Assembly (NCBI RefSeq): GCF_000769405.2
Contig: NZ_CP053444.1
Location: 90,226-154,225, forward strand
Length of the DNA: 64,000 bases
Source of the DNA: Rhizobium brockwellii
GTDB taxonomy: Bacteria; Pseudomonadota; Alphaproteobacteria; Rhizobiales; Rhizobiaceae
Direction of reading: 5' to 3'
Below are positions 1 to 64,000 of the stretch, piece after piece. The translations under genes and the position numbers were made by a program. Each line of letters begins with the position of its first letter. The stretch's first letter is position 1. Under the pieces are notes generated by a model, which was not told the DNA's origin, did no database searches, and saw only the letters and a list, made by a program, of their open reading frames with translations.

Positions 1-15
1 TAATCGCATCCGGTA

Positions 16-63
16 AGATGTTTAAAATCGATTGTTGTGATTGCGCACATCCAAATCATGGAT
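16..63 (-). promoter_or_regulatory. nod box reading out of the left edge
   Basis: Read on the minus strand, this stretch has the nod-box layout: ATCCAT at 63-58, a GATG core, then ATC.CAACAATCGATTTTAAA and an ATCT end at 19-16. The section that usually reads TTTACCAAT is imperfect here. The box sits about 290 bp downstream of nodL and points left, so it should drive an operon outside the window. In R. leguminosarum nodM (nodMNT) follows nodL with its own nod box, which makes nodM the likely target. NodD with flavonoids would activate it. Confidence 0.72.
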
Positions 64-354
64 GCAGCTTGCCCCATTGTACCGAGACCCGCTCAATGCA
101 GGTGGAGATGTCGCATCAACCCTTCATTGAATTGATCGCGAAACACCTCGCCTTCTCAACTGAGTTCAGTTTCCACTGGTTCGACGAGACGTGCAAAGCC
201 CACATATGTGCATCCGTCAGAAAGCCGTCGTGGTTGCCGTTGGCCGGTCTGATATCCAAGATTTAAGCATCAACCACCCCGCATCGGCTTGGTGGCAAGT
301 GGGAGTTTTGGTTCACAAGCACCGCCTTGACTATGGCGTTCTCAGCGGCTTGCC
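64..354. other. Intergenic region between nodL and the left-edge nod box
   Basis: I see no supportable gene here. The short open frames overlap the nod box or lack a plausible ribosome site. It presumably holds the 3' end of the nodL transcript and the upstream region of the leftward operon. Confidence 0.4.
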
Positions 355-906
355 TCAGCGCTTCAACCGAGCCGGATTTCCCATGGCCTTTTCCCCCGCG
401 GGTATATCGCGGGTGACTACGCTTCCGGCGCCGATGACGGCGTTGTCGCCGATCGTCACCCCTGGGAGAATAATTGCTCCACCACCAATCCAGACATCTT
501 TACCAATCCGGACAGGCCGACCTAGCTGCAGACCAGCCTGCCGCTGCTCGGGATCATGCGGGTGGTCGGCGGTGTAAATCTGCACAGCCGGCCCGACTGC
601 CGTCCCAGCACCGATCGTCACTTCTGCTACGTCAAGGATCACGCAGTTGAAATTGATGTAAACGTAGGCACCAAGCCTGATGTTAAAGCCGTAGTCGCAA
701 TGAAATGGCGGACGAATGACGGCTCCAGTTCCGACCTCTCCTAGTCGCTCCAGAAGAAGTGCGTTCCAATGCTCGGCCGTACTTCCCAGAGTATCATTAT
801 ATCTCTTCAGCCAAGCTCCCGTGGCCAACAGGTCCGTCTGAATCTCCTCGTCCGCCGGGTTGTACATCTCGCCCGCCAGCATCTTTTCTTTTTGAGTGCG
901 TGTCAT
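355..906 (-). CDS. nodL: NodL, Nod-factor O-acetyltransferase
   Basis: A 183-residue protein of the hexapeptide-repeat (left-handed beta-helix) acetyltransferase family. NodL transfers acetyl from acetyl-CoA to the 6-O position of the non-reducing glucosamine of Nod factors in the cytoplasm. Visible signs are the N-terminal TRTQKEKMLAGEMYNP maltose-acetyltransferase-type segment, the catalytic-type ADHPHD motif around residue 113-118, and the repeated IG/VxIG hexapeptides to the end (DVWIGGGAIILPGVTIGDNAVIGAG). Length fits NodL (about 183-190). It is the third gene of the nodFEL set, but it lies 478 bp from nodE, which is unusually far. Confidence 0.93.
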   Translation of the reverse strand: MTRTQKEKMLAGEMYNPADEEIQTDLLATGAWLKRYNDTLGSTAEHWNALLLERLGEVGTGAVIRPPFHCDYGFNIRLGAYVYINFNCVILDVAEVTIGAGTAVGPAVQIYTADHPHDPEQRQAGLQLGRPVRIGKDVWIGGGAIILPGVTIGDNAVIGAGSVVTRDIPAGEKAMGNPARLKR

Positions 907-1384
907 TGTCTGTTCTCAGATCGCGTTCATCGATGAAGTTGTTAGTCCTCTGACGCCCGGCTTGAACGAGGTTCAGATAAGCTCCTCTTCTCGACGCTCA
1001 ACATCGCATGGCGCAGAAGAGAAGTCCCGGCAGGAATCGGTCGACAACGCGGCGTTTGCGTGGTCCAGAGGGTCGTCCGACAGCAGTGGATTGAAAGTGG
1101 CAGTGACCAGCCCGGCCGGCAAGCGGAATCGACAGCAGGTGTAGTTGAAGAGCCGCTCCGAGACCCGGAGCGGGCGCTCTTTCCAGCCGGTTTTTTGGAT
1201 GATCATAACTCCGGAACGCAACCATATTTTCCTCGCCCCGCCTTGTGAGCAATCCCCGGCGAGCCGTTGTGGGCTAACCATTGGTGCGAATTGACCTGCA
1301 TTAGTAACAGCACCCCAGTTAGCTTCTCTCCAGCGGCCCTCGCGGTTGCGGCTGGAACCATTCACGGCCACATCGTCCGCCCCT
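907..1384. other. Long gap between nodE and nodL without a recognisable gene
   Basis: In the related R. leguminosarum order nodE and nodL are closer together. Here 478 bp separate them. Overlapping open frames exist on both strands, but none has a recognisable family, a good start or consistent coding character. The stretch may be degenerated inserted DNA. Confidence 0.35.
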
Positions 1385-2596
1385 TCACACCTGTCTGAAT
1401 GCCAGGACGGCGTTGGTGCCTCCCATAGCGAACGCATTGCTCATCGCTACGCGCACCTTGCGCTCACGCGGGACATTGGGCGTGACATCGAGATCGCACT
1501 GCGGGTCAGGCTCACGATAGTTGGCGGTGGGCGGTATGACACCTTCTTGGATCGCCATTATACAGGCAATCATTTCAAGTGCACTGGCGGCACCCAGGCA
1601 ATGGGCGTGCATGGACTTGGTGGAGGAGACGGACATCTGAAAAGCGTGGTCTCCGAAGACGCGCTTGATCGCTGCCGTCTCCATCTCGTCATTCGCAACG
1701 GTGCCGGTGCCGTGTGCGTTCAGGTAGTCTACATCGTCCGGGTTTAGCTCGGCATCGGCGAGGCAGCTGCGCATTGCGGCCTCCGGTCCCTCGATGGAGG
1801 GCATGACAATGTCGTAGGCATCGCCGGAGAGTCCGATTCCGGCAACCTCGGCAAGCATAGTCGCACCGCGGGCAGTGGCGTGCTCGTAGCTTTCCAGGAC
1901 AGCCATTCCGGCACCCTCGCCAAGGACAACACCTTTTCTGTCGGCGGAGAACGGGCGACAGGTATCAGGGGCAAGCACGCGCAGTGCCTCCCATGATTTC
2001 AGGACGCCCCATGTGAGCGGCGCATCGCTTCCCCCGGCAAGCATGACGTCTGCACGGCCCAGCCTGATCTGATCTACCGCGGAAGCGATGGCATGATTGC
2101 CCGCCGCGCAAGCGGAGGTGACGCCGAAGACGGGGCCGCGCAGGCCGAGATAAATGCTGACCTGGCCGGCAGCCGCGCTTGGCATTCCCTTGGGTGCTGT
2201 GAAAATGCGCGCGCGGGTCACTCCGTCTAGAAGGATACTGCGGTATGTTTCTTCAATCGTTCCCCAGCCGGGCCCGCCGACGCCCATCGCGGCGCCGTAG
2301 CGGTGGGCATTTTGTTCATTGGTGGAAAGCCCGGCCTGTCGCATGGCTTCGGTTGCAGCAATCACTGCAAGCAGGCTGAAGCGGTCCATAGAGACAAGCT
2401 GTTTGCGAGGGATGTCGTGTCCCGGTATCGCCCTGATTTCGGCACCAACGGTGCCTTCCATATCATAGAGATCTGTGGTGATGATCGGGCTGATTGCGGA
2501 GCGGCCTTCGCGCATTTCTTTCCAAATAGATGAAGCGTTTGTTCCTAATCCGCATAGTCCGCCAATCCCCGTGATTACGACGCGCCTATCCATCAC
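1385..2596 (-). CDS. nodE: NodE, beta-ketoacyl-ACP synthase for the Nod-factor acyl chain
   Basis: A 403-residue beta-ketoacyl synthase (KAS II/FabF-like) that works with the acyl carrier NodF to build the host-specific, often polyunsaturated, Nod-factor fatty acid. The active-site Cys is in the [12 protein letters not shown] motif, and the two catalytic His are in NAHGTGT and [12 protein letters not shown]. Length matches NodE (about 402). The start overlaps the nodF stop by 4 nt (2593-2596), so the two are translationally coupled. Expression should come from the nod box upstream of nodF. NodE is a main host-range determinant between R. leguminosarum biovars. Confidence 0.95.
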
Positions 2597-2871
2597 GCCT
2601 CCTTCGCGATCAAGCCGCGAACAGCTTCGACGACATCGCCGATATTTTTCAGATTAGACCAGGCATCGGTCGTGTTCATCTCGATCCTGATGCCGTAGGC
2701 CTGCTCCAGGTCCCAGAGCACATCGGCCAAAGCCAGGGAATCGATGCCAAGGGAAGTCAATTCGCTATCAGCGGTGATTTCTCCGATTGCTACAGGAATC
2801 CTCCCACCGTTTTCAGATTGGGCGAGATTTTTGATTGCGGCAATAATTTCTACTGTGAGCTGATCGGCCAT
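2593..2871 (-). CDS. nodF: NodF, specialised acyl carrier protein
   Basis: A 92-residue acyl carrier protein with the phosphopantetheine-attachment serine in [12 protein letters not shown], about residue 45. It carries the growing acyl chain made with NodE before NodA transfers it to the chitooligosaccharide. I chose the ATG at 2871 (MADQLTVE...) because a clear AGGA ribosome site precedes it and NodF proteins begin this way; the frame stays open to 2925. It overlaps nodE by 4 nt and has a nod box about 125 bp upstream. Confidence 0.94.
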
Positions 2872-2997
2872 CTTAGTCCTTTCAATCATTTCAAACTGGC
2901 GCGGCTGATTATCCCGGCCTAGCAACCCTTGAGCACGCTCGATGCTCTCACGGAGGGACCGGCCCTACGTCTGGCTCTGTGCTATGGGGCACGCAGA

Positions 2998-3046
2998 AGA
3001 ATTGGTAAAATTGATTGATTGGATCGAATTCATCCAGAATATGGAT
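2998..3046 (-). promoter_or_regulatory. nod box of the nodFE operon
   Basis: Minus-strand nod box: ATCCAT at 3046-3041, then the GATG-type core, ATCCAATCAATCAATTTTACCAATTCT at 3024-2998. It matches the NodD-binding consensus closely and is positioned to transcribe nodF, nodE and probably nodL. Confidence 0.88.
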
Positions 3047-3345
3047 GATGTGAGCCCTTTTTTGTAGAATTTCCGGCCTCTCGGACGGCCAGAACTGCGT
3101 GCGAGATATCTGGGGGTCGGATGTCAAGCGCCAGATATCAGATGTTGAGAGGCAGGCGGGATCAGGACTGGCCTGCCGACCTAGGTCTATGACAATCGCC
3201 CGGGATAGCACGAGTAGAAACGCAGCAATGGACCAATGGCCACTTTGATTACGTCACGGGTTGACCACCCAGAGGAACCAAGACTGCGAAATTGGCAGAG
3301 TCGCCAGAGCGTGGGACGACAAATTTGACTGAAGCTCGACCGGGA
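3047..3345. other. Spacer between nodF nod box and nodD end
   Basis: No convincing gene. The one minus-strand frame that covers part of this interval runs straight through the nod box and has no known family. It should hold the nodD transcript end. Confidence 0.35.
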
Positions 3346-4293
3346 CTACATCGCTCTGGCCTTTTGAAAGTCACCTTCGACGGATGCCTCAATGCGCGAA
3401 GCCTCCTCCAATATTATGTTGCGCATCCAGATGTTCCCAGGGTCGGAATTGTGAAGCAAGGGCCACTGTATAGCCTCCGTGAATGAGAGAGGAGGCAGCG
3501 GATGATCTACGATCTGAAGGGGAATCGTCGGTTCGAAATGTCTGACAAGCCGCAAGGGAAGGGTTGATATCCGATTCGTCCCCTGAAGTAGTATCGGGAT
3601 CGCGTTAAAGCCCTGGACCACGATTTCGATACGCCGCTTAAAACCGTGCTCCAGCAACAGCCATTGTTCAACGGATGGCTTCAAAGTACGCCCAAACATG
3701 GTCGCGACGTGTCCCAGCGACATGAATCGCTCAAGGGAAAGCTTCCCGTGCAGCTGCTGATTGTTAGGGCAGCCGACACATACGAGTTTCTCCCCAAACA
3801 GCTTCGCACTGGGATGAGGGGCTGACATGAACTGTTTTGGAAGGATCAAAAAATCCACATCTCCGCCATGGAGACGTTCGTCCGGATAATCAATCATGTG
3901 GAGTAATTCAAAACTGACGCCGGGCGCCTCTCGCGCTACGCGCTTTATGACCTTTTCGAAGAATACCAGCGTCATGAAATCGGACAGTACGATTCTGAAG
4001 CGCCGGTCAGATTCCGCCGGGACCAATGGATCCCACGCAATGACAGAGAGCTGAATCTGAAGCAGAGCTTCGCGAACTGCAGGGGCGAGCGCCTCGGCTC
4101 GCGGTGTCGGGACAAGTCTGCGCTGCTGCATCACAAACAGCTCGTCATTGAAGTAGGCGCGCAACCTGCCGATGGCTGCGCTCATGGCTGGTTGACTGAG
4201 GTTGATGCTGCGCGCTGCCGCGGTGAGCTTTCGCTCGGTCATCAAAGCATCGAGCGCCACGAGAAGGTTTAGATCCAGGCCCTTAAACCGCAT
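3346..4293 (-). CDS. nodD: NodD, LysR-family flavonoid-responsive activator
   Basis: A 315-residue LysR-type regulator that binds nod boxes and activates nod genes with host flavonoids. It begins [18 protein letters not shown], the canonical NodD start. The helix-turn-helix is in residues about 20-45 ([22 protein letters not shown]), followed by the LysR effector domain. I chose 4293 rather than the upstream 4326 because all NodD proteins start with [11 protein letters not shown]. The start lies 5 bp from the nodA nod box, so NodD binding should also repress its own transcription, as known in R. leguminosarum. It is transcribed divergently from nodABCIJ. Confidence 0.96.
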
Positions 4294-4298
4294 ATTCG

Positions 4299-4347
4299 AT
4301 CCATGATGTAGATGATTGTGATCCAAACAATCAATTTTACCAATCTT
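4299..4347 (+). promoter_or_regulatory. nod box of nodABCIJ
   Basis: Near-perfect nod box, ATCCATGATGTAGATG at 4299-4314 followed by ATCCAAACAATCAATTTTACCAATCTT at 4321-4347. It lies in the nodD-nodA intergenic region, 176 bp upstream of nodA, and is the NodD target for the nodABCIJ operon. Confidence 0.95.
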
Positions 4348-4523
4348 TCGGAGTGCTTATTAGAAAGGCCGGAACTTATCAAGGCGCCAAAGCAAACTAG
4401 CGGAGGCGGATCGTATCTGTCGCAAATTGACGACGAGCGGTCCCATCTGTCCCATCAGCGTGTGCGCCTGCACCAAATCTTTGCTGCTTGGACTTGCGGC
4501 TGAGAAACGAATTGGAGCTTTGA

Positions 4524-5114
4524 ATGTCTGCTGGAGTGCGGTGGAAAATAACATGGGAAAATGATCTCGAACCGTCGGATCATGCGGAACTGTCTGAATT
4601 TTTCCGAGCAACCTATGGTCCGACTGGCGAATTCAATGCCAAACCTTTTGAGACTGGCAGAAGCTGGGCAGGTGCGAGGCCGGAACGCCGGGCAATTGCT
4701 TACGATTCAAAAGGCGTAGCCAGCCACATGGGTTTGCTGCGTCGTTTCATAAAAGTCGGCGACACCGATTTGCTGGTCGCCGAACTTGGCTTGTATGGAG
4801 TGCGCCCGGATCTGGAGGGGCTTGGCATCGCTCACTCGATCCGCGCTTTGGCTCCGGCGTTGCAGGAACTGGCGGTGCCGTTCGCGTTCGGCACTGTCCG
4901 ACATGCTATGCGGAACCACGTAGAGAGATTTTGCCGAGACGGTATTTCCAATATCGTCACGGGGGTTCGTGTACGCTCGACGCTTCCAGATGTGCTGCCC
5001 GATATGCCCTCCACGCGCACCGAAGACGTGCTCGTCCTGGTATTTCCGATAGGACGACCGATGAGCGAGTGGCCCTCCGGATCATTGATCGAACGAAACG
5101 GGTGCGAGCTATGA
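4524..5114 (+). CDS. nodA: NodA, Nod-factor N-acyltransferase
   Basis: A 196-residue protein, the exact usual NodA length. NodA moves the fatty acyl group from an acyl carrier (NodF or the housekeeping ACP) to the free amine left by NodB on the chitooligosaccharide. The sequence carries the family hallmarks [39 protein letters not shown] and [20 protein letters not shown] precedes the ATG. It is the first gene of the nod-box operon and its stop overlaps the nodB start (ATGA at 5111-5114). Confidence 0.97.
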
Positions 5115-5761
5115 AGCGGCGCTCTTATATAAGCGAAGTACCGTTTGATGAGGCCGGGAGCGACGATCGTAGCATCTACTTGACGTTCGACGACGGTCCC
5201 AATCCGGAATGCACTGGCCAGATTCTGGATGTGCTCGCCGAACACCGCGTACCAGCCACCTTTTTCGTCCTCGGTGCCTATGTCAAAGACCATCCCGATC
5301 TCGTCCGCCGTGTTGCGGCAGAAGGTCACTTGGTCGGCAATCACACGATGACCCACCCCGATCTTACGGCCTGTGACTCGGAGGCAATCGAACGAGAGAT
5401 AAAGGATACAAACGAAGCCATTGTTTCGGCGTGTCCCCAAGTTGCGGTTCAACATATACGAGCGCCATACGGCGCTTGGAACGCGGATGTCCTTTCAAGA
5501 TCCATGAACGCCGGACTTCGACCTGTTCACTGGTCGATAGACCCGAGAGACTGGTCCTGTCCCGGAGTCGATTCTATCGTTGACGCGGTACTCGCTGCTG
5601 CTCGGCCAGGTGCAATCGTGCTTTTGCACGACGGTTGCCCACCTGATGAGGTCGGGAACTGCAAGCTCACCGGGCTGCGTGATCAAACACTTTCGGCGCT
5701 CTTGGCAATTATCCCGGCACTGCATAGCCGTGGATTTTCCCTTCGTTCACTTCCCCAGTAA
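5111..5761 (+). CDS. nodB: NodB, chitooligosaccharide deacetylase
   Basis: A 216-residue polysaccharide deacetylase (carbohydrate esterase 4 / NodB homology domain) that removes the N-acetyl group from the non-reducing end of the Nod-factor backbone. The metal-binding TFDDGPNP motif is near residue 25, HTMTHPDL supplies the metal histidines, and RAPYGAWN and VLLHDGC complete the active site. I chose the ATG at 5111, which overlaps the nodA stop by 4 nt; the same frame stays open further upstream but only as an antisense-like extension inside nodA. Confidence 0.96.
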
Positions 5762-5781
5762 AACTAAATCGACGAGAAACC

Positions 5782-7062
5782 ATGACCTTGCTTGAAACAA
5801 CCAGCATCGCCGCCGTCTCGCTTTATGGACTGCTTTCCTCCGCCTATAGGAGTGTACAGGTCCTTCATGCTCGGCAAACTCTCAAGTCGGAAACAGCGGA
5901 AAACACCGTCGAAGAGAGCTCGTTGCCAAGTGTGGACATCATTGTGCCTTCATTTAACGAGAGCCCGCGCGTCCTGTCCGATTGCCTGGCATCCCTCGCC
6001 AACCAGGACTATCCGGGGGTATTGCGCGTTGTTGTGGTTGACGACGGTTCCAGAAACCGTGACGCGGTGGTGGCCGAGCAGATCGTCTATGCGGGTGACG
6101 CGAGATTTGAATTCATCATGCTGCCCAGGAATGTCGGAAAGCGCAAAGCGCAAATCGCCGCCATTTCCCGATCATCCGGGGACCTCATCCTGAATGTGGA
6201 TTCAGACACCACTCTCGCCAGCGATGTTGTTTCCAAACTCAGTCAGAAAATGCGCGATCCGGCGGTCGGTGCGGTGATGGGGCAGCTTGTCGCAAGCAAT
6301 CAGAACGACTCGTGGCTGACCCGATTGATCGACATGGAGTACTGGCTGGCCTGCAATGAGGAGCGCGCCGCGCAGGGACGCTTCGGTGCCGTGATGTGTT
6401 GCTGTGGACCCTGTGCCATGTACCGCCGGTCCGCCTTCGTCTTGCTTCTTGATCAATACGAGACGCAGCTTTATCGGGGAAAGCCGAGTGACTTTGGCGA
6501 GGACCGTCATCTGACCATTCTAATGCTAAGCGCCGGCTTCCGTACCGAATATGTCCCAAGCGCCATCGCCGCAACCGTCGTTCCTGACGGTTTGGCTGCC
6601 TATCTGCGCCAGCAACTGCGTTGGGCACGGAGTACATTCCGAGATACCCTGCTCGGACTTCACCTCCTCCGTGGCATGAACTGGTATCTGACTTTGGACG
6701 TCGTCGGGCAGAATGCCGGCCCTCTTCTGCTCGCTTTGTCCGTACTGGCGGGTCTTGCACAGTTTGCCTTGGCGGGTTCAGTGCCCTGGTGGACGATAGG
6801 AACGATTGGATCATTGACACTGATACGATGCGGCGTAGCTGCTTATCGTGCCAGGCAGCTTAGATTTGTTGGCTTCTCGCTGCACACGCTTGTGAACGTC
6901 TTTCTATTACTTCCTGTGAAAGCTTATGCGCTCTGTACGTTGTCCAACAGTGATTGGCTGTCGCGCGGCTCCGGAGTCAACGCTTCAGGTGCCGTTCTAA
7001 AGCAGAAGGCCTCCGAAACTCCAATGCTTGCGGCCCCTGAAGCTACTTTCAGCGGCGAATGA
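5782..7062 (+). CDS. nodC: NodC, chitooligosaccharide synthase
   Basis: A 426-residue membrane glycosyltransferase (GT2) that polymerises UDP-GlcNAc into the Nod-factor backbone. It has an N-terminal hydrophobic segment, the [10 protein letters not shown] start of the catalytic domain near residue 50, the DSD metal motif in LILNVDSDT, the GEDRHLT acceptor motif, the [10 protein letters not shown] (QxxRW) motif, and three C-terminal membrane segments. It is 20 bp after nodB and overlaps the open frame of nodI by 4 nt. Confidence 0.96.
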
Positions 7063-7100
7063 TCGCTGTGTCGCCGCATCTTGCAAACCTCAGGAATCAC

Positions 7101-8129
7101 ATGAACGGTCAATCGGATCTACAGGCAGCTGTGGCTGAGACGCTCCGCCGACAAGGCAACCTACCATGCATTTCGATTTCAGAAGCAATCGCTCCCCAAG
7201 TAGGAGCGATATCTTCTATTGCGATCGAACTCGTCGGCGTTACCAAATCATATCGTGGGAAGGCCGTGGTTGACGGATTGTCTTTCAACATTGGGTCAGG
7301 AGAATGCTTTGGCCTATTAGGCCCAAACGGCGCCGGAAAAAGCACAATCAGCCGTATGATTCTCGGGATGACGTCGCCCGATGCGGGCAATATTTCGGTG
7401 CTCGGAGTGCAGGTACCCCGGCAGGCTCGCTCGGCGCGCGCCCGTATCGGTGTCGTTTCTCAGTTCGACAATCTCGACATGGAGTTCACCGTTAGAGAAA
7501 ACCTGTTTGTCTACGGCCGGTACTTCCGCATGAAACGGCGGGAGATCGAAGCGATCGTGCCCTCGCTGCTGGAATTTGCGCGGCTTGAAAACAAGGCAGA
7601 TACAAGGGTGGCCGATCTTTCTGGAGGCATGAAGCGGCGCCTATCATTGGCGCGCGCGCTGATCAATGACCCGCAGATCCTCATACTAGATGAACCGACC
7701 ACCGGCCTCGACCCGCACGCACGCCACCTGATCTGGGAGCGTTTGCGATCGCTGTTGGCGCAAGGCAAGACGATCCTTTTGACGACCCACATCATGGAAG
7801 AGGCAGAACGCTTATGTGACCGGCTGTGCGTGCTCGAAGGTGGAGTTAAGATAGCCGAAGGTCGCCCCTTTGACCTGATAAAGGAGCAGATCGGCTGCCC
7901 CGTCATCGAGATCTATGGCGGAGACCCGCAGGAGATTAGCCTTTTGATCAAGCCGAACGCACGGCGCATCGAAATCAGTGGCGAGACCCTGTTCTGCTAC
8001 ACCCCCGACCCAGAACAAGTTCGGGCGCGACTGCGCGGACACTGGGGTCTGCGCCTCCTGGAGCGGCCGCCAAACTTGGAGGACGTCTTCTTGCGGTTAA
8101 CCGGACGCGAGATGGGGAAGTACCAATGA
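7101..8129 (+). CDS. nodI: NodI, ABC transporter ATPase for Nod-factor export
   Basis: The ATP-binding subunit that acts with NodJ to export lipochitooligosaccharides. It shows Walker A (GPNGAGKST), the ABC signature LSGGMKRR, Walker B ([12 protein letters not shown]) and the H-loop [10 protein letters not shown] place the start at the ATG at 7101 (342 residues), preceded by AGGA; an ATG at 7059 that overlaps the nodC stop would add 14 residues and cannot be excluded. Either way the N-terminus before the core (near [12 protein letters not shown]) is longer than in typical R. leguminosarum NodI. It overlaps nodJ by 4 nt. Confidence 0.93.
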
Positions 8130-8914
8130 GTGGAGATTCCGTAACGGCATTGCCGGGCGGCAGCTTGAACTGGATTGCTGTCTGGCGTCGAAATTACCTT
8201 GCATGGAAAAAGGCGGCGCTGGCGTCGCTTCTGGGTCATTTGGCCGAACCTTTGATCTACCTTTTTGGCCTTGGCGCTGGCTTGGGCGTGATGGTGGGCC
8301 GCGTTGGGGGCGTTTCCTATACTGCTTTCCTGGCAGCTGGAATGGTCGCGACAAGTGCGATGACGGCTGCAACGTTTGAGACGATTTACGCAGCTTTCGG
8401 CCGGATGGAGGGTCAGCGCACTTGGGAAGCGATGCTCTACACACAGCTGAGGCTAGGCGATATTGTTCTCGGTGAGATGGCTTGGGCGGCGACGAAGGCC
8501 GCTTTGGCGGGTGCCGGCATAGGCGTGGTCGCCGCCGCTCTAGGATACACGCAGTGGCTGTCGCTGCTATATGCGCTTCCGGTCATCGCGCTGACGGGTT
8601 TGGCCTTTGCAAGCCTTGGGATGGTCGTCACAGCCCTTGCTCCGAGCTATGATTATTTCATCTTTTATCAGACGCTTGTTATCACACCTATATTGTTCCT
8701 CTCGGGTGCCGTCTTTCCAGTCGATCAACTGCCAATTGTCTTCCAGACGGCTGCGCGATTTCTTCCTCTGTCGCATTCGATCGACCTCATACGTCCGATA
8801 ATGCTCGGTCACCCCGTGGTGGATGTCTGCCTGCACGTCGGCGCACTTTGCATCTACATCGTCATCCCATTCTTTTTATCGACAGCCTTGCTGCGGCGCC
8901 GACTATTGCGCTGA
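8126..8914 (+). CDS. nodJ: NodJ, ABC-2 type permease for Nod-factor export
   Basis: A 262-residue integral membrane protein of the ABC-2 family (NodJ), partner of NodI. Six hydrophobic segments can be picked out, and the [22 protein letters not shown] segment is characteristic of NodJ. It is the last gene of the nodABCIJ operon. No nodT is found downstream, where insertion-sequence DNA begins. Confidence 0.95.
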
Positions 8915-9087
8915 AGATCATTAATGCGCGCAGGCCGACTGGGATCCGTCGTTTTGGCTTTTCTGCCAGGCAAGCCCCTTGCTTCTGATCCGGGAGGTGC
9001 TCACTAGGCTCAGGACCTATCAAATCGCTTGCATCGGCCTCCCTTCCTTTACTGATCAGAATGAAAAGGAGACGCTGCGAGCCTATT
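8915..9087. other. Spacer between nodJ and IS66 remnant
   Basis: No gene seen. It ends where an IS66-like terminal sequence begins (GTAAGCG at 9088). Confidence 0.4.
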
Positions 9088-9348
9088 GTAAGCGCGATTT
9101 TCCATGCGCATTGACGGCTGCGGCACCGCTGAAGCGCACTCGTACCGGGAGAGATACGCGGCTCTGTCGGGCCGCAGAGGTTTTGGAGAAGTTGAACGGT
9201 AGCAAGTCGCCGACGTCGGCCTCTTCGCCTCGCTGTGGCAACCCGGTGAGCACATCGCGCAGCCAAGTGAGTGGATCGACGCCACAGGCGCGGCAAGTCG
9301 GCATCAAACTATAGATCACTGGCTCGCCTTGGCTCCGTCAGCGGTGTC
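9088..9348 (-). mobile_element. IS66-family end with truncated TnpC 3' part
   Basis: The GTAAGCG start at 9088 resembles IS66 terminal repeats. The minus-strand frame 9083-9319 encodes the C-terminal end of an IS66 transposase (YSLMPTCRACGVDPLTWLRDVL), which is closely similar to the end of the complete TnpC at 9922. The DNA at 9175-9344 aligns by eye with 9928-10100. Upstream homology then stops, so this is a duplicated end and not an active gene. Confidence 0.75.
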
Positions 9349-9440
9349 GGGCACACATATTACTGACCGGCGAATATCTCTGGCTGAAGGGAGCAAAGGC
9401 TTAGAGTGTCATTTCCGCCCCCAGCCGGAACCAACCCCTT

Positions 9441-9794
9441 TTATCGGATCGACATGCGGTAGCAGTGCTCTATCATCCGTCCCCTAAGGTTAAGATCGGT
9501 CATGCCAAATCTATCGACGTAGCCCAGCCCCAGGGCGAGTATTCCCTGCCCGGCGACGTTGCCCGGGTTATGGCTGTAGTGAGCTACGGCCATTTCCTCT
9601 TCCTTCGTATAAGTGGCAGGGCCTTGCAGCAGAGAGACAATCGACTGGCCTCGGGCATTCAGCAATCCGGCTTCGCTTGCCAATCCGAGTTCAACCAATT
9701 TGGCTTTTGTCTCTTTGAAGGTTGACGGCGTCGTCTTTTGAAAATGTTCAAGCACGGCCTTAACTTCTTCGTCGGTGAAATTGGCATGCTCCAT
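9441..9794 (-). CDS. Hypothetical 117-residue protein inside the IS66 region
   Basis: I do not recognise this protein. It starts MEHANFTDEEVKAVLEHFQKT, is mostly charged and helical, and ends RMIEHCYRMSIR; there is no signal peptide or membrane segment. It has one good-looking start (ATG at 9794, with GGA a few bases upstream). It sits between two copies of an IS66 TnpC 3' end, so it may be a passenger gene trapped by IS66 rearrangement. Confidence 0.55.
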   Translation of the reverse strand: MEHANFTDEEVKAVLEHFQKTTPSTFKETKAKLVELGLASEAGLLNARGQSIVSLLQGPATYTKEEEMAVAHYSHNPGNVAGQGILALGLGYVDRFGMTDLNLRGRMIEHCYRMSIR

Positions 9795-9921
9795 GGAATG
9801 ATCCTCTCAAAACAGGAAATCCGTAAAACCCTGTATAGAACCAGGGATATACCCGTGTCTCCTCCGAAAGCCAGACCCTGGCTGCCCAGCTCGAGGCACT
9901 CCAACAACGTGACCTGTTGGC

Positions 9922-11511
9922 TTAGGCCGCAGAGGTTTTGGAGAGGTTGAACGGCAGCAGGTCGCCGATGTCGGCCGCTTCTTCGCGCTGCGGCAACTCA
10001 GTGAGCACGTGGCGCAGCCAGGTGAGCGGGTCGACGCCACAGGCGCGGCAGGTCAGCATCAAACTGTAGATCACGGCGCTGGCCTTGGCTCCGTCAGCGG
10101 TGTCGCTGAACAGCCACGATTTCCTGCCGGTGGCAAAAACTCTGATCTCGCGTTCCAGAATGTTGTTATCGATCGGCATCCTGCCGTCGCTGGTATAGCG
10201 CGTTAGATAATCCCATTGGTTCAGGGTGTAGGACACTGCATCACCGAGCTTGGTATCCGGCACGACCTTCGGCGCGATATTGTCGAGCCAAGTCTTCAGA
10301 GCGTTCAGGACAGGCAAGCTGTGTTGTTGCCGGAAGCGGCGAATGCAGTCTGCTTTCGTCTCGCCGGCATCTGGGGTTTTGTCTCTTGCCTGCTTTTCGA
10401 TCCGGTAGAGCTGCTCGAAGAACCGGAGTGCCTGTTCCGGCGGTCCGCCTCCGTTCTTCCTGGTTTTGAGAGCCTCGACGAAGCGCCGCCGTGAATGGGC
10501 GATGCATCCGACATGGGTTGCGCCATGTAATGTGCGCCAGGCGGTGTAGCCATCGGTCACCAATATGCCGCGGTAGTCACCGAGAAAGGCCTGCGGGTGG
10601 ACCTGGCCGCGGCCCGGTTGATAATCGAGAAGCACGATTGGCTCCTCACTATTCTCGCCGCTGCGATATGCCCACATGTACGACGTGCTGGTGGCTTCCT
10701 TGTCCTTTTCCTTCAGCACTTGAACTGTCGTCTCGTCACCATGAATGAGAGGCTGCGACTGAAGCCGCAATCTCAGCGCATCGTAGATGCGATGCAGGTG
10801 CCTCTCGCTCGAGCCGATCACCCAGTGCGCGAGAGCGCCCCGGCTGATCGGAACACCGGCCCGTTCGAATGTTTGCGCCACGCGGTAGAGCGGCGTGCCG
10901 TCGACGTATTTGTGGACGAGTGTGAAGGCCAGTGTCGAGGCAGTGGCAATGCTGCCCGGCAAGGGCTGCGGCGGCATCGGTGCGATCACCACAGGCGTGT
11001 TGATCCCGGTGCGGTCGCAATGGCGGCAGGCGTATTTGAACCGCACATTCTGCAGAACCTTTGCCTTGACCTCGATATGGAGCTGTTCGCTAACGGCCTC
11101 GCCCATGCGATGCATTTGACTGTCGCAGCAAGGGCAAGTTTTTTGATCGTCGGGTAGATCGTATTCGACACGCTCGCCCGGCAGGTCTTCCGGCAGAGGT
11201 CTGCGGCCCCGCTTTTTACGCGCGGCGCTATCGACTGCTGGCAGGCCTGTATCCGTAAGATCGGCGACGTCGTCGCCATAATCACGATCATCCTCGTCTG
11301 CGGCCTCTTCGGCCTCGTTGAAGATGCGATCGATGTGCTTTTCGCTGCGGGGGGCAAAACGATGGAGCTTTGCGAGTACCAGCTCTTCTTCCAGCTTGGC
11401 GACCCGCTGCGAGAGCGCTTCCTTCTCGGCTTTGAGCGCGGCGATTTCGGCGGCACTTGCCGCCAACTGCGCCATCAGCTCTGCAACATCAGGTTCGCCG
11501 GTTTGGGTCAT
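9922..11511 (-). CDS. tnpC: IS66-family transposase TnpC (Orf3)
   Basis: A 529-residue IS66 transposase. It has an N-terminal leucine-rich coiled coil (ALKAEKEALSQRVAKLEEELVLAKLHRF), a Cys-rich zinc-binding segment (CPCCDSQMH ... CRHCDRT), and the DDE-type catalytic core with LIHGDETTVQVL and VTDGYTAW, ending in the IDNNILEREIR region. The protein ends abruptly after SKTSAA at exactly the point where it stops matching the other TnpC copy at 9175, so the real 3' end of the element is missing here. Confidence 0.93.
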   Translation of the reverse strand: MTQTGEPDVAELMAQLAASAAEIAALKAEKEALSQRVAKLEEELVLAKLHRFAPRSEKHIDRIFNEAEEAADEDDRDYGDDVADLTDTGLPAVDSAARKKRGRRPLPEDLPGERVEYDLPDDQKTCPCCDSQMHRMGEAVSEQLHIEVKAKVLQNVRFKYACRHCDRTGINTPVVIAPMPPQPLPGSIATASTLAFTLVHKYVDGTPLYRVAQTFERAGVPISRGALAHWVIGSSERHLHRIYDALRLRLQSQPLIHGDETTVQVLKEKDKEATSTSYMWAYRSGENSEEPIVLLDYQPGRGQVHPQAFLGDYRGILVTDGYTAWRTLHGATHVGCIAHSRRRFVEALKTRKNGGGPPEQALRFFEQLYRIEKQARDKTPDAGETKADCIRRFRQQHSLPVLNALKTWLDNIAPKVVPDTKLGDAVSYTLNQWDYLTRYTSDGRMPIDNNILEREIRVFATGRKSWLFSDTADGAKASAVIYSLMLTCRACGVDPLTWLRHVLTELPQREEAADIGDLLPFNLSKTSAA

Positions 11512-11563
11512 CCCAGTTTTGAATCTGAACCGCGTCGCCGCGTCAACAGATCAACACGCCACC

Positions 11564-11917
11564 TCAGCCGGCAATCTGATATTGCCGCACAGGATGACGG
11601 ATCATCGCATCGATATCGATCCCGTCGAGAATCCAGTGCAGCTGCTCGGTCGTCAGTGTGACCACCGGCACCTCTCGGCGCGGCCATCGGAACTTGTCTT
11701 CGGTTAACCGCTTCAGGACCAGCACGAACCCGGACCGATCAAAGAACAGCAGCTTCACCCGGTCACGCCGACGGTTGCAGAAGGCAAACACTGCAGGAGC
11801 AAACGGGTCCAGCGCCATCGTCTCCTGGACCAGGACCGCAAGGCTGTTGATGCCCGCCCGGAAGTCGATCGGTTCGCGGTGCAGGTAGACTTGAAGATCA
11901 GCGCCAAGCTTAAACAT
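11564..11917 (-). CDS. tnpB: IS66 accessory protein TnpB (Orf2)
   Basis: A 117-residue IS66 Orf2 protein, the usual length (about 115). The family signature runs VYLHREPIDFRAGINSLAVLV near the N-terminus and FCNRRRDRVKLLFFDRSGFVLVLKRL in the centre. It overlaps the tnpA end by 8 nt and precedes tnpC, the standard IS66 tnpA-tnpB-tnpC order. It is needed for transposition in this family, though its biochemical role is not clear. Confidence 0.93.
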   Translation of the reverse strand: MFKLGADLQVYLHREPIDFRAGINSLAVLVQETMALDPFAPAVFAFCNRRRDRVKLLFFDRSGFVLVLKRLTEDKFRWPRREVPVVTLTTEQLHWILDGIDIDAMIRHPVRQYQIAG

Positions 11918-12344
11918 GACCCAGAGCTCCGATTATTGCCGTCAATGCGTTGAGATCGCTGCACTCCAGCGTCAATCTCACACCATTCGGCAGTGACGCA
12001 CTCACCTTTGCTGGAGAGGTCAGGGGGCCGCTTCTCTCCGTCGTCGGCAATCGCTCTTCGCGATCCGTGGCAGGCATCTCAATGTCGAACTCGCTGCTCG
12101 GGGCGGCGATCTGAACGGGAATAAACGCAGATGACGAAGACGGCGATAATGGATGGGCCTGGGTGTGTTTCCTGATCCATTTCCAAACGAGGTTCGCGTT
12201 GACCCCGTGTACTCGCGCAAGTTTCGATACTGATGCGCCGGGTTCAAGGCATGCCGCAACTAGGCGATCTTTCGAACCTGGATCGAAGCGGCGCCTTCCA
12301 TTCCGACCAACCAGCCGCACGGCGAGTTTTTGACCTTCATCCAT
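11910..12344 (-). CDS. tnpA: IS66 accessory protein TnpA (Orf1)
   Basis: A DNA-binding Orf1 of IS66 with an HTH of the transposase_8 type: RRFDPGSKDRLVAACLEPGASVSKLARVHGVN, then NLVWKWIRKH. I take the ATG at 12344 (MDEGQKLAVR), since the frame upstream runs into a perfect hairpin. The C-terminal part LPNGVRLTLECSDLNALTAIIGAL is typical. Confidence 0.88.
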   Translation of the reverse strand: MDEGQKLAVRLVGRNGRRRFDPGSKDRLVAACLEPGASVSKLARVHGVNANLVWKWIRKHTQAHPLSPSSSSAFIPVQIAAPSSEFDIEMPATDREERLPTTERSGPLTSPAKVSASLPNGVRLTLECSDLNALTAIIGALGHV

Positions 12345-12349
12345 AACTT

Positions 12350-12376
12350 GGTGTCCACCTCTTTTAGGTGGACACC
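12350..12376. promoter_or_regulatory. Perfect 11-bp hairpin upstream of IS66 tnpA
   Basis: GGTGTCCACCT at 12350-12360 and AGGTGGACACC at 12366-12376 are perfect inverted repeats with a 5-nt loop. The hairpin lies directly before tnpA. The other IS66 fragment has a comparable hairpin before its tnpA (38365-38382), so it may regulate tnpA expression. Confidence 0.6.
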
Positions 12377-12404
12377 TCATGCCAAAGCTCACTCAACTAC
12401 AGAA

Positions 12405-12427
12405 GGTGCGGTGAAATTCGCGGTTAC
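12405..12427 (-). repeat. Putative right terminal inverted repeat of the IS66 element
   Basis: Read on the minus strand from 12427 this is GTAACCGCGAATTTCACC, resembling the other end at 9088 (GTAAGCGCGATTTTCC). This suggests that the original element, or the rearranged unit, ran from 9088 to 12427. Confidence 0.5.
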
Positions 12428-12430
12428 AGC

Positions 12431-12964
12431 CTATTGCGTAGCCGTGCCCCGATATTTCCGGAAAAGTCGAACGACGCGCCCGATCTTTGACGGTTGGTTG
12501 GCGTCGGACGTATCGAGCTGCAAGGTCACAATAGGAGGTTCGGAGAAGGGATCGCACTCGATAGCCACGTTAACGGCGCCTAACATGTCAGCGCCGGCCC
12601 TGAAGGCGCCCAGCGCGTACGCACAACCCGAGCCTATCGCGATGAAGTCGGCCTCGATCGGGCCGGAAGGATAAATGCTGTTGTTGAAGAAAAATCTCGA
12701 GCCATCGACCTTTACCAGGAGCGCCTCAAAATCGGGCTCGTTCGTGCCAAACGCTTCCTTGCTCATGCCCCCCGTCACCCACTGCGTGACGAATTCATTC
12801 ATACCGGGAACGGTGGACGAGACGCCGAGCAGCGAGCCTTTGTATTTCCCTGCCTCGATCCGGTGAATCTTCCTCTTGGCGCCGATCGGATGGCTGCTGC
12901 CGGAGAAGGCGCGGCTGTCAGAGGCCATTCTCCGAATCTTGGCGTCGTAGACGATGGTGGTCAT
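12431..12964 (-). CDS. Ntn-hydrolase (proteasome-subunit-like) hypothetical protein
   Basis: A 177-residue protein if started at the ATG at 12964 (MTTIVYDAKIRRMASDSRAF); an upstream ATG at 12979 adds five residues. The MTT start followed by a beta strand and ASDSR resembles the N-terminal-nucleophile fold of HslV and proteasome subunits, where the Thr after Met becomes the nucleophile. The glycine-rich IAIGSGCAYALGAFRAGA segment also matches this fold. Such genes are common as hypothetical or phage-type proteins in rhizobia. Substrate unknown. It has no obvious link to the neighbouring nif genes and lies between IS66 and a fixA remnant. Confidence 0.7.
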   Translation of the reverse strand: MTTIVYDAKIRRMASDSRAFSGSSHPIGAKRKIHRIEAGKYKGSLLGVSSTVPGMNEFVTQWVTGGMSKEAFGTNEPDFEALLVKVDGSRFFFNNSIYPSGPIEADFIAIGSGCAYALGAFRAGADMLGAVNVAIECDPFSEPPIVTLQLDTSDANQPSKIGRVVRLFRKYRGTATQ

Positions 12965-12975
12965 ACACCGAGCCC

Positions 12976-13074
12976 TCACTTGATGCGCTTCGGGCGCCTG
13001 ATGGTGTTCGTAACCGACTGAAACCGGACCTGTGCCGAGTCAGGCACTTGCTTTATGCAAGCCGCGATATTCAT
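12976..13074 (-). pseudogene. fixA 5' remnant (duplicated N-terminus)
   Basis: The minus-strand frame from the ATG at 13074 reads MNIAACIKQVPDSAQVRFQSVTNTIRR, almost the same as the start of the intact FixA at 20483 (MNIVVCIKQVPDSAQIRVHPVTNTIMR). Homology ends after about 26 residues and a stop follows at 12976. This is a duplicated scrap of fixA, downstream of nifT. Confidence 0.88.
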
Positions 13075-13283
13075 GTGTTCCCGGGCTGCAAGCGAATGCT
13101 GTCTTGGTGTCTCGGGTTGTTCATGCGCGAAATGAAAAACGTAATCGTAAGATTGGGCATGTTTATCCTCCACGTGAACCAATGCCGTTATTTCACAAGA
13201 TGGCTGCGCCAGCCGTTCCCTTCGCACATCGGCAGCCGCCGCTGTCGAAAGTCCGATGTTCGGTCCGCCCGTGTCAGTCCTGA
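13075..13283. other. Spacer between fixA remnant and nifT
   Basis: No gene supported. Part of it may be duplicated DNA from upstream of fixA, but the similarity is too weak to claim by eye. Confidence 0.3.
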
Positions 13284-13484
13284 TCATTGCTTCCTCGCCT
13301 CGACTGTGATGGGTAAGCGGGTGCTCTGCGCTAGGTCGGGGAGGGCGAGGAGCCATCCGTTCCTTAGCAATACAAAGCCGCCCCACAAGTCATGACTCTC
13401 CACCGCAACAACCGGCTCCTCGACATCCTTTTTGGACATATAGATCGACAAGCCGGCCCCATTTCTCCGGATCATTGCTTTCAT
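13284..13484 (-). CDS. nifT: NifT/FixU family protein
   Basis: A 66-residue protein beginning MKAMIRRNGAGLSIYMSKKDVEEPVV and ending STRLPITVEARKQ, both hallmarks of NifT (FixU in rhizobia). The family is a small beta-rich protein associated with nitrogenase clusters; its role is unclear and mutants are usually mild. It is the last intact gene of the nifB-fdxN cluster. Confidence 0.93.
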   Translation of the reverse strand: MKAMIRRNGAGLSIYMSKKDVEEPVVAVESHDLWGGFVLLRNGWLLALPDLAQSTRLPITVEARKQ

Positions 13485-13496
13485 TTACTGTACCTC

Positions 13497-13650
13497 GTTT
13501 TACACGTGCTCCATTTCGCACCCGTTGGAACCGACGATGCTGCCACGCTCAACCACCTCATTGTTCCATGGGTTGCTGTCGAGGAGGATGCCCGCCTGCG
13601 CCAAAATGCTTTCGCAGGCGGGCCCCTTTTGCTTTCGTTTAGTACGGCTG
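13497..13650 (-). pseudogene. Possible nifZ 3' remnant
   Basis: In other rhizobia nifZ lies between fdxN and fixU/nifT. Here the minus-strand frame ending at 13500 finishes with NNEVVERGSIVGSNGCEMEHV, which faintly resembles NifZ C-termini (..DRGYxVGMRxxELE). No other NifZ motif is seen, so at most a remnant is left. Confidence 0.3.
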
Positions 13651-13651
13651 C

Positions 13652-13846
13652 TCAGGCAGGAACGCAGGTGTTCGGCATGGGGCAAATGGCTCTGCATTTG
13701 GGCGCGTCAAACTCAATCCTGCACTCGGTGCATATTTTAGGATCGACCACGAATCTGTCAGTTTTGAAACTGATTGCGCCTGAGGGGCACTCAAATTCGC
13801 ATGCGCCGCATTGGGTGCATTGTGAGGCGATGATTTTGAAGGCCAT
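13652..13846 (-). CDS. fdxN: FdxN, 2[4Fe-4S] ferredoxin
   Basis: A 64-residue bacterial-type ferredoxin. Cluster ligands are in [12 protein letters not shown] (residues 10-21) and in the second motif [18 protein letters not shown], where the spacing between the second and third cysteine is extended, as in FdxN. FdxN delivers low-potential electrons for nitrogen fixation and possibly to NifB. It follows nifB by 33 bp, so it is probably co-transcribed. Confidence 0.95.
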
Positions 13847-13879
13847 GATTCAGCTCCTCTGGTTTAGTCAAAGCGTGTG

Positions 13880-15352
13880 TCAAGTCGCGGCTGCTAAAGC
13901 GTCGTCGTGAAGCACCGCGCTATAATGAGCGTCGATTGCCTGCTCGATGTAGGAGCCGCCATAAGCGCCCGTTGCTCGAACACCTCGGCGTGCGAGTTTA
14001 TTCGTAGGGCCCTTGCCGATCTGAGAACAAATCAGCAAATCTAAGCCTTCGAGCGCATTGATGATACTGTTGAGAGTAGCCTCCTCCCCCCATCCACCAA
14101 GGCAGTACGGGTCGATCTTCAGGTGACCAATCAATCCGATGCCTTTTTGACAGACTGAGAAAATTTGTAGTTCCTGCGCGTGACCGAAATGTTCATTGAC
14201 CCGGCCTCCACCTTTGGTGGTTACAGCAATAAGGAGAAGTTCGTCAGATGGACCTGAGACCGATGTGGCCGCGCCCCTTGCTTCCAATGTTTGGGCGCGT
14301 CGCTCGCGCTCGATCAACTTGCGATAGGCATTGCGCTTGCCACTGTCGTTGGTCGCTTCAGCTGGGAGTTGGGAAATCTTGAATTCGTTTGCGCGATCAT
14401 CACTGAGCAGACCGACTGCATCGGCGCGGCACTGGCGGCAATGGCGCATCACCTTCGTGTCGCCTTCAAGCCGATCCCGGAGCGCGATTAGTTCGGAAGG
14501 TGTAGGGCAACGCTGATCGTTCATGCCATAGAAAGTGCCATGTGTAGGCTCTGAAATCAGGGGCATTACGTTGTGCATGAACGCACCCCTGTCCTTGACC
14601 CACTTGTTAACATCGATGAGATGCTCGTCGTTGACGCCTGGGATCATCACGGAATTGACCTTGATGAGGATGCCGCGTTCTGCCAGCATTTCGAGCCCCA
14701 ACATTTGCCTCTCATGAAGGATCCTGGACGCGTCGATACCGTTGTAGCGGCGGCCGTCATAGAATATCCAGGGGTAGATCTTGGTCCCGATCTTCGGATC
14801 TACCATGTTGATGGTGATCGTCACGTGCCCGACATTCATGTCGACAAGCTCGTCGACATGTTCAGGAAGTGCGAGACCATTGGTCGAGATGCAAAGCTTG
14901 ACGTCAGGGATTTCCCGGGCGATCGGTATGAGCGTCGCCTTTGTTTTCCTCCAATCGTAGCAGGCATCGCCTGGCCCGGCGATGCCCACCACCGAAAGCT
15001 GCGGCACTTCGTTGGCGACCGCCATGGCCCTGCGCAGCGCCTGGTCGGGAGTGAGCCTATGGGATGCTACTCCTGGCCTGCTTTCGTTGGCGCAGTCGTA
15101 TTTTCGATTGCAGTAATTGCATTGGATATTGCAGGCTGGTGCGACCGCGAGATGCATCCGCGCGAAATAGAGATGCGCCTCCCGCGAGAAGCACGGGTGG
15201 TCTTTGATCTTTTCAATGATTGCTGGAGCCATACCATTCGGCTCTGAACTACCACGGGATGAAGACGCATGGTCACCGAACGTTGTTGCCCCCGGCTCGC
15301 GTGCGGCAGGTGCTGTGTTGGTGATCCTACACTTACTCATCCCTCTGGACAT
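13880..15352 (-). CDS. nifB: NifB, FeMo-cofactor biosynthesis radical SAM protein
   Basis: A 490-residue two-domain protein. The N-terminal radical SAM domain carries CNIQCNYCNRKYDC with the CxxxCxxC cluster ligands, and converts [Fe-S] units plus a SAM-derived carbon into NifB-co. The C-terminal NifX-like domain starts near LLIAVTTKGGGRVNEHFGHA and should bind the product. I place the start at the ATG at 15352, which has GGAG 6 nt upstream, rather than the upstream in-frame codon at 15421. A sigma-54 promoter lies just upstream (15391-15405). Confidence 0.96.
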   Translation of the reverse strand: MSRGMSKCRITNTAPAAREPGATTFGDHASSSRGSSEPNGMAPAIIEKIKDHPCFSREAHLYFARMHLAVAPACNIQCNYCNRKYDCANESRPGVASHRLTPDQALRRAMAVANEVPQLSVVGIAGPGDACYDWRKTKATLIPIAREIPDVKLCISTNGLALPEHVDELVDMNVGHVTITINMVDPKIGTKIYPWIFYDGRRYNGIDASRILHERQMLGLEMLAERGILIKVNSVMIPGVNDEHLIDVNKWVKDRGAFMHNVMPLISEPTHGTFYGMNDQRCPTPSELIALRDRLEGDTKVMRHCRQCRADAVGLLSDDRANEFKISQLPAEATNDSGKRNAYRKLIERERRAQTLEARGAATSVSGPSDELLLIAVTTKGGGRVNEHFGHAQELQIFSVCQKGIGLIGHLKIDPYCLGGWGEEATLNSIINALEGLDLLICSQIGKGPTNKLARRGVRATGAYGGSYIEQAIDAHYSAVLHDDALAAAT

Positions 15353-15390
15353 TACGAACTCCAATGACGCTTGAAAGCTCAGTTCCGCGA

Positions 15391-15405
15391 GCAAGAGCGA
15401 TGCCA
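15391..15405 (-). promoter_or_regulatory. Sigma-54 promoter of nifB
   Basis: On the minus strand this reads TGGCATCGCTCTTGC, a good match to the -24/-12 consensus with correct spacing. It lies about 40 bp upstream of the nifB ATG. I did not find an obvious TGT-N10-ACA NifA site nearby. Confidence 0.75.
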
Positions 15406-15594
15406 GTCTGAGAAACGTCACCCTGCCAGCTGGGTATGCTCTTCGTTGTCCGGTTTAGACCTCTTTGCTACAGGGTTTCGTCGGAGACACGACAGGGCCG
15501 CTTGGTAGACCTTGTCGGGTGGGGGAAACTAGAATTGCCGGGCGTCAGTTGGGCGCGACCTGCCGCAGCAGGTCTGCACCAATGACCTCCTTGA

Positions 15595-16776
15595 CTAGAA
15601 GAGTTTTCGTTCGATCCCGTGCCGGCGCAGAGAGTAACCGACCTGTCGCGGCGTACGACCAAGGAGCCGCGCAGCTTTAGCCTGATTCCCTCCGGCCGTC
15701 GCCATCGCCTGTACCAACCGTTCTCTGCCGATCAGACCTGAGTGTCCCATTACGGCTTCGGCCGCGAAGACGGCGGCATCACGCGGCTGTCCCGTTGACA
15801 CGGTTTCACCTCGAGCGAGCCCATGAACTGCGCCCTTGCCCTCTCGCTCGGCAACCGCCTTTTTGAGGAGCGGGGAATAGCATCGACCCTGTTCACAGGC
15901 GAGATCTTGAGGAATGATGACGTCCGAACGGGCGAGCGTTGCGGTCCTCTGTATGCAGTTTTGCAGCTCACGAATATTGCCTGGGAACTCGCATTTCGAA
16001 AGGATATCAAGTGTGGAGGGTGCAAAGCTTAACGAACGGCCGTTCTCCTTGTTGAAACGCCGAAGGAATAATTGGGCCAAACGCGGGATGTCACCGTCGC
16101 GTTGCCTCAGTGGTGGCAAAGTGATCGGTACGACATTGATCCGGTAATACAGGTCGGCTCTGAATTCTCCCGCCGCCACGGCCGTTTCAAGATCCTTATT
16201 GGTCGCGCAAATCAACCTGACATTGACTTTCAATGTTCTGGTCCCACCGACGCGCTCAAGTTCGCCTTCCTGCAAGACGCGCAGCAACTTGGCCTGGAAC
16301 TCCGCCGAGATTTCTCCTATTTCGTCGAGCAGCAAAGTTCCACCGTGCGCCAGTTCGAACCGACCTTCTTTCGGAGAGGTAGCGCCGGTGAAGGCGCCTT
16401 TCTCGTGCCCGAAAAGTTCCGATTCCAGAACGCCTGCCGACAGCGCAGCGCAATTCAACTTTACGAAGGGCTTTTCACGGCGCGACGAAGAATCGTGTAT
16501 CAGCTTTGCAAAGAATTCTTTGCCCGTGCCGCTCTCACCTCTCAACAGAACAGGCGAGTTGCTCCTTGCGACAATCTGGGCAATTTCAAAAACCTCCTTG
16601 AGTGCGGCACTCTCGCCGACAATTTCAGCACCCGGCCGCACTGCAGATTTGGGCGTCGTCTCATCATCTGATCCAGCCACGGGGCTACTCCATTCAGCAC
16701 GTGGTTCAGAGTGCTTTGGGCACTCAGGACAGTCCTGGAACGTCCTCCGCGCTACATATTGGACTTTGAAGGTCAA
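15595..16776 (-). CDS. nifA: NifA, sigma-54 activator lacking the GAF domain
   Basis: A bacterial enhancer-binding protein of at most 393 residues that activates nif and fix promoters. It has the AAA+ domain with Walker A GESGTGKEF, the sigma-54 contact loop GAFTGAT and the GGTLLLDEIGE Walker B region. A CEQGRC pair in the interdomain linker fits the oxygen-sensitive rhizobial type, and a Fis-type HTH closes the C-terminus (NQAKAARLLGRTPRQVGYSLRRHGI). The usual N-terminal GAF domain is absent: the frame is closed by a stop at 16788. No ATG precedes the AAA+ domain, so the start is probably the TTG at 16776 or an internal GTG. Confidence 0.93.
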   Translation of the reverse strand: MTFKVQYVARRTFQDCPECPKHSEPRAEWSSPVAGSDDETTPKSAVRPGAEIVGESAALKEVFEIAQIVARSNSPVLLRGESGTGKEFFAKLIHDSSSRREKPFVKLNCAALSAGVLESELFGHEKGAFTGATSPKEGRFELAHGGTLLLDEIGEISAEFQAKLLRVLQEGELERVGGTRTLKVNVRLICATNKDLETAVAAGEFRADLYYRINVVPITLPPLRQRDGDIPRLAQLFLRRFNKENGRSLSFAPSTLDILSKCEFPGNIRELQNCIQRTATLARSDVIIPQDLACEQGRCYSPLLKKAVAEREGKGAVHGLARGETVSTGQPRDAAVFAAEAVMGHSGLIGRERLVQAMATAGGNQAKAARLLGRTPRQVGYSLRRHGIERKLF

Positions 16777-16879
16777 TAAAAATTACAAATTGGTAGGGGC
16801 GCCCCATCAGCCGGTTCGTCATTGTTTGCTTACCCTGCGTTTGCAACCGAGTGGCTGTATCGACTACAGAAGAAGCTGT

Positions 16880-17176
16880 TCATCCAAACTTGAAGAGAAC
16901 GCCGAACCCACCCCGTGGATACGTCCACTCAATGTCGCCGTCGGGTCCGCATAACACGTTGCACGTCCCGCATTCCAGGCAGCCATCGGAAACGATGATT
17001 ACCTGACGTCTGTCGTTCAGCTGGTAGCATTTCGCCGGACACACTTGCGTCAAGGCGATCAGGTTTTGGGTTGGAAACAGGTGTTTCCTGACCGATATGT
17101 GTGGGCGGCCCGGGTCAACCAGATATCGGTTCTGGTAAAGCTTGTCCTCAACTCGCCGTTTAACGATGGCCTTCAT
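16880..17176 (-). CDS. fixX: FixX, ferredoxin-like protein
   Basis: A 98-residue ferredoxin-like subunit of the FixABCX electron-bifurcating complex, the electron acceptor from FixC. Cysteines are in TQVCPAKCY and [13 protein letters not shown] (residues about 65-77). It begins [18 protein letters not shown] as other FixX proteins do. It follows fixC by 12 bp. Confidence 0.95.
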
Positions 17177-17188
17177 CTGGATCTCCTT

Positions 17189-18496
17189 TTAGCGCCACGC
17201 GCGGGCGAGCCGGACTGCGTCTGAAATCAATCCCCACCGGGATCGTGCTTTCAAGAAGGCGGCGGACGTGGCCTTTTCCTTGTCGAGTTTTGAATTTCCG
17301 TCGACACGGACGAAACTTTGCGCAGCCTTAGATATCAACTTTGGATATGAAACAAACAAGTTCTGGCTGTTGGCATGGAGAAACCTTGGCATCTCTTTAT
17401 GCTTCATCAGATCTTTGATGACGAAGGATGAGTCGAGCATGCTCTTGTACAAAGCCAAGTTGCTTTTCACCATCGAGCCGCCGCGATCCTTTACGTCTGC
17501 AATCGCTTTTCCCGCCAGATACCCTGATGTCATTGCGAGGTTCGAGCCCTCCCGATGTGCGGTATTGTTCAACTGGGCCGCGTCTCCAACCACGACCCAC
17601 CCATTGCCGAAGAGCTGTGGGATAGCCGTAAAACCGCCTTCGGGAATGAGATGCGCGGCATATTCCTTCACCTCAGACCCGGCGATCAATGGCCGGATCG
17701 AAGGATGGTGCTTGAAAGCTTCAAGCAGATCGTATGGCCTTTCCATGGCCGCGGCCAAACCGGAAACGAGGCATCCTATTCCAATAGAGATGGACTCCTT
17801 GTTCGTATATAGAAAGCCAAGCCCTGGGACTCCCCGTGAAATTGTACCGCCTGCCTCGATCACACAGCCTTCGTCTGCAGTCAGGCCGAAGCGTTCTGCG
17901 ATAACGTCCTCCGGTAGGAAATGCATCTCTTTCACGGCAAGTGCCACGCTGTCCGGCTTGGGAGTTTCGCGCAAACGCCCTCGTGTTCCAAGGAAGCCGT
18001 TCACCCCCTCAGCAAGCACCACGACGTCGGCAGAGATGGCCTCGCCGGGTCGGTCGGTGTATACGCCTGTCACGTTGCCCCTCGAATCCTGCTTAAGCCT
18101 TGTGGCCAATGTTTCGCAGAGGACGGTGCATCCGGCCTCGCGCACCTTGGCCGAGAACCATCTATCGAATTGGGCACGGATGATCGTGTATCGGTTTGGC
18201 CGCCGTTCGTTGAAGTCATCCGACCGATAGTGAATTCCGGTGTGCGACGCGCCGTCCATGATCCAGAAGCGCTGCTCGACGAGATGCCGTTCAAGCGGCG
18301 CGTCATCGCGGAAGTCTGGAATGATCTTTTCCAGCGCGTCGGCGTACAGTATCGCTCCTTGAACGTTCTTCGAACCCGGGTACTCGCCGCGCTCCAACTG
18401 CAGCACTTTCAGACCACGCATGGCCATCGCATAAGCAGCCGCGTTACCCGACATACCTGCCCCGACGACAATCGCGTGAAATTTCTCGCCCTTCAT
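17189..18496 (-). CDS. fixC: FixC, flavoprotein of the FixABCX complex
   Basis: A 435-residue ETF:quinone oxidoreductase-type flavoprotein. The N-terminal dinucleotide-binding motif [16 protein letters not shown] is near residue 10, and [15 protein letters not shown] is the second FAD motif. With FixAB and FixX it bifurcates electrons from NADH to quinone and a low-potential carrier for nitrogenase. I take the start at 18496 ([12 protein letters not shown]), with GAGG upstream; the frame extends to 18505. Confidence 0.95.
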
Positions 18497-18511
18497 TAGC
18501 CACACCTCAGT

Positions 18512-19618
18512 TTACTTGCATCGATTGGTATGAGGCGCTAGTCGCCTGGTGAACGCCGCGGTCAGTGCCGGCAGAAGAGCGACTGCATCAGCCACAACGG
18601 CGACATGGGCGAAATCGAATATCGGGGCGTTGCTGTCGGTGTTGATGGCAACGATCAAATCAGCCCCTTCGACGCCAACCCGATGTTGGACCGCCCCTGA
18701 TATTCCAGCCGCAAGATAGAGCTTGGGCCGGATCGTCTGGCCCGTTTGGCCAATCTGTCGATCAACCTCCATCCAACCTTTTTGAACCAAAGGTCGGGAG
18801 CAGCCGAATTCACCGCCAATCGTCCTCGCTAGAACCATCACACGTTCCAGATTCTCGGCGGTGCCAATACCAAGCCCGCCAGCGACCACGATATCTGCAT
18901 AGGCGAGGTTGATTTTTTCCGATCGTTCATCCGGAAGGAAGCCGAGAACCTTTGTGACAATCTCTTCCTCAATCATCATCAAGTCATGCCGAATGATAGG
19001 TCCAATCGCATGGGTCACGCGTTTGGGGGTCGCCATGACCCGGGGTCGCACTGTCGCCATTTGCGGGCGAGAGTTGAGAGTGTAGATCGTGCACAGCAGC
19101 GAACCGCCAAATGTGGGCCGGGTCGCTGCGAGCGAGCCGTCTGCATCGACATCCAATTCGGTGCAGTCAGCCGTAAGCCCTGTTTCCAAAGTAGTTGCCA
19201 CAGAACCGGCAAGATCTCGCCCAAGCGAAGTGGCGCCAAGAAGCAGAATTTCCGGCTTATGAAGGATGACCAGGTCTGAGAGAGCTTTGGTGAAGGGCTC
19301 GTTTCGGTAGTCCGATAGCAGCGGCGACTCGACGAGATAGGCGAGATCGGCCCCGTACGCGAACGCCTCCGCAATGGCAGACCGAACTCCCAGGTCTTCC
19401 GCGGTTCCAATAACCACTCCCGCCAGTTGAACGCCAAGCTTATCGGCAAGCTTGCGTCCTTCACCGAGCAGTTCAATAGACACGGGATGCACTTGGCCTC
19501 GTTCCAGCTCGATGAAAACCCAGACGTGCCGATTGTCGCGGAAGTGTCTGGGCAATTCCTTCTTCGCGCTGGCGCGACTGACGATTGGAGACTGACTTTC
19601 AGCTTGGTGGGCTTCCAT
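18512..19618 (-). CDS. fixB: FixB, electron-transfer flavoprotein alpha subunit
   Basis: A 368-residue ETF alpha-type subunit. The C-terminal FAD-binding region is clear: [15 protein letters not shown], then [28 protein letters not shown] and [21 protein letters not shown]. It pairs with FixA. A strong AAGGAG site precedes the ATG. It lies 16 bp after fixA. Confidence 0.96.
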
Positions 19619-19634
19619 TTATGCTCCTTGTTTC

Positions 19635-20483
19635 TCACGTGAGCCCATTCGGTTGAAAGCTCGCTTCCAATGCGGGCTGGTGCTCGAAGATCGATGCGAT
19701 TATTTCGTCAACCAGCGGACCGCACTGGTCATCGTTTAATTTGATTTGGATTGCTTTTTCGGCCCTTGGGGTGGGGGCGAATACGCGCTTGACGACGGTC
19801 GGTGATCCTCTCAAGCCGCAATTAGCTATCTCCACAATACCGGCGTCGGCTGCACGCCAGGTCGGTATTTGCGCGCGTGCGGCACGCAACGCGTCAGCGA
19901 CGGAGCCGCGACGGAGGGCGTTGACGCCTTCAAGGACACTGATCAAGCACGGCAGTTGGCTCTTCAGCATTTGTGTGCCGCCTTCCGAACGGCGCTCCAC
20001 CGTGATCTCTCGGGCATGAAGATCGACTGAGACAATTTTCGTTACGTAGGTCAGTTGTTGCAGTTCGAGACGCCTGGCAATCCCCGGCCCCACCTGCGCA
20101 GTATCGCCGTCGATCGTCTGCTTGCCAGTAAACACGATTTCAGGCGCATGGCGGAGTCCAAGGTTCGTGATAGCTCGCGAGATAGCAAATGAAGTTGCCA
20201 AGGTGTCTGACCCGGCGAAGTGACGGTCGCTCAGGAGTACCGCTTCATCTGCGCCGTATGCCAGAGCTTTCTCCAGCGCTTGTTTTGCCATAGGCGGGCC
20301 CATGGTAAGCACAGTGACTTTACCCCCATACCGGTCACGCAGTTTGAGAGCTTCTTCCAAGGCGAAAAGATCATAAGGATTGATGATGGTCGGCACGCCC
20401 TGGCGCATGATGGTATTCGTAACCGGATGAACCCGGATCTGTGCAGAGTCAGGCACTTGCTTTATGCAGACCACGATATTCAT
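19635..20483 (-). CDS. fixA: FixA, electron-transfer flavoprotein beta subunit
   Basis: A 282-residue ETF beta-type subunit of FixABCX. It starts MNIVVCIKQVPDSAQIRVHPVTNT and carries the typical TGKQTIDGDTAQVGPGIAR motif near residue 120 for nucleotide binding. It is the first gene of fixABCX, divergent from nifH with a 566-bp shared control region. A sigma-54 promoter-like site lies 53 bp upstream. Its N-terminal coding sequence is also present as a remnant at 12976-13074. Confidence 0.96.
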   Translation of the reverse strand: MNIVVCIKQVPDSAQIRVHPVTNTIMRQGVPTIINPYDLFALEEALKLRDRYGGKVTVLTMGPPMAKQALEKALAYGADEAVLLSDRHFAGSDTLATSFAISRAITNLGLRHAPEIVFTGKQTIDGDTAQVGPGIARRLELQQLTYVTKIVSVDLHAREITVERRSEGGTQMLKSQLPCLISVLEGVNALRRGSVADALRAARAQIPTWRAADAGIVEIANCGLRGSPTVVKRVFAPTPRAEKAIQIKLNDDQCGPLVDEIIASIFEHQPALEASFQPNGLT

Positions 20484-20535
20484 GCTGTCTTTGGCTCCGC
20501 CCGAAATGTAGTAGTTTGTGTCTCGGTCGGTCCTA

Positions 20536-20550
20536 GCACTCGTCGTGCCA
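20536..20550 (-). promoter_or_regulatory. Sigma-54 promoter of fixABCX
   Basis: Minus strand reads TGGCACGACGAGTGC, matching the -24 element perfectly and the -12 with GTGC instead of TTGC. It is about 55 bp upstream of the fixA ATG. The only clear NifA site in the region is the one near nifH (20844-20859), so the two operons may share it. Confidence 0.75.
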
Positions 20551-20843
20551 GGCCGATTGCGCGGTGATTAACTCGCGAGTTTCGGGCGGGTCGAGTTTGC
20601 TATTGGTCCAACGGTGCGACAGCTTTGCCAGGTTTGCGACACGGGTGGCTGCATGCGCTCGGCAGCGGTGCAACACTGCTTGCGCGATTTTTTGACCGCA
20701 AACGATTTCGCTAGAGCTCCGCGCCGCTTTCCAATTGCCAGCATTTGCGTCAAGTGCGGCTCATTCGACGGAGACGTGCTTGCGCAGAGTTACCGTGGCT
20801 CTCCGAGAGCCTCACGACATATGTGCGACATTGTCGTCAATTT

Positions 20844-20859
20844 TGTCGGCTTCGTGACA
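20844..20859. promoter_or_regulatory. NifA upstream activator sequence
   Basis: TGT-CGGCTTCGTG-ACA fits the TGT-N10-ACA NifA-binding consensus exactly. It lies about 90 bp upstream of the nifH -24 element, the usual distance for looping activation, and about 295 bp from the fixA promoter. Confidence 0.85.
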
Positions 20860-20899
20860 CGACTCAGGATTCTTCGGTCCGGAATTTCATCCCCCCTAA

Positions 20900-21937
<1,038 letters not shown>

Positions 21938-22028
21938 AGATGGGCGGAGCGGATGACGCACCGTGTTAATCGACAAACATGCCTCCTTGTCGAGGCTCAA
22001 TGCGAACCTTCGAGAGAGGAAAGGCCCT

Positions 22029-23549
22029 ATGAGCCTCGACTACGAGAACGACGGTGATTTCAACGCAAGGCTTATAGATGCGGTACTCTTGCAGTATCCG
22101 GATAAGACGGCTAAGCGCCGCAAAAAACACCTTGGCGTGGCGAAGGCCAGAGAGGCACTCGAGCGGGGCTCCGATGCGCTTTGCGAGACCGGGGTGAAAT
22201 CCAACATCAAGTCTATTCCGGGCGTGATGACCGTCCGCGGCTGCGCTTACGCCGGCTCGAAGGGTGTCGTGTGGGGGCCGATCAAGGATATGGTCCATAT
22301 ATCGCATGGGCCTGTCGGTTGTGGCCACTATTCCTGGTCGCAACGCCGCAACTATTACGTCGGTCTGACGGGTGTCGACGCCTTTGTCACCATGCAATTC
22401 ACGTCTGATTTTCAAGAGAAGGATATTGTTTTTGGTGGCGACAAAAAGCTCGAGAAGCTCATCGATGAAGTTGAGGAACTGTTTCCACTGAACAATGGTG
22501 TGAGCTTGCAGTCCGAGTGTCCAATCGGATTGATCGGAGACGACATAGAGGCTGTGGCGCGCAAGAAGGCCAAGGAGCACGACAAAACGATCGTGCCGGT
22601 GCGATGCGAAGGGTTTCGTGGCGTGTCGCAATCGCTTGGCCATCATATCGCCAACGACGCGATACGGGACTGGGTTTTCGATAAAAGAGAGGCCGACTTC
22701 GAACCCAGCCTTTTCGACGTTAACGTCATAGGTGACTACAATATCGGCGGCGATGCATGGGCCTCACGCATTCTGCTGGAGGATATGGGGTTGCGGGTAA
22801 TCGGCAACTGGTCGGGAGATGCCACACTCGCGGAGGTGGAGCGTGCACCAAAGGCTACGCTCAACCTTATTCACTGCTACCGGTCCATGAATTACATCGC
22901 TCGGCATATGGAGGAAAAGTACGGCATTCCCTGGATGGAGTACAACTTTTTTGGTCCTTCCCAGATCGAAGCTTCTTTGCGCAATATCGCCGCGTTTTTC
23001 GGGCCGGAGACCCAAGATAAGGCCGAAGCACTCATCACCAGATACCAACCTCTCGTCCAGGCGGTGACGGAGAAGTACCGTCCGCGCCTTATTGGCAAAA
23101 CTGTGATGCTCTACGTCGGCGGATTGCGTCCCCGCCATGTCATCACCGCCTACGAGGATCTTGGAATGGAGATCGTTGGTACGGGCTACGAATTTGGCCA
23201 CGGCGACGATTACGAGCGCACGGGCCATTATGTCAAAAAAGGTACGCTTATCTACGATGATGTGACTGGCTACGAGCTCGAGAGCTTCATCGAGGCCATT
23301 CGCCCGGACCTCGTAGGCTCGGGCATCAAGGAAAAATACCCGGTTCAAAAAATGGGCATACCGTTCCGTCAGATGCATTCTTGGGATTATTCTGGTCCGT
23401 ATCACGGCTATGACGGCTTCGCCATTTTTGCCCGAGACATGGATCTTGCCATCAACAATCCGGTCTGGGGCCTCTACGACCCGCCATGGAAAGTAACGCA
23501 CAGCTCCGATGCAGGCGGTGCCTGCAGTTGTTGCCGGGATGATGAATAA
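22029..23549 (+). CDS. nifD: NifD, nitrogenase MoFe protein alpha chain
   Basis: A 506-residue alpha subunit of the MoFe protein. P-cluster ligands appear in [15 protein letters not shown] and [11 protein letters not shown], and the FeMo-cofactor cysteine is likely in the [11 protein letters not shown] segment. The His ligand is near [16 protein letters not shown]. The ATG at 22029 ([11 protein letters not shown]) is typical; the frame upstream to 21963 lacks NifD similarity. It is 91 bp from nifH. Confidence 0.98.
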
Positions 23550-23626
23550 TTTTTGCTGAGCGACAACATTTTAGACATCTCGCAAAGTCTACGCAGCCGC
23601 ACTCGCGGCGAAAAAGGATGAAAACT

Positions 23627-25159
23627 ATGCCGCAATCGGCCGAGAAAGTTCTCGATCATGTTCCTCTGTTCTGCGAGCCGGAATACGAGAAAATGTTCGC
23701 CCGCAAGAAGTTGAAGTTCGAATGTCCGCATCCGGATAAGGTCGTCGAAGCGCAATATGAATTCACCTGGACATGGGAATATCGAGAAAAGAATCTGGCG
23801 CGCGAAGCGCTGGTCGTAAACCCCGCGAAGGCTTGTCAGCCGCTCGGCGCGGTTTTCGCAGCGGCTGGCTTCGAGCGGACCATGTCGTTTGTTCACGGCA
23901 GTCAGGGCTGTGTGGCGTACTACCGCTCGCACCTGTCACGCCATTTCAAGGAACCGTCGTCTGCAGTTTCGTCTTCGATGACAGAGGACGCGGCTGTGTT
24001 TGGCGGCTTGAAAAATATGATCGACGGGCTCGCCAATACCTATCAGCTCTACGACCCCAAGATGATTGCGGTCTCGACGACTTGCATGGCCGAGGTCATT
24101 GGGGATGATCTTCACGGCTTCATTGAAAACGCCAAAAATGAAGGCTCCGTTCCAGCCGATTTCGACGTGCCCTTCGCCCACACCCCAGCCTTCGTCGGCA
24201 GCCATGTCGATGGTTACGACAGCATGGTTAAAGGCATTCTGGAAAATTTCTGGAAAAGCACCGAACGCGTGCCGACGCCAGCACTCATCAACATTATTCC
24301 AGGCTTCGACGGTTTCTGTGTTGGCAACAATCGAGAAATCAAGCGCCTGCTCGACACGATGGGAGTGACCTACGTTTTCATCCAAGACGCCTCTGACCAG
24401 TTCGACACACCTTCCGACGGCGAGTACCGCATGTATGACGGAGGGACCAAGATCGAGGACGTGAAGGTAGCCAAACATGCGGAGGCGACAATATCGCTGC
24501 AGCACTACAATACGCGAAAGACCTTGGACTATTGTCGCGAGCTTGGTCAGACGACTGCCTCGTTCCACTACCCGCTGGGCATTGGGGGCACGGACGAATT
24601 CCTGATGAAGATATCCGAGCTTTCCAAGAGGGAAATTCCCGAATCTATCGATCGTGATCGGGGGCGATTGATAGATGCCATGGCCGATAGTCAATCTTGG
24701 TTGCATGGCAAGAAATACGGAATCTACGGCGACCCGGACTTCGTCTACTCAATGGCGCGCTTCGTCATGGAAACCGGTGGCCACCCTACACATTGCCTTG
24801 CCACCAACGGCACCGCAGCCTGGGAAGCGGAGATGAAGGAATTGCTCGCATCCTCTCCCTTCGGCGGAGGTGCGCAGGTGTGGGCTGGCAAAGACCTGTG
24901 GGCAATGCGCTCGCTTCTTTTGACGGAGCCAGTGGATCTGCTGATCGGCAATTCCTATGGCAAGTATCTTGAGCGTGACACCGACACGCCATTGGTTCGG
25001 CTTACGTTTCCGATTTTCGATCGCCATCATCATCATCGCTTTCCTCTCATGGGCTACCAAGGCGGATTGCGTCTTCTGACCGTCATTCTCGACAAGATTT
25101 TCGACGAGCTTGATCAGGAGACCATGTGGGAAGGCGTTTCGTACGACCTCACGCGCTAA
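23627..25159 (+). CDS. nifK: NifK, nitrogenase MoFe protein beta chain
   Basis: A 510-residue beta subunit. P-cluster ligands are in [29 protein letters not shown] and [14 protein letters not shown] choose the ATG at 23627 ([15 protein letters not shown]): it has AAGGA 8 nt upstream, while the alternative ATG at 23618 would abut that site. A 77-bp gap follows nifD. Confidence 0.98.
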
Positions 25160-25212
25160 ATGCTTGGCCGGGCGTCGACCGGCCATTCGTCCCTGGATTG
25201 GAAGGTCCCGAG

Positions 25213-26652
25213 ATGTCATCGATCGAGACACAAATGCGAGATGCCTCCGCCAAGATATTCCGCACCACGGAAGCCAAGGAGACATGTCACAACGCGTCAC
25301 AGGGATCAGCAGCCAGCGGTGGCTGCGCCTTCGACGGAGCTAAGATCGTGCTGCAGCCAATCACCGATGTCGCGCATCTCGTCCACGCGCCGCTCGCGTG
25401 CGAGGGCAATTCCTGGGACAATCGAGGCGCCGCGTCTTCAGGTCCAGTTCTTTGGCGCACAAGTTTCACCACTGATCTCACCGAACTCGACATAGTGACG
25501 GGAGATAGTGAGCGAAAGCTTCTCAAGGCTATCCGGGAGATCAAGGAGGGGTATGCGCCGGCAGCAATCTTCGTCTACGGAACCTGCGTCACGGAGCTGA
25601 TCGGTGACGACATCGACGCGGTCTGCAGGCAAGCAGCGCAGAAGTTCGCAATACCAGTGGTGCCGGTGAAGTCGCCGGGCTTCGGCGGTTCGAAGAACCT
25701 CGGTAACCGGCGCGCCGGCGAGGCTCTGCTCGAGCACGTCATAGGCACGGTGGAGGCTGATGATCCAGGTCCATACGACATCAATATACTCGGCGAATTC
25801 AACCTCTCAGGGGAATTCTGGTTGATGAAACCGCTGTTGGACAGACTTGGTATCCGTGTCCGCGCCTGCATTCCCGGAGACGCGCGCTACGCGCAGGTGG
25901 CGTCCGCCCACCGGTCACGTGCAGCTATGATGGTGTGTTCAACTGCTCTCATCAATCTTGCTCGCAAGATGGAAGAACGCTGGAACATTCCGTTTTTCGA
26001 AGGCTCCTTCTATGGCATTTCGAGCACCTCTGAAGCCCTCCGGCGGATCGCCCAACTGCTCGTAAGGAAAGGCGCTGGTTCCGCGTTGCTCCACCACGTC
26101 GAGGCTCTCTTAGCAGAAGAGGAGGAGAGGGCCTGGAAGAAGCTGGAAGCGTATCGGCATCGGCTTGAGGGGAAGCGCGTTCAGCTGAACACCGGCGGGG
26201 TGAAATCCTGGTCCATCGTGCACGCACTGATCGAAATCGGCATGGAAATTGTCGGTACATCCATCAGGAAATCGACGACCAGGGACAAGGAGAGAATCAA
26301 GCAGATGCTGAAGGACGAGAACCACCTTCACCAATCGATGGCAGCGAGCGAGCTCTACGCGATGTTACGTGAACACAAGCCTGATATCATGCTGTCAGGC
26401 GGACGCACTCAGTTCGTCGCGCTTGAGGCGAAAATTCCTTGGCTCGACGTGAATCAGGAACGCCAGCATGCTTACGCCGGCTACGCAGGCATGGTGGAAC
26501 TAGCACGCCAGATCGATTTGGCAATCCACAACCCGGTCTGGGCGCAGTTACGCGAACCGGCGCCGTGGAAGCAGTTCGTTACGACCGCAAGATCGGCGGA
26601 GCCACGCATTAATATGAGGTCTGCCGACGAGGCGACAGCTGGTTTTTATTGA
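25213..26652 (+). CDS. nifE: NifE, FeMo-cofactor scaffold subunit
   Basis: A 479-residue NifD-like protein which with NifN forms the scaffold that matures NifB-co to FeMo-co. Conserved cysteines appear in SGGCAFDGAK, HAPLACEGNSWDNRG and VYGTCVTELIGDD. The ATG at 25213 (MSSIETQ) is chosen; the frame remains open into the end of nifK, which is not coding for NifE. It lies 53 bp after nifK. Confidence 0.97.
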   Translation: MSSIETQMRDASAKIFRTTEAKETCHNASQGSAASGGCAFDGAKIVLQPITDVAHLVHAPLACEGNSWDNRGAASSGPVLWRTSFTTDLTELDIVTGDSERKLLKAIREIKEGYAPAAIFVYGTCVTELIGDDIDAVCRQAAQKFAIPVVPVKSPGFGGSKNLGNRRAGEALLEHVIGTVEADDPGPYDINILGEFNLSGEFWLMKPLLDRLGIRVRACIPGDARYAQVASAHRSRAAMMVCSTALINLARKMEERWNIPFFEGSFYGISSTSEALRRIAQLLVRKGAGSALLHHVEALLAEEEERAWKKLEAYRHRLEGKRVQLNTGGVKSWSIVHALIEIGMEIVGTSIRKSTTRDKERIKQMLKDENHLHQSMAASELYAMLREHKPDIMLSGGRTQFVALEAKIPWLDVNQERQHAYAGYAGMVELARQIDLAIHNPVWAQLREPAPWKQFVTTARSAEPRINMRSADEATAGFY

Positions 26653-26662
26653 GGTAAAAATT

Positions 26663-28006
26663 ATGGCTGTTATCCTGACCCCAACAAAAACGGCAGCGAT
26701 CAACCCTCTAAAGTCGTCTCAACCATTGGGCGCTGCCTTGGCCTTCCTGGGCGTCGATGGTGCGCTGCCAATACTCCATGGCAGCCAGGGATGTAGCAGT
26801 TTTGCACTGGTGCTGCTCGTGAGGCATTTCAAGCATATGGTCCCGCTGCAGACAACTGCAATGGACCAGATCGCGACGGTGGTGGGCGGCGCTGATTTTC
26901 TCGAGAAAGCTCTCGTCAAGCTAAAAGCTCGCACGTGGCCGCGGCTGATCGGAATCTGCACTACCGCCGCGGCAGAAACCCGCGACGAAGATATCGCAGG
27001 TGATATCTTCGACGCCAAAGGCGCGCGCCCGAGAAAACTCATTGATACGGAAGTGGTACTCGCACGCACTCCCGACTTCGCAGGGGCGGTGGAGGAGGGG
27101 TGGTCGAAGGCTGTTACGGCTATGATCGAGGCAATCACGCGGCCCGGCCAGCAGGATCGCGATCCGGCGACGGTCGTCATACTGCCCGGCTCGAACATCA
27201 CAGTTTCCGATGTAGAGCATCTGCGAGAAACGGTAGAGAGCTTCGGCTTAATACCCCTCATTTTGCCTGACGTGTCCGGCGGGCCTGACGAAGCTGTCCG
27301 CGATCGATGGATTCCGATCGCACGCGGTGGCGCGAAGGTAGAGCTTATCCGCGATCTCGGGGCGGCAACACTGTGCATCGCCATCGGCGAACAGATGCGC
27401 CGACCGGCTGAAGCTTTGCAGGGCCTAACTGGATTGCCATACGTGATGTTCGGATCGCTCACGGGCCTGAATAACGCCGACCGTTTCGCCTGGCTCCTTG
27501 CAGCGATTTCGCGCGACAACGCGCCAACGGCTGTCCGTCGTGGCCGCATGCAGTTGCAGGAGGCGATGCTCAGTGGGCATTTTCATTTTGCAGGGAAGAA
27601 GGTCGCCATCGGCTCCGAACCGGACCAGCTCTTGCAGTTCTCGCAATTCTTTATCGGCATGGGGGCGGTCATTACAGCCGCGGTCGCCACGACCGGGGAC
27701 TCAAAGGCGCTGCAAATCGTACCAACCGATACGGTCAAAGTCGGCGATCTTGGTGACTTGGAAGAACTCGCCGTAGACGCTGATCTACTCGTCACGCACT
27801 CCCACGGTCGACAGGCCGCAGAACGCCTCGCAGTTCCGCTGATGCGAGTTGGTTTTCCTGTCTTCGACCGCATAGGCAGCCAGCATAAACTGAACATTCT
27901 TTATCGAGGAACGCGCGACATGATCTTCGAAGTCGCCAACATAGTTCAGGCGACTCAAGGTCTGCCACCCGCTCGCGCACCTCCCGAAACCGTACTCATG
28001 AGGTGA
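26663..28006 (+). CDS. nifN: NifN, FeMo-cofactor scaffold subunit
   Basis: A 447-residue NifK-like partner of NifE. It retains PLKSSQPLGAALAFLG, LHGSQGCSSFALVLLVRHF with the conserved Cys, and the ICTTAAAETRDEDI segment. GAGGTAAAAATT precedes the ATG, 10 bp after nifE. No nifX follows; thioredoxin-like genes are found instead. Confidence 0.97.
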   Translation: MAVILTPTKTAAINPLKSSQPLGAALAFLGVDGALPILHGSQGCSSFALVLLVRHFKHMVPLQTTAMDQIATVVGGADFLEKALVKLKARTWPRLIGICTTAAAETRDEDIAGDIFDAKGARPRKLIDTEVVLARTPDFAGAVEEGWSKAVTAMIEAITRPGQQDRDPATVVILPGSNITVSDVEHLRETVESFGLIPLILPDVSGGPDEAVRDRWIPIARGGAKVELIRDLGAATLCIAIGEQMRRPAEALQGLTGLPYVMFGSLTGLNNADRFAWLLAAISRDNAPTAVRRGRMQLQEAMLSGHFHFAGKKVAIGSEPDQLLQFSQFFIGMGAVITAAVATTGDSKALQIVPTDTVKVGDLGDLEELAVDADLLVTHSHGRQAAERLAVPLMRVGFPVFDRIGSQHKLNILYRGTRDMIFEVANIVQATQGLPPARAPPETVLMR

Positions 28007-28171
28007 GCATCGCCGGACCTTTTCATCCGTCGCGTACTTCTCCTCGTCGCACGAGGAGCCGCTCCTGATGACTTCATCGGCAGCCACATTGAACTGAAGA
28101 AGAAAGGAAGCCGAAGGCGTGGAGACAATGCCACTTTTGGCAATTCGTGGATCTAAGTTGAGGATCAAACT

Positions 28172-28522
28172 ATGTCTTCTGTAAAAACCGTTAATATCAC
28201 GAACTTTCAGTCTGAAGTTTTGGATTCGACAATGTTCGTTCTCGTCGATTTCTGCGCTCCTGGGTGTCGCCCGTGGAACATGATCGCCCCAATCCTCGAA
28301 CACATCGCCATCGAGATGAAGGGCCTTGTCAAGGTCGTTAAGCTGAATATCGCTGAGAACCCGGAACTCGCTGCTCAATACATTCAGCAACGCTTAATAA
28401 ACGAAAAGTTCGCTGCCGTCGTACTTCCTGCCCTTGTAATCTTCAATGGCCTGAAGGTCGTCGGCACTTTGGAGGCTTCCAGCCGAAGTCCGATATCGAA
28501 AAATGGATATGTCGAACGGTAG
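28172..28522 (+). CDS. Thioredoxin-fold protein with a degenerate active site
   Basis: A 116-residue thioredoxin-like protein downstream of nifN. The fold signals are clear (VLVDFCAPGCRPWNMIAPILEHIAIEM ... VVKLNIAENPELAAQY), but the usual WCGPC is CRPW, so the second catalytic cysteine is a tryptophan and one of the expected dithiol pair is lost. The C-terminal part also diverges (SPISKNGYVER). It may be inactive or act by binding. A hairpin follows the stop. Thioredoxins have a role in nitrogen-fixing cells of some rhizobia, but no role is shown here. Confidence 0.78.
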   Translation: MSSVKTVNITNFQSEVLDSTMFVLVDFCAPGCRPWNMIAPILEHIAIEMKGLVKVVKLNIAENPELAAQYIQQRLINEKFAAVVLPALVIFNGLKVVGTLEASSRSPISKNGYVER

Positions 28523-28558
28523 CTGATTACTCATGATGTGAATGGACAAGCAGAGCAC

Positions 28559-28584
28559 CCGGCAAACCGCCCTGGGTTTGCCGG
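28559..28584 (+). terminator. Perfect 10-bp hairpin after the first thioredoxin gene
   Basis: CCGGCAAACC (28559-28568) and GGTTTGCCGG (28575-28584) are perfect inverted repeats with a 6-nt loop. It follows the gene by 36 bp. There is no T-run, so it may be a terminator or an RNA-stabilising structure. The right arm with its flank, GGGTTTGCCGGAGGC, recurs at about 28967-28981. Confidence 0.6.
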
Positions 28585-28789
28585 AGGCTCCAACTTCTGA
28601 GAAAAGGGAGCCGACATGAGCAAGACAATTACCAAGGTTTCAGCGGAAGTCCGCGAGCGTGCGATCCGTTGTTGCGGGTGGGAGGCTGCGCCTGAGCCGG
28701 TCAAGAGTCCGTGGGTGCGTGGTGCCTTCAACGCCTGCACCATGGCATCACACGATCTGCGCAACGTCCTCATGAAATATCAAATCTAC

Positions 28790-28990
28790 GGATCGAAAAG
28801 GCCACTCTCGAAGTCAACGAGAGTGCCGAACTGCTCAAGCACGACAGACCAACCGTACCGTTTCGTGCGCCTGGTTGTCGCTGTGGTCAGCTCGTAACGG
28901 CAGCCGGCAAGAATGATCTGCCGGACCGTCTTACGGTAGGTCTCCAAAAACGGTCCCACAGTGGCGGGTTTGCCGGAGGCACATGACGCG
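28790..28990 (+). pseudogene. Possible third thioredoxin remnant
   Basis: In the frame through 28800-28890 the translation reads TLEVNESAELLKH then FRAPGCRCGQL, which resembles the thioredoxin block around the active site in the two flanking genes. Nothing else of a thioredoxin is visible, so this is a weak call for a decayed copy between them. Confidence 0.3.
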
Positions 28991-29132
28991 CAGTGTGGGG
29001 CAGGATCTGGCTGAATTACGTGACGTCTCGCTCAGTCTGACCACCTTCACGACGCGCGTTTCGTCAGATCAATTCGACAACGCATCAACACATCCATCAA
29101 ACGGCGCTCAACTCTGGTAACAGGAAACGTCC

Positions 29133-29465
29133 ATGCACTGGGTACACGTCAATTTCAACAATTTCCAGTTAGAAGTTCGGGAATCCCCAATACCTGTTAT
29201 CCTTCACCTTTGGGCTGAAGGCTGCGGCCCATGCGACACGATTGCTCAGATCCTAGAAGAAGTTGCCGTCGAGATGAAAGGCAGAATCAAAGTCGCCAAG
29301 CTGGATCTCGGTAAGAACCGGGAACTCGCCGCGCAATTCGGTGTGCAATTTATTCCGATCCTAGCTTTCTTCAAGGGGGGCATAGTCAACGATTTCTTTG
29401 TCGGTGCCCCGCAGAAATCCGCTATTGTGAAGTGGGTAGATAAAACTTTGCTGACTAGCTCGTGA
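29133..29465 (+). CDS. Thioredoxin-like protein
   Basis: A 110-residue thioredoxin family protein. The active site reads GCGPC (in LHLWAEGCGPCDTIAQILEEVA), so both catalytic cysteines are present although the preceding Trp is replaced by Gly. The later beta-alpha segments KVAKLDLGKNRELAAQFGVQFIPILAFFKGG are typical and include the cis-Pro (FIP). It is paralogous to the gene at 28172. AGGAAACG precedes the ATG. No NifA-type promoter was seen directly upstream. Confidence 0.88.
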   Translation: MHWVHVNFNNFQLEVRESPIPVILHLWAEGCGPCDTIAQILEEVAVEMKGRIKVAKLDLGKNRELAAQFGVQFIPILAFFKGGIVNDFFVGAPQKSAIVKWVDKTLLTSS

Positions 29466-29522
29466 AGCTCAGGTGGAGCAAACCGTAGGCGAGGGTTTGG
29501 ATGCGGGGAGATTGAGTCGGCT

Positions 29523-29775
29523 TGACGTGCCCCGATAATTTAGGCCATTTGGAACTGGAATTTTCCACTTTGAACCGCCCCCAAACTCTGGACCAGCTGA
29601 GGCTAGAGTTTTCCGGCTTCATTCAGGGAGGCGGGCTGGTTGCGCCTCCTGATTTCATCAGCGAGATCGGCACCTTATTGCCGATCGCACCATGTGGCCG
29701 AAACTCATTATACTCTCTACGCCAATCCTCCATCTTTTCGCGGGCCTCCGCAAGGGTTGCGATTTCGTCGTGCCT
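29523..29775 (-). mobile_element. IS3-family end with OrfB C-terminal fragment
   Basis: The minus-strand frame ending at the TGA 29625-29623 reads LAEAREKMEDWRREYNEFRPHGAIGNKVP, the C-terminal DDE-transposase signature of IS3-family OrfB. The frame is broken upstream. The left border TGACGTGCCCC at 29523 resembles an IS3 terminal repeat. No complete transposase remains. Confidence 0.72.
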
Positions 29776-29894
29776 AACTCAGATCGCTAAGATCCGTGCA
29801 CTGACGCGGAGCTGCACTGCTTGATACTGATCAGGATGACACGCGTTCACCCGCTCTCTTTCGAAAAATGAATTGGATGGCCGTCGCACAAGCT
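29776..29894. other. Spacer between IS3 remnant and UbiC-like gene
   Basis: Nothing recognised here. Confidence 0.3.
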
Positions 29895-30605
29895 CTATCG
29901 AGAAAGCAACCGCGGAACTGGAAAGTCTAACACATTGTCCGTGTAGCTTTCGACCACGGCGCTAAACGGCGTTCCGTCTCGAAGTTTAAGCACTGCACGA
30001 TGTTCGAGCAGGAACGGCTGCAGGCTAGGGGAACTTGTTTCATGCGCTACTAAGCCGTCTATGTCCCAGCCTTCGGATAGAGGGGACCAGAGCAACTTGG
30101 CAGACAGGTTTGTGCGAGTGAAATTGAGAGCCTGAACGGCTCTGCCAAACGCGATATCGCTGGTCTTCAACGCGTGATTCATCGCTGCAGTAAGTTTTGC
30201 AGGTAAATACCAATTGTCGGCCTCGGATAGGACGCGGTCGCCGCAGACCAAGCGGACGTGGCGATAAGCGATCAGCTCTCCGGGTCCGACTGTCAGAAGT
30301 TCACGGATGTGCTCGTCGGCCGGCTTGTCTTGCCCGCGCACACGCTGTGCTACGATCTTGGAACCTTCCGGCGCGAGCTTGTGCGCCGCGCACCAGCGGT
30401 CAAGGGTCAACGTAGCACTGGCATTGCTCAGGAGATTGGCATTCAAGGTCTGGAGGACCGCAAGCGCTTCCACTCGAGATGCTGGGCTGTTCAGCCAATG
30501 AGACCGTGTGGAAGATTGTTGCGCAAAAGCAATCTGCGTCCCCAGCGCCATGCCGGCCGCTGCGCGTGCGGCAATGCGAATGCATTTCAAAGAGGGTAAC
30601 ATCAC
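29895..30605 (-). CDS. Secreted UbiC/chorismate-lyase-like protein
   Basis: A 236-residue protein with an N-terminal signal peptide (basic start, then AAGMALGTQIAFAQQ, cleavage probably near residue 29). The rest resembles the chorismate-lyase (UbiC) / UTRA fold: LDRWCAAHKL, RYRHVRLVCGD-type segment (AYRHVRLVCGDRVLSEADNWYLP) and the Glu near the end (AVVESYTDNVL). UbiC is cytosolic, so a secreted relative is unlikely to serve ubiquinone synthesis. I do not recognise a function. Confidence 0.65.
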   Translation of the reverse strand: MMLPSLKCIRIAARAAAGMALGTQIAFAQQSSTRSHWLNSPASRVEALAVLQTLNANLLSNASATLTLDRWCAAHKLAPEGSKIVAQRVRGQDKPADEHIRELLTVGPGELIAYRHVRLVCGDRVLSEADNWYLPAKLTAAMNHALKTSDIAFGRAVQALNFTRTNLSAKLLWSPLSEGWDIDGLVAHETSSPSLQPFLLEHRAVLKLRDGTPFSAVVESYTDNVLDFPVPRLLSR

Positions 30606-30726
30606 TGAAAATGAACTCCTTTTCTGCGGTGAATTTGATGGGAAGCCGTGCGGTCAAGTTTTCTGTTTTTGGCAGGCGAGCATATATGCATCCTGCAGCA
30701 TTATTTGAACTGCGCGTTGCGTGTAC

Positions 30727-30953
30727 CGGATAGGGTAGGGTTCTCGATTGACTTCTTAATCTTTCGATGTCGTTGTTGGAGTTTGCAACCGTTGGCGACT
30801 GCGTCGGCGATTTCACCCTGGAATTTGGAAGCAAGACTTAATATTAAATCGGGAACGCGGCCGCCGTCCGAGCTCTCCCAGTTCCATACATCGTAACCCT
30901 CACCTACGGGGTTTAGCGCCCTTGTTGTCCTCCTCGCTCTTTGCGAAATGTTC
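30727..30953 (-). CDS. Uncertain small protein (hypothetical)
   Basis: The minus-strand frame from the ATG near 30953 (MNISQRARRTTRALNPVGEG ... GRVPDL) is open for about 84 codons to 30701. Composition is plausible and the region lies before a UbiC-like gene, but no family is recognised and it overlaps another small frame at 30900-31121. Confidence 0.22.
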
Positions 30954-31121
30954 ATGCCGCTGGATTGGATAAAATAGGTCGCAACCGTAAGCCCAATCCA
31001 AGAGAAATTGTTGAAAGATGGTCTTCTTCTTCGACACAGAGTCCTTCTGCCGGTGGTCGACGGTCGCTGCCAGCAGGCGCGCGTCGGTAACGTACTTGTC
31101 TGATTTCTTGTTGCGCTCCAT
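30900..31121 (-). CDS. Uncertain 73-residue hypothetical protein
   Basis: A charged small protein (MERNKKSDKYVTDARLLAATVDH ... QFLLDWAYGCDLFYPI) with GGGAG about 10 nt upstream of its ATG. No family recognised. It could be a real small gene, or with the overlapping frame part of a frameshifted older gene. Confidence 0.3.
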   Translation of the reverse strand: MERNKKSDKYVTDARLLAATVDHRQKDSVSKKKTIFQQFLLDWAYGCDLFYPIQRHEHFAKSEEDNKGAKPRR

Positions 31122-31559
31122 GCCATCGTGCTCCCTGTGTAACCTGCCGGCGATGATGTCGCCTGCAATGGTTCAGCTTCGTAGGAAAAAGACTGTCCTG
31201 TTGTGATATCGGTAGCCGGGTTGCGGGGACATTTGATGAAGGCGATAAATAAAGCAACTACTCGCCAGGATATACTTTCTGGCATAACATGAAATATTCA
31301 ATAAAAGAATTTATAACTGTGGTAAAACAGTAGGTTATACAAATATAAGTTTGCATATAATATTGCATATATCGCACTTCGTTTCTTTGGCTGCAGCCGT
31401 CAAGGCCACTTTGTCCTCCACCGCTCTACGGCTGAAGCAATCAGCTGCACGATATGAGGCGCCGAGCCCAGTCTCCGATCGTGAAGGGAATGATCGCGGC
31501 CCAGGCATCCCTGTCAGTCCACGAAAACGGCGCGGCAAACGGATAGCCGCCGAAGACGC
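31122..31559. other. AT-rich spacer before the IS630 element
   Basis: The stretch 31280-31360 is notably AT-rich. A minus-strand frame at 31441-31559 ending RDAWAAIIPFTIGDWARRLISCS could be the broken end of a gene cut by IS630, but no family is recognised. Confidence 0.35.
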
Positions 31560-32653
31560 TAGTGGATTGATTCCAACGTTTGGTGCCCACGTTTGACGGC
31601 TGCGATGATCTCATCGGGGTCTGCTTTCCAGATGAATGGCTTTGGTTCGTGGTTGTGTTCTTTGACGAAGCGGTTGATGGCCGCCTGCAGGTCAACGACG
31701 GAGTGGAAAACGCCGTGCTTCAGCCGCCGGCGTGTCAGTTTTGCGAAGAAGCCTTCGACAGCATTGAGCCATGAGCACGATATCGGGACGAAGTGGAAGG
31801 TCCATCGTGGATGCCTTGCCAGCCAGGCGCGGACCTTCGGCTGTTTATGCGTCGCGTAATTGTCGAGAATGACGTGGACCGCCTTATCTTTCGGCAGCTC
31901 CGCCTCAATGGCGTTGAGGAACCGAATAAACTCCTGATGCCGGTGGCGCTGCATGTTTCGGCCGATGACCGATCCGTCGAGAACATTGAGGGCGGCAAAC
32001 AGGGTGGTCGTGCCGTGGCGCTTGTAATCGTGGGTCATTGTGCCGGCGCGCCCCTTCTTGAGCGGCAAGCCCGGTTGGGTCCGGTCGAGCGCCTGGATCT
32101 GGCTTTTCTCATCGACGGACAAGACAATGGCGTGGGTCGGTGGCGAGACGTAGAGACCGACGACATCGTGAAGCTTCTCGGCAAAAGCCTTGTCATTGGA
32201 GAGTTTGAAACTGCGCCACCGATGCGGCGCCAGCCCATGCTCGTGCCAGATCTTGACGACGGAAGAGGCCGCGATCCCAACGGCATTTGCCATGGCACGC
32301 ACGGTCCAGTGCGTTGCCTCCTGTCGAGGCGGTTCCAGCGTCAGCGCAACGACCTGCTCCACCACGTCGCTCTCCAGAGGCGCCATGCCCGGAGGCCTGC
32401 TCTTGTCGCGCAACAGGCCATCGACCCCCTCGGACATGAAACGCTCCTGCCAGCGCCAGACGCAAGGTTTGGACTTTCCCGTCGCCTGCATGATGGCGAC
32501 CGTTCCCAGGCCGTTGCCGCTCATCAAGATGATCTTGGCCCGCCAGACATGCTTCTGCGGAGACGTTGGGGCAGCAATGATGGCTTCAAGCCGAGAACGG
32601 TCGGCGGCGGTGACGTCAAATGTGATCCCTGTGCGCATCCCCAACCGTCGCAC
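31559..32653 (-). CDS. IS630-family transposase
   Basis: A 364-residue IS630/Tc1-mariner type transposase in one uninterrupted frame. It has the N-terminal HTH and Homeodomain-like DNA-binding part (GLGTVAIMQATGKSKPCVWRWQERF), and the DDE core with VLSVDEKSQIQALDRTQPG, ILDNYATHKQPKVRAWLARHP and SCSWLNAVEGFFAKLTRRRL. Full length suggests a recent, possibly active element. Confidence 0.93.
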   Translation of the reverse strand: MRRLGMRTGITFDVTAADRSRLEAIIAAPTSPQKHVWRAKIILMSGNGLGTVAIMQATGKSKPCVWRWQERFMSEGVDGLLRDKSRPPGMAPLESDVVEQVVALTLEPPRQEATHWTVRAMANAVGIAASSVVKIWHEHGLAPHRWRSFKLSNDKAFAEKLHDVVGLYVSPPTHAIVLSVDEKSQIQALDRTQPGLPLKKGRAGTMTHDYKRHGTTTLFAALNVLDGSVIGRNMQRHRHQEFIRFLNAIEAELPKDKAVHVILDNYATHKQPKVRAWLARHPRWTFHFVPISCSWLNAVEGFFAKLTRRRLKHGVFHSVVDLQAAINRFVKEHNHEPKPFIWKADPDEIIAAVKRGHQTLESIH

Positions 32654-32707
32654 AATCCCAAACGGTTGGGAATCTCAGGACGGAATCTTTCGTCGCGATC
32701 AATCCAC
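31562..32707 (-). mobile_element. IS630-family element with terminal repeats and TA target
   Basis: The ends are GTGGATTGATT at 31562 and its complement GATCAATCCAC ending at 32707, with one mismatch at the inner edge. TA dinucleotides flank both sides (31560-31561 and 32708-32709), the duplicated target expected for IS630. The transposase runs within. The right-hand TA is the TA of an Lrp-type gene's stop codon. Confidence 0.85.
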
Positions 32708-33063
32708 TAGAAGGGCAACCTCGCGTTCTCCTTGACTTTCTTCATCACGAAGAAGGTGCGCGTCTGGCGCACGCCAGGCAGGGCGATCAGCTTCTGGCCG
32801 TGCAGCTTGTTGAAATCGGCCATGTCACGGACGCGGATTTTCAGGAGGTAATCGAAATCTCCGGCCACCAGACTGCAGTCCAGCACTTCCTTAAGCTCCA
32901 TGACAGCGCCCTCGAATGCGCCAAAGCTCTCAGGTGTGGAGCGATCCAATACGACGCCCACCATCACCATCGCGCCGAGTCCGACGACGCTCGGCGCGAC
33001 CTCCGCCCGAACGCCGGTAAGGGGACGTGCCGCCGAACGTGCGATCGTCCCGACACGGGGCCA
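32707..33063 (-). pseudogene. Lrp/AsnC-family regulator, N-terminus missing
   Basis: The C-terminal ligand-binding (RAM) domain of an Lrp/AsnC regulator is clear: VVGLGAMVMVGVVLDRSTPESFGAFE, then LDCSLVAGDFDYLLKIRVRDMADFNKL and IALPGVRQTRTFFVMKKVKEN. The upstream part of the frame, which should hold the HTH, has no similarity, so the DNA-binding domain is lost or replaced. The stop codon TAG is formed with the TA target of the IS630 element. Confidence 0.8.
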
Positions 33064-33180
33064 AATCTGGCTGTGATCGGTGATGCGGCGCGGGCATCTC
33101 AATCTGTCGTTATCCACTCCCCGACTCAACCTTTGCGTAAAGTGCGGGGAGTGAACCGTTCGGCCGAGGGGTTTCGCCTC

Positions 33181-33585
33181 TTACTGGCAGGCAGTCAGAC
33201 CGCCCGGATTTTGAATGGGGGCGAAACCGACGCCGTCGATTGTGTTGTCGTTGCGGGCAATGAAGCAGTAATTGTCATTGGCATGGGGAGCTGCAACGAC
33301 GCAGGAGTTGGCCCCCGCCGGAATGACATAGGTGTCCAATCCGTTGATCGCAAAGACCGAGGCTGTTCCATTCGGATGGGGTACCGGCTGCTTTGTGAAC
33401 AAGATGGCATTCTGTGGTGGCGCGACTGCGATAGGCTGATGGTTCCGGCAATCGGACGAAAAGACGAGTTGTGCCGCCGCGGGTATAGCGGTTGCGATAA
33501 TGGAGGAGATGGCAATGAGAAGTCTTGCAGCGGTCTTGCCGCGAGGACCTGTTTGGCCGGTGAACTTCGTTGTGATGCCCGACAT
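33181..33585 (-). CDS. rhiC: Secreted protein, probable RhiC
   Basis: A 134-residue protein with a signal peptide (KTAARLLIAISSIIATAIPAAAQ, cleavage near residue 39). The mature part has three or four cysteines (SDCRNHQP, NSCVV, NYCFIA, LTAC) that may pair in the periplasm. AGGAG precedes the ATG. It is the third gene of a minus-strand set after two paralogous genes, close to luxI/luxR, matching the known rhiABC layout in R. leguminosarum where RhiC is exported. The symbol is inferred from position; function is unknown. Confidence 0.6.
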   Translation of the reverse strand: MSGITTKFTGQTGPRGKTAARLLIAISSIIATAIPAAAQLVFSSDCRNHQPIAVAPPQNAILFTKQPVPHPNGTASVFAINGLDTYVIPAGANSCVVAAPHANDNYCFIARNDNTIDGVGFAPIQNPGGLTACQ

Positions 33586-33652
33586 GGCTATTCTCCTGAT
33601 TGCAAGGATTGAGGGGATTGCTCAAGCGTCTGTAATGATCCTGATTCTGGGT

Positions 33653-34369
33653 CTATGGTCCTCCCGCCGCCGAAAAGGTCCCGTTGGCATTGTAGGTTAC
33701 GGTGTACGTTGCGTAGCCGGTGGTGAAATCGCAGCGCGCGGCGTTGCTCTCGTCGTAAGCCACGGTGCTTCCGACCGGCTGGTAGCCCATTTTCACGAAA
33801 AAGATTTGCTTCGGTATGCAGTTCATGATCGCATTGGGGACAGGAGCGACGAAGCTCGAGAGTATGATCGCCTGATTGTTGTTGAGGGCGACGACGCCGC
33901 AATAGAGTTCGGGATGCGGCAGCGGCGTATAGGAAGGCACGTTGATGCCAAACCCTCCGATCGCAATTCCGGCTTGATTGGCCGGCGCCGAAAGTCCGAG
34001 CGGGTCGAGCGTCAAGGTCGTGCAATTATCCGGCGAACCATCGGCCGTGGTGAGCGTAACCGGTCGGAACGCCGAGGTGCTGCCGACCACCGATAGCGTA
34101 GCTGCATTGAGCGCGAGCAGCGCAATAAGCTGGGAGGCAGACGCTTGTTTGGTGCTGAGGGCACCTGCATAGATCTGACTGTCCAACCCGAAATTGATCT
34201 GCGCTCCCGTAGTTGCGTAATTGCCGACGCTTTGGCAGCCGAGACTGCCGCTGAGGATGGGATCAGGGCTCGGCAGCAACGGAAATGCGGCCTGCTTCTG
34301 GAAGACATAGAAATATTGCGTCGTTTGCGAAAGGTTTCGAACGATGATCTGGTATGACGAACTCGTCAT
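33653..34369 (-). CDS. rhiB: RhiB-like protein (paralogue of the upstream gene)
   Basis: A 238-residue protein if started at the ATG at 34369 (MTSSSYQIIVRNLSQTTQYFYVFQK). It shares its layout with the upstream gene: an N-terminal strand with xQxFYxFQ, a SQSxGNYxxTGA-type motif, a DPLGLS motif in the middle and an FTTGYATYTV end. No signal peptide. The pair presumably arose by duplication. In R. leguminosarum the rhiAB gene products are abundant in the rhizosphere, but their activity is unknown. Confidence 0.62.
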   Translation of the reverse strand: MTSSSYQIIVRNLSQTTQYFYVFQKQAAFPLLPSPDPILSGSLGCQSVGNYATTGAQINFGLDSQIYAGALSTKQASASQLIALLALNAATLSVVGSTSAFRPVTLTTADGSPDNCTTLTLDPLGLSAPANQAGIAIGGFGINVPSYTPLPHPELYCGVVALNNNQAIILSSFVAPVPNAIMNCIPKQIFFVKMGYQPVGSTVAYDESNAARCDFTTGYATYTVTYNANGTFSAAGGP

Positions 34370-34493
34370 GGCGTGTGATAATCCCCTTTTAGACCAAGCC
34401 TGTCCGTCGCCCGGAACGAGCGGTGGCAACCGAACGAATGGTGCGCATGCAGGTGAAGAAGGGGCGGATCCTCACCTGCGTGCCTGCCGGGGT

Positions 34494-35165
34494 TTACTGG
34501 AGCTGCGTAGTCCAGGTCCCGTCAGATTTCAGGCTGACGTTGCAGACGGAATAGCCGCCGGTGAAATCCGAAAGCGCCGCGTTCACGCTCGATTGCGTAA
34601 AGTTCATGACGACACCTGGCGTGTAAGCCCCGGTCTGGACATAGTATTTCAGGATCGGCTGGCAATCGGTGTTGCTGGCGGGGTTTGCCTGCACGAAGTT
34701 GGAGAGCACGATGCCGCCATTGACGGCAACCGCCGAGCCGACATTGAAATAGGGGGGCGAGTTGAAGACCGGCGTGGTAATGCGAAACGCACCAGGCTGC
34801 ACACCTTCCCCGTAGATCGGCGAGGAGAGACCGAGCGGGTTGACCGTCGCGGTCGTCCAGTCGTTCGGTTTACCGCTGCCACCTGAACTCGGAGCAAGAT
34901 CGATGGCGCGGCTGGCTGACGAGTAGCCGGAAGAGGCGCCGATTTGCGGCGGTGTGTTTGCCTGCTGGATGCCGGCATAATATTGCAGGTTGACCTGGAA
35001 GGTCAGGATCGCGCCGGTGTTGTCGTAGTTGCCGAGCGATTGCGAGAAAAGGCTATTCGAATAGACTTGCCCGCCGCCGGTGTAAATCGCCGGCTGCTGA
35101 AAGAAGTAGAAGTTTTGCGTCTGGGATTCGTAATTTTTCACGTTGATCGTCAGCATCGTAGACAT
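34494..35165 (-). CDS. rhiA: RhiA-like rhizosphere-expressed protein
   Basis: A 223-residue protein starting MSTMLTINVKNYESQTQNFYFFQQ (ATG at 35165, with AGAAGGG 6 nt upstream). No signal peptide or membrane segment. It is the first gene of a three-gene minus-strand set and a paralogue of the next gene (shared GNYDNTGAI, NPLGLSSP and LSDFTGGYSV motifs). The size (about 24 kDa) and the neighbouring LuxI/LuxR genes match RhiA, which is under quorum-sensing control. I rely on size and context, not on an alignment. Confidence 0.62.
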   Translation of the reverse strand: MSTMLTINVKNYESQTQNFYFFQQPAIYTGGGQVYSNSLFSQSLGNYDNTGAILTFQVNLQYYAGIQQANTPPQIGASSGYSSASRAIDLAPSSGGSGKPNDWTTATVNPLGLSSPIYGEGVQPGAFRITTPVFNSPPYFNVGSAVAVNGGIVLSNFVQANPASNTDCQPILKYYVQTGAYTPGVVMNFTQSSVNAALSDFTGGYSVCNVSLKSDGTWTTQLQ

Positions 35166-35289
35166 GGGCAACCCTTCTGCGTTTGAGAGTGAAAACGAGG
35201 GTCTTCACCGCGGCGAGGGCAGGTGGCCTAGTTTTGCTACCGATGCCGTCGTGAAACCCTAACTAGAAATATTGTTTATGGCGGCGGTA

Positions 35290-35317
35290 GTTGCAATCTA
35301 AAGATGTTGAGTGCAAC
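35290..35317. promoter_or_regulatory. Inverted repeat in the rhiA-like promoter region
   Basis: GTTGCA (35290-35295) and TGCAAC (35312-35317) form a perfect but short inverted repeat with a 16-bp spacer, about 125 bp upstream of the rhiA-like start. It could be a regulator site; spacing is longer than a classic lux box. Confidence 0.35.
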
Positions 35318-35342
35318 GTAAAAAAGCCGTATGAAATTGTGC

Positions 35343-35693
35343 TTAGCGTAACACGTGCTCCCGAGGGATCGATTCGAGCAGCCCGATGAGATTGGACTGG
35401 GATGCCGCAGACCGGCCGCGCAGCGCCATGACCCATAGCAACTCCGTGGCGGAGATCGTGCTGTTCTTATGGCCATCTATGGCTCCTCGCCCGAGAAGCA
35501 GCCAGTCGAGGGAGACGTCCAGAAGGCGGGCGAGAGCGCAGGCGCTTTCCAGGGATGTATGGCCGCCGTTCTGCCAGCGGGAGACGGCCGCGACGGATAC
35601 ATTCAGTTCGGCCGCGAGAGCGTGTACTTTCCGGAAGTTGCCCAGAGAAATCGCTTCTCGAATACGTTTGCCGCGCGCTGGGTCGTAGGCCAT
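35343..35693 (-). CDS. XRE-family HTH regulator
   Basis: A small Cro/C1-type regulator of about 116 residues. The HTH covers KVHALAAELNVSVAAVSRWQNGGHTSLESACALARLLDVSLDWLLLGRG. I choose the ATG at 35693 (MAYDPARGKRIREAIS); an ATG at 35699 is two codons earlier and the frame extends farther upstream without support. It lies between the rhiA-like operon and luxI and is transcribed away from luxI, so it may regulate one or both. Confidence 0.85.
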   Translation of the reverse strand: MAYDPARGKRIREAISLGNFRKVHALAAELNVSVAAVSRWQNGGHTSLESACALARLLDVSLDWLLLGRGAIDGHKNSTISATELLWVMALRGRSAASQSNLIGLLESIPREHVLR

Positions 35694-35797
35694 GACCATT
35701 CTTCCTTTGGGTGCATTGAATTGGCAGCCACAGAGCTTGGGATCGGTCAAGCTTTGGAATTTAAGCGAAAATGAAAGGCAAAGCGAAGCACCGGTCA

Positions 35798-35817
35798 ACC
35801 TGGTGAAATATCCAGAT
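35798..35817 (+). promoter_or_regulatory. Candidate lux box upstream of luxI
   Basis: ACCTGGTGAAATATCCAGAT is a 20-bp imperfect palindrome (ACCTG-N10-CAGAT), the size and form of LuxR-type binding sites. It lies 54 bp upstream of the synthase gene. Confidence 0.55.
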
Positions 35818-35864
35818 TGCTCCCGGTCGTCTTCCTGTTGTGAAACATCACCACATCAGGAGGG

Positions 35865-36515
35865 ATGGATATGTTGCGGATACTCACCAAAGACATGCTC
35901 GAGACCGATCGACCTGCTTTTGACAATATGTTTCGGGCTCGCGCCGCCGTCTTTCGTGATCGGCTGGGATGGCAGGTTGATGTCCGGGACCGGTGGGAGA
36001 GGGACCGATACGATGAGGCCGAGGATCCCGTTTATCTCGTCACGCAACGACCTTCCGGCACGCTGACCGGTTCGTTGCGCCTGTTGCCGACCACGGGGGC
36101 AACGATGCTTAAAAGCGAGTTTCGACATTTCTTCGATCAGCCAATCGACGTTGATAGCCCGACGACCTGGGAATGTACTCGCTTTTGCGTTCACCCGATT
36201 GCCGGTCACCTCGATCAGCATTCGTCGCGCGCAGTCGCCACGGAGCTGCTCTCAGGGCTTTGCGATCTCGCTCTCGACACGGGTATCGATACTATCGTCG
36301 GCGTCTATGATGTCGCGATGATCGGGGTGTACCGCAGGATCGGCTGGAGGCCGACGCCGCTTGCGCGATCCCGGCCGGAAATCGGCAACCTGTATGTCGG
36401 CTTATGGGACGTGACGGCGCAGAATTGTCAGATGCTTCGAGCCAACCTTTCGGGACTTCTGCCGCAAGCTTCTTCCGACCCTGCCAGGGTGCTTATCGGT
36501 GGAGGCATACGGTAA
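35865..36515 (+). CDS. LuxI-family acyl-homoserine lactone synthase
   Basis: A 216-residue autoinducer synthase. Family residues are present: RARAAVFRDRLGW near residue 25 (conserved Arg, Phe, Trp), the D.ED.. segment, GSLRLLPTTG, and ECTRFCVHP. The product is an acyl-homoserine lactone; chain length cannot be told. A GGAGGGATGG context precedes the start. Position beside rhiABC-like genes suggests RhiI, but RaiI-type is also possible, so I leave the symbol empty. Confidence 0.93.
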   Translation: MDMLRILTKDMLETDRPAFDNMFRARAAVFRDRLGWQVDVRDRWERDRYDEAEDPVYLVTQRPSGTLTGSLRLLPTTGATMLKSEFRHFFDQPIDVDSPTTWECTRFCVHPIAGHLDQHSSRAVATELLSGLCDLALDTGIDTIVGVYDVAMIGVYRRIGWRPTPLARSRPEIGNLYVGLWDVTAQNCQMLRANLSGLLPQASSDPARVLIGGGIR

Positions 36516-36622
36516 GCGCGGTCGCCTCCCGCTGCCTTCAGGGGGAGATTCCACGTCGCGCGGGGACATCCGACGCTAAGCCTTAACCTTCATTGACGCC
36601 GTGCCGCGGCTGGCATTGAATA

Positions 36623-36635
36623 GTCTGTTCCAGAC
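36623..36635. promoter_or_regulatory. Short palindrome upstream of luxR
   Basis: GTCTG-TTC-CAGAC is a perfect inverted repeat about 60 bp upstream of the luxR-type start. It could be a regulator half-site pair; no other evidence. Confidence 0.3.
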
Positions 36636-36694
36636 AGAGATGAAATGTTACCTTGGCGGGCAATCTTTGTAACCCGCAACCGCGAGTGCATCTC

Positions 36695-37420
36695 ATGCTG
36701 AGCAGTTCTCGTTTTTTCTACTGTGTGGACCAGATCTCTGCATCGCCTACGATGCAGGACCTGGAAACAACTCTGGATGAAGTCCGCCATATCTATGCGA
36801 TATCGCACATGGTCCTTCATGTCACCCGCTCCTCAGGGGCGGCAGCCCACAATCCGCTGCTGATGCTGACCTACCCGCCCGAGTGGGTGAAGCAATACCT
36901 TGCCTGCGATTACTTCAGCATCGATCCAGTTGTGCGCCTCGGCCGACGCGGTTTTCTGCCACTGGAATGGTCCGCATCGAAATGGGATTCAGGGCGGGAG
37001 ATTGGCTTCTTCAAGGAGGCGATGGCTTTCGGTATCGGCCGGCAAGGGGTGACCTTGCCTGTGCGTGGGCCTCACGGGGAGCGTTCACTGTTTACGGTTA
37101 CGTCCAATCATCCGGACTCTTACTGGCGACAGTTCCGCATGGAAAGCATGCGCGACTTGCAGTTTCTTGCTCACCATCTCCACGATAGGGCGATGGTTCT
37201 GTCGGGTATGAGAACATGTACCGACTTTCCGAAATTGTCCCGCCGCGAGCTGCAATGTCTGCAGATGACTGCCAACGGCTTCCTGGCAAAGCAGATTTGT
37301 GCCCGGTTGTTCATTTCGACGAGTGCTGTGCAGCTCTATCTCGCATCGGCTCGACGGAAGTTGGCAGTCGCGACGACGAGCGAAGCGGTGGCCAAGGCAA
37401 CAGCACTCGAGTTGATTTAG
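36695..37420 (+). CDS. LuxR-family quorum-sensing regulator
   Basis: A 241-residue LuxR-type protein. The N-terminal autoinducer-binding domain has the conserved W.. Y... D....DP pattern (WVKQYLACDYFSIDPVVRLG) and the PVRGPHGE segment. The C-terminal HTH reads KLSRRELQCLQMTANGFLAKQICARLFISTSAVQLYLASARRKL. I take the ATG at 36695; the frame is open to a TTG at 36653. It follows the synthase by 179 bp in the same direction. Confidence 0.9.
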   Translation: MLSSSRFFYCVDQISASPTMQDLETTLDEVRHIYAISHMVLHVTRSSGAAAHNPLLMLTYPPEWVKQYLACDYFSIDPVVRLGRRGFLPLEWSASKWDSGREIGFFKEAMAFGIGRQGVTLPVRGPHGERSLFTVTSNHPDSYWRQFRMESMRDLQFLAHHLHDRAMVLSGMRTCTDFPKLSRRELQCLQMTANGFLAKQICARLFISTSAVQLYLASARRKLAVATTSEAVAKATALELI

Positions 37421-37498
37421 GCTTAGAAGCGCTCGGGCCGTCTCGCACCATAACCAAGCGCTTCCGGAAGATAGTGGAAGTCCAAGGAGCAAACGATT

Positions 37499-37576
37499 AT
37501 GAATTTCGGCGATGCGCTGAACCGTCTCAAGCACGACGGAAAGGCTGGACGCCGCGCTTTGGACGGTAGGAACTAG
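37499..37576 (+). CDS. Tiny DUF2829-like ORF
   Basis: A 25-residue ORF (MNFGDALNRLKHDGKAGRRA...) with GGAG at good spacing. The start matches DUF2829 proteins, which begin MNFGEALEALKxGKxVxR and include Tad2-type Thoeris inhibitors. Only the N-terminus is present, so it is most likely a remnant. Confidence 0.4.
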   Translation: MNFGDALNRLKHDGKAGRRALDGRN

Positions 37577-37934
37577 CCGGTTCTGACCATAGATCGCCAA
37601 GGGATTACTACACCTCCAAAACCATTCTTGCCGCGGAAGTCACGGTAACGAAATGCATCTCTTCCGCATTGACTGGTGCGATCTTCGTCTTCGGCATGTT
37701 CGAAACTGCTCGTCATTTCGCAGCTCCATGAGGCAAGGTAGGCGACCTCCCCGTGGGCCGATAGATCGCTGCCGAGAAAGAGACCAAGTTGACGTTCCGA
37801 GTGAGCCGGGACATGCCCTCGAGCATTCCTGACTTTGCTGCGCGCAATGATCCAGCAGACTCAAACCGCTCCCAAGAAGCGGTGAAGTGCTCGGCATGGT
37901 AGTGTTGAATCGTCCAATTGGGCGGGCTCTACTT
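37577..37934. other. Spacer with no recognised gene
   Basis: Nothing identified. A minus-strand frame near 37730-37900 looks partly coding but has no family, and the IS66 fragment starts at its right side. Confidence 0.35.
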
Positions 37935-38418
37935 GAAACCGGGATCATCGCCGACCCAGCACACAATCGAGAATGCGGCCCAGCTCCTCCGTGTCGATGT
38001 CGCTGTCCACGCGGACACGGCGATCGCGGCCCAGCTCAATCGTCACATCGCTACGCTTCCGGCGGGGCTGCGATGGGGCCGGCGCTTCCAAGGCAGGGGG
38101 CTGGGCTGCAGGCGCGGCCTCCGAAACGATCACGGGCACCAAGGTGCTCGATACCTGCATTGACGGCTCCTCGATTTGGCAAAGCTCCTTGCGCCAGCGG
38201 AAGAGCTGGCTGACATGGATACCGGCCGCACGAGCAATCTCGGAAAGCACCGCACCTGGCTCGAGACAGGCTGCAACGAGCCGCTCTTTATCCTCTTGAG
38301 ACCAGCGCCGTCGGCGCTCGACAGACGTGATCACTTCAATCTGATGCTTCGTCATAGGACTACTCCTAGTGTTTGCACTAGGACTTCCGCTAGAAAAATG
38401 GCCTCACCGCACGCTTAC
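37935..38418 (-). mobile_element. Truncated IS66-family element
   Basis: It ends on the right with GTAAGCGTGCGGTGAGG (read from 38418 on the minus strand), an IS66 terminal repeat. It contains a hairpin (CCTAGTG/CACTAGG, 38365-38382) and a complete tnpA. The start of tnpB (MIPVSSR, ATG at 37948) is present, then homology stops, so the remainder is deleted. Confidence 0.78.
37945..38355 (-). CDS. tnpA: IS66 TnpA (Orf1) in a truncated element
   Basis: A 136-residue IS66 Orf1 protein: ERRRRWSQEDKERLVAACLEPGAVLSEIARAAGIHVSQLFRWRKELC is the HTH. It is only distantly related to the TnpA at 11910. Its downstream partner tnpB is truncated. Confidence 0.9.
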   Translation of the reverse strand: MTKHQIEVITSVERRRRWSQEDKERLVAACLEPGAVLSEIARAAGIHVSQLFRWRKELCQIEEPSMQVSSTLVPVIVSEAAPAAQPPALEAPAPSQPRRKRSDVTIELGRDRRVRVDSDIDTEELGRILDCVLGRR

Positions 38419-38523
38419 GTTGCGATTCCGGATTTAGTGCTTTCACAAACAAGGAGAATCGTGCAGGTCACTAGCGATGTGATGATTTGAGGATTTGGAA
38501 GTTTGACCAAGGGCACAGCCGAG

Positions 38524-38700
38524 ATGACATCGTCGGAAAGATATAGGTTCAAGCGTGAAGCGCAGGGCGAGAAACAGGTGCTTCTATGGATTGAATCCGG
38601 TCTGACGACAATTTTGGACGAACTGGTCGAGTCGGGTAACTTCCGCAATCGGTCTGAGGCCGTTGCGGCTGCCCTCAAAAATCTGGTTCATGAACGATAG
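38524..38700 (+). CDS. Small ribbon-helix-helix-like protein
   Basis: A 58-residue protein from the ATG at 38524 (MTSSERYRFKREAQGEKQVLLWI); a TTG at 38503 would add seven codons. The region LLWIESGLTTILDELVESGNFRNRSEAVAAALKNL resembles the RHH/CopG fold. It could be an antitoxin or a plasmid regulator; no partner toxin is visible. Confidence 0.5.
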   Translation: MTSSERYRFKREAQGEKQVLLWIESGLTTILDELVESGNFRNRSEAVAAALKNLVHER

Positions 38701-38873
38701 TAAGGGCTTAACGCTGAAGGCTCCAGGACGGCAATCCCAGAGCCTTCGAGATTAGATAGTGACGATTGGGACACCAGAGCTAACATGCACTTCTGGCTAT
38801 CCCAAGTTACGCTGATTTGTCAACGCCTACTTCGAGGCGAACGGCGAAGCGTTGCCCTGTGAAAGGGATAACT

Positions 38874-39245
38874 ATGAGAAACGCAAGCTCCTCCGGCTGG
38901 CGCCCACAAAAGCCGACACCATCACCGGCAGCAAAGCCCGCTACAGCGGACAAGAAAGTCCTTTTTCAGGCAGCGCACAAGGCGGGCCGCGCGTTGAAAC
39001 TGCCGTCGAGCGCCAGGTTCGTCCTCGACCAGCTCGTCGGCGTCTTCGACGGAGTGCTGGTCGAAAACCGAATGCTCGTCTGGCCCTCGAATGATTTTCT
39101 GGTCAAGCGCACGGGACTGTCGGAGCGGTCTGTCCGCTATTCTCTTAAACGGCTGATCGACCTGGGATTGATCCTCGGGAAGGACAGTCCGAATGGCAAA
39201 CGGTTCGCTCAGCGATCGCCGCGGGGCCAGATCTCGAAGGCATAA
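38874..39245 (+). pseudogene. RepC-like replication initiator, N-terminal part only
   Basis: A 123-residue frame with AAGGGA before the ATG. The part SARFVLDQLVGVFDG ... MLVWPSNDFLVKRTGLSERSVRYSLKRLIDLGLILGKDSPNGKRFAQR resembles the winged-helix N-terminal domain of alphaproteobacterial RepC proteins (full length about 400). The frame stops soon after the DSPNGKR motif, at the point where unrelated sequence begins. This is a broken copy, not a functional origin. Confidence 0.65.
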
Positions 39246-40587
39246 CGTTGTTAGATTGCGCTACCAGCGCTTCAGTCTCTATCATCGCGCAGCCGACCGA
39301 TATGGTCTGACGCTTAGGCCGGCGGCCTCCTATCGCTACGTGTACCCGCTCTCTGAGCGCGATCTTGCGGATCTAGTTTACTACTTCGAAGACAGTGGTG
39401 ACGATGATACCCGCCGTGAGTTCGGTGCATTTCACGCAAACCGCCGACCCGGAGTTCACGCGGTTATTCAAGGTATGGATGCCTGGAACGACTCGTGGCA
39501 GGGCCTGACGCCACCCATGCTTTCGATGCGCGACAACGGTGACGAGATTGTCGTGAAGGACACGCGCAATATAGCGGCGGAACGTGAACATCACGTCAAA
39601 GGCATAGCGCGTGAAATCCTACTGGCTGCCGATCGAGGCACGCCAGAGATCCACCTGGGCCGACAGCTTAAGGGGGCGAACACAATTGAGATTGAGGAGG
39701 CAACTCTTCATCACCTGTTCCTGCCGGCCTTGTCGACGGCGATCTGGCTGGTGCCGGTTCTGACTCAGAGCCTTCGCGCCGCCCTCATCGAAAAGACAAC
39801 GGCCGACTTCGTCACAGCCGCGCGGGCGCTGGGCGCCACAGAGCGGCAGATATTCTGGGAGACCATGTTGCCGAATGACATGAACAACGAAGTGCCTATG
39901 CCCGACGGTAAGGTGGAAACCCGCTTCCGCGGTGTTCACGTTACAGAAAGCGAGCTTATGGTTCCCGATCGAATAGACGGTATTGGATCGCCAGGCTTGC
40001 CCGGCTACATGGATGCACAGCATGATAAACTATTCAGGCAAGCTGTGAATAACGCCAGATCATCGATTGCCGCGCCTCTTCCGGCAAACGCGCCGATTTG
40101 GAGCTCGAACTCTCCATACGGAGACTTTTCCTACGGCGGTTATTCTTGGAATAATGATGTATGGGGAACCGGCGCCGGGCCTCAGACGATTTCGGTTCAT
40201 GCAGGCAAACAGTGGAGCGTTTGGTCGAACCAGCCTAATACAGATGGCATCAAGAGCTATCCCCACCAGGCGTTAAATATCGAAAAACCTCTCAGTTCAA
40301 TTAATACTCTGACTTCGAGCTTCAAGACACTGAAGCACCCCATCTCGTTCGACGCGCCCGACGACAGGAAAGTCAATCTGCTGCTCGGCGTGATATGGCC
40401 TCGCGACAGCAGGGAAGGATTCGTTCCCGCGCTGTCGCGATCCGTCCGCCTGCTTCGCCAGCCTGGCTATCGGGAATGCCTTCGCAACGCGACGTCGTCG
40501 GCCGAAGCCCACGCCGGGATCGAAGCCTTTGAGGCGGGAAGTGGCGGGTCCCTTCGGTACGCCCCTTCCAAGGGGCGGAAGGCATGA
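39193..40587 (+). pseudogene. Mosaic ORF made of fragments of four unrelated genes
   Basis: One uninterrupted 464-codon frame strings together pieces of different families. Residues about 20-150 resemble the C-terminal part of B12-type radical SAM C-methyltransferases used in RiPP maturation (AASYRYVYPLSERDLADLVYYFE). Residues 174-228 are an ABC-type dipeptide permease (LFLPALSTAIWLVPVL ... DFVTAARALGATERQIFW). Residues about 295-378 look like a GH12-type endoglucanase (NNDVWGTGAGP ... SYPHQALN). Residues 380-446 resemble the PtsN/IIA-Ntr C-terminus (FDAPDDRKVNLLLGV ... RSVRLLRQPGYRECL). A real product is doubtful; it is better read as fused gene scraps. Confidence 0.7.
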
Positions 40588-40657
40588 GTCGATAGCGCTT
40601 CCGCGCGGGCCGCGGGACTCCGGACGAGGGTGCGAATGCGGGTGCGCGTCCCGAAGA

Positions 40658-40957
40658 TCAGGGCACCCGGTCGTTCGCGACTATCCCGCCCTCGCCCTCC
40701 ATGCGGGCGATGCGCTTCGCTTCCGATTCCGTGAACTTACGCCGTACCCCGATGCCGCCGCCGTTCTCCTCGATGAACACCGCGCCAAGTTCTTCAAGGG
40801 CTGCCTGGAGGGCCGCGATGGTCTTGTCGTCAGGCTCGTAGTGCTTGTGTTCGAAGTCGCGGATGACGGCTTCATCGATGCCGGAGCGGATGGTGAGCTT
40901 GCCGCGGGTGATCTCGACGAGTGCCCTCGCCGCCCGGCATTGCGAACCAGTTATCAT
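40658..40957 (-). CDS. XRE-family regulator (99 residues)
   Basis: A complete small HTH protein typical of rhizobial accessory DNA: MITGSQCRAARALVEITRGKL, then an HTH (IRSGIDEAVIRDFEHKHYEPDDKTIAALQAALEELG) and GAVFIEENGGGIGVRRK, the usual C-terminal end. No partner is seen. Confidence 0.8.
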   Translation of the reverse strand: MITGSQCRAARALVEITRGKLTIRSGIDEAVIRDFEHKHYEPDDKTIAALQAALEELGAVFIEENGGGIGVRRKFTESEAKRIARMEGEGGIVANDRVP

Positions 40958-41045
40958 TCTCTTCTCCTTCAGTCCTTAATGGCGGGCCAGTCTTCTCCTG
41001 CCGCCGTCCGGAAGCAAGGGGCGCCGGGCCCGGGTCGCGGCCGTC

Positions 41046-41285
41046 ACGTGTCGCCGGAAGGCTCGCCGTAGTGTGGCAGCGACTAATTCCAATGCAAGGC
41101 CCCGAAACGGGTCGCTAGGGCCACGACGAAACCAGTTACGATCGCCGGCCAGCGCCAACCGGTCACGCGCTTTCAGGCCGTTCTCGGCAGCCGCGAGCAG
41201 CCAGTGGGCGATGGGGAGCAATCGCGACTCACGATTGCGATCCCGGCGGCTGCCAGCGTCCAGTGCTGTTTGCCGCCGCCGCTCA
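41046..41285 (-). pseudogene. Fragment of a DUF1612/HTH-type plasmid protein
   Basis: The minus-strand frame reads SRRDRNRESRLLPIAHWLLAAAENGLKARDRLALA, which matches [34 protein letters not shown] in the intact gene at 61030. Only about 45-80 codons remain and no start codon is at the left end. Confidence 0.75.
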
Positions 41286-41287
41286 CC

Positions 41288-41620
41288 TTAATCCAAGTCG
41301 ATGATGCGTTGACGCGCTTCACACTGACGCCGCGGCCCCCTGAGTGCGGAACGGGCTATACTGATGAAGGTTGTCGCGTGAAATGGACGCTCGACAAAAC
41401 TGACATTGCCCAAGATTTCCGGCAGTCTCGCCGCCGATGGATTGCGTTCTGGACCACCGCCGCGCCCCGTCAGAATTACGAACGGAAGATAGGACCAGCT
41501 TGGTTGTTTTTCAATCCAGAGCGCAATGGAGCGTAGATCAGCTGCGCGTGAGGCCCCCTCCGTGACTACTCCAAAGGCGATCAACGGCACGCCAAAGCCA
41601 GTGTTTGCTATTTTGATCGC
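41288..41620 (-). pseudogene. Receiver/histidine-kinase fragment
   Basis: The C-terminal part of the minus-strand frame (LRSIALWIEKQPSWSYLPFVILTGRGGGPERNPSAARL ... ILGNVSFVERPFH) resembles the receiver-like N-terminal domain found before the kinase domain in some rhizobial histidine kinases. The frame has no kinase domain and no convincing start, so it is a scrap. Confidence 0.6.
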
Positions 41621-41838
41621 GCGAAGCTTGCAGCCGTTGCACAGGTGCTGGTTTAGCGTTCTTGTATTCCGCTCCCATGCAAGCCGTGGATGACCGTTCG
41701 ACGCCACGAGTGGTCAGGAGACTCGACGTCTTTCAAAAGATCGTGTTGTCACCGGAGTGTGTGTGGTCGGGCTCGCTAGCTCAGGCTAATTGCGTAATTC
41801 GGTGAGTACGAATGCGCTCTGTTGATAAAGGCTGATCA

Positions 41839-42717
41839 ATGTCGATTTTGAATACCCTGAGTTCCGGACATCATGTCGTCGATATCGATGGAATTCGCCA
41901 AAGTTTTCATGTCACGGGCAAAGGGCCGGTGATCGTGGTTCATCCCGGCGGCCCAGGAATTCACTGGCAATATCTTCGCATGCCCCTCTTGGAGCGCCAT
42001 TTTACCATGGTGTACCTTGAGCCGATTGGTACAGGTGGTTCAGGCCAATTAGCAGAACATCCGCACGGCTATACTATTGAACTCTTTGCAAATCAGCTTC
42101 GCAGATTTCTTGAGACGCTCGACATTTCTAATGTCATCCTTCTCGGTCATTCGCACGGCGGTTTTGTCATCCAGGAACATACGAGCGGAAGCCCCGATCG
42201 CGTATCGGGGATGATCTTGTACTCATCGTCGGCGGTGACAGGCAATGACTTTATGAGGAACGCCGCAAACGGCATTCAAGCCTTTGCTGATCGCCATCAC
42301 GCCGATGGGCCAGCGGTACTCCAAGCTTGGCAGTCGGTCCCTAAGATGTCGAGCGATGACGACTATACAAAGATAATGCGCGACCTACTCCCCGCTTACT
42401 TTGCCGATGGTGTCCGAGAGAAGCTTGATCTTGAAGCGTTTCGCGCAGGGATTAACGCCACACTTCTCATTGGCAACAACGAACCCTTTGATGCTCGATC
42501 GAGACTTCAAAATCTTTCCGTGCGGACGCTAATTCTCACAGGTGATCACGATTTCATATGCGGGCCTAAATGGGGCGAAACCCTGCATGACAGCCTTCGA
42601 AATTCCGAGCTGGTACGCTTTGCCCATAGCGGCCATTTCGCTCATCTTGAGCAGCCGGAGGAATTCCTCGCCTCGGTACTTGCATTCGTTAAAGCTCATA
42701 AGCTAACCCCGCACTGA
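41839..42717 (+). CDS. Alpha/beta hydrolase
   Basis: A 292-residue alpha/beta hydrolase, perhaps of the proline-iminopeptidase/haloperoxidase type. The catalytic serine is in GHSHGG (about residue 109), Asp in LTGDHDF (about 232) and His in HSGHFAHLE (about 260). The oxyanion region HPGGPGIHW is typical of this family. Substrate is unknown. No clear operon partner. Confidence 0.88.
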   Translation: MSILNTLSSGHHVVDIDGIRQSFHVTGKGPVIVVHPGGPGIHWQYLRMPLLERHFTMVYLEPIGTGGSGQLAEHPHGYTIELFANQLRRFLETLDISNVILLGHSHGGFVIQEHTSGSPDRVSGMILYSSSAVTGNDFMRNAANGIQAFADRHHADGPAVLQAWQSVPKMSSDDDYTKIMRDLLPAYFADGVREKLDLEAFRAGINATLLIGNNEPFDARSRLQNLSVRTLILTGDHDFICGPKWGETLHDSLRNSELVRFAHSGHFAHLEQPEEFLASVLAFVKAHKLTPH

Positions 42718-42949
42718 GGCCTTAGCCAATCTCAGCTTCCTCGCAGGATCGTCACTCCGCATGACTTTGTTTCCAGATGGACATTACGTTGCCGTCGGTT
42801 GGCTAGCCTTCTCGACATCTTAGAGTTCGCCGATCCGGTGTAAGGCTGGGATCTCGTCGTGCTGCCAGTAAATGATTTTCAGCCAGATGCGGCAGGGCCG
42901 CTGTTCAACCTTCATTCCCCGGGGCGTCCACAGATGCCCCTTTAATGTT

Positions 42950-43051
42950 CAGGGGCCTGGATGGTAACGAGGTGGCTCACATGATCCGCAAGCGCCAATT
43001 TTCAACCAGTGGCCAATCGGCATTTCAGCAATTCGCCGCACTCGCTGCATA
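42950..43051 (+). pseudogene. IS6-family transposase C-terminal scrap
   Basis: A short plus-strand frame reads GNEVAHMIRKRQFSTSGQS then FQQFAALAA and stop. This is the conserved C-terminus of IS6/IS240-type transposases. No upstream part is visible. Confidence 0.7.
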
Positions 43052-43233
43052 ACTGTGTCCAGCGATGGCCGCTTCTGCGATCTTTTCAAACGTTTGCGAC
43101 AAAACCCGCGCGGCTTCTGAGCAGTACGTGAATGAGAACCAGTCTTGGAGGGGAAGTGGCGTCACCCCGCCGGAGCACTGATACTCGCATGAATCTTTCG
43201 GCGCCCCCTTGCAAAACCGCCCGCGAACGTTTA
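43052..43233. other. Spacer before the TetR gene
   Basis: No gene recognised. Confidence 0.3.
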
Positions 43234-43249
43234 GATGATTGTTATCATC
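43234..43249. promoter_or_regulatory. Candidate TetR operator
   Basis: GATGAT-TGTT-ATCATC is a perfect 6-bp-arm inverted repeat, 25 bp upstream of the TetR-family gene. It could be its autoregulatory operator. Confidence 0.5.
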
Positions 43250-43274
43250 CATTTGCTAGGGAAGGTGAGCCGCC

Positions 43275-43856
43275 ATGCGAAACAGCGCAGCCAAGAAAGA
43301 CGCTAATCGCCAGCTGATCTTGCAGGCCGCAGGACGGCTATTTCGAGAAAAGGGCATCGAGCAGGTCGGCGTGGCGGATGTCATGAGAGCCGCTGGAATG
43401 ACGCACGGCGGATTCTACAGGCATTTCTCGGACAAGTCGGATTTGGCAACGCAAGCCATCAGCCAAGCCTTAGCCGTGCAGCAGGAGGCAGCGATCAACG
43501 GTGCTCCTGGCATTCCCGCACTTGCAGAGAGTTACCTGAACTCCGAGCACCGGGACAGCATCGGTTCAGGCTGTGTATTTGCGGCCCTTGGCTCGGAGAC
43601 GGCCCGCGGACATGATGCGAGCCGTGCGGCGATGTCGCAGGCCATTCGCAGCCAGATCGATTTTCTTGCGGCAGGGGCTGCCGGCAAGACTGACGAACAG
43701 CGGCGACAGATAGCGGTCGGCAGTTGGTCCGCAATGATCGGCGCCTTGATCCTCTCGCGGATCAGCGAAGATGCCACTCTCTCAGAAGAGATTCTCCACG
43801 AAACCAAAGGTTGGCTGCTCAGCCAGCAAACATCTATCTCGGCCGATCGCCCGTGA
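43275..43856 (+). CDS. TetR-family repressor
   Basis: A 193-residue TetR regulator with the N-terminal HTH (RQLILQAAGRLFREKGIEQVGVADVMRAAGMTHGGFYRHFSDKSDL). It lies 53 bp before an Old Yellow Enzyme gene in the same direction and likely regulates it, as do many TetR proteins near ene-reductase genes. AAGGTGAG precedes the ATG. Confidence 0.9.
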   Translation: MRNSAAKKDANRQLILQAAGRLFREKGIEQVGVADVMRAAGMTHGGFYRHFSDKSDLATQAISQALAVQQEAAINGAPGIPALAESYLNSEHRDSIGSGCVFAALGSETARGHDASRAAMSQAIRSQIDFLAAGAAGKTDEQRRQIAVGSWSAMIGALILSRISEDATLSEEILHETKGWLLSQQTSISADRP

Positions 43857-43909
43857 GCGTCGGCACGAAAGCAAGTACGCAAGCGCGATCGAATTGAGGA
43901 TTCTGCACC

Positions 43910-45004
43910 ATGAACGTCACCCCCCTTTTCCGTCCCTTTAAGCTTGGGCAATTGGACCTGAGAAACCGCATCGTCATGGCTCCGATGACGCGGAAGCTAA
44001 GTCCAGACGGCGTTCCGGGTGAGGATGTATCGCAATATTATCGGCGTCGCGCCGAGGGTGGTGTCGGATTGATCATCACCGAAGGCACGACTATCGGGCG
44101 TCCTGCCGCCTCAAGTAGTTCGTCTATCCCGAATTTCCATTCACCCGACAGCCTCGTTGGCTGGGCAAAAGTAGTGAGGGAAGTCCATGCTGCCGGGTCG
44201 CGAATTGCGCCGCAGCTCTGGCATCTCGGCAACCTCCGCGCAAAAGGGACCGGACCATCACCGGAAACGCCCTCTGAAGGCCCGAGCGAAACGGAATCTG
44301 GGGCGAGGGCGATGACCGATGCCGATATCGCCGATAGCATTGCGGCGTTTGCCACGGCTGCCGCGGCCGCTCGCAAGATTGGATTTGACGCGGTAGAGCT
44401 CCACGGAGCCCATGGCTACCTCCTCGACCAGTTTTTGTGGTCGCGCACAAACGGCCGCGCGGATGCTTACGGTGGCGACGCGGCGCAACGGACGCGATTT
44501 GCGACAGATGTCGTCCGGGCCGTTCGTCAGGCCGTCGGACCTGACTTCCCGATCATCTTCCGCTTTTCGCAATGGAAACTTCAGGACTATGCGGCAACGC
44601 TCGCGGGAGATGCTGTGGAGCTTGAGCAGGTTCTAGGCCCACTCAGCGACGCCGGGGTCGATATTTTTCATGCTTCGACGAGGCGCTTTTGGGAGCCGGC
44701 ATTTACGGGCTCCTCACTTAATCTCGCGGGATGGACCCGCAAGATCACAGGGCGGCCAACGATCAGCGTTGGTTCGGTTGGCCTCTCTGGTGCCGATTTC
44801 CTCGAACAGCTGCTCGGCGAGTCAAATGGCGCACCGCTCGGCACGCTGGAGGAACTGTTGCGACGCATGGAAGAGGAAGAATTCGATCTGATAGCAATCG
44901 GACGAGCCCTCATCAGCAACCCGAACTGGCCGAACGCCATGCGGCGGGGGGATTTCCAGGCGCTGTTCCCCTTCGAAAAGTCGCATTTGGCTTCACTCGC
45001 CTAG
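43910..45004 (+). CDS. Old Yellow Enzyme-type NADH:flavin oxidoreductase
   Basis: A 364-residue FMN-dependent ene-reductase of the OYE family (NemA-like). The start LFRPFKLGQLDLRNRIVMAPMTR, the HGAHGYLLDQFLW active-site His/His-Tyr region and the SNPNWP end are clear. It reduces electron-poor alkenes or nitro compounds; natural substrate unknown. TetR precedes it and a DUF1330 protein follows. Confidence 0.94.
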   Translation: MNVTPLFRPFKLGQLDLRNRIVMAPMTRKLSPDGVPGEDVSQYYRRRAEGGVGLIITEGTTIGRPAASSSSSIPNFHSPDSLVGWAKVVREVHAAGSRIAPQLWHLGNLRAKGTGPSPETPSEGPSETESGARAMTDADIADSIAAFATAAAAARKIGFDAVELHGAHGYLLDQFLWSRTNGRADAYGGDAAQRTRFATDVVRAVRQAVGPDFPIIFRFSQWKLQDYAATLAGDAVELEQVLGPLSDAGVDIFHASTRRFWEPAFTGSSLNLAGWTRKITGRPTISVGSVGLSGADFLEQLLGESNGAPLGTLEELLRRMEEEEFDLIAIGRALISNPNWPNAMRRGDFQALFPFEKSHLASLA

Positions 45005-45046
45005 CATCGACAGTTTCCAATTTAATCCATCAACAGGAGTTAAACC

Positions 45047-45397
45047 TTGACTACTTATCTGATCAACCACCTGCGAATCCCCGGCGACGTTCCCAATGAC
45101 CAGGGCCTCACTTATCTCGAAAGCGTTGAAGCAACAGTTGCTCCATTTGGCGGTAAATGGCTTGCGCAGGGACCTGCGACCGTTGTCGAGGGGACTTGGT
45201 CTGGTGCCGTCGTCCTCATGGAATTTCCGAGCCGCGAAGCAGCTGACACCTGGTACAATTCGCCTGAATACCAGGCTATCCTGCCGCTTCGCACGAAGAA
45301 CTCGATCTCCGACCTTATCTTGATCGATCAGTTGCCTGAAGGCTTCACCGTCAAGGGCTTTGCCCAGGATGTCCGGCGCGCGATCGCCGGCGCCTGA
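45047..45397 (+). CDS. DUF1330-domain protein
   Basis: A 116-residue DUF1330 protein. The family pattern is seen in LESVEATVAPFGGKWLAQGP, then EGTWSGAVVLMEFPSREAADTWYNSPEYQAILPLR. It is 42 bp after the ene-reductase, probably co-transcribed. Role unknown (ferredoxin-like dimeric fold). Confidence 0.92.
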   Translation: MTTYLINHLRIPGDVPNDQGLTYLESVEATVAPFGGKWLAQGPATVVEGTWSGAVVLMEFPSREAADTWYNSPEYQAILPLRTKNSISDLILIDQLPEGFTVKGFAQDVRRAIAGA

Positions 45398-45410
45398 CCC
45401 AAAACAAGTC

Positions 45411-45435
45411 GCTGCGCCGCGTCACGCGGCGCAGC
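45411..45435 (+). terminator. Strong hairpin after the DUF1330 gene
   Basis: GCTGCGCCGCG (45411-45421), TCA loop, CGCGGCGCAGC (45425-45435): a perfect 11-bp stem 14 bp after the stop. No T-run follows, but the position fits a transcript end. Confidence 0.65.
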
Positions 45436-45620
45436 ACAAGATGACGGGTTCTGTCGCGCGCTGCTGCATGGACTCATGACTGTTAGACCGCCTGCGAGAC
45501 CAGGAGATAAAAACACACCAGCCGGCGGATGGGCCGCTCCGCATGAAGTTGGCTCCTCACCAAGCGGTTGGTTCCGTTGTGAGCAATAGGCTGTAGTTCC
45601 ACTGGGCTGTTAGACGCGGG
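45436..45620. other. Spacer before the cupin remnant
   Basis: No gene recognised. Confidence 0.3.
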
Positions 45621-45740
45621 ATCCCATTCATTTGATTGAGAGGGAAGAGCCGTCTCATCTGCATCCGCAACGAAGACTGCGAGTAACCTTGCTGCATCGT
45701 CTCGTCGCATTTCACACCGGCTGGATCCCACCAAGTGGTT
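45621..45740 (-). pseudogene. Cupin gene 3' remnant
   Basis: The minus-strand translation DDAARLLAVFVADADETALPSQ matches the C-terminal end of the cupin at 52217 (KPARLLAVFVVDADETTL). The flanking DNA (for example CATTCATTTGATTGAG versus CGTTCATTTGATCGGG at 52213) is also similar. It is a broken duplicate of that gene's end. Confidence 0.75.
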
Positions 45741-45920
45741 CAACGCGTAGGTCTTTTTTGTCAGACGCCGCCGTCGAACGCCGCTTGAGAGATCAGGGCC
45801 TAGCCCGGGCGATCAATGGATTTCACGGACGTTCCTACCATACGAACGAACGGAGAAAGGCGATGAAGCGAAGCGCGGACACTTGCGGAGGCCGAGGGCG
45901 CAGTCCTCCGCCACCTATCC

Positions 45921-46577
45921 TCATGCGCTATTTGCACTGAGCTTGGCTTGGCTGTGTACGGACAGGTCGGTGCGGCGTGGGAGATACTGGCGCAGCAATC
46001 GATTGGTGTTTTCATTCGAACCGCGCTGCCAGGGTGATCGGGGATCGCAGAAGTAGATCTCAACGTCAGCGGCCATTGCCAGACGCTGATGGTCGGCCAG
46101 TTCCTTGCCCCGATCCCAGGTCAGTGATTGAAGTTCGCACGGTAGTTTCTGCGACTGCTTGATAAGGGCAGAGACCACGCTTTCGGTATCCTTGTTTGCG
46201 ACCTTGATCAGCATGACATAATGCGAGTGACGCTCGACCAACGTCGCTATGTAGCTGTTCCTCGACCCGCCGATAAGATCGCCCTCCCAATGACCGGGAA
46301 CGGCACGGTCTTCGACAGACGCAGGTCTCTCGCTTATGGAAATCGCATCTTTGATCTGGCCCAAGCCGCTCCGTGTCATGCTGGCATGCCGGGAACGACG
46401 GATTGTTCGTCTTGCCCTAAGGTGTTCGAGAATTCGTTTTTCAGCGCCCCGCGGGCCTGTACGTACAGGCTGCGGTAGATCGTTTCGGAGAGGCGCGAAA
46501 GCGACCAGGAACTCCTGGGGCCGCGCGGGGCAAGACGCTCGCGAGGCGGGACCTGCTGAACCCGGCGATCCTCCACA
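45921..46577 (-). pseudogene. IS30-family transposase, frameshifted and truncated
   Basis: The C-terminal core (VPGHWEGDLIGGSRNSYIATLVERHSHYVM ... CDPRSPWQRGSNENTNRLLRQYLP) is that of IS30. The more N-terminal part SETIYRSLYVQARGALKNE lies in a different frame at 46376-46576. A frameshift therefore separates the two, and the N-terminal HTH is missing. Confidence 0.85.
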
Positions 46578-46711
46578 CGGTTAGCACTGCCAGAAGAGAG
46601 ACCTCCAAGTCAAATTGCGCGGCAGGGTAAGTTTGTCGGGTGTCTTATGGCCGATTGTGCTTGCCCTGTTGCCAGTGCGGGACACGTAATCCGCGGTCCG
46701 GCGCGATGCCG
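46578..46711. other. Spacer after IS30 remnant
   Basis: No gene recognised. Confidence 0.3.
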
Positions 46712-47104
46712 TTACGGCCGGGCGACATGCCAGACGCCTTCGGCGCCGTCACCATGGACGTCTCCCGGCTGGGAATCGAAGTGATAGGTATAGAGCGGCG
46801 CGCCGTTATAGGCCCACTGGGTGACGCCTGTCGGCCGCGTGACGATGCTCCAAGGGCCGGAAGCCTTGGCGCCGGCCGGTGCTTCGAACGGAGGCCAGGC
46901 GAGAGCGCAGATCAGGGTGCATTCGGACTTTCCGGGCTGGTCCTTGTCGAAGGTGTAAAGCGACTGACCATCGGCATCCGTCAGCAGCTTGTGCTGTCCG
47001 ATTGTTGCGACGGCAGCGGGCGACATGGTCTTTGCCTCTGCCAGCGATGCCGACATCAGGGCGAGGCCGAGGGAAACGAAGAGGGTTCTGGTCATTGCAG
47101 ACAT
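46712..47104 (-). CDS. Secreted YxFxxD-repeat (COG4315-type) protein
   Basis: A 130-residue protein with a signal peptide (MTRTLFVSLGLALMSASLAEA, cleavage about residue 24). Two family repeats are clear: SLYTFDKDQPGKSECTLICALAWPP and APLYTYHFDSQPGDVHGDG. The family is a predicted exported protein of unknown function. I choose the ATG at 47104 (MSAMTRT), since the longer frame to 47311 lacks similarity. Confidence 0.85.
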   Translation of the reverse strand: MSAMTRTLFVSLGLALMSASLAEAKTMSPAAVATIGQHKLLTDADGQSLYTFDKDQPGKSECTLICALAWPPFEAPAGAKASGPWSIVTRPTGVTQWAYNGAPLYTYHFDSQPGDVHGDGAEGVWHVARP

Positions 47105-47422
47105 TTCGAGGTCCTTTCTGTTGTTGCTCCGAGCCGAATGGGGGTATGCGGCACGGGCGGCGTGTGTTTGGGGGAGGGTTTCAGTCTCGCGGGCACCTAA
47201 CCCTTGGGGGCGAGTGCCGTCGGCACCGGCAGAATGAATTCCGAAGCAACCTTCAGGTCGTATTGTCTTCGACGGCGCGCATCGTGCCGTCGCGATTCCA
47301 GTCCCCTCCAAACTGAATCCAGTCGATGATCATAAGGAAGGGCTTGGGCGTCCGCCCTGGCTAGCATAGGAGACGGTGATGTTCATCGGCGCGTAGGATT
47401 CGGCCACCGTCCCTGCAGTCTA
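47105..47422. other. Spacer between COG4315-type gene and hydrolase
   Basis: No gene supported. It should contain the promoter of the leftward gene. Confidence 0.3.
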
Positions 47423-48316
47423 TCAAAGGTGGGACCGGAACCAGTCGATGACGGCTCCCGATGAGGTTTCGAATTCCCGCTCGTAGGGGTCAAAGTGGCC
47501 GCCCTGGATCATGACGAGACGCTTGGGATGCAGGGCGCGCTCATAGGCCTTGAGTGCAAGATCGGTCGGGGCGGTATGGTCGTGGTCTGCCACGATCACC
47601 AGAAGCGGGGTGGGAGAGACGCGGTCTATCCATTCGCCGGGGGCATACATGCGGGACCAGCGGGTCGAGCGCAGCGTGACCTTGTTTTCCCATTTTCCGG
47701 CGGGCGCTTTCTTCAGGTAGAAGTCCACGGCGTCGGTTGCCTTGTAGGACGAGTTCTGATCCGCCTCCGTGCTGACGATCACCTGCATCGCGGGGGGCTC
47801 GCCGCGAAGCTGGGCAAGGTCGTCGGCGGCCAGCAGCGCTTCGAGATCGGCCACTTTTTCCGAGGGTACCCGGCGCAGGCCCGAGGCATATCCATCGATC
47901 GTTGGAACCTGGGCCGCGATCGCCTTCAAGCGGCGGTCGGTCGCACCGAGGACGATGGCGTGGCCGCCAGCGAAACTCGTTCCCCACAGGCCGACGCGAT
48001 TTTCGTCGACTTCGGGGCGCTGCTGCAGATACGAGATCGCCCGGCGCCAGTCGGTGATCTGCTGCCACGGGTTGACGTCATGGCGGGGTTGACCGCCGCT
48101 GTCGCCAAAGCCGCGATGGTCATGCAGCAGCACCACGAAACCGGCCTTTGCGAAGGCTTCGGCAAAGGCATCAATGCCGTGATACTTCGTACCGGCATAG
48201 CCATGGGCCATGGTGATGGCCGGAAGCGGTTGCTGCTGGCCCTGCGGTATGTAGAGCCATGCGGATAACTCGATACCGCCCTCTGCGGGAAAGCGAACGT
48301 CTTTTTTCGTAAACAT
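47423..48316 (-). CDS. Alpha/beta hydrolase (dienelactone-hydrolase-like)
   Basis: A 297-residue hydrolase of the X-Pro/dienelactone (YcjY-type) group. The nucleophile Ser is in GTSFAGG (about residue 115), Asp in IVADHDHTAP and His in QGGHFDPYE. It is 12 bp after the enoyl-CoA hydratase gene, so both are probably one operon. Substrate unknown. Confidence 0.88.
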   Translation of the reverse strand: MFTKKDVRFPAEGGIELSAWLYIPQGQQQPLPAITMAHGYAGTKYHGIDAFAEAFAKAGFVVLLHDHRGFGDSGGQPRHDVNPWQQITDWRRAISYLQQRPEVDENRVGLWGTSFAGGHAIVLGATDRRLKAIAAQVPTIDGYASGLRRVPSEKVADLEALLAADDLAQLRGEPPAMQVIVSTEADQNSSYKATDAVDFYLKKAPAGKWENKVTLRSTRWSRMYAPGEWIDRVSPTPLLVIVADHDHTAPTDLALKAYERALHPKRLVMIQGGHFDPYEREFETSSGAVIDWFRSHL

Positions 48317-48328
48317 CGGTCGATCCTC

Positions 48329-49147
48329 TCATTGATCCAGTGAGCCCAGCAAGGGGGCAAGGCTAAGCTCTGCGTCTCGCGTCTGAAAGCCGTGCTCCAA
48401 TGCGCGTCGAATGCGCCGTCCGGCCTCTTCATGGCGCAGGCTTTCGCCGAAGAGGTCGGAGTCGCGCCGGAAGTCCTCGATCGGCGCAAGGCAGGCGGCG
48501 TTCACCCGATCCTTGATAGCGGCGAGCCCCGCGGCCGGGAAGCGCGCGATGCGATGGGCCAGTGCGGTCACGAAATCGGCAAGCTCCAGGGGCGGCAGCG
48601 CCCGATTGATCCAGCCGTAGCGCTCGGCGGTATCGGCATCATAATCCTCGGCGGACAGCATGATTTCCAGCGCGCGGCCGCGGCCGACAAGCGGGGCCAG
48701 ATGCTGGACGCCACCGGCGCCCGGAAGCGCGCCGAAGGCAGCCTCGATCTGGCTGAAGACCGCCGCACCCCGGGCCGCGAAGCGCATGTCGCAGGCAAGG
48801 ACAAACTCGCTTCCGGCGCCCCGGGCGCGACCCTCGATCTGGGCGATCGATATGAGGCGGCTCTGGCTGAGGTGGCGGAACAGGAGACCGATGGAGGGTT
48901 CGCCTGCGAGCCTTGCGGCCTCGTTGCGATACTCGCTGACGCGGGTCACATCGACGTGGGAAATGAAAAAGTCGGGATCGGTGCTGCGGAAGACGACGAC
49001 CTTGATGTCAGGGTCGCTCTCGGCATGTTCGATCAGCGATACGAAATCCCGAACCAGTTCGGGGCCGATCAGGTTCATCGGCGGTGCGTCGATCTCTGCA
49101 AACAGGACGCCTTCAGCACTCTTCGTCTTGATGGTTTCGAGGTTCAT
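48329..49147 (-). CDS. Enoyl-CoA hydratase/isomerase family protein
   Basis: A 272-residue crotonase-fold protein. The oxyanion-hole region GRARGAGSEFVLACDMRFAA and GALPGAGGVQHLAPLVG are typical. It has no clear identity to a particular FadB or isomerase and could act on other CoA thioesters. It is divergent from a LysR gene, which may regulate it. Confidence 0.9.
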   Translation of the reverse strand: MNLETIKTKSAEGVLFAEIDAPPMNLIGPELVRDFVSLIEHAESDPDIKVVVFRSTDPDFFISHVDVTRVSEYRNEAARLAGEPSIGLLFRHLSQSRLISIAQIEGRARGAGSEFVLACDMRFAARGAAVFSQIEAAFGALPGAGGVQHLAPLVGRGRALEIMLSAEDYDADTAERYGWINRALPPLELADFVTALAHRIARFPAAGLAAIKDRVNAACLAPIEDFRRDSDLFGESLRHEEAGRRIRRALEHGFQTRDAELSLAPLLGSLDQ

Positions 49148-49244
49148 GGCAGCAACCCTTCCTTGGCATGGTTTAAAATAAACCCTTCCAAGGCTGAGCA
49201 GCAGCCGTTAAAAACGAGAAGCACCCTTTCATAGGTGGAAGGAT

Positions 49245-50150
49245 ATGGATCGCCTCGAGGCAATGACAATATTTCTGGCGGCCGTGGAAACGGGCAGCCT
49301 GTCGGCGGCCAGCAGGCGCCTGCGTATTCCCCTGGCGACGGTGAGCCGAAGGGTGTCCGAGCTCGAAGACCATTTGAAGTTTCGCCTGTTGGTGCGGGGC
49401 AATCGCAAGCTCACGCTCACGCGGGCCGGGCGGACCTATCTGTCCTCCTGCCGACGGATCCTCGAAGACCTGGCCGAAGCGGAACGCGATGCGGCCGGCG
49501 AATACGAGACGCCGCGCGGCTTGCTTACGGTCAGCGTGCCGCAGGTTCTGGGGCGCGTTCATGTGATGCCGGTCGTTGCCGAATTCCTGCGCGAATACCC
49601 CGACATCCGCGTCAGCGTTCAACTCACCGACCGCAAGATCAGCGTGGGAGAGGAAGGCGTCGATCTTGCGCTTCGCGTCGGCGAACTTCCAGACAGCAGC
49701 ATGATCGCCTTGCGCGCCGGTTCGTTCGGCCAGGTCCTCTGCGCCAGTCCATCCTATTTCGAGGATCGGCACGTTCCGGAACATCCTGCGGATCTGGCCG
49801 CGCATAGCTGCATTGGCTATGAGGGTCTGGCAACCGGAAGGCGCTGGGAGTTCGGCTCCGGCACCGCGCGCCGGACTGTCGAGGTGCCGTGCCGCCTCCT
49901 CGTCAACTCGATCGAGGCAGCGTTGAGCGCCGCGCTGGCCGGCGGGGGGATTGCGTGCGTTTTGTCTTACCTGGCCGATGAGCTGGTCGAGGCGAAAAAG
50001 CTTGTGACCGTTCTCGACGCTCACGCTCCGCCTGCCATCCCGGTCAGCTTCATTTATCCCGGTCAGCGCCAGGTGCCACTCAAGTTGCGCGCATTTCTGG
50101 ATTTCGCAGTCCCGCGGATGAAAGACAGATTGCGGTACGGACAGCACTAG
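49245..50150 (+). CDS. LysR-family regulator
   Basis: A 301-residue LysR-type regulator with the HTH in residues about 3-60 (RLEAMTIFLAAVETGSLSAASRRLRIPLATVSRRVSELEDHL) and a LysR substrate domain (VSVQLTDRKISVGEEGVDLALRVGEL). It is 97 bp from and divergent to the enoyl-CoA hydratase, the usual LysR arrangement. Confidence 0.93.
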   Translation: MDRLEAMTIFLAAVETGSLSAASRRLRIPLATVSRRVSELEDHLKFRLLVRGNRKLTLTRAGRTYLSSCRRILEDLAEAERDAAGEYETPRGLLTVSVPQVLGRVHVMPVVAEFLREYPDIRVSVQLTDRKISVGEEGVDLALRVGELPDSSMIALRAGSFGQVLCASPSYFEDRHVPEHPADLAAHSCIGYEGLATGRRWEFGSGTARRTVEVPCRLLVNSIEAALSAALAGGGIACVLSYLADELVEAKKLVTVLDAHAPPAIPVSFIYPGQRQVPLKLRAFLDFAVPRMKDRLRYGQH

Positions 50151-50291
50151 AACTGTCAGGCGAAAACGGGGGAGCGCCCGTCATCGGGCGGCGGACGTCG
50201 ATCTATAGCAGCCAGTGGCCGGTGCAACCCTCACGCCTCGGCGCCTGCCATCCGGTCCATTAAGGAGCATCTGTTGCGCGACATAGCTCCC

Positions 50292-51113
50292 AAAGGTGGC
50301 GTCGCCTTTACGGATCGTAGCCGCGGGCAAGGCGCGCGTCCCGAATTTCAGAGCACGTCGACAATGCGATTTCACGCCAGGTGTTGACGGCGCTGGCGCG
50401 GAGTTGGCCGTGGTCTGCGGCAGTGAGATGTTTCCGATGGAGATGAAAGAGGTTGGCGACCTGGCCATGAACCGAGACGAAACGTTGACATTGCCGCGCC
50501 GATTTGACGCGCATCATCCGCCTCTCTCGTCGCCGCAGCGGAAGATGAGAATATCCGGCGCGGTTGTTCAACCCCTTGTGCGATCGATGCTCAACGCCGG
50601 GTATCAACTCAGCTTTCGCGGCAGCATAGGAGCGCAGCTTGTCGGTGACCATCACCCTCGGCGTGGCACCCTGGCTTTTGAGCAGTTTGCGGATCAGCCG
50701 CAGCGCAGCGCTCTTGTTCCTACGGCTTTGTAAAAGCGCATCGAGAATAAAGCCTTCGGCATCGACGGCACGCCACAGCCAGTATTTCCTGCCCTTGATC
50801 GATACCACAAGTTCACCAAGATGCCATTTGTCGGCAAAGTTGCCGCGTGATCGCCGCCGGAGTTGATAAGTGAACTTGAGGCCAAATTTCACCACCCATT
50901 TCGACACTGTCTGAAACGACACTGCAATCCCGCGTTCGGCAAGCAGGTCTTCGACATCGCGGAGGCTCAGCGGAAATCGGCAATAAAGCCACACGGCATG
51001 GGCGATAATCTCGGCCGGAAAACGTTGGCGGTGGTAACGGGCAAGCGGTTCTTCGGTCATGCTGGTCGAATATCGCCTCGATCAGCAAAATCCGTTAAGG
51101 CGACGCCACCTTT
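50292..51113 (-). mobile_element. IS6-family insertion sequence, complete
   Basis: Terminal inverted repeats of 23 bp (50292-50314, AAAGGTGGCGTCGCCTTTACGGA, and its complement at 51091-51113) differ by one base. The element is 822 bp and holds one transposase gene. The 8-bp flanks (TAGCTCCC and CAGAGAGA) do not match, so this copy has lost its target duplication or one side was rearranged. Confidence 0.9.
50308..51060 (-). CDS. IS6-family transposase
   Basis: A 250-residue IS6/IS240-type transposase. The N-terminal HTH-like part is RFPAEIIAHAVWLYCRFPLSLRDVEDLLAERGI, followed by the DDE core (WRAVDAEGFILDALLQSRRN, VMVTDKLRSYAAAKAELIP, then RRRERRMMRVKSARQCQRF). It appears intact. Confidence 0.93.
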   Translation of the reverse strand: MTEEPLARYHRQRFPAEIIAHAVWLYCRFPLSLRDVEDLLAERGIAVSFQTVSKWVVKFGLKFTYQLRRRSRGNFADKWHLGELVVSIKGRKYWLWRAVDAEGFILDALLQSRRNKSAALRLIRKLLKSQGATPRVMVTDKLRSYAAAKAELIPGVEHRSHKGLNNRAGYSHLPLRRRERRMMRVKSARQCQRFVSVHGQVANLFHLHRKHLTAADHGQLRASAVNTWREIALSTCSEIRDARLARGYDP

Positions 51114-51415
51114 CAGAGAGATTTCTCTGTCTAAAATAGCAGCCAATCGCTCGGAAAAAGTGTCCTGCGACTCACGGTGTTCTTGGACAGCAATCTTAGC
51201 GAAGCTAGATCGATATCGCCGGATCCTCGACGGGGACCGCCCAAGATGAAGACATCGGCGACTGAAACCAACGAGGAGATCGAAAACGATAAGCTGGCTC
51301 CTGAGACTAAATCCAGAAGCCACTCTCGCCACCGGATAAGGCGGCATTTCCTTGTTGGCGCACGGCCCTATAGTAATACGCGGTCGGTTTCCTGAACCAG
51401 TATTCGCCGCCGGAA
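51114..51415. other. Spacer between IS6 and HD-domain gene
   Basis: Only short, uncharacterised frames occur here. No gene supported. Confidence 0.3.
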
Positions 51416-52060
51416 TCAGCCGGGCCAGCTTGAACCCAGGATGACGCTGCACATATCGACCCGCTGAAACCTCGGGTCCTTGAATGCCAGCACGTCATCA
51501 TTGAAGGTCCCGAAGGTGGTGTGGGGCCGGTGCTTCATGCCGTGATAGAACGCATTGATGATCCCGTGCTTAAAGTTATCCTCACGCGGAAAAGCCTGGA
51601 CGACAGCCTGCCGTTCCTCATCGGTGAACTGATCATAGCCGCGGCCGGCCACATCCATGCCGGCGCCGCTCTGAAGCAGCGCGATCTCGGGATCCATGAA
51701 TTCCGGTATGCCGGGCGTGGTGTGGAGAGCGACCGCGTTCCAGACGATTTGCAGGTCGTTGTTGGTGACGCCGTAACTCTTGAGGAAATCCCGGGCAGCA
51801 TTGGCCCCATCGACCTCAAAGCGCAGCTGGCTGTTCTCGTAGTGCGCCGTCAAGCCGATGTCGTGGAACATCGCAGCCGTGTAGAGCAGCTCGGGATCGA
51901 AGGTCATGCCTTTGCGGCGTCCTGTTATGGCGCCCCAACAAAAGACGCGCGCAGAATGATGGAAGAGCAGGTCGCCCTCCGTGTCGCGAATAAACTGCGT
52001 CACATCGCGACTGAGTTTGCTGCCAGGAATTCCTAAGTTGGAAAGCTCGTCTGTGTTCAT
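51416..52060 (-). CDS. HD-domain protein, cyanamide-hydratase-like
   Basis: A 214-residue HD-superfamily protein. The metal motif is seen in LLFHHSARVFCWGA (His), AAMFHDIGLTA (HD pair), then VALHTTPGIPEF. The fold and motif resemble cyanamide hydratase-type HD enzymes. I choose the ATG at 52060 (MNTDELSNL), with AAGGAGATA before it; the open frame extends to 52195. No signal peptide, unlike its paralogue at 55214. Confidence 0.85.
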   Translation of the reverse strand: MNTDELSNLGIPGSKLSRDVTQFIRDTEGDLLFHHSARVFCWGAITGRRKGMTFDPELLYTAAMFHDIGLTAHYENSQLRFEVDGANAARDFLKSYGVTNNDLQIVWNAVALHTTPGIPEFMDPEIALLQSGAGMDVAGRGYDQFTDEERQAVVQAFPREDNFKHGIINAFYHGMKHRPHTTFGTFNDDVLAFKDPRFQRVDMCSVILGSSWPG

Positions 52061-52216
52061 ATCAGTATCTCCTTTGCTGCGAGACCGGTCGATAAATAGC
52101 ACCCGGCTGGCTAGGCGGCTCAGCATGACTTGGGATATCGCGCCGCGCGGCTCGGTGCCTTGTGGAGCGATATGGCTGTGGTCCGACCGCTTCATTGGTC
52201 AGCGCCCGGATCCCGT

Positions 52217-52636
52217 TCATTTGATCGGGGTGGTAAGGGTAGTCTCGTCAGCATCGACAACGAAGACGGCGAGCAACCTGGCTGGTTTCGTCTTGCTCGC
52301 GTTGCGGCTCACCGAGTGGACCGCACCGTGTGGTTCAAACCAGCTGTCGCCGACCTTGTAGATCCTGGTTCGGCCGTCGTTCACCTTCGATTCAATCGCG
52401 CCTGCAAGCACATAGGCGTAGATGAAGGCGGATTTGGCGTGGCTATGTGCCGGCGATGCTGCGCCCGGTGCATAATCGACCTCTACGACACGAAACGACT
52501 TACCGGGGATATTACCAATCGCCTGATCGAATTTGGGTATGACCGTTTCGACCTGGCCGTCATGGGCAAAGGTATGCCCGCCAAGAGTAAAGGCGAGTGC
52601 GACGCAGATCGCGGGGAGGATGGTGCGGATTTTCAT
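52217..52636 (-). CDS. Secreted cupin-domain protein
   Basis: A 139-residue protein with a signal peptide (RTILPAICVALAFTLGGHTFA, cleavage about residue 25) and a small cupin domain: PAHSHAKSAFIYAYVLAGAIES, then GDSWFEPHGAVHSVSRNA. The His-x-His and following His/Glu are plausible metal ligands. AAGGAG precedes the ATG. It precedes the HD-domain gene and is divergent from the MocR-type gene. Confidence 0.88.
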   Translation of the reverse strand: MKIRTILPAICVALAFTLGGHTFAHDGQVETVIPKFDQAIGNIPGKSFRVVEVDYAPGAASPAHSHAKSAFIYAYVLAGAIESKVNDGRTRIYKVGDSWFEPHGAVHSVSRNASKTKPARLLAVFVVDADETTLTTPIK

Positions 52637-52724
52637 GGGTTTCTCCTTCTGATGCTGGAAAGATGGCCAGCCGGAAGATCAGAATAAAGTACCAAGAACG
52701 AAGCAAAATCCTGTACCATGGCTC

Positions 52725-54152
52725 ATGAACAAGCCATTGAACTTTAATATCGATCGGTCAGCCAAAACGTCCCTATCGGAGCAAATCCGAAAAGCGATGG
52801 CCGTGGCTATGGAAAGCGGGGTGTTGGTACCCGGCGCACGCCTGCCGTCATGGCAGGATCTTTCTGCCCAACTCGGTGTCGCGCGGGGAACGGTTCGAAC
52901 TGCATACGCAAAACTCGCCGCCGCACAACTGATCGAAGCGTCCCGAGCCTCAGGTACCCGGGTTGCGCAGCGCCCTCATGCGGTCAAAAAAGGCGACCCT
53001 CTGCCACAGGCAGGCTCGTTTCTGGAGACCTATCTGGAGATGACGCAGGGACCGGCGTTCTTCCAGATGGGCGTCCCGGCAACCGACACCTTCCCAGCGA
53101 CGTTGTTCTCACGCATCCACGCGAAGGCTGCCCGCACAAAGGCAGGTGCGTTGCCTCTTTATCCCGATCCGCGCGGCGAGTTCGAGCTCAGGCGCGAAAT
53201 CGCCTCCTACCTCGCCGTCGCCCGAGGGATAAACTGCTCGCCCTCGCAGGTGATTATCACCGGTGGATTCGGCGCGGGCCTCGGCTTAGCGCTCAGCGTC
53301 CTTGCTCTGGCTGGCCATGCCGCCTGGGTCGAAAATCCGGGATTCCCTTGGTCAAGAAAAGGCCTTGAGCTTTCCGGCCTTTCACTCGCACCAATTCCCG
53401 TCGATGCGGATGGCATCGATATTGATTTCGGATTGCGTCAGCATCCCGACGCCAAGATTGCCGTTGTGACTCCAGGGCAGCAAGCCCCTCTCGGGCCGAC
53501 GATGTCGCTTGATCGACGTCTTGGTCTCCTCGAATGGGCCAGCAACGCTGGCGCATGGGTCATCGAAGACGACTATCTGAGTGAGCTTCAGTTGACGGGA
53601 CGCGCCGCGCCGGCGCTGGCATCACTCGACCGGGGCGGGCGCGTCATCCACATCGGCTCGTTCAGCAAGACGATCAGCCCGGCAATACGGCTCGGTTTCA
53701 TTGTCGCGCCGGCCGATCTAGTCGGCCGGTTCTCCGAGATGGCAGCCTGCCTGGCGCCGGCCCCTGGACCTGCGATACAGGTCGCCACCGCGGAGTTCAT
53801 GCAGGAGGGTCACTATATCCGCCATCTGCGCCGAACCAAGCGCGCCTACGCAGCCAGGCAAGAGGCGCTATTGGATTACCTGCGGTCGCGTGTTGGTATC
53901 GATAGGGCCGAGGCGACCGGTTTGGCCGTCTTACTGAGATTGCCCGAGGATGTATCAGACGTGGCAGCTGCTCGCGCAGCTTTCAGCTTTGGAATGTCGC
54001 CATCGCCGCTGTCGGCCTGGTACGTGTCGTCCGACGACGCGGCATCCGGGCTCCTTCTCGGCGTCGCGACGACGCCGATGAAGAATCTCGACCGATCCTG
54101 TGATCGACTGCTCGAGGTGATACGTCAGCCGCGCGTGCCCGCTTTACCCTAA
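52725..54152 (+). CDS. MocR/PdxR-type GntR-aminotransferase regulator
   Basis: A 475-residue fusion regulator. Residues about 15-80 are a GntR winged HTH (SLSEQIRKAMAVAMESG ... LGVARGTVRTAYAKLAAA), and the rest is a type I aminotransferase-like domain with the PLP-lysine segment SFSKTISPAIRLGFI. Family members sense PLP or related ligands. It is divergent from the cupin gene and may regulate it. Confidence 0.9.
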   Translation: MNKPLNFNIDRSAKTSLSEQIRKAMAVAMESGVLVPGARLPSWQDLSAQLGVARGTVRTAYAKLAAAQLIEASRASGTRVAQRPHAVKKGDPLPQAGSFLETYLEMTQGPAFFQMGVPATDTFPATLFSRIHAKAARTKAGALPLYPDPRGEFELRREIASYLAVARGINCSPSQVIITGGFGAGLGLALSVLALAGHAAWVENPGFPWSRKGLELSGLSLAPIPVDADGIDIDFGLRQHPDAKIAVVTPGQQAPLGPTMSLDRRLGLLEWASNAGAWVIEDDYLSELQLTGRAAPALASLDRGGRVIHIGSFSKTISPAIRLGFIVAPADLVGRFSEMAACLAPAPGPAIQVATAEFMQEGHYIRHLRRTKRAYAARQEALLDYLRSRVGIDRAEATGLAVLLRLPEDVSDVAAARAAFSFGMSPSPLSAWYVSSDDAASGLLLGVATTPMKNLDRSCDRLLEVIRQPRVPALP

Positions 54153-54184
54153 ACCAGCTCTACGCGATCTTGTCGGGCAGTTCT

Positions 54185-55162
54185 TTAGACGGAGAGAACG
54201 ATCTTGCCGCCCGGCGCACGACGCACCCCGTCCAGCATCAGATGAGCCTCGTACGCTTCCTCAAGCGGGAGGATCGTCCCGACCCGCGTCTTCAAAGCGC
54301 CATTGTCGATCAGCTCGGCGATCTTCGTCAGCTGCTCGGTTCCGACGCTGACCAGAAAGAACGCCGCTTCAACCCCATGCTGGCTGGCAAGATCCTGTTC
54401 GGGCGGTGAGACAGCCGAGACCAGTTTTCCGCCGCGCCTCAGGACCTGAAACGAACGCCTTTGCGTTTCGCCGCCGACGAGATCGAGGACAGCGTCCACA
54501 TCGCGGGCAACGTCTTCAAAGCGCTCGCTGTGATAGTCGACCAAAATATCTGTGCCCAGTTCACGCAGGTAGGGAAAATCTTTGCGGGCGGCGGTGGCGA
54601 TGATCTCGATGCCCGCACGTCTCGCAAGCTGCACGGCGTAAGCGCCGACATTTCCGGCGGCGCCATGGATGAGCACCTTTTGCCCGGCGACGAGCTGCGC
54701 TTGATCAAAAAGGCCCTGCCAGGCCGTGACGGCGATCACCGGTATGGAGGCAGCATCTGCGTAGCTGATCGTTGCAGGCTTGCGAGCCACCATCTCCGCC
54801 GACGCCACCGCGTACTGCGCATATGCGCCGATGAACCTCGGATTGGTTACGCCATAGACCGGGTCGCCAACGGCAAGACCGGCCACACCGGCGCCGATGG
54901 AAACGACGTCTCCGGATAGATCAGAGCCGAGCGTCAGGGGCAGGGGCTGAGGCAAGGCGCTCTTGCCTGCCCTGATCCATCCATCCCATGGGCCCACTCC
55001 AGCGGCCTTGACCTTGATCAGCACCTCGCCTGGATCAGGCACCGGCTTCGGGACAGACTCGAATTTCATAGCCTCTGGCGAGCCGAAGTTATGGACGCGC
55101 CACGCCATCACGGATGCATCCCTTTGTTCGGGATTTGGATTGGTGGTTTCGAATGTCATCAT
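54185..55162 (-). CDS. NADP-dependent quinone-oxidoreductase-like enzyme
   Basis: A 325-residue medium-chain dehydrogenase/reductase of the zinc-free quinone oxidoreductase type. The nucleotide-binding motif AAGNVGAYAVQLARRAG is near residue 155-175. AAGGAG precedes the ATG. It lies 51 bp upstream of the neighbouring HD-domain gene (55214) in the same strand order, so the HD gene (transcribed first) and this gene may be one operon. Confidence 0.9.
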   Translation of the reverse strand: MMTFETTNPNPEQRDASVMAWRVHNFGSPEAMKFESVPKPVPDPGEVLIKVKAAGVGPWDGWIRAGKSALPQPLPLTLGSDLSGDVVSIGAGVAGLAVGDPVYGVTNPRFIGAYAQYAVASAEMVARKPATISYADAASIPVIAVTAWQGLFDQAQLVAGQKVLIHGAAGNVGAYAVQLARRAGIEIIATAARKDFPYLRELGTDILVDYHSERFEDVARDVDAVLDLVGGETQRRSFQVLRRGGKLVSAVSPPEQDLASQHGVEAAFFLVSVGTEQLTKIAELIDNGALKTRVGTILPLEEAYEAHLMLDGVRRAPGGKIVLSV

Positions 55163-55213
55163 GAACTCCTTGAGTTTGCTTTTCGTGAAAGCTCGGAACT
55201 TCTGCCTGTCCGC

Positions 55214-55972
55214 CTAATCGCCGACAGCCCATTTCGAGTTGCGCATCAAATTGCTGAAGTCCCTGCGGCGAAAGGCGGGATCTTTATAAGCCATGACATC
55301 GGCAAGCCCTGTGCCTTGTGTCGTCTCCGGCCGATGCCCAAGGCTCTTGTAAAGAATGTCCATGAAGCCATCCGCAAAGTGTGGCGGGTGGGGATGGGCC
55401 GCCTCCACTGCGTTACGCTCTGCAGTCGTGAAATCATCGTAGCCTGCCCCAACTAAATCCATATTGGCACCCTCGGCAACCAGTGCCGCGGTCGGGGAAA
55501 GGTTGGCGGAAATGCCATTCGTCGTGTGGAGCGCGATCGCAAGCCAGATATTCTCGCGTGAAACTTCCGCAACGGCGTGGCCGCGCAAGAAATCACGTGC
55601 GGCGTTTGCTCCGTCGACTTCGAAGCGAAGATGGCTCTGACCGTACCTGTCGGTCAGGCCAAAGTCATGAAACAAAGCCGCCACATATAGTAGCTCAGGA
55701 TCAAAGATGAGCCCTTTGCGTCTGCCCGCCAGCGCGGCCCACTGATAGACGCGGACAGAGTGCTCGAACAGAAAGTCGCCCTCCGCCTCGCGAACCAGGC
55801 GCGTCGCGTCGCGTGTCAATTCGGTGTCCGGTATATCTGCTGCGGGTTTACTCGTGTTGATATCTGCCTCGGCTACAAGCGGTTCGGCTTGGCCGTCTTT
55901 CGGAAGACCAGTCAAGCCGGCAAAAACCGAAAGCGTGGTGCAGGTAGCCGCGATGATGGTTCGGAAGTTCAT
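55214..55972 (-). CDS. Secreted HD-domain protein, cyanamide-hydratase-like
   Basis: A 252-residue paralogue of the protein at 51416. It has a signal peptide (RTIIAATCTTLSVFAGLTGLPKDGQA), then the HD motifs FLFEHSVRVYQWAALAGRRKG, AALFHDFGLTD and ALHTTNGISANL. I choose the ATG at 55972 (MNFRTII) with AAGGAGAA before it. Both HD genes share the RRKGxxFDPELLYxAAxFHD core, so they arose by duplication. Confidence 0.87.
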   Translation of the reverse strand: MNFRTIIAATCTTLSVFAGLTGLPKDGQAEPLVAEADINTSKPAADIPDTELTRDATRLVREAEGDFLFEHSVRVYQWAALAGRRKGLIFDPELLYVAALFHDFGLTDRYGQSHLRFEVDGANAARDFLRGHAVAEVSRENIWLAIALHTTNGISANLSPTAALVAEGANMDLVGAGYDDFTTAERNAVEAAHPHPPHFADGFMDILYKSLGHRPETTQGTGLADVMAYKDPAFRRRDFSNLMRNSKWAVGD

Positions 55973-56657
55973 TGGATTTCTCCTTATCGCACGCTGGATA
56001 TAATTCCGCGCTGGATCAGGAAACAGGACCAAGAATTTCGAAAAATTATGTACCAGCTGGGTCCGTCCAGTAGCGTCCTACACTGAGACCGCGGCGCCGA
56101 AGCTGAAGCCGGACTTACGGCGTCCAGCCGTTCTTGATCGCCGCTACCATATTGCGAGACGTTGCGATCGCCGTAGGCGTTGACCGTTATATATAGAGCT
56201 GTGTTTCACACAAAGCCTGTCGCCTTGAAGGGATCCGAACCGTCGGCCCCATTATTTCCTCAAACCCCTCTGAAAATATCGACGCATTATACATGTCGGC
56301 GAAGCCTCATAGCCGGGTCATGCCATCCTGGCTGTGGGCCAGTAGTGGCATGTGGATGCCCATGCATGATTGACGATCGCTGTCGGTAGGCGCTCGAAGG
56401 CACCCTCGTCCCCTTGCCGAACACGCCGTGACACTCCGTGCATCGGGCGAAAACCCGATCTGGTTTACAATCTTAGCCGCGGTAACTGCAGGATCAGTTG
56501 CGCTTCACCAACGCTATGATGCAATTTGACCTGTCAGTAGGTTCCGAGCAGACAACTAATTCGAAAAATTCTGTTAATACTCTAAGCATTTCGGCACGAT
56601 GTTCTTGAATAGTTCCGAATTCGATCCCAAATTCGACAGATTGAAGTGGAGGCGCTT
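55973..56657. other. Intergenic region before the MBL/E2-E1-JAB operon
   Basis: About 685 bp with no supportable gene. I searched this stretch for a small ubiquitin-like gene ending in Gly-Gly and found none. Confidence 0.45.
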
Positions 56658-57830
56658 ATGTCCGCATCGGTTGTATTCTTTCCCGTAGCAAACGGGGATA
56701 TGACATTAATCACATTGGACAACGGTCAGACGATCCTGATCGACATCAAAATCCGCGCGGCGGCCGACGACGAGGACGACGAGACCTACGATGTCGCCTC
56801 TGACCTCAAAGATCGCCTTAAGACGGACTCCGAGGGCCGCTCCTACGTTGACTCGTTTCTACTCTCTCATCCGGATCAGGATCACATCACCGGTCTTGAA
56901 AACCATTTCTATCTGGGACCGCCGGCGGACTATCCTAAAGATAGCGGCTTGATTTTCATACGGGAAATGTGGTCATCCCCGCTTGTCTTCCGCCGCGCCA
57001 GCACGCAGCACGTCCTGTGCGCGGATGCCAAGGCCTGGGCGAAAGAGGCCCGCCGCCGGGTCCAAAGGTTCAAGGACGACAAATTCGGGACCGTTGATGG
57101 TGATCGCATCCTGATCATGGGTAAGGATAAAGACGGCAAGACCGACGAGATCACGGACATCGTGGTCGAACAGGGAGAGCTGATTACATCCGCGAACCGC
57201 GGCAGCTCCGGTCAGTTCACCGGGCGCCTGCTTGCGCCCATGTTGGTGGCTGAAGACGATGAGTTGGTCGCCTTGCTCGAGAAAAACAACTCTTCAGTCA
57301 TCATCAATTTCTCCCTCACTGGTGGCGGGAATGCCGATAAGTGTCGGTTTCTTACCGGTGGTGACGCTGGCGTCGCAATTTGGGAGCGGCTCTGGCAGAA
57401 CCATAAGGACAGTGACCCCGACTGGTTTACCTACGATCTTATGCAGGCGCCGCACCACTGCTCATGGCGTACTTTGAGCTATGACCGATGGTCGGAGATG
57501 GGCGAGAAGGTCAAGGTGTGTGAAGACGCTCGCAGTGCTCTTGGACAGGCCAAGTTCGGCGCGACTATCGTGGCCAGCTGTAAGCCCATTCTCAAAGACG
57601 ACAGTGACCCGCCGCACGAACGCGCAAAACGGGAATACGTCTCGATACTTAAGCCAGACACCGTGAAGGGCGAGTTCATCTGCACATCCGAATACACGAA
57701 CGCCAATGACCGACCTCTTGAGTTTACTGTGACGTTCTCGGGCGTGTCAAAGAAGCTTCGGGCGGCAGCTGCGGCGGCCACGATCGTTGGGGTATCAGCC
57801 GTCGCTTCGAGTGCCCGCGGACACGGTTGA
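56658..57830 (+). CDS. Metallo-beta-lactamase-fold protein of a ubiquitin-like module
   Basis: A 390-residue MBL-fold protein of the ComEC/Rec2-like branch. Metal ligands are visible as SHPDQDH (H71, D73, D75, H76), the LTGGDAG aspartate (D236) and APHHCS (H266). I choose the ATG at 56658 with GGAGG upstream; the frame starts at a GTG at 56646. The C-terminus has a short hydrophobic stretch (about residues 369-385) and ends ARGHG. It overlaps the next gene by 1 nt (TGATG), so the two are coupled. Its substrate is unknown. Confidence 0.85.
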   Translation: MSASVVFFPVANGDMTLITLDNGQTILIDIKIRAAADDEDDETYDVASDLKDRLKTDSEGRSYVDSFLLSHPDQDHITGLENHFYLGPPADYPKDSGLIFIREMWSSPLVFRRASTQHVLCADAKAWAKEARRRVQRFKDDKFGTVDGDRILIMGKDKDGKTDEITDIVVEQGELITSANRGSSGQFTGRLLAPMLVAEDDELVALLEKNNSSVIINFSLTGGGNADKCRFLTGGDAGVAIWERLWQNHKDSDPDWFTYDLMQAPHHCSWRTLSYDRWSEMGEKVKVCEDARSALGQAKFGATIVASCKPILKDDSDPPHERAKREYVSILKPDTVKGEFICTSEYTNANDRPLEFTVTFSGVSKKLRAAAAAATIVGVSAVASSARGHG

Positions 57831-60100
57831 TGTCAGCTGGGAAGTCCGAGCTCGTGCAACACGCGGAGCATCTGCTCCGTGTGGTTCGACGCCACCCTCA
57901 AGTCCGCAGCGCGGAGCTAGTGATTGCCGAAGCGGATGAGTGCCGTGTCGCCATCATGTTCGACGTGGAAATGCCGTTCGACGTGAAAGCGCGCGGTCTT
58001 TCCACGACGGGTGTTCGAACTCTTGAGGAGGTCGAGATTGTCATCCGTGCCGGTTACCCTTGGAAAAGTCCGACGATCTATCTGCGTCAGGATTTTCCGC
58101 GGGATCTTCCGCATCTTCAGCCGTCCCCCGCGGATGCATTGCCCCGCCCTTGCCTGGTGGACGGGTCGCAGGACGAGTTCTTTAGCCATTTTGCCCTGAT
58201 AGAATCAGGGATCATTGGCTTGCTCGAACAGCTTGCGTCCTGGCTCGCGAATGCCGCGGTAGATTCGCTAATCAATCCCGCTCAAGGCTGGGAACCGGCC
58301 CTTCGTGCCGGGCTCGCCGACACGCTCATCGTCGATAGTGAATTTCTTGAGGAAAAGACGTCCGCAGAAGGTGCTTGGAGGAGCTACCGTACCTATTATC
58401 TCCGCTCACTAGGGAAAACGGGACCAGGCGCATTTACCTTCTTGGAAGCCGGTACGGAGCTCGCAAGCCTTTTCTCGAAGACGGATATGACCCTTTTTCA
58501 GAGTCAACGGCTCTCGAAAATTAACGGCATTTCCGGTACTTCGGTTATGGCATTCATCACACCCGACCCCGATGACGACGGCAACCCGCGGATTAACCGC
58601 CGATATTTGCCGGAAACCGTGACTAATCTCACTCAGCTGCACGCTCGCGCCAAGGCGCTTGGTTGCGGCCGTCATTTCCGCGAGTTTATGGAAACGCTGG
58701 TGAAGAACTGGGGCATTTATCAATTCGAAACCGCCATTCCCATCGCGGTGATCTTCGCTGCCCGCCGGCCTTTCCATCTCATAGGCTCAGTCTCAAACCT
58801 CGAGCATCTCCCCTACCTGTTCGAAATCTATCCGCGACCCGGCCGGACGACCCTGTGGGACGAACCAGGGGAGGATACTGTTAAGCCCACTCGGCTGCTC
58901 TCCAGGGCGACCCCCAAGCTCCTCCGCAAGCTTTCCCCCGTAACGTCGGCGGCGCCCACGGCGATGATCGGGGCCGGCAGCGTTGGATCGAAAGCTGCGC
59001 TTCATCTTGCCCGCGCTGGCGTGCCTGTCACCGCGATCACAGATACATTGGTCCTGATGCCCCACAATATGGCCCGGCATGCCTTGGTCAGGCCATCCTT
59101 GGGCTCGGGAAAAGCGGAAGAGCTCGCGACAGAACTCAAGGTGCTCGGTCAGACGCCCGCAGTGTGTTTCGAGGACGCCGTGGAGCAACTACGTTCGGCA
59201 GACGGTCGGCAGACGCTCGCGCCGGAAAATACCGAGCGCGTGCTCAATTCCACCGCATCCTTACTGGTGCGCGAGGCACTGTCCATCGTACCAAAGGATG
59301 CCTTCCCGCCACGGATCTCCGAGATTGCGCTGTTCGGCCGGGGAGACGGTGCCTTCCTGCTGCAGGAAGGCACCGCCAGGAATCCTACGCTCGCCGATCT
59401 TCTGACCGAGATTAGTGCGCACGCGACAACAGCCGAGCGCAACTTGCTCTTCAACCCTGAACATGGGTTGACCGAAGTTCAGATCGGCCAGGGATGCGGC
59501 TCCCTAACGATGCCCATGACGGACGCGCGGCTGTCCGCGATGACTGCCGCGGCCACCGAGATCTTCCTAGGCCGAGAACCGGAACAATCGTCGGGAACCT
59601 ACGCGATCGGCCATCGGCTTGCTGGCGATCCCACCACGCATTGGCGTGCCATCGAAGTTGGGCCGTTCATCGAGGTTCCTGTAGAGGGCCGCAACGGTTG
59701 GCAAGTCCGACTTTCCCCTTCAGTCGATCGTCGGATCCGTGAAGAGGTTGCCTTGTATTCGCATGTGGAAACTGGTGGACTTCTCATCGGTACGACGAGC
59801 GCCCGGTGCAAGACCATTACAGTGGTTGACCTCCTTCCCGCTCCTGAAGACAGCCGACGCACAGCAGGCCTGTTTGAACTCGGGACTAAGGGCTTGAAAA
59901 AGGCGATCAAGGTCCGTCATCGTGCCAGTGGCGGAAGCCTGTTTGACGTAGGAACGTGGCACAGCCACCTCGCCGATATGGGTCCTTCCTGCCTCGATAG
60001 AAAGACCGCGGCGCAGCTGGCAGGCGAACGCCCCCCTCCCAGCGTGCTGCTGATCATTACTCCGAACCGGTATCACGCCCTGGTTCACCCGGAGGTCTAA
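57830..60100 (+). CDS. E2-E1-JAB triple-fusion protein (ubiquitin-like conjugation)
   Basis: A 756-residue protein with three domains. Residues 1-150 resemble a bacterial E2-like fold, with a candidate catalytic Cys at 108 (DLPHL ... LPRPCLVDG). Residues about 375-580 are an E1/ThiF-like adenylating domain: GAGSVGSKAA (380-389) is the nucleotide loop, D405, N413 and R416 follow, and C556 (QGCGSLT) is a candidate thioester Cys. Residues about 635-756 are a JAB/JAMM peptidase: E647, H711-S-H713, S720 and D723 form the metal motif. E2, E1 and JAB fusions are known from bacterial ubiquitin-like systems. Confidence 0.86.
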   Translation: MSAGKSELVQHAEHLLRVVRRHPQVRSAELVIAEADECRVAIMFDVEMPFDVKARGLSTTGVRTLEEVEIVIRAGYPWKSPTIYLRQDFPRDLPHLQPSPADALPRPCLVDGSQDEFFSHFALIESGIIGLLEQLASWLANAAVDSLINPAQGWEPALRAGLADTLIVDSEFLEEKTSAEGAWRSYRTYYLRSLGKTGPGAFTFLEAGTELASLFSKTDMTLFQSQRLSKINGISGTSVMAFITPDPDDDGNPRINRRYLPETVTNLTQLHARAKALGCGRHFREFMETLVKNWGIYQFETAIPIAVIFAARRPFHLIGSVSNLEHLPYLFEIYPRPGRTTLWDEPGEDTVKPTRLLSRATPKLLRKLSPVTSAAPTAMIGAGSVGSKAALHLARAGVPVTAITDTLVLMPHNMARHALVRPSLGSGKAEELATELKVLGQTPAVCFEDAVEQLRSADGRQTLAPENTERVLNSTASLLVREALSIVPKDAFPPRISEIALFGRGDGAFLLQEGTARNPTLADLLTEISAHATTAERNLLFNPEHGLTEVQIGQGCGSLTMPMTDARLSAMTAAATEIFLGREPEQSSGTYAIGHRLAGDPTTHWRAIEVGPFIEVPVEGRNGWQVRLSPSVDRRIREEVALYSHVETGGLLIGTTSARCKTITVVDLLPAPEDSRRTAGLFELGTKGLKKAIKVRHRASGGSLFDVGTWHSHLADMGPSCLDRKTAAQLAGERPPPSVLLIITPNRYHALVHPEV

Positions 60101-60789
60101 GCAGGCAACGAGTGGTGATAGCTCGTAAGGACCTGACGGCCATAAGCCGCATAGTATTTGAGGAAGCGACCGTACATCCCGATAGCGACAGCCGCAGCAC
60201 CGAGAGCGAGCCAGCCGTCCTTCGGCGCAGAACCTTGCCAATATTTGTAGGTCAGCATTCCGGTAGCCAACAGGGCGACAAAGCAGATGTTTCGACAAAA
60301 CCCGTAACTGTTCTGGAAGCTCTCGAGCCTTGTCACGGTATCGGGACTCGCCCGCGCGGCGGGAAAAGCAACCTGGAAGATGTGCTCACCATCCAGGTTT
60401 GCCATACTCATACCCAGCTTGTCGGCCGCTCCCGACTTAATACGATCTCGAACTTTCGTCGCAAGCGGACTGTATTCCCGATTGGCAAAGAGCCACGCCG
60501 CTACGTGCTCGCGCCAACGGCGTTTCCGCAAACCAAGGGCGATTTCCGTGGGCGAACGGAAAATTATGCGGGCAATCACGAATTCAACGAGTCCTGATGA
60601 TGGAGCGGCACAGATCTGGCCGGCGATGTACGAGACAACGGTCCAGAAAATGATCTGCACCACCGTCCATTCAGTCCTGTTGACCAAGACAGCGTCAGCA
60701 AAACAATAGTCGATGCTGGCCACTAGCAGCATGCCTGATGCCACGAAAGCGTAGAACTCGTAGTTAGTGAGTGGGAACCAGTCACGCAT
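60097..60789 (-). CDS. Multi-pass membrane protein convergent to the E2-E1-JAB gene
   Basis: About 230 residues from the ATG at 60789 (MRDWFPLTNYEF); a start at 60816 adds nine. Hydrophobic segments are at about residues 8-28, 40-60, 165-185 and 195-215, so two pairs of helices flank a soluble middle. The family is unrecognised. Its stop overlaps that of the E2-E1-JAB gene, so the genes are convergent. It could be a membrane effector of the module, or an unrelated neighbour. Confidence 0.75.
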   Translation of the reverse strand: MRDWFPLTNYEFYAFVASGMLLVASIDYCFADAVLVNRTEWTVVQIIFWTVVSYIAGQICAAPSSGLVEFVIARIIFRSPTEIALGLRKRRWREHVAAWLFANREYSPLATKVRDRIKSGAADKLGMSMANLDGEHIFQVAFPAARASPDTVTRLESFQNSYGFCRNICFVALLATGMLTYKYWQGSAPKDGWLALGAAAVAIGMYGRFLKYYAAYGRQVLTSYHHSLPA

Positions 60790-60816
60790 CTTCAGCACCC
60801 TAACCAGCGCAGGCAA

Positions 60817-61029
60817 GTACGAACGACGAGCCTTTCAAACTCTCATTCATATAGCTCGTTCATTGTTAAATCGCGAGGCAGAATTAGGATGAGGATCACA
60901 GCATGATTTTGATTCACCAGCAACAATTTGGAGTGATCGAGGCCATTTGCCCCGCACATGATCACCAGACGAGACGGCTGGCTGCCCCTTTCACCGGCAA
61001 TGCTCCAAATCGAGATGTAACCACTTTCC
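60817..61029. other. Spacer before the DUF1612-type gene
   Basis: No gene recognised. Confidence 0.35.
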
Positions 61030-62160
61030 TTACATAACCCCCCACGCCCGAAACCTCCCCCTCCCCGTCATCTCCCGCAAGCCGAGTTCCAAAACGATCC
61101 GCCGCGCCGCCTGCGGCGTCACCTCGAGCGTCTTCGCCACCATTTTTGCCGACACCAACGGTTTGGCCATCACCAACTCAACCAGCTCCGGCAGTTTTGA
61201 CGACGTCCGCCGACCATCCAGTTTTCGCTCCAATAGGGTGCGGGCCAGCGCCAACCGGTCATGTTCTTTCAGGCCGATCTCGGCGGTCGCCAAAAATCCG
61301 TGGGCGATGGCGAGCAGCCGCGTCTCCCGATCACGCTGCCGGCGGCGATCCACGGGAATGGTTTTCAGGCCGAGGTTGATGGCAGCGAGATGAGCACCTG
61401 ACGTGATGCCCGCCTGGCGCAGGATCGAGGCGGCAAGCAGCCGACCGAGCCACGGCGCATGCTGAAGGACGGCGATCTCGTTCCAGGCATCAAGGACGGT
61501 GATCGCCTGCAGCACCGCTGGCAGGTTTTCCGCCTGGCGCACCACGCCCCGCCATTCGTCCAGCCTGGAATCCTCGTCCCAGTCGAGATCATACACCAGC
61601 GGATCTTTTTCCGCCGCGCCGCCACGGCCGGGCCGGGTCGCGTTTGCGAGCGCAGCTTCGGAGCGGGCCAGCACCGCATCGATGGCGGCATAGTCGATGC
61701 CGGGAAGATTTTCGATGTCGTCGACATCTTCCCCCTCCCCTTCCGGATCTTTTACGACCGCGCGCCGGATGACACCTACCGTGTCTGCCGCTTCACTGCC
61801 GGACAACGTGATCTCCGAGGTCTGCCGGAGCGTCCGAAGCCCGTCGGCGGAAAAAGCCCAGTCGGGTTGCTGGCCAGAAATGCGCCGGCGGGTTCGCAGC
61901 ACGTCGCGGGCGATTGTCAGCTCATGGGTGGGTGTGCGAATATCGCGGGTGGCGTCATGGAGGACGAGGTCTTCGAGGTGGACGAGTTCGCCGTCTATCC
62001 AGAGCGAGGCGCAGGCGTCGGTGAATTGGGATCGCTCGATGAAGCCCGCGCCGACCGGTGAGCGGGCGATCCGCTCGTCCAGACGCGCGAGAGCGACACC
62101 GGCGTCGAAAGCCGGTCGCATGAGTGGTGTCATGCTGATTTTTTTGAGTTCGTAAGCCAT
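61030..62160 (-). CDS. DUF1612/HTH-type plasmid protein
   Basis: About 376 residues ([21 protein letters not shown]; the frame starts at 62169). It belongs to the rhizobial plasmid family with a C-terminal HTH ([53 protein letters not shown]). Members lie near plasmid replication or transfer loci. A truncated copy is at 41046-41285. It is divergent from a tyrosine recombinase across a region with a perfect 12-bp inverted repeat, which may be its operator. Confidence 0.8.
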
Positions 62161-62245
62161 TGAAATCATGGTAAATGATTTCTTAAAAGAACTCTATCTA
62201 AATATTGTGGTTCCTCACATGGTATGGTCGCTAGCTGTGGCGATA

Positions 62246-62274
62246 ACCATCGATAAGTACCTCTTATCGATGGT
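62246..62274. repeat. Perfect 12-bp inverted repeat between divergent genes
   Basis: ACCATCGATAAG (62246-62257) and CTTATCGATGGT (62263-62274) with a 5-nt spacer TACCT. It lies 86 bp from both the DUF1612-type start and the recombinase GTG. It may be an operator for the HTH protein, or a recombinase site. Confidence 0.8.
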
Positions 62275-62359
62275 AGATTGATTTCAGGGCGCAAATCAGC
62301 GAGAATCGCAGCAGATCACGGTCCTGGAGACCGCTGAAACCCGCTATTGTGGAGCCTCC

Positions 62360-63508
62360 GTGGCAAAACCCAAGACATCACTGACCGCCGTCAAGCGTCG
62401 CGCCGAGGAGCTCGACACGATCGCCGCCGTGCTGCCGCTGGAACGCCGCGACGAACTCGCCGAGCTGCTCACCGACCACGACGTCGAGACGCTGCGCCAT
62501 CTCGTCAACCAGGGCATGGGCGACAACACCCTTCGCGCCCTGACCTCGGATCTCGCCTATCTTGAAGCCTGGGGACTGGCAGCGACCGGACGATCGCTGC
62601 CCTGGCCGGCGCCCGAAGCGTTGCTGCTGAAGTTCGTCGCGCATCATCTTTGGGATCCGCAGCACCGGGAAACCGACCCTGATCATGGAATGCCTGTAAA
62701 TGTCGACGACAACCTTCGAAGCCAGGGGTTTCTCAAGTCCGTCGGCCCGCACGCGCCAGCCACCGTGCGCCGGCGGCTGGCGAACTGGTCGACGCTGAGC
62801 AAATGGCGCGGTTTTGACGGCGCCTTCGCCTCCCCTGCCCTCAAGTCGGCCATCCGCCTTGCGGTTCGCGCCGTCCCCCGGACGCGGGGTCGCAAGAGTG
62901 CCAAGGCGGTGACTGGTGACGTGCTGGCAAGACTGCTGGCGACCTGCGCGAGCGACAGTCTGCGCGATCTGCGGGACCGGGCGATGCTGATGGTCGCCTT
63001 TGCCTCAGGTGGCCGCCGGCGCAGCGAGATTGCCGGCCTTCGTGTTGAGCAGCTGAGCCCTGAGACTCCGATCGAGATGCCGGACGGGCCTCCCCTCCCC
63101 TCTCTCGCCATTCACCTTGGCCGCACCAAGACGACCACCGGCGAGCAGGACGATATCGTCTATCTGACCGGTCGGCCGGTAGAGGCGCTCATCGCCTGGC
63201 TGCAGGCTGCGAAGATCGACAATGGCAGTGTGTTTCGGGCGATCGGGCGATGGGGGACTGTTTCGCGACGGGCGATCGATCCGCAGTCGGTCAACGCGAT
63301 CATCAAGCAGCGGGTGGAACTGGCTGGATTAGACCGTGGGGAGTTTTCGGCGCACGGGCTGCGGTCGGGCTACCTCACCGAAGCTGCCAATCGCGGCATC
63401 CCCCTTCCAGAGGCGATGGAACAGTCGCGACATCGGTCGGTGCAGCAGGCATCGAGCTACTACAATGACGCCACGCGTCGGAGCGGACGGGCTGCACGTA
63501 TGCTTTGA
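62360..63508 (+). CDS. Tyrosine recombinase/integrase
   Basis: A 382-residue tyrosine recombinase with a GTG start (GGAG 5 nt upstream). Catalytic residues are visible: Arg in ASGGRRRSEIAGL, His-x-x-Arg in SAHGLRSGYL, His in SRHRSVQQA and the Tyr in SYYNDATRR. The N-terminal core-binding domain runs to about residue 175. Such genes lie near plasmid loci in rhizobia and may resolve or integrate DNA. Confidence 0.92.
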   Translation: MAKPKTSLTAVKRRAEELDTIAAVLPLERRDELAELLTDHDVETLRHLVNQGMGDNTLRALTSDLAYLEAWGLAATGRSLPWPAPEALLLKFVAHHLWDPQHRETDPDHGMPVNVDDNLRSQGFLKSVGPHAPATVRRRLANWSTLSKWRGFDGAFASPALKSAIRLAVRAVPRTRGRKSAKAVTGDVLARLLATCASDSLRDLRDRAMLMVAFASGGRRRSEIAGLRVEQLSPETPIEMPDGPPLPSLAIHLGRTKTTTGEQDDIVYLTGRPVEALIAWLQAAKIDNGSVFRAIGRWGTVSRRAIDPQSVNAIIKQRVELAGLDRGEFSAHGLRSGYLTEAANRGIPLPEAMEQSRHRSVQQASSYYNDATRRSGRAARML

Positions 63509-64000
63509 TTGCGGGAGGGGATTTTCTCAGATTACCGATAGTCACTTATGTGACATTCCCGACTCATCGCTACTCTATCGAAGAACGCCCGACCCGGGTC
63601 GTTTGCCCAGCAGTGCAAACCCGTGCAGCCATGCATCGCGCTGCATCCTCGCAGCGGCGGTTTTATGGCCTCTCCGGCGGTGATGATTCTCAATCATCGG
63701 TACGCCCGGATGCTAATCTGAGTTGCCAGATGGGTGGTCGCCACCGCAAAATGGCTCCCCTCCGCCTTTTTTTCAAAGATTCCAGTGTACGGTTGAAAAC
63801 CGGATCTTGAGTTGCGGTGCTTATAACCGTTTGTTGTTGCTTAATAATGTTGAGATCTCTTGGCCTGAGCAACCGTCGTCATTAAGGTTCTGTTAACCCT
63901 AAATAGCTTGCCAGCCCGTTAGAATCGATGCTTATTGCAAGCAGCGGATTGAATAAGAAATTCCGCTGAAAAGCGCTATTTCAAGAAATCAGGTCCGGGG
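63509..64000. other. Non-coding right end of the window
   Basis: About 490 bp without a supportable gene. It contains the palindrome GTCAC-TTAT-GTGAC (63541-63554) just after the recombinase, which could be a site for that enzyme or for a regulator. I see no repABC gene here. Confidence 0.4.

Follow-up and report, generated by a model that had tools for sequence, protein, structure and literature searches.

What does a bacterial ubiquitin-like conjugation system conjugate when no gene for a ubiquitin-like protein (Ubl) accompanies it? The question arises at a two-gene unit occupying positions 56658-60100 of the window (the whole 64,000-nucleotide stretch of DNA analysed here), which encodes an MBL-fold protein and a protein with E2, E1 and JAB domains (Table 1). 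The Bil and Bub operons, which are mobile and immune, likewise contain E1, E2 and JAB-type enzymes, but they include Ubl genes, whereas none was recognised in the window. The comparison presented here suggests that the missing Ubl may be the MBL protein itself, conjugated through its C-terminal glycine, G390. In the reading that we prefer, to which we would give a probability of roughly 0.6, the locus is an immune operon of the 6A-MBL kind with three components, and it would function in the manner of type II CBASS, the MBL protein replacing the nucleotide cyclase.

Table 1. Features of the locus, in window coordinates
Feature	Position	Strand	Remarks
MBL-fold protein gene (6A-MBL_enzyme)	56658..57830	+	390 aa, tail ...SSARGHG
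MBL C-terminal tail, about residues 366-390	57753..57827	+	variable Ala-rich linker, then HG
E2-E1-JAB fusion gene (6A-MBL_cap2_3)	57830..60100	+	756 aa from ATG; NF058523 538.1 bits
E2 candidate catalytic Cys108 codon	58151..58153	+	C in 47/47
E1 candidate catalytic Cys556 codon	59495..59497	+	C in 47/47
JAB/JAMM domain, residues 632-744 (E647, H711, H713, D723)	59723..60061	+	sub-cut-off Prok-JAB match; residues 47/47
Membrane protein gene, predicted 4-TM layout, subtype g4	60097..60789	-	proposed effector

An E2-E1-JAB fusion with conserved predicted catalytic residues

The initial annotation described the fusion as a single protein with E2, E1/ThiF and JAMM domains, and both the profile matches and the conserved residues agree with this description. 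Among the Pfam families, Prok-E2_A exceeded its cut-off (1.9e-19), and ThiF (2.2e-5; 24.2 bits, cut-off 28.1) and Prok-JAB (3.8e-5; 24 bits, cut-off 25) fell slightly below theirs, while the NCBIfam model 6A-MBL_cap2_3 (NF058523) matched at 3.4e-161 (538.1 bits, above its cut-off of 320). The best solved-structure match of the E1 domain was Cap2 (1.1e-5). All of the residues originally named (C108, GAGSVGSK, D405, C556, E647, H711, H713 and D723) were correct, and C108, the three glycines of GAGSVGSK, D405, C556 and the residues of the JAMM site show no variation across the 47 fusion proteins aligned. This alignment takes in the window and its identical copy (L072), and its numbering is higher by one because its ORF began at TTG 57827. 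Loci that appeared to encode only an E1-JAB protein, that half alone having been matched by tblastn, contain open frames of some 740-810 aa, which can be aligned with the fusion from end to end.

The 1-nt overlap of the MBL and fusion genes (TGATG) was located at 57828-57832, and the fusion gene is convergent with the membrane-protein gene, as annotated, with their 3' ends overlapping by 4 nt (60097-60100). The start of the latter gene had been placed at 60816; position 60789 is likelier (MRDWFPLTNYEF, 230 aa), the same start is annotated in the identical plasmid pRL9b2, and two relatives (L105 and L106) begin in the same way. A scan of the region returned three promoter-like sites (1.6 expected) and one terminator-like site (3.9 expected), which play no part in the argument.

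By its sequence, the operon, which lies on a plasmid of a bacterium from clover nodules, belongs to a known class of bacterial ubiquitin-like operons that has received little study. Iyer, Burroughs and Aravind (2006) listed as operon type 6a an E2-E1-JAB fusion together with a specialised MBL gene (row 6a; PMC1779556, in excerpt), which bears out the earlier remark that such a triple fusion beside an MBL protein had been noted in comparative genomics. The gene pair and the E2-E1-JAB order are identical in the window, where both NCBIfam models exceed their cut-offs, and type 6a is probably the system that NCBIfam names the "anti-phage 6A-MBL system" (NF058523, NF058524). Since the combination has already been described and modelled, the locus is less novel than the initial annotation implied. 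The excerpt of PMC1779556 speaks of usually two genes, to which an exchangeable third gene and the glycine tail of the MBL protein are added here. Neither the term 6A-MBL nor the source of the NCBIfam name was found in the literature searched, and it is against this literature only that we judge the tail and third-gene claims to be new.

A conserved glycine at or near the C-terminus of the MBL protein

As first reported, no Ubl gene is recognisable: no Ubl domain was found in the three proteins or in the 8 neighbouring window ORFs, by which an overlooked ORF was rejected as the Ubl gene. The C-terminus of the effector was likewise rejected as the modifier, since the C-termini of 4-TM proteins vary. 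Three ideas for the modifier had been put forward, of which the comparison favours the MBL tail (ARGHG); no Ubl from another locus is required, although one is conceivable.

The MBL protein matches 6A-MBL_enzyme (NF058524; 1.7e-127, 425.4 bits, cut-off 220) and no Pfam family over its cut-off, and its closest fold is the nuclease (MBL) domain of ComEC. In 46 aligned tails of such proteins, the G390 column holds glycine in every case and the H389 column histidine in 31, and the linker columns are variable. The glycine is kept in 48 of 48 6A MBL proteins, either as the terminal residue or 1-7 residues before the C-terminus, in tails that are rich in Ala and Gly. It is preceded mostly by H, otherwise by A, F, Y or Q, and G alone is universal. 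These counts derive from 52 MBL ORFs read (51 and that of L062), of which six were left out to give 46, L118, from the E. coli plasmid pKMi029_1, and L119 then being added to give 48. The six were L049, L070, L071 and L087, which are truncated, broken or fragments (L087 still ends ARGHG); L060, whose tail is unalignable and whose final motif of this kind, AAG, lies 8 residues short of the C-terminus; and L072, the copy of the window.

Among 32 proteins with less than 70% identity, the glycine column held G in all 32, whereas 40 shuffles of the tails gave at most 22 (mean 10.6), and HG was present in 20, against a shuffle maximum of 4. The motif [HAFYQ]G, a set derived from the 6A tails prior to scoring, occurs within the last 12 residues of 48/48 6A MBL proteins and of 0/16 control MBL proteins, which are distant relatives, so that the missing tail could be a matter of descent and need not mean that they have no use for it; 5 of the 16 carry some G among the last 8 residues. 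The background at the same loci was 44/284 for flanking mechanical ORFs and 11/47 for the fusion proteins. The controls comprised 13 MBL proteins with no intact E2-E1-JAB gene in the stretch read and 3 second MBL proteins of 6A loci. They were taken from MBL genes with a 4-TM or patatin neighbour because few convincing MBL proteins came from an Avs1a profile, which gave 10 ORF ends (two from one ORF), three of them judged convincing (L088, L089 and L090); none of these three ends carries the motif. Component B of the candidate system PDC-M48 in PADLOC, also an MBL protein, is matched at 1e-110 to 7e-153 by L100 and L102, which are modules without E2-E1-JAB, and by the second MBL proteins of L080 and L082, whereas the match of the window MBL protein is weak (9.5e-6); none of the 4-TM proteins tested matches a PDC-M48 component.

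A classical β-grasp Ubl supplied from elsewhere in the genome, with the MBL protein as its target or as a mere neighbour, seems to us very improbable, for it would leave the invariant glycine unexplained, the 8 neighbouring ORFs lack a Ubl domain, and the dependence of mobile operons on an outside modifier is presumably rare. The Ubl genes used by Bil and Bub operons nevertheless speak for it, as do two more, weaker matches in the window genome to the E1 region of the fusion profile. A search of that genome for Multi_ubiq and Prok_Ub gave no match, but its controls were equally silent, and such an uninformative result does not count against an outside Ubl.

Conjugation of the MBL protein also has to accommodate the position of the glycine, which is the last residue in 20 of the 46 aligned tails and not the last in 28 of the 48 proteins, as in the tail HGRK of L052, so that a trimming step has to be assumed. 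The longer tails would also suit a scheme in which the MBL protein serves as an effector nuclease controlled by the JAB domain in the role of a protease, with the glycine marking a site for cleavage or sorting and the E2 and E1 domains acting on another substrate. We regard this scheme as improbable: tails that stop exactly at the glycine leave nothing to cut, the E1 and E2 cysteines are invariant, and the known substrates of JAMM enzymes are glycine-lysine isopeptide bonds and Ubl precursors. It does draw on the MBL domain of ComEC as the best fold match and on the proteolytic activation of MBL proenzymes in other defence systems (PMC12799240, in excerpt).

For the MBL protein as modifier, type II CBASS offers a parallel. 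The C-terminal Gly/Ala of cGAS is likewise retained only where the operon has Cap2 and Cap3 at full length (PMC10097602, in excerpt). Both systems have E1-E2 and JAB enzymes, fused into one protein in the window, and in both a Gly at or near the C-terminus stands on a non-β-grasp protein (cGAS there, the MBL protein as proposed partner in 6A); patatin or membrane effectors and WYL regulators are also common to the two. They differ in that CBASS has a cyclase and the window has none, and in that a short extension often comes after the 6A glycine. Neither a CD-NTase nor a known nucleotide signal came to light: the three proteins contain no CD-NTase, a comparison of five neighbours with PADLOC gave no cyclase, and none is annotated within 8 kb in pRL9b2, whose gene table is incomplete.

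A candidate membrane-attacking partner

The initial annotation recognised no effector nuclease or cyclase. No cyclase was found in the proteins compared, but the convergent membrane gene that it noted is effector-like by the census of relatives. The proposed survey of homologues' neighbours found a 4-TM gene (34) or a patatin gene (11) in 45 of 48 loci and no recognised third gene in 3, where "4-TM" denotes a layout from a hydropathy count; Patatin matches in three scanned proteins were at 1.6e-17, 5.2e-18 and 1.6e-21. On these grounds the third gene may belong to the 6A-MBL system, with 4-TM and patatin proteins as exchangeable, membrane-attacking partners. On the tree, well-supported branches carry no fewer than 4 switches of the 4-TM label and six effector states require 13 changes, with labels set before the 4-TM genes of L043 and L071 were found and with L058 entered as patatin, an identity later confirmed. 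The 4-TM proteins are not one proven family, since subtypes g1 and g2 do not detect each other (hhalign probability 1.2%), nor do g2 and g4 (0.1%).

The third gene of the window differs in subtype from those of its nearest relatives and is inverted in orientation; lying on the opposite strand, it is not co-transcribed with the MBL-fusion operon. A homologue of its g4 protein in L068 is downstream and co-directional. The window protein matches PADLOC's profile of Csx27, a membrane protein from CRISPR type VI-B, weakly (9.6e-4, residues 17-197), with relatives scoring 1.2e-4 (L105), 3.6e-3 (L047) and nothing at 0.01 (L106), and its structure model is poor (mean pLDDT 49.4) and unfit for structure search. 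Other PADLOC matches are those of the B. glumae 4-TM protein to a 2TM effector (weak, 9.6e-4) and of the L084 patatin to a phospholipase effector (1.2e-3).

Pairs of a 4-TM and an MBL gene also occur in stretches with no visible E2-E1-JAB gene, and these resemble a minimal form. In 394 genomes, the g1 profile gave 11 matches, of which 7 stand beside a fusion gene (three of these had supplied rows of the profile) and 4 beside an MBL gene; none of the four genomes with the latter pairs is among the 19 in which a 6A MBL protein was matched. The balance tips slightly towards a non-β-grasp MBL enzyme as the modifier, the second such after cGAS/CD-NTase and JAMM-matured in many cases, with conjugation as an add-on to an older unit of MBL and membrane effector (4-TM or patatin). 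Cap2-Cap3 as an add-on to minimal CBASS would be the parallel.

Proposed mechanism and genomic setting

The CBASS-like reading draws on the gene set, the catalytic residues, the glycine tail, which MBL proteins in other positions lack, and the third-gene census, all read from sequence; from these we infer adenylation, thioester transfer, a target, an MBL-effector signal and defence. The E1 domain would adenylate G390, and the MBL protein would be handed via C556 to C108, after which the E2 domain, the one that holds C108, would attach it covalently to a target. The JAMM domain would undo this conjugation and, in relatives with 1-7 residues past the glycine, would first trim the tail. Conjugation could prime or position the MBL hydrolase, and the partner membrane protein (4-TM here, a patatin phospholipase in others) would act as the killing effector, such that the activated cell harms its own membrane and a phage or competing plasmid is stopped.

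If true, a second unrelated modifier would mean that E1-E2-JAB cassettes are portable regulators, which can be joined to whichever enzyme has a suitable tail. With the glycine tail, the modifier claim becomes directly testable by single-residue changes, the swapped third genes name the likely killing step, and the two-gene MBL-effector form offers a simpler setting for studying the link between its two members.

The mobile plasmid context proposed at the outset is supported by repABC and an integrase near the operon in pRL9b2. At 1e-5, 244 of 72,556 plasmid records match the window MBL protein; phage records held no match to the MBL protein of an E. coli relative, and viral contigs no confirmed relative of the MBL protein. 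These observations, and the enzymatically similar Bub operons, which are not known to protect (PMC13373217, in excerpt), would suit a plasmid-conflict or stress module that is not anti-phage, in which a 4-TM or patatin toxin is checked by the MBL protein and the conjugation enzymes. We consider such a module unlikely, in view of the anti-phage designation in the NCBIfam family name and of the restriction systems that adjoin the operon in L074 and L083. Among the 15 plasmid 6A loci with annotation, 6 have a WYL gene upstream in divergent orientation. Of 5,426 complete E. coli genomes, 31 contain DNA closely similar to one operon of this kind, and in 29 the similarity covers 80% or more of the operon.

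The 6A operon and its replicon

The window makes up the final part of contig 6 in a genome of 7.1 Mb and contains an MBL-fold protein gene followed by a gene for an E2-E1-JAB fusion protein (756 residues). This 6A operon type has been known since 2006 (PMC1779556), and NCBIfam has anti-phage models dedicated to both genes. Both window proteins pass these models, the MBL protein with 425 bits against 6A-MBL_enzyme (cut-off 220) and the fusion protein with 538 bits against 6A-MBL_cap2_3 (cut-off 320). With Pfam, Prok-E2_A was found on the fusion protein, with ThiF and Prok-JAB just below their cut-offs. A 100% identical fusion protein is carried by three Rhizobium leguminosarum/johnstonii plasmids. 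Downstream of the operon in pRL9b2, a plasmid typed as conjugative, lie an RHE_PE00001 family gene, an integrase gene and repABC. The window's RHE_PE00001 family protein contains DUF1612 and HTH_13, and has a weak PADLOC SoFic match only at its C-terminal end.

Coordinates of the window features and of loci on other replicons
Locus	Feature	Position	Arrangement
Window	MBL protein gene	56658-57830	same direction as fusion gene
Window	E2-E1-JAB fusion gene	57830-60100	same direction as MBL gene; 1-nt overlap
Window	membrane protein gene		convergent with fusion gene; 4-nt overlap
Window	RHE_PE00001 family gene	61030-62169 (-)	downstream
Window	region compared with L078	56658-63508	
L078 (R. leguminosarum pCC283b_5)	region compared with window	4784-11518	
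L078	NTP_transf_2 and WYL genes	2957-4588	upstream of 6A operon
L079	NTP_transf_2 and WYL genes	2944-4578	upstream of 6A operon
L087 (Sinorhizobium meliloti pMl3)	6A remnant	5834-6540	
L118 (E. coli plasmid pKMi029_1)	region of the 172-residue protein	4478-5864	after WYL gene
L120	broken JAB remnant, two frames	3649-4909	directly upstream of minimal-type MBL gene

The fusion enzymes and the MBL glycine tail

Across 47 aligned fusion proteins, including that of the window and an identical copy, the E2 residues C108 and H95, the E1 glycines, D405, R416, K428 and C556, and the JAMM-region residues E647, H711, H713, S720 and D723 are all invariant. The E1 part also matches the solved Cap2 structures 7tsq, 7tsx and 7to3 (best E 1.1e-5). 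These observations bear out the active-site residues named in the initial annotation, and the enzyme set looks active.

The window MBL protein ends in ARGHG, and the glycine column of this tail is filled in 32 of 32 real proteins as against a maximum of 22 of 32 when tails were shuffled and realigned; for HG, the corresponding figures are 20 of 32 and at most 4 of 32. Within the last 12 residues, [HAFYQ]G occurs in 44 of 284 flanking mechanical ORFs (HG in 6 of 284) and in 11 of 47 fusion proteins (HG in 5 of 47). MBL proteins outside the 6A position had the motif in 0 of 16 cases and any glycine in the last eight residues in 5 of 16; since all 16 are only distantly related to the 6A MBL protein, ancestry could account for the missing motif. 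Thirteen of these controls come from loci with no intact fusion gene in the 3.7-12.7 kb read (in 12 of them tblastn matched no fusion protein, whereas L120 has just a broken JAB piece), and the other three are second MBL proteins of 6A loci (L043, L080 and L082). The L043 6A tail, PRAGTHGLR, holds both RAG and HG forms; in L118 and L119, to which it is most closely related, the form is RAG.

In type II CBASS (PMC10097602), Cap2 activates the cyclase, which is not a beta-grasp protein, via a C-terminal Gly/Ala. This residue is conserved only in systems with complete Cap2 and Cap3, and the activation can be reversed by Cap3. In one such system PspA is described as the target (PMC11153139). Because the 6A MBL protein carries the same C-terminal signature as the cyclase, the simplest reading, by analogy, is that the MBL protein itself would be the modifier. 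Tails running past the glycine would then have to be trimmed, a step for which the fused JAMM domain would be the natural candidate.

An exchangeable third gene

In most loci a putative four-transmembrane (4-TM) protein of about 205-290 residues (longest open frames) is encoded beside the fusion gene. Counted over the 48 distinct loci whose fusion protein is full-length, the third gene is such a 4-TM gene in 34 and a patatin gene in 11; none was recognised in three, namely L005 (transposase gene next), L085 and L118 (an unrelated 2-TM gene behind a WYL regulator). The 4-TM gene lies upstream in L119, L082 and L071. A second, ComEC-like MBL gene directly follows the fusion gene in L043 and L082 and is the fourth gene in L080.

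In the 4-TM layout, hydrophobic hairpins flank a soluble part at both ends, and no Pfam or NCBIfam family scored above cut-off for the proteins tested. Profile searches divide them into four subtypes, g1-g4. Despite g3-g4 profile links (1.4e-4 and 2.4e-4), one g3 protein found by a joint g1+g2 profile (7.2e-6), and hhalign probabilities of 57% for g1-g3 and 88% for joint g1+g2-g3, a single family is not proven, given the values for g1-g4 (24%), g1-g2 (1.2%) and g2-g4 (0.1%).

When the labels 4-TM, patatin and second MBL are mapped onto a tree of 48 fusion proteins, six changes are required; the 4-TM label changes at least four times on well-supported branches, and six effector states require 13 changes. 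Judged from these changes, the third gene has been exchanged repeatedly, as have effectors in CBASS, which include the phospholipase CapV (PMC10097602) and membrane-disrupting proteins (PMC11153139). The 172-residue L118 protein, which neither Pfam nor PADLOC matches, has two hydrophobic segments; it takes the place after the WYL gene held by the 4-TM gene in L082 and L119, and is possibly another effector type.

The minimal form and the window's own third gene

A 4-TM gene also lies beside an MBL gene with no fusion gene found in Variovorax (L099), Microvirga (L100), Bradyrhizobium (L101), Rhodococcus (L102), Curtobacterium (L104), Rhizobium oryzihabitans (L105), Blastomonas (L106) and Lactiplantibacillus (L121); a Staphylococcus 4-TM locus (L103) has an MBL-like stretch nearby. 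Two 4-TM queries matched 45 and 5 plasmid records, of which the analysis covered the eight named here (L099-L106) and those also counted as 6A loci; L121 was reached with an MBL query. A g1 profile matched in 11 of 394 genomes, seven times beside a fusion gene (three of these had supplied rows of the profile) and four times beside a minimal-type MBL gene. PADLOC assigned both minimal-form MBL proteins scanned to PDC-M48B, a defence candidate. L120 is a mixed case, a decayed or converting 6A locus in which a minimal-type MBL gene adjoins the JAB remnant and a patatin gene is nearby.

Of the eight proteins among which the window fusion protein nests (support 99/98), seven are accompanied by a third gene of subtype g1, and L005 has none. 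Unlike that of its g1 relatives, the window third gene is of subtype g4 and inverted. The closest g4 protein on other plasmids is 65% identical and comes from R. oryzihabitans, where its gene runs convergently with an MBL gene and again overlaps it by 4 nt; this suggests that the window effector gene derives from a minimal module of that orientation. The orientation is not fixed, as the g4 gene of L068 is co-directional. The literature searched yielded no account of the glycine tail, of an exchangeable third gene or of the minimal form; a paper behind the NCBIfam name may cover some of them.

Distribution, regulators and an apparent plasmid hotspot

The MBL protein was matched at 1e-5 by 244 of 72,556 plasmid records, a count of MBL matches alone. 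NF058524 occurred in 8 of 398, 19 of 394 and 5 of 385 genomes in phylum, family and class samples, each including the window genome and some sharing genomes, and in 1 of 48 from another class. Of 15 annotated plasmid 6A loci, six (L078, L079, L082, L084, L118 and L119) have a divergent WYL gene upstream and two (L074 and L077, the latter also with an ImmA/IrrE peptidase) a helix-turn-helix gene; neither is annotated upstream of the operon on the window's plasmid. In L078 and L079 the WYL regulator is paired with a nucleotidyltransferase-domain protein (NTP_transf_2, 3.5e-5 in L078).

In L078, as in the window, the 6A operon has a site-specific integrase gene and a gene of the RHE_PE00001 family as neighbours. 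L078 carries a different 6A operon, its fusion protein 34% identical to the window's, and the site is apparently one plasmid hotspot taking different 6A systems. In the L087 remnant only an MBL tail ending in ARGHG and an E2 piece are left, and other S. meliloti plasmids have similar 20% matches.
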